Below, piece after piece: positions 1 to 34,831 of a DNA stretch of 34,831 bases. Position 1 is the stretch's first letter; each line of letters starts with the position of its first letter. Source of the stretch: Pseudomonadota bacterium (GTDB lineage Bacteria; Pseudomonadota; Alphaproteobacteria; Acetobacterales; Acetobacteraceae). Made by a program: the position numbers and the translations under genes. The stretch is taken from positions 1 to 34,831 of the forward strand of contig JAJYXY010000091.1 in assembly GCA_021801465.1 (NCBI GenBank). The letters are read 5' to 3'. Below the pieces are notes generated by a model, which was given only the letters and a program-made list of their open reading frames with translations, was not told the DNA's origin and did not search any database.

Positions 1-71
1 AGGGCGCGGCCGCCGAGACCACGCGCGAGCGGGTGATGGCGGCCTATTTCGGCATGGCGGGCGGGCGGTGA
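1..71 (+). CDS. ABC transporter ATP-binding protein, C-terminal end only
   Basis: Only the last 22 codons are inside the window (frame from base 3), ending ...ERVMAAYFGMAGGR and TGA. Short tails of the form 'V.AAYFG' are usual at the end of branched-chain amino-acid type (LivG/LivF) ABC ATPases. The stop overlaps the GTG of the next gene (livH-like) by 4 bases, which fits a LivG/F-H-M transporter operon. No ATPase motif is visible here, so the call rests on the tail and the context. Confidence 0.55.
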   Translation, partial: GAAAETTRERVMAAYFGMAGGR

Positions 72-970
72 TCTTTCTCAATCAAATGCTGCAAGGGGTA
101 TTTCTCGGCGCCTATTACGCGCTGATTGCGTGTTCGCTCTCGTTTCTGTTCGGCGTCATGCGGATCATCAATCTCGCCCATGGCAGCCTCGCCGTGCTCG
201 CCGCGTTCTTGCTGTTCGTTCTCGCCGATCGCTTCGGCCTCTCACCCTGGCTCGGCCTGATCCTGGTTGTGCCGGTGATGGCGGCGCTGGGCTGGGTTTT
301 GCAGATTCTGGTGCTGGAGCGGAGCCTCAAGGGCGGGCTTTTGGTGCCGCTGCTCAGCACCTTCGGCCTCGCCATCATGATCGATAATCTTCTTTTTCAA
401 GGTTTCGGCGCCGACACCCGCTCGCTCGCCCCGGCGATCGGCGATCTCTCGTTCGCGAGCTGGGCGCTGAACGATGATCTCGCCATCGGCGCGCTCGACG
501 CCATCATTCTTCTCGCCGCGATCATCGTGCTCGGCGGATTGCAGCTTTTTCTCGCGCGCACGCGGCTTGGCCGGACGATCCGCGCCACCGCCGAAGAGCC
601 CGAAATCGTCGGCCTGATCGGCATCGACGCGCGCGCCGTCTATGCACTGGCGACCGCGATCGCCTTGGCGCTCGCGGCGATCGCCGGGGCATTTCTCGCC
701 TTCCGTGCGACATTCAACCCCTATAGCGGTGGCATGCAGCTTCTGTTCGCCTTCGAGGCGGTGGTGATCGGGGGGTTTGGCTCGCTTTGGGGGACGCTGA
801 TCGGCGGCATCGCGCTCGGTGTTGCGCAAAATCTCGGTGCCTTCATCAACCCGCAAGGGTTTCTCATCGCCGGGCATGGGTTTTTTCTCGTAATCCTGAT
901 CGCCCGCCTCTATCTCGGCCCGCTGGCCGAGCGTGTGCGCTTTCGCCGGCAGCGGGCACCGGCGGCATGA
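68..970 (+). CDS. branched-chain amino acid-type ABC transporter permease (LivH family)
   Basis: A 300-residue, strongly hydrophobic inner-membrane protein with about eight membrane segments. The N-terminal stretch with GAYYALIACSLSFLFGVMR and INLAHGS, the cytoplasmic loop with RTRLGRTIRATAEEPE, and the late GGFGSLWGTLIGGIALG segment are typical of LivH permeases. It starts with GTG at 68, overlapping the upstream ATPase stop (GTGA), and its own TGA overlaps the ATG of the LivM gene. LivH pairs with LivM to form the channel of a periplasmic-binding-protein importer. These importers carry branched-chain amino acids, urea, amides or aromatic acids; the adjoining pobA suggests an aromatic acid here (inference). 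No substrate-binding protein is in view. Confidence 0.9.
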   Translation: MIFLNQMLQGVFLGAYYALIACSLSFLFGVMRIINLAHGSLAVLAAFLLFVLADRFGLSPWLGLILVVPVMAALGWVLQILVLERSLKGGLLVPLLSTFGLAIMIDNLLFQGFGADTRSLAPAIGDLSFASWALNDDLAIGALDAIILLAAIIVLGGLQLFLARTRLGRTIRATAEEPEIVGLIGIDARAVYALATAIALALAAIAGAFLAFRATFNPYSGGMQLLFAFEAVVIGGFGSLWGTLIGGIALGVAQNLGAFINPQGFLIAGHGFFLVILIARLYLGPLAERVRFRRQRAPAA

Positions 971-2019
971 GTTTCACGCCTATGAGCGTCGCACACGGCC
1001 CCCGGGTGGAGCGTTGGACGAAGCGCGCGGCGCTGTTCGTCGCGTCCTCGTTCGTCGCGCTCGCGGTGCTCGCGTGCGGGCCATGGTTGTTTTCGCCCGG
1101 CGCCATCGATCGGCTCAGCGAATTTTTCGTCTATGTCATCCTCGCCGTGACGTGGAACCTGCTCGCCGGCTATGGCGGTCTGGTTTCGGTCGGGCAGCAG
1201 GCGTTTTTTGGCCTTGGCGCCTATGCCGCGATCCGGCTTTCGGCTGGCGGCGTCAGCGTCTATCCGGCGCTGCTGCTCGGCGCCCTCGTCGTCGGCGCGC
1301 TCGCGCTCCCGATCGGCGAGGTGATGCTGCGCCTGAGCGGGGGTGAATTCGCGATCGGCATGTGGGTGGTCGCGGAACTTGCGCATCTCCTCGTCAATCT
1401 CGACCCACTGGTGCAGGGGGAAACCGGCACCTCGCTGATCGCGCTCGATGCCTTGAACGCTGCGGCACGGCGCGCCGATACGTATTGGGCGGCGCTGGCC
1501 GGCATGGTGTTGCTGCTCATCCTCACCTTTGCGCTTCTCCGCGGGCGCCTCGGCACCGCGCTGCAAGCGATCCGCGACGATGAGCTCGCCGCCGCCTCGA
1601 TCGGGGTGCGGGTCTTGGCGACCAAGCGGGTGGTGTTCGTGCTCGCCGCCGCCGGCGCCGCCCTCGCCGGCGCGCTCTGGCTCGCGAGCGCCATCACCTT
1701 CCAGCCGCATGCCTATTTCAGCGTGCAATGGTCCGCCTACATGATTTTCATGACCCTGGTCGGCGGGCTCGGCACGTTCGAGGGGCCCATCGTTGGCGCG
1801 CTCCTGTTTTTTCTCGTCGAGACCGAATTCGGCGCAAGCGGCGTCTGGTATCTCGTCGGGCTCGGGGCGGCGGCGCTCGGTTTCGCGCTATTTGCGCCGC
1901 GCGGCCTTTGGGGTGGGTTCTCGCGGCGCTTCACCCCGCGGCTTTTGCCTCTCGGCTATCACGTCATCATGCCGCAATCAGACGTCCGCGACGGCGCGGG
2001 CGGGAGGGAAGAAAGATGA
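967..2019 (+). CDS. branched-chain amino acid-type ABC transporter permease (LivM family)
   Basis: A 350-residue membrane protein. It carries the LivM signatures TWNLLAGYGGLVSVGQQAFFG (split here as TWNLLAGYGG and SVGQQAFFGLGAYA) near residues 60-85, RGRLGTALQAIRDDELAAAS in the cytoplasmic loop, and GGLGTFEGPIVGALLFF near the end. The ATG at 967 overlaps the livH stop; an in-frame ATG at 982 is a possible alternative. The stop overlaps the ATG of pobA (ATGA), so the transporter and the hydroxylase are very likely one transcript. It forms the import pore together with the LivH-like subunit. Confidence 0.9.
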   Translation: MSFTPMSVAHGPRVERWTKRAALFVASSFVALAVLACGPWLFSPGAIDRLSEFFVYVILAVTWNLLAGYGGLVSVGQQAFFGLGAYAAIRLSAGGVSVYPALLLGALVVGALALPIGEVMLRLSGGEFAIGMWVVAELAHLLVNLDPLVQGETGTSLIALDALNAAARRADTYWAALAGMVLLLILTFALLRGRLGTALQAIRDDELAAASIGVRVLATKRVVFVLAAAGAALAGALWLASAITFQPHAYFSVQWSAYMIFMTLVGGLGTFEGPIVGALLFFLVETEFGASGVWYLVGLGAAALGFALFAPRGLWGGFSRRFTPRLLPLGYHVIMPQSDVRDGAGGREER

Positions 2020-3197
2020 AAACCGAGATCGCCATCATCGGCGCCGGCCCCGCCGGCTTGTTCCTTGGTCATCTCTTGCGCCGCGCCGGCATCGATGCGG
2101 TGATCCTCGAGAGCCGCACCCGCGAAGAGGTGGAGGGCACGATCCGCGCCGGCGTCCTCGAACATTGGGTGGTAGCGCTGATGCGCGAGCTCGGCCTTGC
2201 CGCGCGGCTCGAAAAGACTGCCGATTTTCACGACGGCATCACCCTGCAATGGAACGGCGAGCGGCTGCATCTCGACATGCGCGACTTGACCGGGGGCAAA
2301 TTCGTCACCGTCTATCCCCAGCATGAGGTGCTGCGCGATCTCATTGCCGGGCTGCTCGACGCGGGCGGGGAAATCCTGTTCGGGGTGGGCGAGACGGCGC
2401 TTCATGGGGTTGCCAGCAGCGACCCTTGGGTCAGTTTTCGCCCCGGCAAAACCGGCCCCGCGACGCGGCTCGACTGCCGCTATATCGTCGGCGCCGATGG
2501 CTATCACGGGCCAAGCCGCCAAGCGATTCCGGCCGAGCGGCGGGCGGAGTTCCACAAGCTCTATCCTTTCGGCTGGCTCGGGATCCTCGCCCAGACCGGG
2601 CGTTCCTGGCCGGAGCTGATCTATGCGAACCAGGCCGAGGGCTTTGCCCTCCTCAGCACCCGCTCGCCCGAGGTGCAGCGTCTCTATATCCAATGCAACC
2701 CCGACGACGATATCGCGCTCTGGCCGGATGAGCGGATCTGGGAAGAATTGCGCAGCCGGCTCGCCGTACCCGGCTGGACGCTGGCCGAGGGGCCGATTTT
2801 CCAAAAAGGGATCATCCCGCTGCGCAGCTTTGTCTGTGAGACGATGCAGTATGGCCGCCTGTTCCTCGCCGGCGACGCCGCTCATATCGTGCCGCCGACC
2901 GGGGCCAAGGGGCTCAACCTCGCGGTCGCCGACGTCGTCGTGCTGGCCGAGGCGCTGATCGCCCGCTACCAGCGCAACGATGAGGAAAAACTCGCGCGAT
3001 ACAGCGAGACGGCGCTCCGGCGCGTGTGGAAAGGCGAGCGGTTTTCCTGGTACATGACGACGATGCTGCACCGTAATCCGGCGGAGACGGACTTCGAGCG
3101 CCGCATCCATTTCGCCGATCTCGATTTCGTCCGCACCTCGCGCGCTGCCGCCACTGCCTTGGCAGAAAATTACGTGGGCTTGCCGTTCGATCGCTGA
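2016..3197 (+). CDS. pobA: 4-hydroxybenzoate 3-monooxygenase
   Basis: FAD-dependent aromatic hydroxylase converting 4-hydroxybenzoate, NADPH and O2 to protocatechuate, the entry step to the beta-ketoadipate pathway. At 393 residues it has the usual PobA length. Visible motifs are the FAD-binding GAGPAG at residues 9-14, the RAGVLE segment, the GADGYHGPSR (DG) motif and the second FAD motif GRLFLAGDAAHIVPPTGAKG. It starts with ATG inside the livM stop, after a purine-rich GGGAGGGAAGAAAG ribosome-binding stretch. Coupling to livHM suggests co-transport and oxidation of an aromatic acid. No pobR or pca gene is in the window. Confidence 0.93.
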   Translation: MKTEIAIIGAGPAGLFLGHLLRRAGIDAVILESRTREEVEGTIRAGVLEHWVVALMRELGLAARLEKTADFHDGITLQWNGERLHLDMRDLTGGKFVTVYPQHEVLRDLIAGLLDAGGEILFGVGETALHGVASSDPWVSFRPGKTGPATRLDCRYIVGADGYHGPSRQAIPAERRAEFHKLYPFGWLGILAQTGRSWPELIYANQAEGFALLSTRSPEVQRLYIQCNPDDDIALWPDERIWEELRSRLAVPGWTLAEGPIFQKGIIPLRSFVCETMQYGRLFLAGDAAHIVPPTGAKGLNLAVADVVVLAEALIARYQRNDEEKLARYSETALRRVWKGERFSWYMTTMLHRNPAETDFERRIHFADLDFVRTSRAAATALAENYVGLPFDR

Positions 3198-3266
3198 CCG
3201 CTTGCCTCCCCTGTTCTCGCTTGCAAGGCGTGGCGAAAAAACCTTTAATCCGTCGATCATGCCCTG

Positions 3267-4277
3267 ATGGCACGTTTGCCAAAACTTGCCCAAAGCCACG
3301 TGCCTTGGGGATGGGAGGAAACAATTTTCGCCGCGATGCCGCCCGAGCCGTATCCAGCTTTTTCTCTCTCGCGCGATGCCAGGGTGGTCGCCTGCGCGCG
3401 CCGCGAGCCCGTGCTCGGCTGGCAACCGGCGTCGGCCGAAGACAGCCGCGAACGCTGGGCGGCACCGCGCGAGCGCAAGCCGCGCTTTGGCCGCACCGGC
3501 GGGGTTTCGCTCGCGCTCCATCTTCTCGCGCTCGCCGCGACTTTGCTCTGGGCATCGCGTTTCACCGCGCCGACACCGATCGATGAGAGTGGCGCCGTCG
3601 CCATGATGTTCGCGCCAACCGAACATCAGGCCCTGCCGCCCGCGCAGCCAATCGACCCTCAGGCGGCGCCGGTGCCGCTCGCCGCCGCTACGCCGCCTTC
3701 GGCTCTGCCGCCAACGCCCGAGACCGCCGCGGTGGCGCCGCCGCCCCCGAGCATGGCCATGTCCGCGGCGGCCGAGCCGCTGCCCGCACCAGCGCCGAGC
3801 GCCGAGCCCGTGCAAGCGATGGCCCCGCCGCCCGCCGCACCACCGAAACCCGCCGATCATCCCCGCCCGCCGCACCCGGCCGCAACCCAACTGGCGAAAG
3901 CAAGCGCAAGCCGCCCCGCCGCCAACGCGCCGGCCGCGCCGCCGACCTCCGCGACCGCGTCCCCCGCGGCGCCGCAACGGGCGATGGCGGCGCTGGTGCC
4001 GCCGCATCCTCTGAGCGCCGCCGACGGCAATCACGCGCCGCTCTATCCGATTTCCGCCGCACGTCGGCGCGAGCAGGGCCGGGTCGTGCTCGATGTCGAT
4101 GTCACCGCCGATGGCCGCGCCGATGCCATACGCATCGCCACGAGCAGCGGCTCCCCGGCACTCGACCGCGCCGCGATCGAGGCGGTGCGGCTCTGGCGAT
4201 TCAATCCGGCGACCCGTGGCGGAACCCCGGTGCCCGCAACCGCCGAGGTGCCGATCAATTTCACCCTCTCGAACTAA
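3267..4277 (+). CDS. energy transducer TonB-like protein
   Basis: A 336-residue protein with three parts: a cytoplasmic N-terminus followed by one membrane segment (GGVSLALHLLALAATLLWA, about residues 73-91); a long periplasmic Pro/Ala-rich linker; and a C-terminal TonB domain with [20 protein letters not shown], 'ALDRAAIEAVRLWRFNPA' and PINFTLSN. TonB couples the ExbB/ExbD proton-driven motor to outer-membrane receptors. No exbBD or receptor gene is in view. The start is uncertain: ATG 3267 has no obvious ribosome-binding site, and ATG 3336 has GGGAGGA only at a rather long distance. The last 85 residues make the family call safe; the exact partner system is unknown. Confidence 0.85.
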   Translation: MARLPKLAQSHVPWGWEETIFAAMPPEPYPAFSLSRDARVVACARREPVLGWQPASAEDSRERWAAPRERKPRFGRTGGVSLALHLLALAATLLWASRFTAPTPIDESGAVAMMFAPTEHQALPPAQPIDPQAAPVPLAAATPPSALPPTPETAAVAPPPPSMAMSAAAEPLPAPAPSAEPVQAMAPPPAAPPKPADHPRPPHPAATQLAKASASRPAANAPAAPPTSATASPAAPQRAMAALVPPHPLSAADGNHAPLYPISAARRREQGRVVLDVDVTADGRADAIRIATSSGSPALDRAAIEAVRLWRFNPATRGGTPVPATAEVPINFTLSN

Positions 4278-4313
4278 CCCTTTCTGCGCCGGCGCGTGGA
4301 TCGGGCGCGGGTA

Positions 4314-5525
4314 TCAGGCCGGTTTGCGTCGGCGTGGCGGGCGCGAGACCGTGTGCAGCCACGCGCGCAGGGGCTGCCAGAGCACGCGCTCGGCGCTAGT
4401 GCCGGCGATCATGCCGATATGGCCGGCCTCTGGCTCGATCAGGGTCGCATTCGGGATCAAGGCGGCGAGCGGACGGGCGCTGGCTGGCGGCACCAGGCGG
4501 TCGCGCGTCGGCGCCGCGATCAGCGTCGGAAGCGCGAGCGCATTTGGCTCGACCGGCAGCCCCGCCACCAGCCATTGGCCGCGCGCCGGCGTATTCTCGC
4601 CATACCAGCCGCTAACGGCCTCGCGCGCGACCGGCTCGGCGAGCGGCACGCCATCATTCAGCCAGTCCTCGAGGGCGACGAAGCGCGCGGCACGCGCAGA
4701 GCACGGGTCGAGCTGCGCGAACGCACGATATTTTGCGCCGACGCCAAACGGATCGACCAGGGCGAACATCGTCTGCAGCCAGTCGATCGGCAATGCATGC
4801 CCGAGCGCAAGCGCCGGCTCCATCAGCGGCAGCAGCCGCGCGAGCGCCTGCGCGCGCGCCCGATCGTCGGCATGGAAATCCCACGGGGTCGCGAGCAAGG
4901 CGAGGGCACGAAAACGCGCCGGCTGGCGCAGCGCGGCCGCGAGCGCGAGCAGCCCGCCCATGCAATAGCCAACCAGGATCGGCGCCTCATCAAGCGCGCC
5001 GAGCGCCCGCTCGAGCCGGCCGACGATATAATCGGTCAGGGTAAAGCGCCGCTCGCGGGTGCCGGGCCAGCCCCAATCGAGGAGAAGTGGGCGAACCCCC
5101 TCGCCGGCGAGAAAGCGCAGCAACGAGGCGCCATGGTCGAGATCGAGAATGGTGCCGCGATTGACCAGGCTCGGAATGAACAGAACCGGCGGCCCGGCGC
5201 CGCCATAATCGAGGAGACGGGTTTCGCCCTCGCGCCAGATCGCCGGCGGCTCGAGGAGGGTGCGGCGCCAGGGGTGGCGGCGGTAGGCGGCGATGCCGGC
5301 GATCAGCGCCTGATCTTCGGCGAGAGTCGCGGCGAGGACGGCGCGGGCGAGACCGTCAGGATCGCCGCTTGCCGCGACGAGGTGGGCGAGAGCGGGGCTT
5401 TGCCTCGGGCGCGGGTGCGAGCTCGGCCAGACGCTGCTCCAAGGCGGCAAGCCGGCAATGGAGGCGCTCGATTTCAGCATCGCGAGGGTCAGATGGAGAA
5501 GCAGCGGGCGCGGGCCACGGCGCAT
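4314..5525 (-). CDS. PhaC-like polyhydroxyalkanoate synthase, alpha/beta hydrolase fold
   Basis: About 403 residues if started at ATG 5525, close to class III PhaC catalytic subunits (about 355) and much shorter than class I (about 600). The lipase-like box is GYCMGG with Cys at about residue 188. A synthase-type Cys replaces Ser, and the Asp (APTRDRLVPP, about 342) and His (EAGHIGM, about 369) complete a C-D-H triad. DWGWPG and ATPWDFHA also match the family. It would polymerise hydroxyacyl-CoA into granule polymer. ATG 5525 opens MRRGPRPLLLHL, which I recall as the N-terminus of related proteins; ATG 5480 is the alternative. The first ~170 nt overlap the upstream partner gene. A granule hydrolase or depolymerase role cannot be excluded. 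Confidence 0.8.
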   Translation of the reverse strand: MRRGPRPLLLHLTLAMLKSSASIAGLPPWSSVWPSSHPRPRQSPALAHLVAASGDPDGLARAVLAATLAEDQALIAGIAAYRRHPWRRTLLEPPAIWREGETRLLDYGGAGPPVLFIPSLVNRGTILDLDHGASLLRFLAGEGVRPLLLDWGWPGTRERRFTLTDYIVGRLERALGALDEAPILVGYCMGGLLALAAALRQPARFRALALLATPWDFHADDRARAQALARLLPLMEPALALGHALPIDWLQTMFALVDPFGVGAKYRAFAQLDPCSARAARFVALEDWLNDGVPLAEPVAREAVSGWYGENTPARGQWLVAGLPVEPNALALPTLIAAPTRDRLVPPASARPLAALIPNATLIEPEAGHIGMIAGTSAERVLWQPLRAWLHTVSRPPRRRKPA

Positions 5526-5817
5526 GAGCGGCGCTGGCGCCTCGGTCCCGCTCACGGCCCGCCGCCGCCTGCGGCCATCCCGGATAGGACGCCTCGCGCG
5601 GCATCGCCTGGATGACACTGGCCAGCGCGCCGGCCCAGAGCGCGAGCAGCGTCTGAGCGGTTTCCTGCGCCTCGCGATCGATGATCATGGCGGCGAGTTC
5701 GCTTTGCCAAAGCGTGATCCAATCCCGCGCCAGCGCCGCGAGATCCGGCGCGCTCGCGCCGTCTCCCGACGCCGCCTGGCGCGCGTCGGGCGGGTCTGAC
5801 GCGCCGGCACTGTTCAT
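5356..5817 (-). CDS. PhaE/phasin-like small partner of the PhaC-like protein
   Basis: A 153-residue protein with no catalytic motif. Residues ~25-70 form an amphipathic helix region (DWITLWQSELAAMIIDREAQ). A Pro/Ala-rich linker follows, then a short coiled coil (EIERLHCRLAALEQRLAEL, about 114-132) and a very basic tail (RPPRRGKRRS). Class III and IV PHA synthases need a non-catalytic PhaE or PhaR-type subunit of similar layout, and this gene lies directly upstream of the PhaC-like gene on the same strand. The subunit role is inferred from layout and position, not from a recognised domain. The last ~170 nt are also read as the 5' end of the PhaC-like gene. Confidence 0.6.
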   Translation of the reverse strand: MNSAGASDPPDARQAASGDGASAPDLAALARDWITLWQSELAAMIIDREAQETAQTLLALWAGALASVIQAMPREASYPGWPQAAAGRERDRGASAAHAPWPAPAASPSDPRDAEIERLHCRLAALEQRLAELAPAPEAKPRSRPPRRGKRRS

Positions 5818-5928
5818 CCCTCATCCATGCTCCGTCTTCGCCCTTGCCGCTTCAGAGAGAATATTTGCCTCCTCCCACGCGGGCGGGCAGAGTGCGGGTA
5901 TCACGCGCCGCAACATAGGGAATGATCG

Positions 5929-6573
5929 ATGTCTGAGCCAGAGCCGCCGCGCCATGAGAAGACGCCCCCCCTCGTGATCAAGAAATATGCCAATCGACGC
6001 CTCTATAATACCGAAAGTTCGAGCTATATCACGCTCGATATCCTCGCCGACATGGTCCGCGCGGGGCGGGATTTCGTCGTCTATGACGCCAAAACTGGGG
6101 ATGACATTACCCGCAGCGTGCTCACCCAGATCATCGTTGATGAGGAAAACAAGGGCCGCGCGCTGCTCCCCACCGGGTTTTTGCGTCAGCTGATCGGGCT
6201 TTATGGCGAAGGGTTCCAGGGCTTACTGCCTGGCTATCTCGAACAGGCGATGACGAGCTTCGCCGAACAGCAGCAGCAGATACGCCGGGCGATGCAGCAG
6301 ACGGTGGGCACGCTGTTTCCCGGGGTCGAGGAGATGAGCCGGCGCAATCTCGCGATGATGGAACAGGCGATGAGCCTTTTCTCGCCATTCCAGCGCGCGC
6401 GCGAGGCGGCGGCGCCGGCGGCGGAGGAAATCGCCGATCGCGAGCATGAAATCGCGGTGCTGCGCGCCGAGGTTGCCGCATTACGGGCGGAACTCGGGAG
6501 GGACGCGACTTCCGCGAAGGCCAAACCGGGCGAGACGGCGAAACCAGCGACGCCATCGGCCGCCGATGATTGA
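5929..6573 (+). CDS. phaR: polyhydroxyalkanoate synthesis repressor PhaR
   Basis: A 214-residue DNA-binding repressor. The PHB accumulation regulator domain is plain at residues 15-75: KKYANRRLYNTESSSYITLD, VYDAKTGDDITRSVLTQIIV, then a second segment with LLPTGFLRQLIGLYGEGFQG. The C-terminal half is helical, with a coiled coil (REHEIAVLRAEVAALRAEL) near residue 180. PhaR represses phasin and synthase genes and senses PHA granules by binding them. It is divergent from the PhaE-like and PhaC-like genes, sharing a 111-bp intergenic region where an operator would be expected. The start is ATG 5929 with AGGGA upstream. Confidence 0.95.
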   Translation: MSEPEPPRHEKTPPLVIKKYANRRLYNTESSSYITLDILADMVRAGRDFVVYDAKTGDDITRSVLTQIIVDEENKGRALLPTGFLRQLIGLYGEGFQGLLPGYLEQAMTSFAEQQQQIRRAMQQTVGTLFPGVEEMSRRNLAMMEQAMSLFSPFQRAREAAAPAAEEIADREHEIAVLRAEVAALRAELGRDATSAKAKPGETAKPATPSAADD

Positions 6574-6574
6574 C

Positions 6575-6656
6575 AAGAGCGTTTGACAGAGAAATTAATG
6601 TCTTGACTGAAACGAACGTCAAACTTTCGTTTTTCCTTTGACGCTCTTTCGGAAAA
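6575..6656. promoter_or_regulatory. repeat-rich control region between phaR and the XRE gene
   Basis: This A+T-rich stretch holds repeated TTGAC/GTCAA words: TTTGAC at 6582 and 6637, CTTGAC at 6602, and the inverse GTCAAA at 6618. An outer inverted repeat pairs AAGAGCGT (6575-6582) with ACGCTCTT (6641-6648). An inner one pairs AAACGAA (6610-6616) with TTCGTTT (6626-6632) and is followed by TTTCC. It could be a weak phaR terminator, an operator for the downstream XRE regulator, or overlapping promoters with TTGACA at 6583. I cannot choose among these from sequence alone. Confidence 0.35.
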
Positions 6657-6758
6657 GTGCCACATTCGCGCCACCGGAGACGGTCGCAGGGGATGACCCT
6701 GCGGCCGGCGGCCAGAGAAAGCCGCTATCGCTTATTTTCGATCATCCTGGAGGCCGCC

Positions 6759-7280
6759 ATGTCCAATCACGAACCGCTTTTTCCAAAATATGATGCCGCA
6801 GACCAGGAAAGTGAGGCGGAGCTCGGGCAAGAGGCGCTGCATCACGCGCGTTTTGGCGACGTCGAAACCCGGGAGGCGCGCGGCTCCGCTCGCGCCAGCC
6901 TCGCCGATCGTCATGTCGGCGCGCGCATTCGTGAACGCCGCGTGATGCTCGGCCTCTCGCAGCAGCAACTCGCGCAAATGATCGGCGTCACCTATCAGCA
7001 GGCGCATAAATACGAACGCGGCTTCAACCGCATCTCCGCCGGCCGGCTCTATGACATCGCCTTGGTGCTCGGGGTTCCGGTGTCCTGGTTCTTCGAGGGC
7101 CTGTCGGCTGATGACGAGACCCAAGCGGTCACGCCGCGCCAGCGCATGTGCTTGGAACTCGCCCGCAATTTCGCCGCGATCGACAATATCAAGCACCAGG
7201 AAGCGCTGAGCAACATGGCCCGCGCGCTCGCCGCGCAATCGGCGGCAGTGCAAAGCCGCGAGGCCCAAAGCCACCGCTGA
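6759..7280 (+). CDS. XRE-family helix-turn-helix transcriptional regulator
   Basis: A 173-residue protein starting at ATG 6759 with a good GGAGG site at about 6748. The Cro/C1-type HTH covers residues ~55-110: VGARIRERRVMLGLSQQQLA, then MIGVTYQQAHKYERGFNRIS and the LALVLGVPVSWFFEGL-type helix end. The C-terminal part (LELARNFAAIDNIKHQEALS) is helical, probably for dimerisation. The family is widespread in alphaproteobacteria, with members controlling surface, quorum or stress genes; the target here is unknown. The repeat-rich leader suggests autoregulation. It is about 200 bp upstream of the RLP operon and may be independent of it. Confidence 0.88.
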   Translation: MSNHEPLFPKYDAADQESEAELGQEALHHARFGDVETREARGSARASLADRHVGARIRERRVMLGLSQQQLAQMIGVTYQQAHKYERGFNRISAGRLYDIALVLGVPVSWFFEGLSADDETQAVTPRQRMCLELARNFAAIDNIKHQEALSNMARALAAQSAAVQSREAQSHR

Positions 7281-7484
7281 TCGCCATCAGCGAGCCCGCC
7301 GACCGGCACATCAGCCCAGGGACATCAGCGCCAAAATCAATACCCGCAGGGTTGGCCGGCGGCTGCGCGCCGGCTGCAGGTCGCGGGGCGCACCGATCGC
7401 CGCCCGCTTCATCGCCGCCGCTCATGCCCGGCTTGCGCTCGGGAAAATGTTGCGCAAGAAGGCGCGGGCGCAGACGGAGCGGAA

Positions 7485-8609
7485 ATGGCCACAACGACAG
7501 AGCGACTTCTCGTAACCTATCGGGTGCGGGGCGAGGCAGCGACGATCGCCGATCGTGCCCAGGCCCTGGCGGTCGAGCAAAGCGTCGAGATGCCGCTCGC
7601 GGCCATCGATGTCCCACGCATCGCGACCGAGATCGTCGGCGCGGTGCAGGCGATCGAGGATCGTGGCGGCGGCGTGTTTGATCTCCGCATCTCCCTCGCC
7701 ACGGCAACGATGGCGGGCCCCGACGGCCCCGAGGCCGGGCAGATCCTCAATATGGTTTTTGGCAATTCCTCGCTTCATGAGGATGTCATGCTTTGGGATA
7801 TCGATCTCCCGGCCGGCTTTGCCGCGCTTTGCGGCGGCCCACATTGGGGGATTGGCGGGCTTCGTGAGCGTCTTTGCGTCGGCGCAAGGGCGATCACCGC
7901 GACCGCGCTCAAGCCGCAGGGCCTCTCGCCCGACGAACTCGCGACCCTCGCCGGGCGCCTTGCCGCCGGCGGGATCGACGTGATCAAAGACGATCACGGC
8001 ATCGCTGACCAGCGCTATGCACCGTTCGCCGCGCGGGTGCGCGCCTGCGCCGAAAAAATCGCCGAAAATGCCGTAAAAACCGGCCACCCGACTCGCTATG
8101 CCCCCAATCTTTCCGGCTCACTCGATGCGCTCCGCCGGCAGGTCGAGGCGGCGCGGGCGGTTGGGATCGATCTTTTCCTGATCGCCCCATTCGTCGTCGG
8201 CTTTCCCGCTTTTGCCACTATCGCGCGGGAAAACCCTGATCTCGGCTTCCTCGCCCATCCGGCGATGGCGGGTGCCGCGCGGATCAATCCCGCCTTGCTT
8301 TATGGCAAGCTGTTTCGCCTATTCGGCGCCGATGCCGTGATCTATCCCAATCATGGCGGGCGGTTCGGCTACACCCCGGCCATCTGCCGCGAGATCGCAG
8401 CGATGGCGCGGGGGCCGCTCGCTGGCCTGGCCGCGGCGTTGCCTGTCCCCGCCGGCGGCATGACGCCGGCGCGCGTCGCGGAGATGCTTGCCTTTTACGG
8501 CCCGGATACGATGTTGTTGATCGGCGGCGCCCTCCTCTCCGCCGGCCCCCATTTGGTCGAGGAAACCCGCACTTTCGTGCGCGCGGTTGCGGAGACATCG
8601 CATGGCTGA
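7485..8609 (+). CDS. RuBisCO-like protein (form IV), probable methylthioribulose-phosphate isomerase
   Basis: A 374-residue RuBisCO large-subunit-fold protein, shorter than true RbcL (~475). Recognisable family positions are ALKPQGLSP (Lys143, equivalent to the first catalytic Lys) and GGIDVIKDDHG at 163-172. There Lys168 and Asp170 survive but the metal-binding Glu of the KDDE motif is His171. Later come 'PAGGMTP' and 'LLIGGALL' (the phosphate-binding GG loop). These changes argue against CO2 fixation. In Rhodospirillum rubrum an RLP isomerises 5-methylthioribulose-1-phosphate and hands the product to a cupin. The overlapping downstream cupin gene supports that role here (inference). It starts at ATG 7485 after GGAGCGG. 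Confidence 0.82.
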   Translation: MATTTERLLVTYRVRGEAATIADRAQALAVEQSVEMPLAAIDVPRIATEIVGAVQAIEDRGGGVFDLRISLATATMAGPDGPEAGQILNMVFGNSSLHEDVMLWDIDLPAGFAALCGGPHWGIGGLRERLCVGARAITATALKPQGLSPDELATLAGRLAAGGIDVIKDDHGIADQRYAPFAARVRACAEKIAENAVKTGHPTRYAPNLSGSLDALRRQVEAARAVGIDLFLIAPFVVGFPAFATIARENPDLGFLAHPAMAGAARINPALLYGKLFRLFGADAVIYPNHGGRFGYTPAICREIAAMARGPLAGLAAALPVPAGGMTPARVAEMLAFYGPDTMLLIGGALLSAGPHLVEETRTFVRAVAETSHG

Positions 8610-9114
8610 CACCAAGACCACCACCCCCCTTCCCGCCTTTCGCCGCCTTGAGACACCGACCGAGGCGGAGGCCGCGCTGAGACAGGGAGGGCTTCGCTGG
8701 GGCGGGGTCGCCGAACTTTCCTATAAGGAAGATGAGACGACGCCGTTTCGCGCGGTCACCCGGCAGGTTCTGTTTCAGAGCCCCGAACTCGCCGGCGAGT
8801 GGCGTTATTTCGAAGTGGCGCCGGGCGGATATTCGACGCTCGAGCGGCATGAGCATGCGCATGGCGTGATGATTTTGAGCGGGCGCGGCCGGGCGCTGGT
8901 GGGCGACGCGGTGCGGGCCGTAGCGCCGTTCGATCTGGTCGCGATCCCAGGCTGGACCTGGCATCAATTCCGCGCCGATCAGGACGCGCCGCTCGGCTTT
9001 CTCTGCCTTGTCAACGTCATCCGCGACAAGCCGGTTTTGCCGGACGCTGCGGATCTCGCCAATCTTCGGCGCAACCCTGAGATCGCGGCGTTTCTCGGCC
9101 TTTCGCAGCAATGA
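8602..9114 (+). CDS. cupin protein, probable methylthioxylulose-5-phosphate methylsulfurylase
   Basis: A 170-residue single-domain cupin. The metal-binding motif 1 is visible as HEHAHGVMILSGRGRALVGD (about residues 88-107) and motif 2 as DLVAIPGWTWHQFRA. It begins 8 bases inside the RLP gene, so the two are translationally coupled. In R. rubrum the RLP partner cupin removes methanethiol from 1-methylthioxylulose-5-phosphate to give 1-deoxyxylulose-5-phosphate, joining methylthioadenosine salvage to isoprenoid synthesis. The assignment is by pairing with the RLP; the cupin fold alone is not specific. MtnP and MtnA genes, needed upstream, are not in the window. Confidence 0.75.
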   Translation: MADTKTTTPLPAFRRLETPTEAEAALRQGGLRWGGVAELSYKEDETTPFRAVTRQVLFQSPELAGEWRYFEVAPGGYSTLERHEHAHGVMILSGRGRALVGDAVRAVAPFDLVAIPGWTWHQFRADQDAPLGFLCLVNVIRDKPVLPDAADLANLRRNPEIAAFLGLSQQ

Positions 9115-10904
9115 GCGAGGCGACGGCGGCACAGCCCCGCATCGAGGACTATGCCATGATCGGTGATGGCCATAGTGCCGCGCTGGTCAACCGCACAGGG
9201 TCCGTGGATTGGCTGTGTTGGCCGCGTTTCGACAGCCCCGCCTGTTTCGCCGCCCTTCTCGGCGGGCGCAATCACGGTCGCTGGCTGATCGCACCGAAGG
9301 GAGCGGTGCACACCATCAGCCGCGCCTATCGCGGCAGCTCGCTCGTCTTGGAGACGGTGTTCACGACCGAAGACGGCGAGGTCGCACTCATCGATTTCAT
9401 GCCGCCGAATGGCGCCTCCTCCTCGGTCATCCGTCTCGTCGCCGGGCGTTCAGGGCGGGTTACCATGCGCCTCGATCTCACGCTGCGCTTCGATTACGGC
9501 ACCACCATCCCCTGGGTGACCCGCCTTTCCGATGGCAATGGCATCCGCGCGATCGCCGGCCCCGACATGGTGGTGTTGCGCACACCCATCACCTTACTCG
9601 GCCAAAATCTCGCGACCATTGCCGAGTTCGAGATCGCCGCCGGCGAGACCATCCCCTTCACCCTCACCCATTTCGCCTCGCATGTCGCGCCCGACCCGCC
9701 GCTCGACCCGCTCCACGCCCTCGCCACGACCGAGCAATTCTGGGCCGAGTGGTCCGGGCGCTGCAGCTGCGACGAGCGTTATCGCGAGCCGGTTCTTCGC
9801 TCGCTGATCACCCTGAAAGCGCTGATCTACACGCCAACCGGCGGCATCGTCGCAGCACCTACGACCTCGCTTCCCGAACAATGGGGCGGGCCGCGCAACT
9901 GGGATTATCGCTATTGCTGGCTGCGCGATGCGACACTGACCCTCGATGCGCTGATGGCGGCGGGGTACTATGACGAGGCGGAGGCGTGGCGCAACTGGCT
10001 GCATCGGGCGATCGCCGGCAGCCCGGCGCAGGTGCAAATCATGTACGGCCTCGCTGGCGAGCGCCGGCTCGCGGAATGGGAGGCGACGTGGCTGCCCGGC
10101 TTTGCTGGCTCGCGCCCGGTTCGGATCGGCAATGCCGCCTCGGATCAGCTTCAGCTCGACGTCTATGGCGAGGTCATGGATTCGGCCCATACCGCGCGGC
10201 GGGGTGGCCTTGGGGCGGCGCGCGATTCCTGGCCGATGCAGCGCAGATTGCTCGAACATCTCGCGCGGATCTGGGATCGCCCGGACGAAGGATTATGGGA
10301 AGTCCGCGGCGGGCGGCGGCATTTCACCTTTTCCAAAGTGATGGCCTGGGTCGCCTTCGACCGCGCGATCAAGGATGCCGAGACCTATCATCTCGACGCG
10401 CCGCTCGAACGCTGGCGGGCGTTGCGCGATCACATCCACGCGACCATCTGCCGGGAAGGCGTCGATCCCGAGCGCCAATGTTTCGTCCAAAGCTTTGGCG
10501 CGCGTGAGCTCGATGCCAGTCTTCTGCTCATCCCGCTGGTCGGGTTTCTGCCGCCCGAAGATCCGCGCGTGCGCGCGACCATCGCCGCGATCGAGCAGGA
10601 TTTGATGGAGGACGGGCTGGTGCTGCGCTATCGCACCGAGGCGGGAACCGATGGCTTGCCGCCGGGCGAGGGGGCGTTTCTCGCGTGCAGCTTCTGGCTC
10701 GTCGATAATCTCGTCCTGCAAGGGCGCCGCGCCGAGGCAGAGGCTCTCTTCGCGCGGCTACTCGATTTGCGTAACGATGTCGGCTTGCTCGCCGAGGAGT
10801 ATGATCCGCATGCCCGGCGCCAGCTCGGCAATTTTCCGCAAGCTTTTTCGCATCTCGCCCTCGTCCGCGCGGCGCTGACCCTGGCCGCTGACCCTGGCCG
10901 CTGA
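9111..10904 (+). CDS. glycoside hydrolase family 15 protein (glucoamylase/trehalase-like)
   Basis: A 597-residue cytoplasmic-looking GH15 enzyme without a signal peptide. It has an N-terminal beta-sandwich ('IEDYAMIGDGHSAALVNRTG', 'VDWLCWPRFDSPACFAALLG') and an (alpha/alpha)6 catalytic barrel. The barrel carries WGGPRNWDYRYCWLRDATLT, PVRIGNAASDQLQLDVYGEV preceded by the EWEATWLPG segment with the likely general acid, and LLAEEYDPHARRQLGNFPQA with the likely general base. Bacterial members hydrolyse alpha-glucosides, some of them trehalose; otsA lies in this window but not nearby. It overlaps the cupin stop (ATGA). The last residues (ALTLAADPGR) and the stop codon come from a 13-bp tandem repeat. 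Confidence 0.9.
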   Translation: MSEATAAQPRIEDYAMIGDGHSAALVNRTGSVDWLCWPRFDSPACFAALLGGRNHGRWLIAPKGAVHTISRAYRGSSLVLETVFTTEDGEVALIDFMPPNGASSSVIRLVAGRSGRVTMRLDLTLRFDYGTTIPWVTRLSDGNGIRAIAGPDMVVLRTPITLLGQNLATIAEFEIAAGETIPFTLTHFASHVAPDPPLDPLHALATTEQFWAEWSGRCSCDERYREPVLRSLITLKALIYTPTGGIVAAPTTSLPEQWGGPRNWDYRYCWLRDATLTLDALMAAGYYDEAEAWRNWLHRAIAGSPAQVQIMYGLAGERRLAEWEATWLPGFAGSRPVRIGNAASDQLQLDVYGEVMDSAHTARRGGLGAARDSWPMQRRLLEHLARIWDRPDEGLWEVRGGRRHFTFSKVMAWVAFDRAIKDAETYHLDAPLERWRALRDHIHATICREGVDPERQCFVQSFGARELDASLLLIPLVGFLPPEDPRVRATIAAIEQDLMEDGLVLRYRTEAGTDGLPPGEGAFLACSFWLVDNLVLQGRRAEAEALFARLLDLRNDVGLLAEEYDPHARRQLGNFPQAFSHLALVRAALTLAADPGR

Positions 10905-10951
10905 CCCTGGCCGCTGACCCTGGCCGCTGACCCTGGCCGCCTACCCTGGCC
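10874..10951. repeat. 13-bp tandem repeat (minisatellite), six units
   Basis: The unit GCTGACCCTGGCC is repeated perfectly five times (10874-10938), followed by one variant, GCCTACCCTGGCC (10939-10951). Because 13 is not a multiple of 3, each unit is read in a different frame. The third unit supplies the TGA stop (10902-10904) of the GH15 gene, and the remaining units are non-coding. Strand-slippage expansion is the simplest origin. Confidence 0.95.
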
Positions 10952-11016
10952 GCCGAACCGGTAAGTAACGCGGTGAACAAGGCGTAGACGCGCAGCTTTG
11001 CGACGCCGCGCGGCGA

Positions 11017-11445
11017 TCAGGTCTCCTGACCGGCCGCAGCGGCGAGGCTCGCCTCCAGCGGATCGGAAGGCTGGTCCCCGGTGCCGGGCTGCGCTTCGTT
11101 TTCTTCCATCTCGCCGCCAAACGGGCGCCGCGGCGGCTGCTGGCCATATGTCGCGGCCTGTTGTTGCGCCGCCGCCTGGGTCATGGCGCTGAGAATCCGG
11201 GAATAATGCTCGGCGTGCTGGAAATAGCTTTCAGCCATCACCCGGTCGCCGCCGCTCGTCGCGTCGCGGCCGAGCTGCAGGTATTTTTCATAGAGCTGCT
11301 GGGCGGTCCCGCGCACGCGAAGATCCGGGCCATTGCTGTCGAAAACGTGATTGCGATTGAGCGGCACGCCGCCTTGATGATGGCGCGTCACGCCGCCATT
11401 GGCATTGCCGCGGTGATTACGGCCGCGCATACGTTTAATATTCAT
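11017..11445 (-). CDS. DUF4167 domain-containing protein
   Basis: A 142-residue protein. The basic N-terminus (MNIKRMRGRNHRGN) leads into the DUF4167 core, with NRNHVFDSNGPDLRVRGTAQ, 'LYEKYLQLGRDATSGGDRV' and 'AESYFQHAEHYSRIL' at residues ~30-85. A low-complexity Gln/Ala and acidic tail follows. The family is nearly confined to alphaproteobacteria and usually sits downstream of prmC, as here. The basic N-terminus suggests RNA or ribosome contact, but no function is established. It starts at ATG 11445. Confidence 0.9.
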   Translation of the reverse strand: MNIKRMRGRNHRGNANGGVTRHHQGGVPLNRNHVFDSNGPDLRVRGTAQQLYEKYLQLGRDATSGGDRVMAESYFQHAEHYSRILSAMTQAAAQQQAATYGQQPPRRPFGGEMEENEAQPGTGDQPSDPLEASLAAAAGQET

Positions 11446-11465
11446 GCTGGCTTCATGCTTTCCTA

Positions 11466-11493
11466 TTCATACACCCGGCTTCATACACCCGGC
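11466..11493. repeat. 14-bp direct tandem duplication
   Basis: TTCATACACCCGGC occurs twice head to tail without mismatch, 20-50 bp upstream of the DUF4167 start codon on the minus strand. It may be a recent duplication within the promoter or leader; no factor is recognisable. Confidence 0.85.
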
Positions 11494-11718
11494 GACCGCG
11501 CCATCAGGCCGCACGCCGCCGCATACGGCCACAAACGAAGATCCCATAACTTGGCTTCGGCACCACCCCACGCCCATGGCCGGCAAAACAAAACCAGATC
11601 AGCCAGATCATGACCAAAAAACAGCCCTTTGGGCCGTTCACCGGCGGTGCGGAGCGCAAACTACTCGCGCGACGGCGGCCCGCCAATAGATTTTTTCGCG
11701 CCCCAGACAATTTTCCCC

Positions 11719-11744
11719 ACGTGATGCGATTTCGTCACGTTTTT
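11719..11744 (+). terminator. hairpin, possible terminator downstream of prmC
   Basis: ACGTGATG (11719-11726) pairs with CGTCACGT (11733-11740), with one G-T pair and the loop CGATTT, followed by TTTT on the plus strand. The genes on both sides are on the minus strand, where the hairpin is not followed by T residues. Its role is therefore doubtful. Confidence 0.3.
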
Positions 11745-11757
11745 GCCCTGTCTTTCC

Positions 11758-12672
11758 TCAACCGACCTCGGGCGCGGCGACGATCAAGGCGCGGGGTATG
11801 CCGGAAAGATCGGCAACATGCGTCACGTGGGCAAAGCCTTGCGCCACGGCAAGGGCGGCCACCCGTTCCGCTTGGCCAGCGCCGAGTTCGATGACCGCCG
11901 GCGCACCCGGCGCCAGCAAAGGCGCGAGTGCGGCGAAAACCGTGCGATAGGCGAAAAGCCCATCCTCCCCGCCATCGAGGGCGCGCCTTGGCTCATAGAG
12001 GGCGACCTCGGGCGCGAGGCCGGGGATTGATGCGGTTTCGATATAGGGCGGGTTGCAGAGGACGAGATCAAAGCGCGCGCGAACCGCCCCCGCCCAGTCG
12101 CCGCACAGAAACAGAGCCCGCCCTGCGAAGCCGAGTGCTGCCGCGTTTCGTTCCGCGACCGCCAATGCTGCTGGTGAGAGATCGACGCCGACCCCGATTG
12201 CGTCGGGAAATTCCTGCAAGGCGGCGAGCAGCAGAGAGCCGCTCCCGGTGCCGAGATCGAGCACGCGCCGCACCGCCTGGCGCACGGGTAGCCGCGTGAT
12301 CGCGGCCTCGATCAGGGTTTCGCTGTCCGCCCGCGGGACCAACGTCGCTGGCGAGACGGCAAAGGCGAGCCCCCAAAATTCCCGCACCCCGAGGATGTGG
12401 GCGAGCGGCTCGCGGGCCAGCCGGCGCGCGAGCAGCGCCTCGAAGCCTGGCGCAGCCTGCGCGAGCGAAAACGGGCGCGCGCGTTCACGCACCAGGGTTT
12501 CTTGGTCGCAGCCAAGCGCATGGCCGAGCAGCAAGCGTGCCTCCAGGGCCGGGGCCTCGATCCCCGCGCCCGAGAGCCTAGCGGCGATGTCAGCGAGCGC
12601 CGCGGCCAGCGGCGGATCAGTTGCCGCCGCCGGATGGGGCCAGCTTTTCGTGGATTTTATTGCCCCAGGCAT
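11758..12672 (-). CDS. prmC: peptide chain release factor N5-glutamine methyltransferase
   Basis: SAM-dependent enzyme that methylates the Gln of the GGQ motif in release factors RF1 and RF2. The N-terminal helical domain (LARRLAREPLAHILGVREFW, then the PRADSETL segment) is followed by the Rossmann fold with VLDLGTGSGSLLLA and the family hallmark NPPY (LCNPPYIETASI). A start at ATG 12672 gives 304 residues and overlaps the upstream small gene by 56 nt. Shorter starts would need a non-ATG codon near 12610. Most alphaproteobacteria have prfA upstream; here that place is taken by an ABC exporter cluster. DUF4167 follows, as is usual. Confidence 0.9.
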   Translation of the reverse strand: MPGAIKSTKSWPHPAAATDPPLAAALADIAARLSGAGIEAPALEARLLLGHALGCDQETLVRERARPFSLAQAAPGFEALLARRLAREPLAHILGVREFWGLAFAVSPATLVPRADSETLIEAAITRLPVRQAVRRVLDLGTGSGSLLLAALQEFPDAIGVGVDLSPAALAVAERNAAALGFAGRALFLCGDWAGAVRARFDLVLCNPPYIETASIPGLAPEVALYEPRRALDGGEDGLFAYRTVFAALAPLLAPGAPAVIELGAGQAERVAALAVAQGFAHVTHVADLSGIPRALIVAAPEVG

Positions 12673-12895
12673 CGAGTTTCTCGCCCGTCTTGCGCGCCGC
12701 CTTATCGAGGGCGGCGCCGGTTTTCTCCGCCGCCTTGCCGATCGCCCGGCCGGCATCGTTGCCCCATTCGTCGAGCTTTTGGCCAGCCCTCTGCATTGGC
12801 CCGTCATCGGCATGGGCCTGCGGAAGGGCCAAAAAACCAATGGCGAGGGCCGCGATCAGGCCCCGCCTCACGCCGATCATCCACGCCCCGATCAT
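12617..12895 (-). CDS. small exported helical protein of unknown function
   Basis: A 92-residue protein. Residues 1-29 form a signal peptide (basic GVRRG, hydrophobic LIAALAIGFLALP, cleavage near AHA-DD). The mature part is about 60 residues with a repeated pattern: QRAGQKLDEWGNDAGRAIGK, then AAEKTGAALDKAARKTGEKL and DAWGNKIHEKL. The Lys/Ala/Glu heptad-like helices and the twice-used KLD-WGN motif suggest an internal duplication. It starts at ATG 12895 (GGAGA upstream), overlapping the ABC ATPase stop (ATGA), so it is likely co-translated with the exporter. I recognise no family. Confidence 0.75.
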   Translation of the reverse strand: MIGAWMIGVRRGLIAALAIGFLALPQAHADDGPMQRAGQKLDEWGNDAGRAIGKAAEKTGAALDKAARKTGEKLDAWGNKIHEKLAPSGGGN

Positions 12896-13764
12896 CGCCT
12901 GTCTCCTCGATCCACCGACGTAAGCGCGGCCTCATCGCGCGGCGCAGGTTGCGCCAGCGCTTTACCCGCGAGCGCTGCGTGCTCGGGCTTGGCGTCCGCC
13001 TTTTCGTCGCCATGCGCCTCGCTCGCGGCAAGATAATGGCCAAGCACCTCGTCTGGCGCGCCATCTTCCATGATACGGCCCTTGTCGAGCCAGATCACCC
13101 TGGTGCACCAGCGCGTCACCACATCCTTGATGTGGCTCGACAAGACGAGGATTTCGGCACTGCGGACCAAGGTTTCAAGGCGTGTTCGCGCCTTCTCCAT
13201 GAACCCGGCATCGCCGGCGAGAAACCACTCATCCATCAGCAGCACCTCGGGATGAATGGCGGTCGCGAGCGCGAAGCCGAGCCGCACCACCATGCCCGAA
13301 CTATAGGTGCGCACCGGAAGATCCATGAACTCGTCGAGATCGGCGAAATCGCGCACATCGTCCTCGAGCCGCCGGATCGCGGCGCGGCCGAGCCCGGCGA
13401 ACAAGCCACGGAGCGAAATATTCTCCCGCCCGGTGAGATCCGGGTTCATGCCGAGATTGGGGTCGAGCAAAGCGTTGAGACTACCTTGGACGCGGATCCG
13501 CCCGCGCACCGGCTCATAAATCCCGGCGAGCGTGCGCAACAATGTCGTCTTGCCGGCGCCATTGCTGCCGACGAGGCCGAGGCGGTCGCCAGCGCCAAGA
13601 TGAAAAGAGACGTCGCGCAGGCCCTGCACCACGACCCGCTTATGCGCGTCTTTGCCGATCCGCCCGCCCGAGGCCGCAGCAAACATCGCCCGCTTCAGGC
13701 TGCGGGCGCTGCCGTGATAGAGCGGAAAATCGACCGAGACATGCTCGGCGTCGACGCTTGCCAT
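12892..13764 (-). CDS. ABC transporter ATP-binding protein, polysaccharide-export type (KpsT/Wzt-like)
   Basis: A 290-residue ATPase. It has Walker A GSNGAGKTT (about residue 67), a NALLDPNLGMNPDLTGRENI segment typical of O-antigen/capsule exporters, the ABC signature YSSGMVVRLGFALA, Walker B VLLMDEWFLAGD, and the H-loop in VLSSHIKDVV. The C-terminal ~45 residues are an Ala/Glu/Lys-rich tail, not a full Wzt glycan-binding domain, so it is closer to KpsT. It lies 3 bp after the permease gene and overlaps the small exported protein. It would power export of a lipid-linked or capsular glycan across the inner membrane. Confidence 0.92.
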   Translation of the reverse strand: MASVDAEHVSVDFPLYHGSARSLKRAMFAAASGGRIGKDAHKRVVVQGLRDVSFHLGAGDRLGLVGSNGAGKTTLLRTLAGIYEPVRGRIRVQGSLNALLDPNLGMNPDLTGRENISLRGLFAGLGRAAIRRLEDDVRDFADLDEFMDLPVRTYSSGMVVRLGFALATAIHPEVLLMDEWFLAGDAGFMEKARTRLETLVRSAEILVLSSHIKDVVTRWCTRVIWLDKGRIMEDGAPDEVLGHYLAASEAHGDEKADAKPEHAALAGKALAQPAPRDEAALTSVDRGDRR

Positions 13765-13767
13765 GGA

Positions 13768-14676
13768 TTACACCCAAAACGCGAGGCGGCCCCGCACACG
13801 CACGAAAAGCAGCCAGGAGAGAATGAGCAAGACGCCGGAGTAAGCAAGCGCCGAGAGCCAGATGATCCCGCCCGGGATATCGCCGAGCAAGGGCGCGCGC
13901 ACGATCTCGAACAAACTATAGAACGGATTGAGCGGCAAAAGCGCTGCCCCGCGATGGATCAACTCGGGCCGCCAGATCACCGGGCTGACGAAGAACGCGA
14001 TTTGCATGATGCTGCCCATGATCGGCGGGATGTCGCGAAAACGGGCGCACACGGCGGCGAGACTCATCGTCAGCGCAAGCGAATCGATGAGCCACAGCAA
14101 AAGCGCGGGCAGAGCGAGCGCCACGCGCGCGCCAGGCCAGGCATTGAAAATCACGAAGACGACGAAAATCACGATCACATTATGGCCAAGAACGATCACG
14201 TTGCGCAGAACGATTCGCCCGCCATAAAGGCTGAACGGCATGCGCACTGCCCGGATCATCGAATCGTTCTGGGTAAAACCGAGACAGGCCTCGGTCACCA
14301 GCGTCTGCAAATAGCCCCAGAGCACCAAGGAGAGCACAAGAAACGGCAGATATTCGCGCAGCACCATGTGAAACAGCGTCGAATAGAGAAAGCCCAGCGC
14401 TGCGACCATCACCGCGGTCGACAGGGTCAGCCAAAGCGGGCCGAGCATGGAACCGCGATAGCGCCCCTTGACGTCGAGCCACGCGAGGGTCGCGCCAAGC
14501 CGCCAGAGCCTGAGCGCGCCCCTGATATCGGCAATGGCCTGCCGTTGACGGCCGAAATAGCCGAGCCCCGCGATGAGATCGAGGGTCGTCTCGCCGGTGG
14601 TGTGCAAACGAAGCGGCGGGATGGGTGCCGCCGAGGGGAGAGGGGCGCGGGTCATGCGCGGCGTCGCATAGCCCAC
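13768..14676 (-). CDS. ABC transporter permease, polysaccharide-export type (KpsM/Wzm-like, ABC-2)
   Basis: Up to 302 residues with about six membrane segments. The cytoplasmic interface WLDVKGRYRGSMLGPLWLTL before the first segment is the hallmark of KpsM/Wzm permeases. Later segments include FLVLSLVLWGYLQ, PPIMGSIMQIAFFVSPVIW and LPLNPFYSLFEIVRAPLLG, the usual ABC-2 C-terminal signature. The start is GTG 14676 or, eight codons on, ATG 14655; neither has a good ribosome-binding site. It pairs with the adjacent ATPase. No glycosyltransferases lie beside it, so the cargo is unknown; a sugar transferase occurs far away at 32.4-33.9 kb. Confidence 0.92.
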   Translation of the reverse strand: MGYATPRMTRAPLPSAAPIPPLRLHTTGETTLDLIAGLGYFGRQRQAIADIRGALRLWRLGATLAWLDVKGRYRGSMLGPLWLTLSTAVMVAALGFLYSTLFHMVLREYLPFLVLSLVLWGYLQTLVTEACLGFTQNDSMIRAVRMPFSLYGGRIVLRNVIVLGHNVIVIFVVFVIFNAWPGARVALALPALLLWLIDSLALTMSLAAVCARFRDIPPIMGSIMQIAFFVSPVIWRPELIHRGAALLPLNPFYSLFEIVRAPLLGDIPGGIIWLSALAYSGVLLILSWLLFVRVRGRLAFWV

Positions 14677-14742
14677 CGCCGCGGCCAGGGCAATCGCCGC
14701 GCGGCCATGCTCACCCCGACCGGATGCGATGCGCCCGCGCCA

Positions 14743-15234
14743 TCACCCATAAATCGGCGCGAGCCGGGTGCGGTCGCCGCGAATGATCGCCACGCGCTGG
14801 CCGGGGCGGAAATTATTCTCGTTGGTCTGCACCACGGAAATCGTCTGCCCGTCATCCTGGCGGATGATGAATTCGACGGCATTGCCCTTGTTCAACGCGC
14901 TTTCCGCGGTATTGCCGACGAGCCCGCCAAGAAGCGCGCCGCCGATCGCACCCAAGATGTTGCCACGGAAGCTGTCGCCGCCGATGAAACTCCCGGCAAC
15001 GCCACCAAGCGCCGCCCCGCCCATGGTACCAACCCCGCTATCGCCGCCCTGGACGACGACATTGCGCATCGAGACGATGGTGCCGTAGGTGACATAAGCG
15101 GCGCGGCCGACGCCATAGCCGCTATAGGTGCTGTTGGCTGGCGTACCCGTGCAGGCCGCGACCAGCACCAGCCCCGACAGAGCCAAGGCGCCAACCGCCA
15201 GCCGCCACATCCGATCTTTGATTTTATCCATCAT
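14743..15234 (-). CDS. glycine-zipper outer-membrane lipoprotein (SlyB/Pcp-like)
   Basis: A 163-residue lipoprotein. The signal peptide ends in the lipobox LVAAC (Cys28). The mature part starts with a Ser/Tyr/Gly-rich segment, then a glycine-zipper 2TM region (GGAALGGVAGSFIGGD, 'ILGAIGGALLGGLVGNTAE', about residues 72-115). A small beta domain follows (EFIIRQDDGQTISVVQTNEN, then FRPGQRVAIIRGDRTRL). Relatives are SlyB/Pcp/OmpA-linked envelope lipoproteins of poorly known role. ATG 15234 or 15231 is the start. Confidence 0.88.
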   Translation of the reverse strand: MMDKIKDRMWRLAVGALALSGLVLVAACTGTPANSTYSGYGVGRAAYVTYGTIVSMRNVVVQGGDSGVGTMGGAALGGVAGSFIGGDSFRGNILGAIGGALLGGLVGNTAESALNKGNAVEFIIRQDDGQTISVVQTNENNFRPGQRVAIIRGDRTRLAPIYG

Positions 15235-15315
15235 ACCCGGCCCTTGAGGGGTTACACTTGGTTTGCAGATATGGGCGGTCGCTTGCGAATTCTAGGCTCG
15301 CCCGCCTCCTTTCGC

Positions 15316-16245
15316 TCATATGATCGCATCCAAGGAAGCGCTCATGCGCGGGGCATCCCGGGTGCGACAGGCAATGATCTCAGCCGCGAGCCGCCCGGCA
15401 CTCTCGATCGGCGTCTCGGCGCTGGTATCGATGGTGAGATCGGCTTTGGCGTAAAGTGGCGTTCGCGCCTCGAGAATGGCGTGGAGATCGTCCATCGCCC
15501 GGGTAAGCTCGCTCATCGGGCGGAAATCGCCTTGGGCGATCACCCGCTGCATGTGAAGCCGCGGCGTCGCGCGCACCCAAACCGTCAGGCAATGGCGCAG
15601 AAGGAGCTCGAACGTCGCCGGTTCAGTCACCAAACTGCCGCCGGTCGCGATCACCAGCGCCTCGTTGCTCGCGATCAAGCGGGTGAGTGCGCGCAGTTCC
15701 AGCCGACGATAGCCGGCCTGGCCGTTTTGATCGAAAATCTCGCCAAGGCTCGCCCCAGCCTCTTGCTCGATTTCCCGCCCGAGTTCGACAAAGCGCGCCC
15801 CGAGCCGTGCCGCGAGCAACGGCCCGAGCGTCGATTTGCCGCCGCCGCGCAAGCCGATCAGCGCCACCCGCATGGTCCGCAACGGCGCGGCCAGGCGCGG
15901 AAAATGCTGCGCGATCAGCCGCCGCGCGACAGCAAAATCCTCGGCGTCAAGCCCCGAGAGCATCTGCTCGAGAAGAACGAACTCGAGATCCCGCGCCTCG
16001 CGTTCGGTAAGCAGAAATCCGATATCGGTCGCCAGCGCTTCGGCAATGCGCCGGAGCAACAGAATTGATACATTACCCTCCCCGCTCTCGATCTGCGCGA
16101 TATAGCGCTCCGAGACGCGGGCGCGGCGCGCGAGCAAGCGGCGGGTCATGCCACGCTCGGCGCGCCGCCGGCGCAGCCGCGCGCCGACCCCTGCGAGATA
16201 GGCGCGTTGCGCCGCGCTCGGATCAGACGGCGGGCTTTGCGTCAC
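15316..16245 (-). CDS. HTH regulator fused to a shikimate kinase-like domain (BoxR/BzdR type)
   Basis: A 309-residue two-domain protein. An XRE-type HTH covers residues ~17-80 ([20 protein letters not shown], then [20 protein letters not shown]). After a linker comes a shikimate kinase-like P-loop domain at ~125-300, with Walker [10 protein letters not shown] (131-139), [15 protein letters not shown] and the [11 protein letters not shown] segment. This fusion is that of BoxR/BzdR regulators of aerobic or anaerobic benzoyl-CoA degradation, where the kinase-like domain binds benzoyl-CoA. It begins with GTG overlapping the tyrS stop (GTGA). No box genes are in the window; pobA lies 13 kb away. 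The effector is inferred from family only. Confidence 0.85.
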
Positions 16246-17486
16246 ACCGGCTGCACCAGCCGATGCTGCTTGCGCCCAGCCGAGAGCTTGATCACGCCCT
16301 CCCTGAGATCGTCGCGCGTCAAGGCCCGCGCCTCATCGGTAATCACGGCGTCGTTGACCCGCGCGCCACCGCCCCGGATCAGCCGCCGCGCCTCGCCATT
16401 GCTCGCCGCAAGCCCGGCCGCGACGAAAAGCTGAAATACTGGCACGCCGCGGGCAAGATCGGCGGCGGGGATTGCGACACGCGGCAAATCCTCGGCGAGC
16501 CCGCCCGCGCCGAAAACCTGCCCCGCCGCGCGCGCCGCCGCCTCGGCCGCGTCCCGCCCATGCGCGAGCGAAGTCGCCTCGGTGGCCAGCACGATCTTTG
16601 CCTCGTTGATCTCGGCATCGCGCAAGGCCTCGAGACGCGCGATCTCGGTGAGCGGCAGATCGGTAAAGAGGCGCAAGAACCGCCCGACATCGGCATCCTC
16701 GGCATTGCGCCAGAATTGCCAGTAATCGAACGGCGCCAGCCGCTCGGCGGTGAGCCAGATCGCGCCGCGTGCCGTCTTGCCCATCTTCGCGCCCGAAGCC
16801 GTCGTGATCAGCGGCGAGGTGAGGCCGAACACCGTCTTGCCCTCGGTGCGGCGCACCAGCTCCATCCCGGCGACGATATTGCCCCATTGATCCGATCCGC
16901 CGCACTGCAGAACTACGCCGTGGCGGCGATGAAGCTCGCGGAAATCATAGCTCTGGAGGATCATGTAATTGAATTCGAGGAAGGTCAGCGGCTGCTCGCG
17001 CTCGAGCCGCAGCCGCACGGCATCGAAGCCGAGCATGCGGTTGATGGTAAAATGTGTGCCCACCTCGCGGAGCAACGCAATATAGCCGAGGGCATCGAGC
17101 CAGTCGGCGTTGTTGACCACCATCGCCTCGCCCGGGCGGTCGCCAAAGCGCAGAAACGGGTCGAAGACGCGGCGGATGCCGGCCATATTCGCGGCGATCT
17201 GATCATCCGACAGCAATTGCCGCGCCTCGTCTTTGCCGGAAGGATCGCCGATCCGGCTGGTGCCACCGCCGAGCAGCACCACCGGCCGGTGGCCGTGGCG
17301 CTGCAGCAAGCGCAGCAGCATGATCTGCACCAGGCTCCCGACATGGAGACTATCGGCGGTACAATCGAAGCCGATATAAGCGGCGATCGGCCCGGCTTCG
17401 AGCCGCGCATCCAGCGCTTCGAGGTCGGTGCATTGAAACACGAAGCCACGGGCGATGGCTTCGGTGAGAAAGGCGCTACGCGGCAT
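16242..17486 (-). CDS. tyrS: tyrosyl-tRNA synthetase
   Basis: Class I aminoacyl-tRNA synthetase charging tRNA-Tyr, 414 residues. The HIGH-like motif is HVGS in [14 protein letters not shown], and the tyrosine pocket includes QSYDFRELH and [14 protein letters not shown]. The KMSKS equivalent is KMGKT. The C-terminal S4 RNA-binding domain ([20 protein letters not shown]) ends the protein. The start is ATG 17486 ([11 protein letters not shown]). The stop overlaps the start of the BoxR-like gene. It is divergent from anmK, a common alphaproteobacterial arrangement, but here the divergent region contains a 154-bp inverted-repeat element. Confidence 0.97.
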
Positions 17487-17523
17487 GATCGTTCGCTTCG
17501 TCGTTGATGGGGTAAGAATATTT

Positions 17524-17677
17524 CTTCTTTTTCTGAAGAAAAAGAAGCAAAAAGACTTTCTTCCCGTTCTTGCGGCGCCGCAAGCCGGATCCGAGCGGGC
17601 CGCCTCGGCGTGGGCAGCACCGCAGGCACTACCCAATGGAAAAAGTTTTTTTGGTTCTTTTTTTTCAAAAAAAGAAC
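17524..17677. repeat. 154-bp MITE-like element with ~40-bp A+T-rich terminal inverted repeats
   Basis: The left end (17524-17564) starts CTTCTTTTTCTGAAG and runs to ACTTTCTTCC. The reverse complement of the right end (17637-17677) starts GTTCTTTTTTTGAAA and runs to ACTTTTTCC. The ends align over about 40 bases with few mismatches, and each end is itself a palindrome (11-bp stems). The G+C-rich core holds the perfect palindrome CTTGCGGCGCCGCAAG at 17569-17584 and a CCGAG/CTCGG stem. No coding potential is convincing. No target-site duplication is obvious. Related solo ends occur at 26767 and 28519. Confidence 0.75.
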
Positions 17678-17729
17678 AATTCTCTCCGTCGATGTTGATA
17701 CTCTCTAACACAAGCGGCGGAAAGACCAA

Positions 17730-18821
17730 ATGTGGCGGGTGATCGGGCTGATGAGTGGCACCTCGCTCGACGGGGTCGATGCCGCGCTGGTCGAAACCGA
17801 TGGGATGCGCGTCGGAAGCTTCGGCTCCACCATTACGCTGCCCTATCCGCCGGCGCTGCGCGCAGCACTCCGCGTCCTCTTGACGCGCGCGCCGCATCTC
17901 CGCGCTGATGATCCCGCGCTCCAAGCCGCCGAGGCCGAACTCACCGCCCGCCACGCCGACGCGGTCGCGGCACTCGGCACGAAAGCCGACGTGATCGGCT
18001 TTCACGGCCAGACCATCCTGCACGACCCGCAAGCCCGCCGCACCTGGCAGATCGGCGATGCCGCGGCTCTGTCGCGCGCAACGGGGCTTGGCGTGGTCTT
18101 CGACTTCCGGAGCCGCGATGTCGCCGCCGGCGGCGAAGGCGCACCGCTCGTTCCTGTCTTCCATGCCGCCCTCGCGGCGGGCCTGCCGCGCCCAGTCGCG
18201 ATCCTCAATATCGGCGGCGTCGCCAATGTCACGTGGATCGGGGAGCGAGACGATCTTCTTGCCTGTGATACCGGGCCCGGCAACGGCCCCCTCGATGACT
18301 GGCTCATGCGCCACACTGGCGCCCCCTTCGACACCGAGGGCGCCTTGGCGCGCGCGGGACGGCCCGACGACGCGGTGCTCGCGCGCCTGCTCGCCGATCC
18401 CTATTTCCGCCGCGCGGCGCCGAAATCGCTCGACCGGCTGGCCTTTGCCGGCGCCTTGGCGCAAAGCGGGATCGATGCTTTATCCCCGGCCGATGGCGCT
18501 GCGACCTTGGTTGCCTTTCTCGCCGCTGCGATCGCCCTGACCCCTCTGCCGGCGCCACCACGGCGCTGGCTCGTTGCCGGCGGCGGGCGGCATAATCCGG
18601 CGATCATGGCGGCGCTGCGCGAGCGCCTCGCAGCACCGGTGGACGCGGTCGAGGCGCTTGGCTGGAACGGCGACGCGCTAGAGGCGCAATGCTTCGCCTT
18701 CCTCGCCGCCCGCCACCTCGCTGATCTGCCGATCAGTTTCCCAGGAACCACCGGGGTACCGAGACCAATGCGGGGCGGGCGATTTATGCATGCCAAAGAC
18801 GAAGGAAAAACCCTTTTTTGA
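17730..18821 (+). CDS. anmK: anhydro-N-acetylmuramic acid kinase
   Basis: A 363-residue cytoplasmic enzyme of cell-wall recycling that phosphorylates and opens 1,6-anhydroMurNAc to MurNAc-6-phosphate. It shows the N-terminal [17 protein letters not shown], then [54 protein letters not shown], and [15 protein letters not shown] near the end. The product ends [15 protein letters not shown], about ten residues beyond the usual Gly-Gly-Arg end. It starts at ATG 17730, 52 nt after the right inverted repeat of the MITE-like element, and is divergent from tyrS. Confidence 0.95.
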
Positions 18822-18925
18822 AATAGCGCCAAAAACGCGGCGGCTCCGTCATCGCCTGCTTTTTGCGCCGAGATCCGCCCGCCGCGACCATTCTCCCCCG
18901 TTTTCGCCTTCTCGACGGATCATCT

Positions 18926-20386
18926 TCAATTGATCGCGTTCGAGGACGTATGGATGGGGATGAGCGGCTTTCCACGCGGCGCCAGGGCTGGCGCGATGCC
19001 GCCGGCGCGCTTGCCGGGGCTTTGCTGAAGCAGGCGGAGAAAGCCCAACCCCCAATCGAGCGGCGAGCTTTCGGCGACCGCCTGCCACATCGCGCGCCAG
19101 CGGGTCTGGCGTTCGCGCAGATCCATGGCGAGTGCGCGCGTGATCGCCTCGGCGATCGCGTCGGGATCGTTGGGATTGACCAGCAGCGCCGCGTCGAGCT
19201 GCCGCGCCGCGCCCGCGAAGCGCGAGAGAACCAGAACGCCGGGGTCTCGCGGGTCTTGCGCCGCGACATATTCCTTGGCGACCAGGTTCATGCCATCGCG
19301 GAGCGGGGTCACCAACCCAACCCTAGCGGCGCGCATATAGCCGGCCAACGTCGCGCGCGGCCCGCCCTTGGTGATCAGGCGGAGCGGCGTCCAGTCGGGA
19401 TCGCCGCATTCGCTGTTGATCTCGCCAGCCGCTTGCGAAAGCTCGGCGCGGAGCGTCTGATAGCTCGCGACATCCTGGCGCGAGACCGGGGCGATCTGTA
19501 GAAACGTCACCCGCCGGTGCCAGCCGGTCTCGGTCTCGAGGAATCGGCGATAGCCGGCGAGACGCTGCACCAGCCCCTTGGTCGGGTCGAGCCGATCGAC
19601 GCCGAGGATCAGACATTGCCCGCCGAGGCTCCGCCGCAGCCGCTCGACCGTCGGGCTACGCGCGGCGCGGAGGGCGTCGGCGGCGAAATCCTCGGCATCG
19701 ATTTCCGCCGGGAACACGCCAAGGCGCACACGCCTGCCATCGATTTCGAGGAGTTCGGCCGCGATCTGGCGGGCGCCGGCGAGCGTCGTCGCGGCGGCGG
19801 CGAAATTGCCGAGATCGGCGCTGGTTTGAAAACCGATCACATCCGCCTGCAAGAGACCGGCGATCAATTTCCCCGCCGGCGGCGCAAGCGCGAGGAGTTC
19901 CGCGCTCGGGAACGGAATATGGAGAAAGAAACCGATCGGGTTGGCAACCCCGCGCGCGCGCAAAAGCCCGGCCAGCGGCAGGAAATGATAATCATGCACC
20001 CAGACCAGATCGCCATCCTGAAGCAAGGGCAAAAGCGTATCGGCAAAACGGGCGTTGGTCGCAAAATAGGTCTCGGCATCGCTGCGGTCATAACGCATCA
20101 TCTCTGGCAGCGAATGAAACAGCGGCCACAAGACGCCGTTGGCGAAATTGGCGTAATACCCGTCATGCTCAGCCTTGGTGAGAGCCATGGTGGCATAGGT
20201 CACGCGGCCGGCATGGCTGATCCGTGTCCCCTCCTCGGCCGCTTTCGCCGAGATCGAGCCGCTCCAGCCGAACCACACCCCGCCCTCTCGCTCGAGCAAA
20301 GGCTGCAGTGCGGTTGCAAGCCCGCCCGCCTGAGCGCCTTTTTCCGGGAGCGGCACACGGTTCGAGACAACGACAATCCGGTTCAT
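18926..20386 (-). CDS. otsA: alpha,alpha-trehalose-phosphate synthase (UDP-forming)
   Basis: A 486-residue GT20 enzyme making trehalose-6-phosphate from UDP-glucose and glucose-6-phosphate. Family motifs are VVSNRVPLP with the AGGLATALQP loop, VWFGWSG, LVWVHDYHFLPLAGLLR, GFFLHIPFPS, GVDRLDPTKGLVQRL, GLVTPLRDGMNLVAKEYVAA and VLSRFAGAARQL. The start is ATG 20386 behind GGGTGGAAAG. A phosphatase (otsB) is not next to it, which is unusual; it may lie elsewhere. Gene end 18926 converges with anmK, with ~100 bp between them. The role is osmotic or desiccation protection. Confidence 0.95.
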   Translation of the reverse strand: MNRIVVVSNRVPLPEKGAQAGGLATALQPLLEREGGVWFGWSGSISAKAAEEGTRISHAGRVTYATMALTKAEHDGYYANFANGVLWPLFHSLPEMMRYDRSDAETYFATNARFADTLLPLLQDGDLVWVHDYHFLPLAGLLRARGVANPIGFFLHIPFPSAELLALAPPAGKLIAGLLQADVIGFQTSADLGNFAAAATTLAGARQIAAELLEIDGRRVRLGVFPAEIDAEDFAADALRAARSPTVERLRRSLGGQCLILGVDRLDPTKGLVQRLAGYRRFLETETGWHRRVTFLQIAPVSRQDVASYQTLRAELSQAAGEINSECGDPDWTPLRLITKGGPRATLAGYMRAARVGLVTPLRDGMNLVAKEYVAAQDPRDPGVLVLSRFAGAARQLDAALLVNPNDPDAIAEAITRALAMDLRERQTRWRAMWQAVAESSPLDWGLGFLRLLQQSPGKRAGGIAPALAPRGKPLIPIHTSSNAIN

Positions 20387-20786
20387 CTTTCCACCCCTCA
20401 TGGCAACGGCCCCGACAGCGTCGCCACCTGCTTGCCCGCGCGTTCCACGCCGGGTGTGGCGACATTGCTCCCGCCCCTGCGCGCACACGCAAAACATGCG
20501 CACGCCTCGCTTGCGGGTTTTCGATCGCTCGCCTGCGCCATTGCCGCCAAAATGTGCCGCGCGAGGGCGTGGCGAGCGGACCGGGGGGGGCCGAAAATCC
20601 TGCCCAGTGACGAACTGCCAGCCTCACGCGTGGCGGTTCGACCTGAACAGCGTATTAAGTCTCTGTTAGCTAAGCGCGGCGGGCGCATGGGACAACCCCC
20701 AAATTCATTCCTTGGTGGGTATCCAAGCCCCTGATTGCGGCGTCCTTATGGCGCAAGCGGGGCAGCAGCACGGCAGCGCCGCCGTC
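20387..20786. other. 400-bp stretch without a supported gene
   Basis: It lies upstream of otsA and downstream of the 20787-21494 gene. Open frames cross it on both strands, but they are Arg/Ala/Ser-rich shadows with no recognisable content or ribosome-binding site. It contains a run of eight G residues near 20582-20589 and an A+T-richer patch at ~20650-20675. The otsA promoter is presumably in it, but I cannot place it. Confidence 0.5.
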
Positions 20787-21494
20787 TCAGCGGGAGATTG
20801 GCGGCGTTTGCGGCGGAATCTCTGCCGTCGGATCGAGAAGGCCGGTCGGCGCGAGTAACGCCAAAGTGACCTCATGCGGCGGCGGGGTGAGAAGAGGCGC
20901 GATGCGCGCGCGGATAGCGGCCAGTGCCGCTTGCCACGTTCCCGGGCGCGGCGGCCGAGGCGCGGCATCGGCGAGTGCCCCCCCCTGACGCCAGGCAAGA
21001 TAGTCTGCCCAGATGAAATGGCGCGACGCGGTGGAGGCTTGCGGCGGCGACGCAACACGGGCAAGGCGGAGCAGCGTTCCAGCACCCGGCGCATCGAGCC
21101 TGGTATCGAACCCAGCGCCGCCCTCGCCCTGCCAGCGCAGCATCTCGACCGCCAGCACCCCACGTCGTGCGCCATCGGAACCGATGACCGCGAGGAGATC
21201 GAGCGGCCCGCGCGACGCCGCCCCGTCGCCGGCAAACGTCGCCACGAGCACCTCACGGCCGGCGAGCGGCAATTTGACCAAGATTCGCGCGCGCGCCCCG
21301 GGGAGGAAAATGGGGGCAGCGCTACCGGCGATCTCGATGCGCAAGCGACCATTGTCACTTTGCGTCCGAAACGGCACCGGGGCGATACCAGGATCGACGC
21401 GAAACGCGCCGCTCCAGAGATCCGCGCCTGGAACGGCGGCAAGCGGTGCTGCAAACAGCGCGCGGCGTGTGAGCAAGGAAAACGAGCTCAGCAT
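20787..21494 (-). CDS. secreted protein of unknown function
   Basis: A 235-residue protein with an N-terminal export signal ([19 protein letters not shown], residues ~7-25); the double Arg followed by a short hydrophobic run resembles a Tat-type signal. The mature part looks beta-rich ([20 protein letters not shown], '[19 protein letters not shown]'), then has an aromatic segment ([15 protein letters not shown]) and a Pro-rich C-terminus ending [14 protein letters not shown] recognise no family. Codon use and the signal make this frame the most plausible of the overlapping ones. It is divergent from infA with 300 bp between. Confidence 0.65.
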
Positions 21495-21794
21495 TTGGCG
21501 AGTGGTTCTTTCTCTCCCTGCCCGTCACTGTGCGAGACGTCACGCCAATCTTGTTCTACCCAAGTCCAATTTGCACCAATCCGGGCGGCTGCGGAAGCCC
21601 GATCTCAACCAGGCGTAGAGCAGGGGAGCCCGGACGCATGGGGCAGATCGATGGTCGGTTTCCATGCCCGCTTCGCAAATAGCCCATTTTTCCGACGAAG
21701 ACGACCATCGCGGCCGCGAAACGCCGCGATCGCGCTTGACCTTCCCGCCCGGCGAGACCATCTTCCGCGCCAATCGCATTGTCGCAGGGGTCTG
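21495..21794. other. 300-bp intergenic region upstream of infA
   Basis: I find no tRNA or other RNA gene in it. It holds a likely infA promoter at 21736-21763. A 43-codon frame (21664-21795, ATG to TGA) has its TGA overlapping the infA ATG as TGATG, but it has no recognisable content. It also holds an inverted GCATGG/CCATGC pair around 21638-21667. Confidence 0.45.
21736..21763 (+). promoter_or_regulatory. possible promoter of infA
   Basis: A TTGACC box at 21736-21741 is followed after about 17 bases by CATCTT, a spacing and -10 form common in alphaproteobacterial housekeeping promoters. It lies about 30-60 bp before the infA start. There is no direct evidence of use. Confidence 0.4.
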
Positions 21795-22013
21795 ATGTCA
21801 AAAGAGGATATGATCGAATTTAGCGGGACGGTCACCGAACTGCTACCCAACGCCATGTTCCGCGTGAAACTCGACAATGAACACGTCATCCTTGCCCATA
21901 CCAGCGGCAAGATGCGCAAGAACCGGATCCGCGTTCTCGCAGGCGACCGGGTAAACGTGGAAATGACCCCCTACGACCTCACCAAGGGACGGATCACGTT
22001 CCGCTTCAAGTAA
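21795..22013 (+). CDS. infA: translation initiation factor IF-1
   Basis: A 72-residue S1-fold protein that binds the ribosomal A site and assists IF-2 and IF-3. The sequence is almost canonical: [71 protein letters not shown]. It starts at ATG 21795. It leads an infA-maf-RNase E/G block, a standard alphaproteobacterial order. Confidence 0.98.
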
Positions 22014-22038
22014 CGTGTCGCCGTGCATGGATGGGCCG

Positions 22039-22626
22039 ATGACGGCAGAGCCACGGCTCATTCTCGCCTCCGCGAGCGCGCAACGCCTGGCTCTGCTCGC
22101 CCAAATCGGCGTCATCCCAGACGACGTCATCCCCGCCGATATCGATGAGAGCAAGCGCGACGACGAGACACCGCGCGCACTCGCCATCCGCCTGGCACGG
22201 GCGAAAGCGGCGCAGGTTGCCGCGCGCCAGCCCGGCGCCTTCATTTTCGCCGCCGATACCGTCATCGCCACCGGCCAGCGGAGCCTCGGCAAGCCCGAGG
22301 ATGCGGCGGCGGCACAGGCGATGCTTGCGCGCCTGGCGGGGCGGCGGCATCGCGTTTTCGGCGCGGTCGTGTTGCGCGCGCCGGATGGACGTCTCGGCGA
22401 GCGCCTGGTGGTCAGCCGCGTCACCTTCGCCCGGCTCGATTCCGCCGAGATCGCGGCCTATGTCGCCGGCGGGGAATGGCGCGGGCGCGCCGGCGGCTAT
22501 GCCATCCAAGGGCGTGCCGGCGGCTTCGTGCGGCTTCTCTCGGGAAGCTATAGCAATGTCGTCGGGCTGCCGTTGTTTGAGACACGGCAATTGCTGCGCG
22601 GGCTCGGCGCCCGGCGCCTTGCATGA
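22039..22626 (+). CDS. maf: Maf-family nucleotide pyrophosphatase
   Basis: A 195-residue house-cleaning NTP pyrophosphatase. It has the N-terminal LILASASAQRLALLAQIG (SASAQR loop), DIDESKRDDETPRALAIRLA, 'FIFAADTVIATGQRSLGKPE' with the catalytic Asp, and the late GGYAIQGRAGGFVRLLSGSY segment. That last part reads YAIQGRAG where dTTP/UTP-type members show the same pattern. ATG 22039 is preferred; ATG 22027 and GTG 22015 are in frame but add non-conserved residues. The TGA stop is the first triplet of a four-unit 12-bp repeat. Confidence 0.93.
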   Translation: MTAEPRLILASASAQRLALLAQIGVIPDDVIPADIDESKRDDETPRALAIRLARAKAAQVAARQPGAFIFAADTVIATGQRSLGKPEDAAAAQAMLARLAGRRHRVFGAVVLRAPDGRLGERLVVSRVTFARLDSAEIAAYVAGGEWRGRAGGYAIQGRAGGFVRLLSGSYSNVVGLPLFETRQLLRGLGARRLA

Positions 22627-22671
22627 TGCCGGGCATGACACCGGGCATGATACCGGGTATGATGCCGTCCA
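22624..22671. repeat. degenerate 12-bp tandem repeat, four units
   Basis: TGATGCCGGGCA, TGACACCGGGCA, TGATACCGGGTA and TGATGCCGTCCA lie head to tail from the maf stop codon. Since 12 is a multiple of 3, all four units carry an in-frame TGA with respect to maf. The array fills most of the gap to the RNase gene. Confidence 0.85.
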
Positions 22672-22705
22672 GCGAGACCGCTGACCGGTCTTGCGGTCGA
22701 GCGCT

Positions 22706-23809
22706 ATGAGTGTTGCGCTGCGCGTCGCGGCTTCGCCCGGCGAGCGGCACATTGCGCTCACGGCCGGCGAGGACACGCTGCTCGACTACGCGATCTGGCG
22801 CCCCGGCGCCCCGGATGGGATCGGCGATTGGCATTGCGGCAGGGTGATCGCGCGCGTCCCGGCAATGGCCGGGCTGTTCGTTGCGCTCTGCGGCGGTATC
22901 GAGGGTTTTTTGCCGGAAACCGAAGCCGCGCGCGGCGTGAGTGCTGGCACGTTGATTGGCGTTCGCATCACCCGCGCGGCACAAGGGGGAAAGGGGCCGC
23001 GTCTGGCACGCGCCGACCTCCCCGAGGATCACCCAAAGCGTATCGCCCGGCTCGCGCTTGGCCCGAGCCCGCTCGACGAACTCGCCGCCCGCCATCGCGA
23101 GGCGCCGATCCTGGCCGATGACCCGGCGCTGATCGCCGAGCTGCGCGCGACCTTCGGGGCGCGGGTGGCGCGCGTCGGCGCCGCATTCACCCCTGCGATC
23201 GAGGATGCGGTGGCCGCACTCGCCATGTCAGAGGTCGTGCTCGCAGGGGGCGTTCGCGCCCATTTCCAGCCGACCGAGGCGCTGACCGCGATCGATCTCG
23301 ACACTGGCGCTGCGACTGCGGCGCGCGCGGAAAAGGGTGCTGCGCAGCGCGCACAAAATATCGCCCACATCGCCGCCCTTGCGCGGCAAATTCGCTTGCG
23401 CAACCTCTCTGGCGCCATTTTCATCGATTTCGCTGGCATGAAGTCGCGCCATCGCGCCGCCCTCGGCCCGGCGCTCGCCGCGGCGCTCGCCGAGGATCCG
23501 CTGAAACCGCAGCTGCTCGGCTTCACCGCGCTCGGATTTGCCGAGATCACGCGCCCGCGCCGCCGCCCGCCCTTGCATGAATTGCTGCGCGGCCCGCATG
23601 CCTCCGGGCTCCGCGCGCTTCGTGCCACGTTGGCGGCGCTGCAAGAAAGACCGGGGCCGATGCCACGCCTGATCGCCGCCCCGGCGGTGATCGCAGCACT
23701 CAGCGCCGACCCCGTGGCGCGCGACGATTTTGCCCGCCTCTCCGGCCAGGATTGGCGGCTGGCGAGCGATCCCACCTTGTCCCCCGAGGCTTGGCGGATC
23801 AGCGCGTGA
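22706..23809 (+). CDS. short ribonuclease E/G family protein
   Basis: A 367-residue member of the RNase E/G family. The N-terminal S1-like part (GRVIARVPAMAGLFVALCGG, then GFLPETEAARG) is followed by the catalytic domain. Both metal-binding Asp motifs are present: TEALTAIDLDTGAAT, and FIDFAGMKSRHRAAL. The PKPQLLGFTALGFAEITRPR-like segment is recognisable as LKPQLLGFTALGFAEITRPR. The CPxCxG zinc-link of RNase E/G is absent; only two Cys occur, both N-terminal. It is shorter than E. coli RNase G (489). ATG 22706 is used; TTG 22691 is in frame. It is likely an RNA-processing endonuclease, with activity not certain. Confidence 0.88.
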   Translation: MSVALRVAASPGERHIALTAGEDTLLDYAIWRPGAPDGIGDWHCGRVIARVPAMAGLFVALCGGIEGFLPETEAARGVSAGTLIGVRITRAAQGGKGPRLARADLPEDHPKRIARLALGPSPLDELAARHREAPILADDPALIAELRATFGARVARVGAAFTPAIEDAVAALAMSEVVLAGGVRAHFQPTEALTAIDLDTGAATAARAEKGAAQRAQNIAHIAALARQIRLRNLSGAIFIDFAGMKSRHRAALGPALAAALAEDPLKPQLLGFTALGFAEITRPRRRPPLHELLRGPHASGLRALRATLAALQERPGPMPRLIAAPAVIAALSADPVARDDFARLSGQDWRLASDPTLSPEAWRISA

Positions 23810-23860
23810 GGGGCAAAATCGTGGGTCCGCGACGGCTGTCCCCTGTCCTCAAATGAGCGG

Positions 23861-24670
23861 TCATTCTTTCGGCTGGTCTGTGCGTGGCGTGAGTGTCGCA
23901 GCACCGCAGAGCAGGGGGCCGGCGGGCGGCGGGTTGGGAAGCCATGCGAGGGCGGCGCCGTCGCGGCCGGTGCGAATTTCGCCGACACACGCACCCGCGG
24001 CGAGGATCGGCGCTCCCGGCGGCGGGCAAGGCCCCTCGACACCGACCGCAACCAGGCGCCGTTTGACGAGGCCGCGATAGCGGGTGCGCGCCGTCAGCTC
24101 TTGGCCCATATAACAGCCTTTGGTCCAGGAAATCGCGTCGAGTTCGTCATACCGCGCTTCCAAAAGCAAGGTTTTCCCCGCCTCCAGGTCGCGCGGCCCA
24201 TCGGGAAGACCAAGGCCGAGGCGGTGGGCGTCCCAGTCCTCGGCGCTAGCATTGGTTGGCAGCGAAACCGGGCTCAAGATCCGCGTGCCCGCCTGCGCAT
24301 GACGCGGATCGGGCGCAAAGAGCGCTTCGGCCGGCAGTGGCGGGGGTGCGCCATGCCAAGCGACATAGACGCGCAACGCTGGCGCCGCTGGGGTTAGGGC
24401 CACGTCCATGCGCAAGCGGTAGCGCGCGAGTTTCGACAGGAGATCGGGCAGTTGCGCCGCCGCGCCTTCGAGGAAAAGCCGCTCATCATCGGAGAAAACG
24501 AAAAAATCGGCAAGCCAACGCCCCTGTGGCGTGAGCAAAGCGGCAAAAACCGCGCGCCCCGGCGCCGCCATCGCGACGTCGTTAGAAACAAGACCTTGCA
24601 AAAATGCCACCCGATCGCCCCCGGCGAGGGTGATTACGCCGCGATCGGCAAGCTCGGCGATGTTTGTCAT
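23861..24670 (-). CDS. ygfZ: folate-binding protein YgfZ (iron-sulfur cluster repair/assembly)
   Basis: A 269-residue GcvT-related protein that uses a folate to help maintain certain Fe-S enzymes. The family signature KGCYMGQELTARTRYRG is present near residue 185, with the conserved Cys. The N-terminus shows VAFLQGLVSNDV and LLTPQGRWLADFFVF. The start chosen is ATG 24670 (MTNIAELADRGV); a TTG two codons upstream is also possible. It converges with the RNase gene with 51 bp between. Confidence 0.93.
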   Translation of the reverse strand: MTNIAELADRGVITLAGGDRVAFLQGLVSNDVAMAAPGRAVFAALLTPQGRWLADFFVFSDDERLFLEGAAAQLPDLLSKLARYRLRMDVALTPAAPALRVYVAWHGAPPPLPAEALFAPDPRHAQAGTRILSPVSLPTNASAEDWDAHRLGLGLPDGPRDLEAGKTLLLEARYDELDAISWTKGCYMGQELTARTRYRGLVKRRLVAVGVEGPCPPPGAPILAAGACVGEIRTGRDGAALAWLPNPPPAGPLLCGAATLTPRTDQPKE

Positions 24671-24769
24671 CGCCAAAACATGGGGCGCTGGCCGCGTACG
24701 GCAAGGAGACGCGGCGAGAGGTGAGACGAAACGGGCTGCGGGGCCGGACTCCTGTGTCTTGATTTTTGA

Positions 24770-24797
24770 TTGACGATGAGACGCCTTGTGTTAATCT
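24770..24797 (+). promoter_or_regulatory. possible promoter of the Hint-domain gene
   Basis: TTGACG at 24770-24775 is followed after 16 bases by TAATCT (24792-24797), within an A+T-rich patch about 140 bp before the GTG start. The leader that follows contains the perfect 16-bp palindrome GCCCGCCCGGGCGGGC at 24831-24846, which could fold in the mRNA. Confidence 0.4.
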
Positions 24798-24830
24798 CTC
24801 GCCTCCTTCGCTCTGAGACGGGTGGCTTCG

Positions 24831-24846
24831 GCCCGCCCGGGCGGGC
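24831..24846. repeat. perfect 16-bp G+C palindrome in the leader of the Hint gene
   Basis: GCCCGCCCGGGCGGGC reads the same on both strands. It sits between the putative promoter and the start codon. No T-run follows it, so a simple terminator is unlikely. Confidence 0.6.
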
Positions 24847-24935
24847 AATGCACCGCGCTCGTATTTTTCCGTATCGGGGTCGCGCGCCGTATCAGAGGCC
24901 GGCCACGGGTCGGGGCAAGTCAGAGGAACAACGCT

Positions 24936-26753
24936 GTGAGCGGCTCCAATTTTCTTGTTCTTCCGAATGAAAGCGGAACCCTCGATACCCTCACCGCGAC
25001 CCAGGATTATTTCGTCGTGGCGATCCGACAGGGGGCGACGCTCGATGTCGCCGCTGGTGGCGCGGCGAGCGTCGATCTGTTGTCCGTCCAACAAGGGGGT
25101 GTTCTGGAGGTCGCGGCGGGCGGCGTTGTCGATGCGAACCTGCTTGCCCTTCAGCAAGGCGGCGTTGGCACCAACCTCAGTTTATATCCCGCCGGTACCA
25201 TTCTTATCGATGGCGGCACGCTCGAGACGACCAATTTGGCGAGCATTGGCGGCGTCGTCGCCATCGAGAATGGCGGCGCGGCCGATCTGCGTCTCGCGCC
25301 CCCGACCGCAATCATCAACGGGGTCGCGCAGAATTCCGGCACGATCGACATTGCCGGCGCAAGTTCAGCGACCCTTGGCTACGCCTCTGGGATCACGCGC
25401 TTTGGCGGTCTCGTCAATTTCTCTGCCGCGGATGGCACTCCGGCGCCGGGCGGCACGGCGGTCGTTGACGATGTCATCGCCAATCTCGGCACCTTCGCTG
25501 ATTTCACGGCCGGCGACACGATCGACCTCAGCGGCTACGCCTCGGGCACCCGCTTCGCCGTCACCGCGTTGCCTCCCCCTTCCTTGCCGGCCTCGGTGCC
25601 GAGTGATCTCTCGACCCTCTATGCGCTCACCGATACGGCCGGCGGCGTTACCGCCACCATCGCGACGCTCGCGGTTATCGATGGCGCGAAGCCTCTGCTT
25701 AACGCCAACAATGACACGATCACCGCCTGTTTCGCTGCCGGGACGCGGATTCTCACGGTGCGTGGCGAGGTCGCCGTCGACGCTTTGCGGGTTGGCGATC
25801 TCGTCGCCACCTTCTCCGGCGCTGGCGCGGCGCTAAAACCCGTGCGTTGGATCGGCTATCGCCATGTCGATCTCACCGCCCATCCGACGCCAGAGAAAGT
25901 GCGCCCGGTGCGCATGATCGCCGGGTGTTTGGCGCCTGGTCTGCCGCACCGGGATTTGGTGCTGTCGCCAGGACACGCGCTTTGCATCGATGATCATCTG
26001 GTCGACGTCGAATGGCTGTTGAACGGCGTCACGGTGACGCAAGACATGACGGTCGATGCCGTCACCTATTATCATATCGAGCTCGATCAGCATGATCTCG
26101 TGCTCGCCGAGGGGGTATTTTCGGAAACCTATCTCGATACGGGCAATCGCGGGCAGTTCGTCAATGCTGGGGCGGCAATTGCACTGCATCCCGATTTTTT
26201 GCCGCACCAGGACAAATCGGTTGGCGCGTGCCGGCCATGGCTGACCGGTGGCCCGTTGCTCCGCGAGATCCGCGCCCGGCTGATCGCGGCGATCGAGGCG
26301 GATGGCTATCGGCTGACGGAACAAGCCGATCTTCATCTCGTGAGCGGTGGCTTGCCTCTCCGCGCAGAGCGTGTTGGCGAGGGCGTGGTGCGCTTTACGC
26401 TTCCCTCCCCGGCGCAAGAGTGCCGCCTTCGCTCGCGGGTTTGGATCCCGGGTGGGGTTGACGCGTCGAATGAGGATATGCGCCGCCTCGGTGTCAGGAT
26501 CCGGGCGTTGGCGGCGATCGGCCCGGCGGGGCGGCGCGCGATTGCCCTCGATGATCCTGCATTGCAGACAGGGTTTTATGGGCTGGAACGTTTCGGCGAT
26601 GACGCGTGGCGCTGGACCACCGGCGATGCCATGATCCCGGCAGTGCTTTTGGCGGATGCTGTCGCGTTGGAGCTGGAGATTGTCAGCACCGGCCTCTATT
26701 GGGATTTGCCAGAGGCCGAGGAATTCGAGGAACCCTATCTCCTCTCCGCCTAA
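24936..26753 (+). CDS. Hint-domain protein with repetitive beta-rich N-terminus
   Basis: A 605-residue protein started at GTG 24936 (VSGSNFLVLPNE), with AGAGGA nine bases upstream; the open frame continues further but lacks a better start. Residues ~1-200 are Gly/Ala/Val-rich with repeated GATLDVAAGG, GGVLEVAAGGVVDANLLALQ and GGTLETTNLA units, as in autotransporter-like beta-helices. A Hint (hedgehog/intein) domain begins at Cys265 (CFAAGTRILTVRGEVAVDAL) and runs through SPGHALCIDDHLVDVEWLLN to YHIELDQHDLVLAEG and SETYLDTGNRGQF (~410). About 190 further residues form an unrecognised C-terminal region. Hint_2 proteins are frequent in Acetobacteraceae and are probably exported or self-processing; no signal peptide is visible. 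Confidence 0.85.
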   Translation: MSGSNFLVLPNESGTLDTLTATQDYFVVAIRQGATLDVAAGGAASVDLLSVQQGGVLEVAAGGVVDANLLALQQGGVGTNLSLYPAGTILIDGGTLETTNLASIGGVVAIENGGAADLRLAPPTAIINGVAQNSGTIDIAGASSATLGYASGITRFGGLVNFSAADGTPAPGGTAVVDDVIANLGTFADFTAGDTIDLSGYASGTRFAVTALPPPSLPASVPSDLSTLYALTDTAGGVTATIATLAVIDGAKPLLNANNDTITACFAAGTRILTVRGEVAVDALRVGDLVATFSGAGAALKPVRWIGYRHVDLTAHPTPEKVRPVRMIAGCLAPGLPHRDLVLSPGHALCIDDHLVDVEWLLNGVTVTQDMTVDAVTYYHIELDQHDLVLAEGVFSETYLDTGNRGQFVNAGAAIALHPDFLPHQDKSVGACRPWLTGGPLLREIRARLIAAIEADGYRLTEQADLHLVSGGLPLRAERVGEGVVRFTLPSPAQECRLRSRVWIPGGVDASNEDMRRLGVRIRALAAIGPAGRRAIALDDPALQTGFYGLERFGDDAWRWTTGDAMIPAVLLADAVALELEIVSTGLYWDLPEAEEFEEPYLLSA

Positions 26754-26764
26754 CCCCTGAAATC

Positions 26765-26803
26765 AAAAAGTCTTTTTGCTTCTTTTTCTTCAGAAAAAGA
26801 AGC
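26765..26803 (+). repeat. A+T-rich double-palindrome repeat, solo copy
   Basis: Two palindromes are adjacent: CAAAAAGTCTTTTTG (26764-26778) and a 12-bp stem GCTTCTTTTTCT/AGAAAAAGAAGC with a two-base loop (26778-26803). Bases 26767-26802 are identical over 36 nt to the reverse complement of 17524-17559. It lies 11 bp after the Hint gene stop and 45 bp before the hslO start. It might serve as a terminator, though it is followed by CCCTTATCC rather than a T-run. Confidence 0.85.
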
Positions 26804-26848
26804 CCTTATCCTGTCTCCACCCTTCCCCCTTTCCCCTCCCCCACGGTC

Positions 26849-27784
26849 ATGAACGATACGCCAGCTTTTCTCGATACCGATCGCCCAAACGTACCCGACC
26901 TCGTCGTGCCGCGCGCGGTGATCCCGTTCACGCTCACGAACGCGCCAGCGCATGGCCGGCTAGTGCGGCTGGGGCCGCTCGCCGACGCGCTCTTGTCGCG
27001 CCACCCACATCCAGCGCCCGTCTCCGCGCTCGCGGGTGAAGCGCTGGGGCTGGTTGCCGCACTCGCGGGTGGGCTGAAATTTCGCGGCTCTTTCAGCCTG
27101 CATGCGCGTGGCGACGGGCGGCTGCGCACCTTGGCGGCCGATTGCACCGATCAGGGGGCGCTCCGTTTTTACGCCGGCCTGGCCAAAGATTTCCCCCCCC
27201 TGACAGACGTTGCCCCGCTTTCCGCGCGCGACCTGCTCGGCGAGGGTCACGTCGCTTTCACCGTCGATCAGGGTGCCGACGGCGCGCGCCATCAGGGGAT
27301 CGTCGCCACCACCGGCACGTCTCTTGCTGACATGGCCGAACATTACTACGAGACCAGCGCCCAGCTCGCGGCGTCGATCTCTCTCGCTTGCAGCCATTTG
27401 CCCGAAGGCTGGCGAGCCGGCGCGCTCATTCTGGAGCGCATCGCCGGTCAGCCGGGCGTCGACCACGCGGCCGCCGAGGAAGGATGGCGCACGGCGCGCC
27501 TGCTCGCCGCAACCCTGACGAAGAGCGAATTGCTCGATGACGCGCTTGCCGCCGAGACTTTACTCTATCGGCTATTCCATGAAACCGGGGTTGATGTCGG
27601 CCGGCCGCGCGCGCTTGCGTTCGGCTGCCGTTGCTCGCGCGCCCGGCTCTCGGCCATTTTGGAGGGGTTTCCCGCCGACGATCTCGACGACATGACGATC
27701 GATGGCGATATCGTCATGACCTGCGAGTTTTGCGCCGTCGATTTCCGCTTCCGGCGAGAGACATTTCGCGGCCGAGAGGCTTGA
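26849..27784 (+). CDS. hslO: redox-regulated chaperone Hsp33
   Basis: A 311-residue holdase chaperone activated when oxidants release zinc from four Cys. The C-terminal switch is complete: GCRCSR (CxC) then TCEFCAVDF (CxxC). The N-terminal fold shows HPAPVSALAGEALGLVAALA, LKFRGSFSLHARGDGRLRTL and HYYETSAQLAASISLA. It starts at ATG 26849 without an evident ribosome-binding site, and the A+T-rich repeat sits 45 nt upstream. It acts in the cytoplasm against oxidative unfolding. Confidence 0.95.
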   Translation: MNDTPAFLDTDRPNVPDLVVPRAVIPFTLTNAPAHGRLVRLGPLADALLSRHPHPAPVSALAGEALGLVAALAGGLKFRGSFSLHARGDGRLRTLAADCTDQGALRFYAGLAKDFPPLTDVAPLSARDLLGEGHVAFTVDQGADGARHQGIVATTGTSLADMAEHYYETSAQLAASISLACSHLPEGWRAGALILERIAGQPGVDHAAAEEGWRTARLLAATLTKSELLDDALAAETLLYRLFHETGVDVGRPRALAFGCRCSRARLSAILEGFPADDLDDMTIDGDIVMTCEFCAVDFRFRRETFRGREA

Positions 27785-27893
27785 CCGGGGCTGCCGGGTT
27801 CCGCCATTTTCCGGCGCCCGAGACGTCCTTGCCGGTTGGCGGCGCGGGTGACATGGTCTTTAGTGCATTTTCACGCCAGGATGTTTCCCGCCC

Positions 27894-28499
27894 ATGCAAC
27901 GCCTCCCTCATCCCACGCGACGCTTCACCCTTGCCCTGCTGCCCGCCCTTGCCCTCGCCGCCTGCTCGCACGAAGCGGCCGGGCCGTCCTACCCCCTGCT
28001 GCGGTATAACTATCTGACGCAGCTTCATCTCAGCGTTGCGAGCATCGATATCAACGATAGCTGGGTGCCAGAAAGCCAAGCCGACGTCGCGCGCCTCTCC
28101 CCCGAGCCGCCGGAAGACGCGCTCAAGCAAATGGCGCGTGACCGCCTGATCGCCGCCGGCAATAGCGGCCAGGCGGTGTTTAAGATCGAGGATGCGAGCA
28201 TTCGCCGCGAGGGGCCATGGCTCTACGGGCATCTCGCCGTCCAGCTCTCCATCACCGGCGGAAACAACCAGCCGAGCGGCTTCGCTGAGGCCGCCGTCGC
28301 GCGCAACGTCGCGGTCCCGGAGGAAGGGGGCGATACCGCGCTTCGCCAAACGCTCTACGATATGACCAAGGCGATGATGGATAACATGAATGTGGAGTTT
28401 GAGTACCAGGTGCGGAAGTCACTCCGCGATTGGCTGCAAGACACCAGCCCGTCCTCGACCGCGATCCCGCCGCCGGTTGAAGAAAAACCATTGAATTGA
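27894..28499 (+). CDS. lipoprotein of unknown function
   Basis: A 201-residue protein. The signal peptide (RRFTLALLPALALAAC) ends in a lipobox with Cys24. The mature part begins SHEAAGPSYPLLRYNYLTQL and contains a conserved-looking alpha/beta region (QLHLSVASIDINDSWVPESQ) and an amphipathic helix (LRQTLYDMTKAMMDNMNVEF). The C-terminus is Pro/Ser-rich. I know no function. ATG 27894 has CCAGGA upstream. It converges with the bc1 operon. Confidence 0.8.
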   Translation: MQRLPHPTRRFTLALLPALALAACSHEAAGPSYPLLRYNYLTQLHLSVASIDINDSWVPESQADVARLSPEPPEDALKQMARDRLIAAGNSGQAVFKIEDASIRREGPWLYGHLAVQLSITGGNNQPSGFAEAAVARNVAVPEEGGDTALRQTLYDMTKAMMDNMNVEFEYQVRKSLRDWLQDTSPSSTAIPPPVEEKPLN

Positions 28500-28518
28500 T
28501 AGAGAGGCGAGACAAAAC

Positions 28519-28550
28519 CAGTTCTCTTTTTTAAAAAAGAACCAAGATTT
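28519..28550 (-). repeat. A+T-rich double-palindrome repeat, diverged solo copy
   Basis: Read on the minus strand this is AAAAATCTTGGTTCTTTTTT followed by AAAAAAGAGAACTGG. It resembles the right end of the 154-bp element (TTGGTTCTTTTTT...AAAAAAAGAAC), with a one-base bulge in the second stem. It lies between the lipoprotein gene and the bc1 terminator. Confidence 0.7.
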
Positions 28551-28554
28551 TTGT

Positions 28555-28590
28555 CATAAAAAACGGGGGCAGCCGATGGCGCCCCCGCTT
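28555..28590 (-). terminator. rho-independent terminator of the petABC operon
   Basis: On the minus strand, CGGGGGC (28587-28581) pairs with GCCCCCG (28570-28564). The stem is extended inward by GCC/GGC past a single bulged base, leaving a three-base loop. TTTTTTATG follows, an ideal U-tail. It begins 17 bp after the cytochrome c1 stop codon. Plus-strand reading also gives CTTCTTTTT after the stem, so it may work for both convergent genes. Confidence 0.88.
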
Positions 28591-28606
28591 CTTTTTGAGA
28601 TGGTTA

Positions 28607-29428
28607 TTAGTGGAGATCTGACCAGACGCGGCGCTTGACCGCATAGGTGACGCCGGTCAAGAATACCAGAAACAGAATAACGCGCACACCCGTCTGCTTG
28701 CGCTCCTCCATCTCAGGATTGGCCGCCCAGGTGAGGAAGGTGACGACGTCTTTCGCCTCCTGATCCAGGGTCGGTTTCACACCATCCGTGTATTGGACGG
28801 AACCATCCTGTAACGGCTGCGGCATCGCGATCTGATGGCCTGGGAAATACGTGTTGTAGTTCATCCCAGACATCATTTTCACGCCCGCCGGCGGATCGGA
28901 ATAGCCGGTCAGGATCGCGTAGAGATAGTCTGGCCCGCCCTCGCGCGCGAGTTCGAGCACCGATTGATCGGGCGGTAAAGCCCCACCATTGGCGGCCCGC
29001 GCCGCTTCTTCGTTCGGGAACGGCGCCTTGAAATGATCGGAGGGCTTGCCCGGTCGCTCGATCGGCTGGCCTTGGTCATTCACCCCGCCAGGCACCTGAA
29101 CACTCGCGGCGATCGCCTTGATTTGCTCCTCGTTCAGCCCAATGCCTTCCAGATTGCGATAATAGAGCTGATTCATTGAATGACAGCTCGAGCAAACTTG
29201 CTGGTAAATCAGAAAGCCACGCTGCGCCGAGGCGCGATCGAATGTGCCAAAGGGGCCATCGAAACTCCACGCGATATGCGGCAGAGGCGGCACCGGAATA
29301 TCAGCGGTGCTGATCTCATGCGCCGGCGCTTTGGCTGCCGCATCCTCTGCCCGCGCGGCTCCAGCGATGAATGCCCCGGCCAGCGCCGCAACGACTGCCG
29401 AAACCCCAAAGATGGTCACGCCACGCAT
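28607..29428 (-). CDS. petC: cytochrome c1, bc1 complex
   Basis: A 273-residue periplasm-facing heme protein that takes electrons from the Rieske centre to a soluble cytochrome c. The signal peptide (residues 1-27, ending GAARA) precedes the heme motif CSSCH (79-83) in QVCSSCHSMNQLYYRNLEGI. The distal part has YNTYFPGHQIAMPQPL with the probable axial Met. A single C-terminal membrane anchor (GVRVILFLVFLTGVTYAVKR) ends the protein. ATG 29428 overlaps the cytochrome b stop (ATGA). It is the last gene of petA-petB-petC. Confidence 0.96.
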   Translation of the reverse strand: MRGVTIFGVSAVVAALAGAFIAGAARAEDAAAKAPAHEISTADIPVPPLPHIAWSFDGPFGTFDRASAQRGFLIYQQVCSSCHSMNQLYYRNLEGIGLNEEQIKAIAASVQVPGGVNDQGQPIERPGKPSDHFKAPFPNEEAARAANGGALPPDQSVLELAREGGPDYLYAILTGYSDPPAGVKMMSGMNYNTYFPGHQIAMPQPLQDGSVQYTDGVKPTLDQEAKDVVTFLTWAANPEMEERKQTGVRVILFLVFLTGVTYAVKRRVWSDLH

Positions 29429-30693
29429 CACGCTTTCTCCATCGGCTTGGCGGTCGCACTGCCCGGCATCCGCCCGCCGCCGAGCACTGGCCGGCTGATA
29501 CTCTCGGGCAATGGCAAAGGCCGCTCCAGCTTGCCGAGAATAGGGAGGATCACAAGAAAATGCAGGAAATAATAGAGCGTCGCCAGGCGGCCGATCACCA
29601 CCCAAATCCCCTGCGGGCGATGGGCGCCAACGGCCCCGAGCGCGAACACCGAAATCACCAGCAGCCAGAAAAGTTGGCGATAAATCGGCCGGAAACGCGC
29701 ACTGCGCACCGGGCTGGTGTCGAGCCAAGGCAGCACGAACAGCACCATGATTGAACCGAACATCATCAAAACGCCGCCAAGCTTGTTCGGCACCGAGCGC
29801 AGGATCGCGTAAAATGGCAGGAAATACCATTCCGGGACGATCTCCGCCGGCGTCTGCAACGGGTTGGCAGGAATGTAATTATCGGGGCTTGCAAAGAAAT
29901 TTGGCGCAAAAAATACCAAACCCGCGAACACAATGAAATAAACGCAGATGCCAACACTATCCTTGATCGTGTAATAAGGGTGGAAGGGGATAGTGTCCTG
30001 CGGTGTTTTCACCTCGATCCCGAGCGGATTGTTTGACCCGGTGATGTGGAGCGCCACCACGTGAAAAAAGACCACGCCGACGATCAAGAACGGCAACAGA
30101 TAATGCAGACTGAAGAAGCGATTGAGGGTCGGGTTATCAACCGCGAAACCGCCCCAGAGCCACGTGACGATGGATTTCCCGACCAACGGAAACGCCGAGA
30201 AGAGGTTGGTGATAACGGTCGCCCCCCAATAAGACATCTGCCCCCACGGGAGAACATACCCCATGAACGCGGTTGCCATCATCAGGAGCAGAATAACGAC
30301 ACCAATCATCCACAATAATTCGCGCGGCGTCTTGTATGAGCCATAATAGAGGCCGCGAAAGATATGCACATACACCACGATGAAGAACATCGAGGCGCCG
30401 TTCATATGGACATACCGGATCAACCAGCCCCAATTCACGTCGCGCATGATATGTTCGACGCTGTCGAAGGCGAGCGCCGCATTCGGGGTATAGTTCATCG
30501 CGAGAAAGACGCCGGTTGCGATCATCACCATCAGGTTGACCATCGCCAGCGCGCCGAAATTCCAGAAATAATTGAAGTTTTTCGGCGTCGGGAAAGAGCC
30601 GTATTCCTTCTGCATCATGGTGAACACCGGCATCCTGGTGTCGATCCAGTTGATCACCGGGTTCTTGAACTCGCTTTTATGCAGGCCGACCAT
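29428..30693 (-). CDS. petB: cytochrome b, bc1 complex
   Basis: A 421-residue integral membrane diheme subunit holding both quinone sites. It shows eight membrane segments, the paired heme-binding His in [20 protein letters not shown] and [17 protein letters not shown], the [19 protein letters not shown] Qo-site segment, and the PEWY motif ([20 protein letters not shown]). The C-terminal ~25 residues are a Pro/Arg-rich tail. It lies between petA (43 bp upstream) and petC (4-bp overlap). Confidence 0.97.
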
Positions 30694-30736
30694 CGTGCGC
30701 CACTCCGTTCAGATCATCAGAGACAAAGAAACCGCC

Positions 30737-31306
30737 TCAGCCGATTTTGATCTTGGTATCGTTCTCGAATGCGTAAGGGGGGAGATAGAGATTGAGTGGC
30801 GCCGGCCCGTGCCGCACCCGGCCGGACGTATCATACTGGCTGCCATGGCAGGGGCAGAACCAGCCGCCCCACTCGCCGCGCGGATCGGTCGGCTTATTGC
30901 CGAGCGGGATGCAGCCGAGATGCGTGCAAATGCCGATCAGAACGATCCATTGCGCGTGCCCAGCCTTGACGCGATCGGCATCGGATTGCGGCTCGATCAG
31001 TTCGCTCAGCTTCACGTCTTCGGCAGCCTTGATCTCGGCCGGCGTGCGATGGCGAATGAAGATCGGCTTGCCTTGCCAAAGAACGGTGATGCCGGAGCCC
31101 TCGGCGATCGGGTCGAGATTGACCTCGACCGAGGAGAGCGCCAGCACGTCCTGAGACGGGTTCATACTGTCGATCAGCGGCCAGGCGATCGCCCCAGCGC
31201 CGACCACGGCGCCGGCGCCCGCCAGCATCTTCAAGAAATCGCGCTTGGTCGCGCCGTCCCCATGTCCGGCGCCAGGATGGGAGGGGTGAGCAACGGTATC
31301 GGCCAT
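30737..31306 (-). CDS. petA: Rieske iron-sulfur protein, bc1 complex
   Basis: A 189-residue subunit carrying the [2Fe-2S] cluster that oxidises quinol. The cluster motifs are CTHLGC (about residue 126) and CPCHGSQYD (about 149), both complete. The N-terminal signal-anchor has [20 protein letters not shown], a KR in place of the RR twin-arginine pair, which is common in Rieske proteins. ATG 31306 is preceded by GAGG. It is the first gene of the operon; the 199-bp region toward hemF should hold divergent promoters. Confidence 0.97.
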
Positions 31307-31505
31307 CGTTACCTCGGTCTCCGCGCATGTCGCGGGGTCATTGCCAAAAAAACGTCGCACAAACGGGGCGGCAAGAGGAAAAGACGCAAAATGCAGACCG
31401 CCCGCATGTTAGCCGCTGCAACAAACCCGCTCATGCGGCGCCCGTCAACCCCGGAATCCGGCTTGACATCGACAGAATCGGGAGCAGTCTGCATATGGTA
31501 CTATC
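31307..31505. promoter_or_regulatory. divergent petA/hemF intergenic region
   Basis: A consensus -35 TTGACA lies at 31463-31468, about 40 bp before the hemF start, but no good -10 lies at the right distance (17 bp on is AGTCTG). A TACTAT sequence touches the ATG. I see no FNR-type TTGAT-N4-ATCAA palindrome, although both transcripts belong to respiration and heme supply. Confidence 0.35.
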
Positions 31506-32399
31506 ATGAACGACCGCCAAACCCCTTCGCCGCGCACGCATCTCGCCCTGCAACAGCCCGCACGCGCCTGGTTCGAGACGCTTCAGGGGCGCATTTGCGC
31601 CGCCTTCGAGGCGATCGAGGACATGGCGACCTTCGCCGGGGGCGAGCCTGGGCGCTTTGTCGCAAGCCCCTGGCGGCGGCCGCACGAGGCGGGGGAAGAT
31701 GGCGGTGGCGGCGAAATGCGCGTCATGCGCGGGCGCGTCTTCGAGAAAGTCGGCGTCAACGTCTCCACCGTCTGGGGGGAATTCAGCGCCGATTTCGCAG
31801 CGCAAATTCCTGGCGCCGCCGCCGATCGGCGCTTTTGGGCCAGCGGTATCAGCCTGGTCGCCCATATGCGAAGCCCGCGTGTCCCGGCGGTGCATATGAA
31901 TACCCGCCTCATCGTCACCACCGAAGGCTGGTTTGCGGGCGGCGCCGACATCACCCCGGCATACCCCGAGAGCGAGGCGGCGCAGGCGGATGCAGCGGCC
32001 TTTCACGCCCGCCTGCGCGCCGCCTGCGATTCCTTCGACCCATCCTATTATCCGCGCTTCAAAGACTGGTGCGATCGCTATTTCTACCTCCCGCATCGCG
32101 GCGAGGCGCGTGGCCTCGGCGGTATTTTCTATGACCATTTGCGAAGCGGCGACGCCGACGCCGATTTCGCGTTCACCCGCGCCGTCGGCGAGGCATTCCT
32201 CGCCGCCTACCCCGAGATCGTGCGCCAGCGCATGCATGAGAGTTGGACGAAAGCCGAGCGCGAGCATCTCCTGGTTCGCCGCGGCCGTTACGTCGAGTTC
32301 AACCTGCTTTACGATCGTGGCACGTTATTTGGCTTGAAAACCGGCGGCAATATCGAGGCGATCCTGATGAGCCTGCCGCCGGAGGTGCGCTGGCCCTAA
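31506..32399 (+). CDS. hemF: oxygen-dependent coproporphyrinogen III oxidase
   Basis: A 297-residue heme-biosynthesis enzyme converting coproporphyrinogen III to protoporphyrinogen IX with O2. It shows [17 protein letters not shown], the [20 protein letters not shown] strand, [49 protein letters not shown] and [20 protein letters not shown]. It stops at [10 protein letters not shown], about 27 residues before the E. coli end; a short end of this type is, to my recollection, usual in alphaproteobacteria. Heme supply next to the bc1 operon is a natural pairing. Confidence 0.96.
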
Positions 32400-32419
32400 C
32401 CCGCGCCATCGCCCCGCGA

Positions 32420-33904
32420 TCAGCGCACCCCCCCTGGCCAAAGCACCACGCGCAGCGTCTGCGCAATGATCAGAAAATCAAACAAGATATTGAAATTTTT
32501 TACATAATAGAGATCGTAGCTGAGCTTCGAGCGCGCATCGTCGATCGAGGCGCCATAGGGATAATTGATCTGCGCCCAGCCGGTGAGACCCGCCTTGACG
32601 ACATGGCGCTCGTGATAGAGGGGCAATTGCTCGGCGAGCATGGCAACGAATGCCGGGCGCTCTGGGCGCGGCCCGACGAGGGACATATCGCCGATCAGAA
32701 CATTGAAGATTTGTGGCATCTCATCGATGCGGGTCCGCCGCAGAAAGGCGCCGATACGGGTGATGCGGCTATCCTTTTCCGCGGCCCACACCGCGCCCTC
32801 ACTCTCGGCATCGAGGCGCATGGTGCGCAGCTTCATAATGCGAAAGACGCGTCCGTTCCGCGTGACCCGCTCCTGGCGATAAAAAATCGGCCCACCATCA
32901 TCGAGTTTGATCGCGATCGCGGCGGCGAGCAAGAACGGCGTGAAGGCCAGCAGAAAAACGACGCTCACGCCGAGATCGAGGGCACGCTTCAAAACGCGGG
33001 TGACGAGGCCGAACTGAAAACCATCGGCGTAAAGCAGCCAGCCCAATTCGATCCGCTTGAGATCGATGCGGCGGATCTCCTTCTCGACGACGTCGAGATA
33101 TTGCTTGACCGGGAAGCCAGCGATCTTGCAGGCAAGCAGAGTATCGAGATCCATGCCGCGCCGCTCATCCGGGGCGACGATGATTTGCTCGGCGGCAAAC
33201 CGCCGCGCCGCGAGAAGCAGCCCCTGCCCGCGTGCGGCCATGATCGGCCCGGTGGCGCCATCGGCGAGACGGGGATCGACCTCGCCGAACACCGGATCGT
33301 GGGCGAAGGCGATCTCGTAATGAACGCCGCGCCCCTCCTTGCCGAGCATCCACACCAAATCCCAGGCCCGCCGCCCGGCGCCGACGATCAGCACCCGGCG
33401 GCGAAACAGGCCCCGCCGCCGCAGCGCATAAAAGACGAGTCGCGCCAGCGTTCCGCTGATCACGCCGCTGCCGAGCGCGATGGTGAATGCCACCACCTGA
33501 TCGCGCGGCACGCTGGCGGGGGCGAAAATGGCGAGGGCCACCATCGATGCGGCCGCCAAGGCGGCGCCGAAACCAACCGCGAGCGGCAAACGGGCCAAAG
33601 CTTTGCGGGTCTCGAGCATCATATCGCGGCGGTAGAGCCCGAGCGCGTAGAGCCCGCCGAGCAACGCCGCCGGATAAGCGAGCCCGACCAGCACCGCCGC
33701 GGGCATCAGTGCCGTGAAGGCGAGGCGCGCGCCGAGCCATGTCAGCGCAAGCAGCACGACATCGAAGAAAAACAGCGCAACCGCGGGGGACGGGCCAGAC
33801 ACCCGCGCCCTCTCATCCCATCCGCCAGGCTCTCCCGCCGCGGCGAGCGGCGGCGCGGCCTGGTCGTTATGCGTCTCGGCCAATCCGGTTTCGGCACTCG
33901 CCAT
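32420..33904 (-). CDS. exopolysaccharide polyprenyl-phosphate sugar transferase (WcaJ/EpsB-like)
   Basis: A 494-residue membrane enzyme that transfers a sugar-1-phosphate to undecaprenyl phosphate, the first step of an exopolysaccharide repeat unit. Four to five N-terminal membrane segments (to ~150) lead to a CoA-binding-like Rossmann region (RRVLIVGAGRRAWDLVWMLG). A further membrane helix follows, then the bacterial sugar transferase domain: DDGGPIFYRQERVTRNGRVF, IMKLRTMR, RIDEMPQIFNVLIGDMSLVG, PRPERPAFV, and GLTGWAQINYPYGAS. The pattern matches sugar transferases of exosortase/PEP-CTERM-type EPS loci. ATG 33904 is chosen; GTG 33916 is in frame. It is isolated from other EPS genes here. Confidence 0.93.
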   Translation of the reverse strand: MASAETGLAETHNDQAAPPLAAAGEPGGWDERARVSGPSPAVALFFFDVVLLALTWLGARLAFTALMPAAVLVGLAYPAALLGGLYALGLYRRDMMLETRKALARLPLAVGFGAALAAASMVALAIFAPASVPRDQVVAFTIALGSGVISGTLARLVFYALRRRGLFRRRVLIVGAGRRAWDLVWMLGKEGRGVHYEIAFAHDPVFGEVDPRLADGATGPIMAARGQGLLLAARRFAAEQIIVAPDERRGMDLDTLLACKIAGFPVKQYLDVVEKEIRRIDLKRIELGWLLYADGFQFGLVTRVLKRALDLGVSVVFLLAFTPFLLAAAIAIKLDDGGPIFYRQERVTRNGRVFRIMKLRTMRLDAESEGAVWAAEKDSRITRIGAFLRRTRIDEMPQIFNVLIGDMSLVGPRPERPAFVAMLAEQLPLYHERHVVKAGLTGWAQINYPYGASIDDARSKLSYDLYYVKNFNILFDFLIIAQTLRVVLWPGGVR

Positions 33905-33978
33905 CAGAGACCCCACCCTGTTCTCGCGTGATCGAGGTTACCCTCGAGGCCTTAACAATTTGCTGACATGGCGCGGTT

Positions 33979-34434
33979 TCACCCCGCCGCGCGGCGGGCC
34001 TGCTCCCAGAAGGCGCGATAATCATAGGTCGGGTAGAATTCCGTGCTATAGCCGCCCCAGGCGGCGCTTTCGACGACGACATTGACTTCGCGAAGCTTTT
34101 CCGGCGGCAGGCTGAGAATGACGACCTGGCCGATGCCCATCATCACATACCAGCCGACGATCTCGACCCCGGCCGGGGGGAATTTTTTGAACCAGCCGGT
34201 CTCTTTCAGGTGAGCGTTGATTTCGCCGAGCGTCTTCTTCTCGTCATGGCGCAGGAAAATCGTCAGCATGACCCGCCCGGGAGGCAAATCGCCCGGTGGC
34301 GCGCCCGGTGGCGCGGCCGGCGGTGCATCGGCGCGGGCACGATCGGGCTTGATGAAGGCCGCGAACGGCAGGCAAGCGAGCAGGCGGGCGAGGGTGCGGC
34401 GCGGCGCGGCAATTGCGGTCGGTTGGGTCATCAT
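33979..34434 (-). CDS. small secreted protein of unknown function, coupled to a C1-pathway gene
   Basis: A 151-residue protein (ATG 34434 or 34431). The signal-like N-terminus has APRRTLARLLACLPFAAFI and ends near ARA-D, followed by a Pro/Gly/Ala linker. The folded part has MLTIFLRHDEKKTLGEINAH, LKETGWFKKFPPAGVEIVGW, YVMMGIGQVVILSLPPEKLR and STEFYPTYDYRAFWEQ, a ferredoxin-like alpha/beta pattern. I believe similar proteins occur beside methylotrophy genes, but I know no function. It overlaps the stop of the upstream gene (ATGA). Confidence 0.75.
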   Translation of the reverse strand: MMTQPTAIAAPRRTLARLLACLPFAAFIKPDRARADAPPAAPPGAPPGDLPPGRVMLTIFLRHDEKKTLGEINAHLKETGWFKKFPPAGVEIVGWYVMMGIGQVVILSLPPEKLREVNVVVESAAWGGYSTEFYPTYDYRAFWEQARRAAG

Positions 34435-34831
34435 CACTCCTCCGTTTGGGACAGCAAAAGCCCGACCGCCGCCGCAGGCGCGTGGGCGGCAGCGGCGCGA
34501 TCGGCGAAAAGCGGCTGGCATCGGCGCCCGAGCCGGGCGGCGAGGCGGCGCATCAGCGCCTCCCCGACGCCCGCGGTGATCACCGGCGCCGCCGCCGGGA
34601 GCGGGCAGCGCGAGAGCACCAGGAGGGCCGCGTCATGGATCCGGCGCAGCTGCGCCTCGGCGAGAAACGCGGCGAGATCGCGCCAGGCCTCCCGGCTTGC
34701 GGTGCCGGCATCGCGCCCGAGCATGCGGGCGAGCCGGGCGATCGACGCGGCCACGGTCTTTTCCCGCCCATCGGCCGCCGGCAACTGATCATCGGCCTCG
34801 TCGAGTTCGCCGAGAATCCGGTAAAGATCGG
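34434..34831 (-). CDS. probable H4MPT-linked C1 transfer pathway protein (hydantoinase/oxoprolinase-like), C-terminal part
   Basis: The frame stays open to the window edge, so only the last ~131 residues are seen (DLYRILGELDEADDQ onward to LLLSQTEE). The end 'VITAGVGEALMRRLAARLGR' followed by 'AAAAHAPAAAVGLL' matches the C-terminal nucleotide-fold segment of hydantoinase/oxoprolinase-like proteins found in tetrahydromethanopterin formaldehyde-oxidation gene clusters. If correct, the region beyond the window may hold other methylotrophy genes. The catalytic half is not visible, so this is a moderate call. Confidence 0.55.
   Translation of the reverse strand, partial: DLYRILGELDEADDQLPAADGREKTVAASIARLARMLGRDAGTASREAWRDLAAFLAEAQLRRIHDAALLVLSRCPLPAAAPVITAGVGEALMRRLAARLGRRCQPLFADRAAAAHAPAAAVGLLLSQTEE

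Follow-up and report, generated by a model that had tools for sequence, protein, structure and literature searches.

A dispersed A+T-rich repeat family of Acetobacteraceae with a candidate intrastrand triple-helix code

What kind of element is a short A+T-rich sequence that lies between two genes of a G+C-rich alphaproteobacterial genome and recurs, letter for letter, about 9 kb away? The question arose in a 34,831-nt stretch of an Acetobacteraceae contig, the whole of which is called the window here. The first-pass annotation had claimed a 36-nt identity 9 kb apart, and this was borne out: positions 26767-26802 on the plus strand are the exact reverse complement of 17524-17559 (36/36), with a negligible probability that such a match arises by chance in 35 kb. 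Another half-unit, rich in T, was found at 17642-17677 on the plus strand, and 17524-17677 as a whole forms a head-to-head composite of two half-units, 17524-17559 (minus) and 17642-17677 (plus), which point apart with an 82-bp centre between them. Taking all the evidence described below together, we lean towards reading the site as a half-unit of a dispersed BIME/MITE-like repeat, of which the composite would be triplex-coded, mobile-like and terminator-like.

Copies in the window and anatomy of the unit

The features in the window that bear on this question are as follows, with u denoting the tract before the hairpin and h and r the two arms of the hairpin.

26767..26802, plus strand: solo type-1 half-unit, recognised by its sequence, its exact copy elsewhere and the covariation rule; AAAG 26767-26770, u TCTTTTT 26771-26777, G 26778, lower stem CTTC 26779-26782, h TTTTTCT 26783-26789, loop TC 26790-26791, r AGAAAAA 26792-26798, GAAG 26799-26802
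17524..17559, minus strand: type-1 half-unit, left end of the composite, with orthologues at the same place in three congeners
17560..17641, no strand assigned: centre of the composite, a degenerate version of the genus centre GGGCAGTGCC..GGCACTGCCC
17642..17677, plus strand: second half-unit of the composite; AAAG, u T7 17646-17652, G, GTTC 17654-17657, h T7 17658-17664, loop TC, r A7 17667-17673, GAAC 17674-17677
28510..28556, minus strand: palindrome between convergent genes, a similar hairpin lacking tract u
16245..17486, minus strand: neighbouring gene tyrS, tyrosine--tRNA ligase (NCBIfam TIGR00234, E 2e-102)
17730..18818, plus strand: neighbouring gene anmK, anhydro-N-acetylmuramic acid kinase (NCBIfam NF007141, E 2e-143)
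26849..27784, plus strand: neighbouring gene hslO, Hsp33-family chaperone (NCBIfam NF002386, E 5e-72, below the curated cut-off)

The conserved unit reads AAAG-u-G-S-TTC-h-NN-r-GAA-S', where S-TTC-h pairs with r-GAA-S' as a hairpin with a 2-nt loop; for the copy at 26767-26802 the hairpin has a minimum free energy (MFE) of -13.1 kcal/mol (z -3.67). Three types prevailed, beside rarer forms:

Type 1: AAAG TCTTTTT GCTTC TTTTTCT TC AGAAAAA GAAG
Type 2: AAAG TTTTTT GGTTC TTTTTT TC AAAAAA GAAC
Type 3: AAAG TTTTTTT GSTTC TTTTTGT TC ACAAAAA GAAS

The four nucleotides before u were AAAG in 287 of 331 units and GAAG in 26, and the base directly before the hairpin was an invariant G. The S:S' pair was C:G in 183 units and G:C in 148, with T:A in some genomes, and these swaps indicate that the lower stem is a real pair. 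Since the 2-nt loop on the u-bearing strand was TC, AC, CC or GC in nearly all units (almost always NC), the loop sequence marks that strand. Stems were mostly 6-7 nt long, with a few of 5 nt, the loops measured 5 and 2 nt, and the length of u (5-8 nt) tracked that of r.

A double palindrome had been proposed for the family. Its second hairpin is conserved, S:S' swaps included, but its first half is better read as a tract that covaries in parallel with r. The first half CAAAAAG-T-CTTTTTG is literally palindromic in the copy at 26767, yet this is not the general rule. A first-half hairpin suits some type-1 copies but leaves a single base for the loop in CAAAAAG-T-CTTTTTG. A shorter one, 4 bp around a loop of 3 nt, fits 197 of 331 units and may exist; we set the first-half hairpin aside because it does not explain the covariation. 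The sequence at 28519-28550, taken earlier for a diverged relative, lies in the palindrome at 28510-28556, which is strong, folds well and contains GGTTCTTTTTT/AAAAAAGAGAAC. Its hairpin resembles that of the family, but the T-tract before the hairpin is absent and membership is doubtful; we regard it as a decayed relative at best and did not count it as a member.

A variant of type 1 recurred in G001, L001, L005, L011 and L028, in which an enlarged apex (TTTTTCGGAAGTCAAAA, TTTTTCTGAAGTCAAAA and similar) replaces TTTTTCTTCAGAAAAA; the apical stem is broken and u is kept, and the triplex rule gives no explanation for it. Another repeated palindrome, ATACCGGCCAGCGATCTCGCTGACCGGTAT, was seen twice in L010 (~355-460) and in a related form in G001, beside gene ends, and is a separate terminator-like repeat family.

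Genome-wide counts came from mismatch-tolerant pattern searches, and context from individual loci and stretches. The source genome is a draft of 2.81 Mb in 311 contigs, 87% complete. The 23-mer AAAAAGTYTTTTTGSTTCTTTTT matched it 86 times at up to 3 mismatches (45 plus, 41 minus), with 0 matches for the reversed pattern in the same genome, and a 21-mer gave 105 matches at up to 2 mismatches, that is, about 105 half-units. The extrapolation from the window to hundreds of copies genome-wide was an overestimate, since elements are more closely spaced in the window than on average in the genome, which has about 100 of them. That number is still far above a handful, and the family is real. Five congeners gave 15-180 matches each in the 21-mer search, and in the 1.2 Mb read directly from a 3.9-Mb contig of G001 there was about one element per 22 kb. 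An apparent strand bias along the G001 chromosome was discarded as a listing artefact, both strands being present in those 1.2 Mb.

In Acetobacteraceae, matches were present in 90 of the 398 genomes surveyed, which belong to 30 of the 102 genera sampled. Gluconacetobacter liquefaciens and Acidiphilium rubrum, both culturable, also gave matches. Copy number was patchy (0-385 overall, 1 to 385 in carriers), and in this survey many sister species of carriers had zero matches, as did the controls. The core of the unit was also present in two Rikenellaceae metagenome-assembled genomes (MAGs; 15 and 11 matches) and in a 'Ruminococcus' MAG (G043; 93 matches at up to 1 mismatch), and in the phylum of the latter it was present in just one other of 399 genomes. 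MAG contamination may be the source of these matches, although their flanks differ from those in Acetobacteraceae. In the 'Ruminococcus' MAG the half-unit is repeated in tandem, in direct orientation, every ~70 bp (L255, 1424-1598), in contrast to the head-to-head pairs of Acetobacteraceae. At the Rikenellaceae (Bacteroidota) loci L241, L246, L252 and L257 the half-units stand behind a short G+C hairpin, GGATGCGCAAGCATCC, mostly ~210-230 bp from the gene on the G+C-hairpin side, an arrangement that would suit the ends of a longer repeat.

Covariation of the tract before the hairpin

That this is a dispersed A+T-rich element family with a covariation rule is near certain. Tract u is the parallel Hoogsteen complement of r: both run the same way, and each A of r is faced by T, each G by C; in one common type a T faces a C-G inversion. 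The match was exact over the whole of r in 314 of 340 parsed units, against a mean of 109 and a maximum of 135 when u was shuffled among units, in a scoring under which T opposite a C-G pair counts as a match (adopted once type 3 had been seen) and in a sample where many units came from loci retrieved with a type-1/type-3 pattern. Neither bias affects two other kinds of test, palindromes taken regardless of u and searches that leave u free. When S-TTC-h-NN-r-GAA-S' palindromes were chosen blind to u in the 1.2 Mb of G001, an exact tract was found on one side in 61 of 67 and on both sides in 0 of 67. A search for h=TCTTTT/r=AAAAGA, with any pyrimidines allowed in u, returned 61 copies in G245 and one in G178; among the matches listed, u was TTTTCT save for one TTTTTT and two TCTTCT, and a direct copy TCTTTT never appeared, G245 being one recent copy burst that supplies most of this test, so that few events stand behind it. 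The corresponding search for h=TTTCTT/r=AAGAAA covered 22 genomes of 9 genera and gave u=TTCTTT in nearly all matches listed and TTTCTT in none of them. With r=ACAAAAA and u wholly free, T7 was present in nearly all copies among the matches listed. A G at r position 1 (one copy), 2, 3 or 5 was faced by C at the same position of u.

The copies with r=AAAAGA and u=TTTTCT exclude both a direct repeat and an antiparallel alternative pairing, and a plain mirror copy is disfavoured because the G of h in type 3 is faced by T. These observations bear on two other explanations of the tract. An attenuator-like switch, in which u would form antiparallel Watson-Crick pairs with r, or else with the lower stem plus A_n-G-A of r, accommodates type 1 (TCTTTTT and AAAAAGA) as well as r=AAGAAA and is possible in some register for 274 of 340 units, but it fails for r=AAAAGA, where u=TTTTCT finds no antiparallel partner in AAAAGAGAAC, and it explains neither T7 in type 3 as opposed to TCTTTTT in type 1 nor the equal lengths of tract and arm. 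We rejected it on the r=AAAAGA copies and give it hardly any probability. A double-stranded binding site for a nucleoid or regulatory protein, made of an inverted repeat and a half-site and spread by recombination, would account for a palindrome with a fixed 2-bp spacer, for the invariant G and the AAAG (287/331 units) and for A/T-tracts roughly 9-10 bp apart. However, a reader of dsDNA has no need of a mirror half-site that covaries with the palindrome, including the T opposite the G of h, and we consider such a site improbable.

The u/r rule is the sequence code of a pyrimidine-motif intrastrand triplex (T.A-T, C+.G-C); on the complementary strand it is that of a purine-motif intrastrand triplex, with the classes as described in PMC4666352. 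The topology of the unit suits a triplex, since u ends (3') on the side on which the lower stem starts (5'). When the lower stem is formed, a single base (G) joins u to the hairpin, so the stem and the third strand could hardly coexist; either the lower stem would open, leaving a 5-nt loop G-S-T-T-C, or two forms would alternate. C+ in a third strand requires protonation. In the triple-helix reading, a single strand, be it DNA exposed by replication or repair or a transcript, would fold into a triple helix, selection would keep u and r matched, and the folded strand may be recognised by an enzyme that spreads the element as non-autonomous mobile DNA. Within the composite, the central stem followed by a T-tract might also act, though here the case is weaker, as a bidirectional Rho-independent terminator.

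Covariation with the hairpin across many genera suggests that the triple helix is kept by natural selection. We put the chance that it forms and is selected at a little under even, and offer more tentatively the proposal that a one-strand triple helix could be the selected working form in living bacteria, possibly read by an enzyme for copying of the element or acting at transcript ends. If the reading is true, third-strand covariation in at least nine genera would constitute evolutionary evidence for a functional intrastrand triplex. In many lineages the length of the third strand, and several of its positions, shift together with the target, and evidence of this sort is what establishes base pairs in RNA. 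The covariation makes the question of intrastrand triplexes in vivo testable with matched and mismatched mutants, and the pattern points to a system, apparently present in more than one phylum, by which such elements are spread or maintained.

Genomic placement, possible terminator role and probable mobility

Composites of the source genus usually consist of type 2 (left, inverted), AAAAAACTTTTATCCGTTGGGCAGTGCC..GGCACTGCCC..AACGGGAAAAAG and type 1 (right). Other genera had different centres with the same end units, the centres being alike within a genus and not between genera. We counted 15 composites in loci of the source genome and 84 in other loci that are intergenic palindromes in opposite orientation with a linker, which is the BIME layout. 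Neighbouring genes were called with an ad hoc, home-made gene caller. Only 2 of 192 elements overlapped genes, and the 91 composites with both neighbours called lay in 32 convergent, 54 tandem and 5 divergent gaps, compared with 89, 269 and 107, respectively, among 465 background gaps of at least 40 bp. Composites thus favour convergent gaps and avoid divergent ones, while solo units had no orientation preference relative to tandem genes. Compared with shuffles, the 54 nt upstream of u had an excess of structure (mean z -1.48, as against -0.02 downstream), and the arms on either side of the centre paired in 89 of 116 composites versus 28 of 116 shuffled ones. Placement at gene 3' ends together with paired centre arms makes the composite resemble a terminator that works in both directions and has each of its T-tracts followed by an A+T hairpin. 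The traits of a Rho-independent terminator, a stem before the T-tract and a gene 3' end, are present in many composites and absent in the solo units and in the composite of the window. The latter is at odds with terminator use, as it sits between the divergent genes tyrS (minus) and anmK (plus) and has a degenerate centre (MFE -31.5 kcal/mol) with unpaired ends. The solo unit at 26767-26802 sits between a plus-strand gene ending at 26753 and the start of hslO at 26849.

Two further explanations have to be set against this picture. The elements could be ordinary bidirectional Rho-independent terminators, with a G+C stem, a T-tract and the A+T hairpin as a fail-safe, in which case the match of u and r would be a by-product of U-tract selection. 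The location at gene 3' ends, the stem-loop before u and the pairing of the centre ends in a stem that reaches the T-tract speak for this, but selection of that kind predicts neither a C in u opposite each G of r nor equal lengths, the elements are missing from many sister species, and solo units, that at 26767-26802 included, are neither preceded by a G+C stem nor oriented in a preferred way. We therefore find terminators of the ordinary kind an unlikely explanation of the family; a terminator role for the composite in addition to its triplex code is a possibility that we rate somewhat below even. The elements could instead be of the REP/REPIN type, moved by a RAYT (Y1) transposase with AAAG plus u as the tag, and the short intergenic palindromes with a 5' tag and the head-to-head pairs speak for this. 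Neither GTAG nor CGTC occurred among the 4-nt tags listed, however, and searches for a mobilising enzyme found no Y1_Tnp match in G000 (105 element matches; 87% complete), G002 (177) or G005 (132), whereas G004 has one Y1 match and 15 element matches only. Y1_Tnp is thus absent from element-rich genomes and a RAYT link is unsupported; CGTC repeats have also been reported missing from Acetobacteraceae (PMC3733652). This origin, too, appears improbable to us.

For the triplex-coded repeat itself, patchiness, centres particular to each genus and long jumps argue for mobility, and we think a mobile-like origin probable. At the tyrS-anmK site G001, G002 and G005 retain the type-1 hairpin, solo with a remnant of the centre, and G004 lacks it. 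At other orthologous composites (L008, L024, L029 and L013 versus G001) the end units were nearly identical and the centre was changed or deleted. Orthologues of the 26767 copy were sought upstream of hslO in congeners, where gene order differs; other elements likewise sit at points of differing gene order between species. Neither a clean empty site nor a target duplication was found among the loci compared, in which breakpoints coincide with changes of gene order.

Relation to known elements

The A+T-rich family bears on the question of intrastrand triplexes in living bacteria, their formation and their importance there. The closest known kind is that of the PIT/BoxC/TM intrastrand-triplex elements, for which Escherichia coli is the best-studied host (Holder et al. 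2015, PMC4666352, where earlier PIT work by Hoyne and Maher is cited). The ITxF definition given there asks for stem lengths of 6-15 nt and loop lengths of 1-6 nt. Enterobacteria and other proteobacteria carry TM_ECO, a G/C-rich motif whose stems have 9 nt and which folds in vitro, while footprinting in vivo detected no stable formation; A/T-rich motifs were judged less significant, and E. coli PIT elements had neither promoter nor terminator activity (PMC4666352). The main text of that paper makes no mention of Acetobacter, Gluconacetobacter or Acidiphilium.

With three tracts on one strand and the rule exact in 314 of 340, the A+T-rich unit agrees with the ITxF/PIT sequence definition. Like PIT and TM_ECO, it is a dispersed intergenic one-strand motif of two hairpin arms and a third tract obeying a triplex rule, with a copy number that varies widely among relatives, and its complementary strand has the TM_ECO order Y-loop-R-loop-R. 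Its consensus is unrelated to the G/C-rich TM_ECO/BoxC consensus CCCTCNCCC-N3-6-GGGNGAGGG-N3-GGGNGAGGG. The family is set apart from TM_ECO by composition and host range, being A+T-rich with tracts of 5-8 nt and residing in G+C-rich genomes, by the conserved AAAG and lower stem (S-TTC/GAA-S'), by frequent pairing around a G+C stem-loop and by third-strand covariation.

REP, BIME and REPIN elements (PMC3733652, PMC3116915) share with the family the 20-40-nt intergenic palindromes, the copy number of around 100, the head-to-head doublets with a variable centre and the avoidance of divergent gaps, but the family lacks a GTAG/CGTC tag and an associated RAYT gene and has A+T-rich arms and a third-strand tract. 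Although BIME-like in layout, it is not a GTAG/CGTC REP, since it has no such tag and several element-rich genomes have no Y1 transposase. With bidirectional Rho-independent terminators it has in common the G+C stem, the A-tract before and T-tract after it, and the gene 3' ends; it differs by the triplex-coded hairpin past each T-tract, by its spread as repeats and by its absence in most relatives. As in an H-DNA mirror repeat, u and h mirror each other about G-S-T-T-C, but here the purine partner is on the same strand, hence there is no strand exchange with a duplex. RNA triple helices of MALAT1/ENE and of telomerase pseudoknots are built from a U-tract (Hoogsteen), a U-tract (Watson-Crick) and an A-tract, with an occasional C+.G-C. 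The unit has the same order of tracts, but is bacterial, repeated and much shorter, and is known here as sequence, not as RNA.

Rfam gave no match above the gathering score at eight element-bearing loci. Searches of open-access literature found no account of this family in Acetobacteraceae; subscription papers or the ITxF database may list it already.

Elsewhere in the window, positions 10873-10953 hold a tandem array of a 13-bp unit, CGCTGACCCTGGC, with 6.2 copies and 97% matches, which spans the end of a gene called at 9111-10904. Since the unit length is not divisible by three, a change in copy number would shift the frame of the end of that gene.
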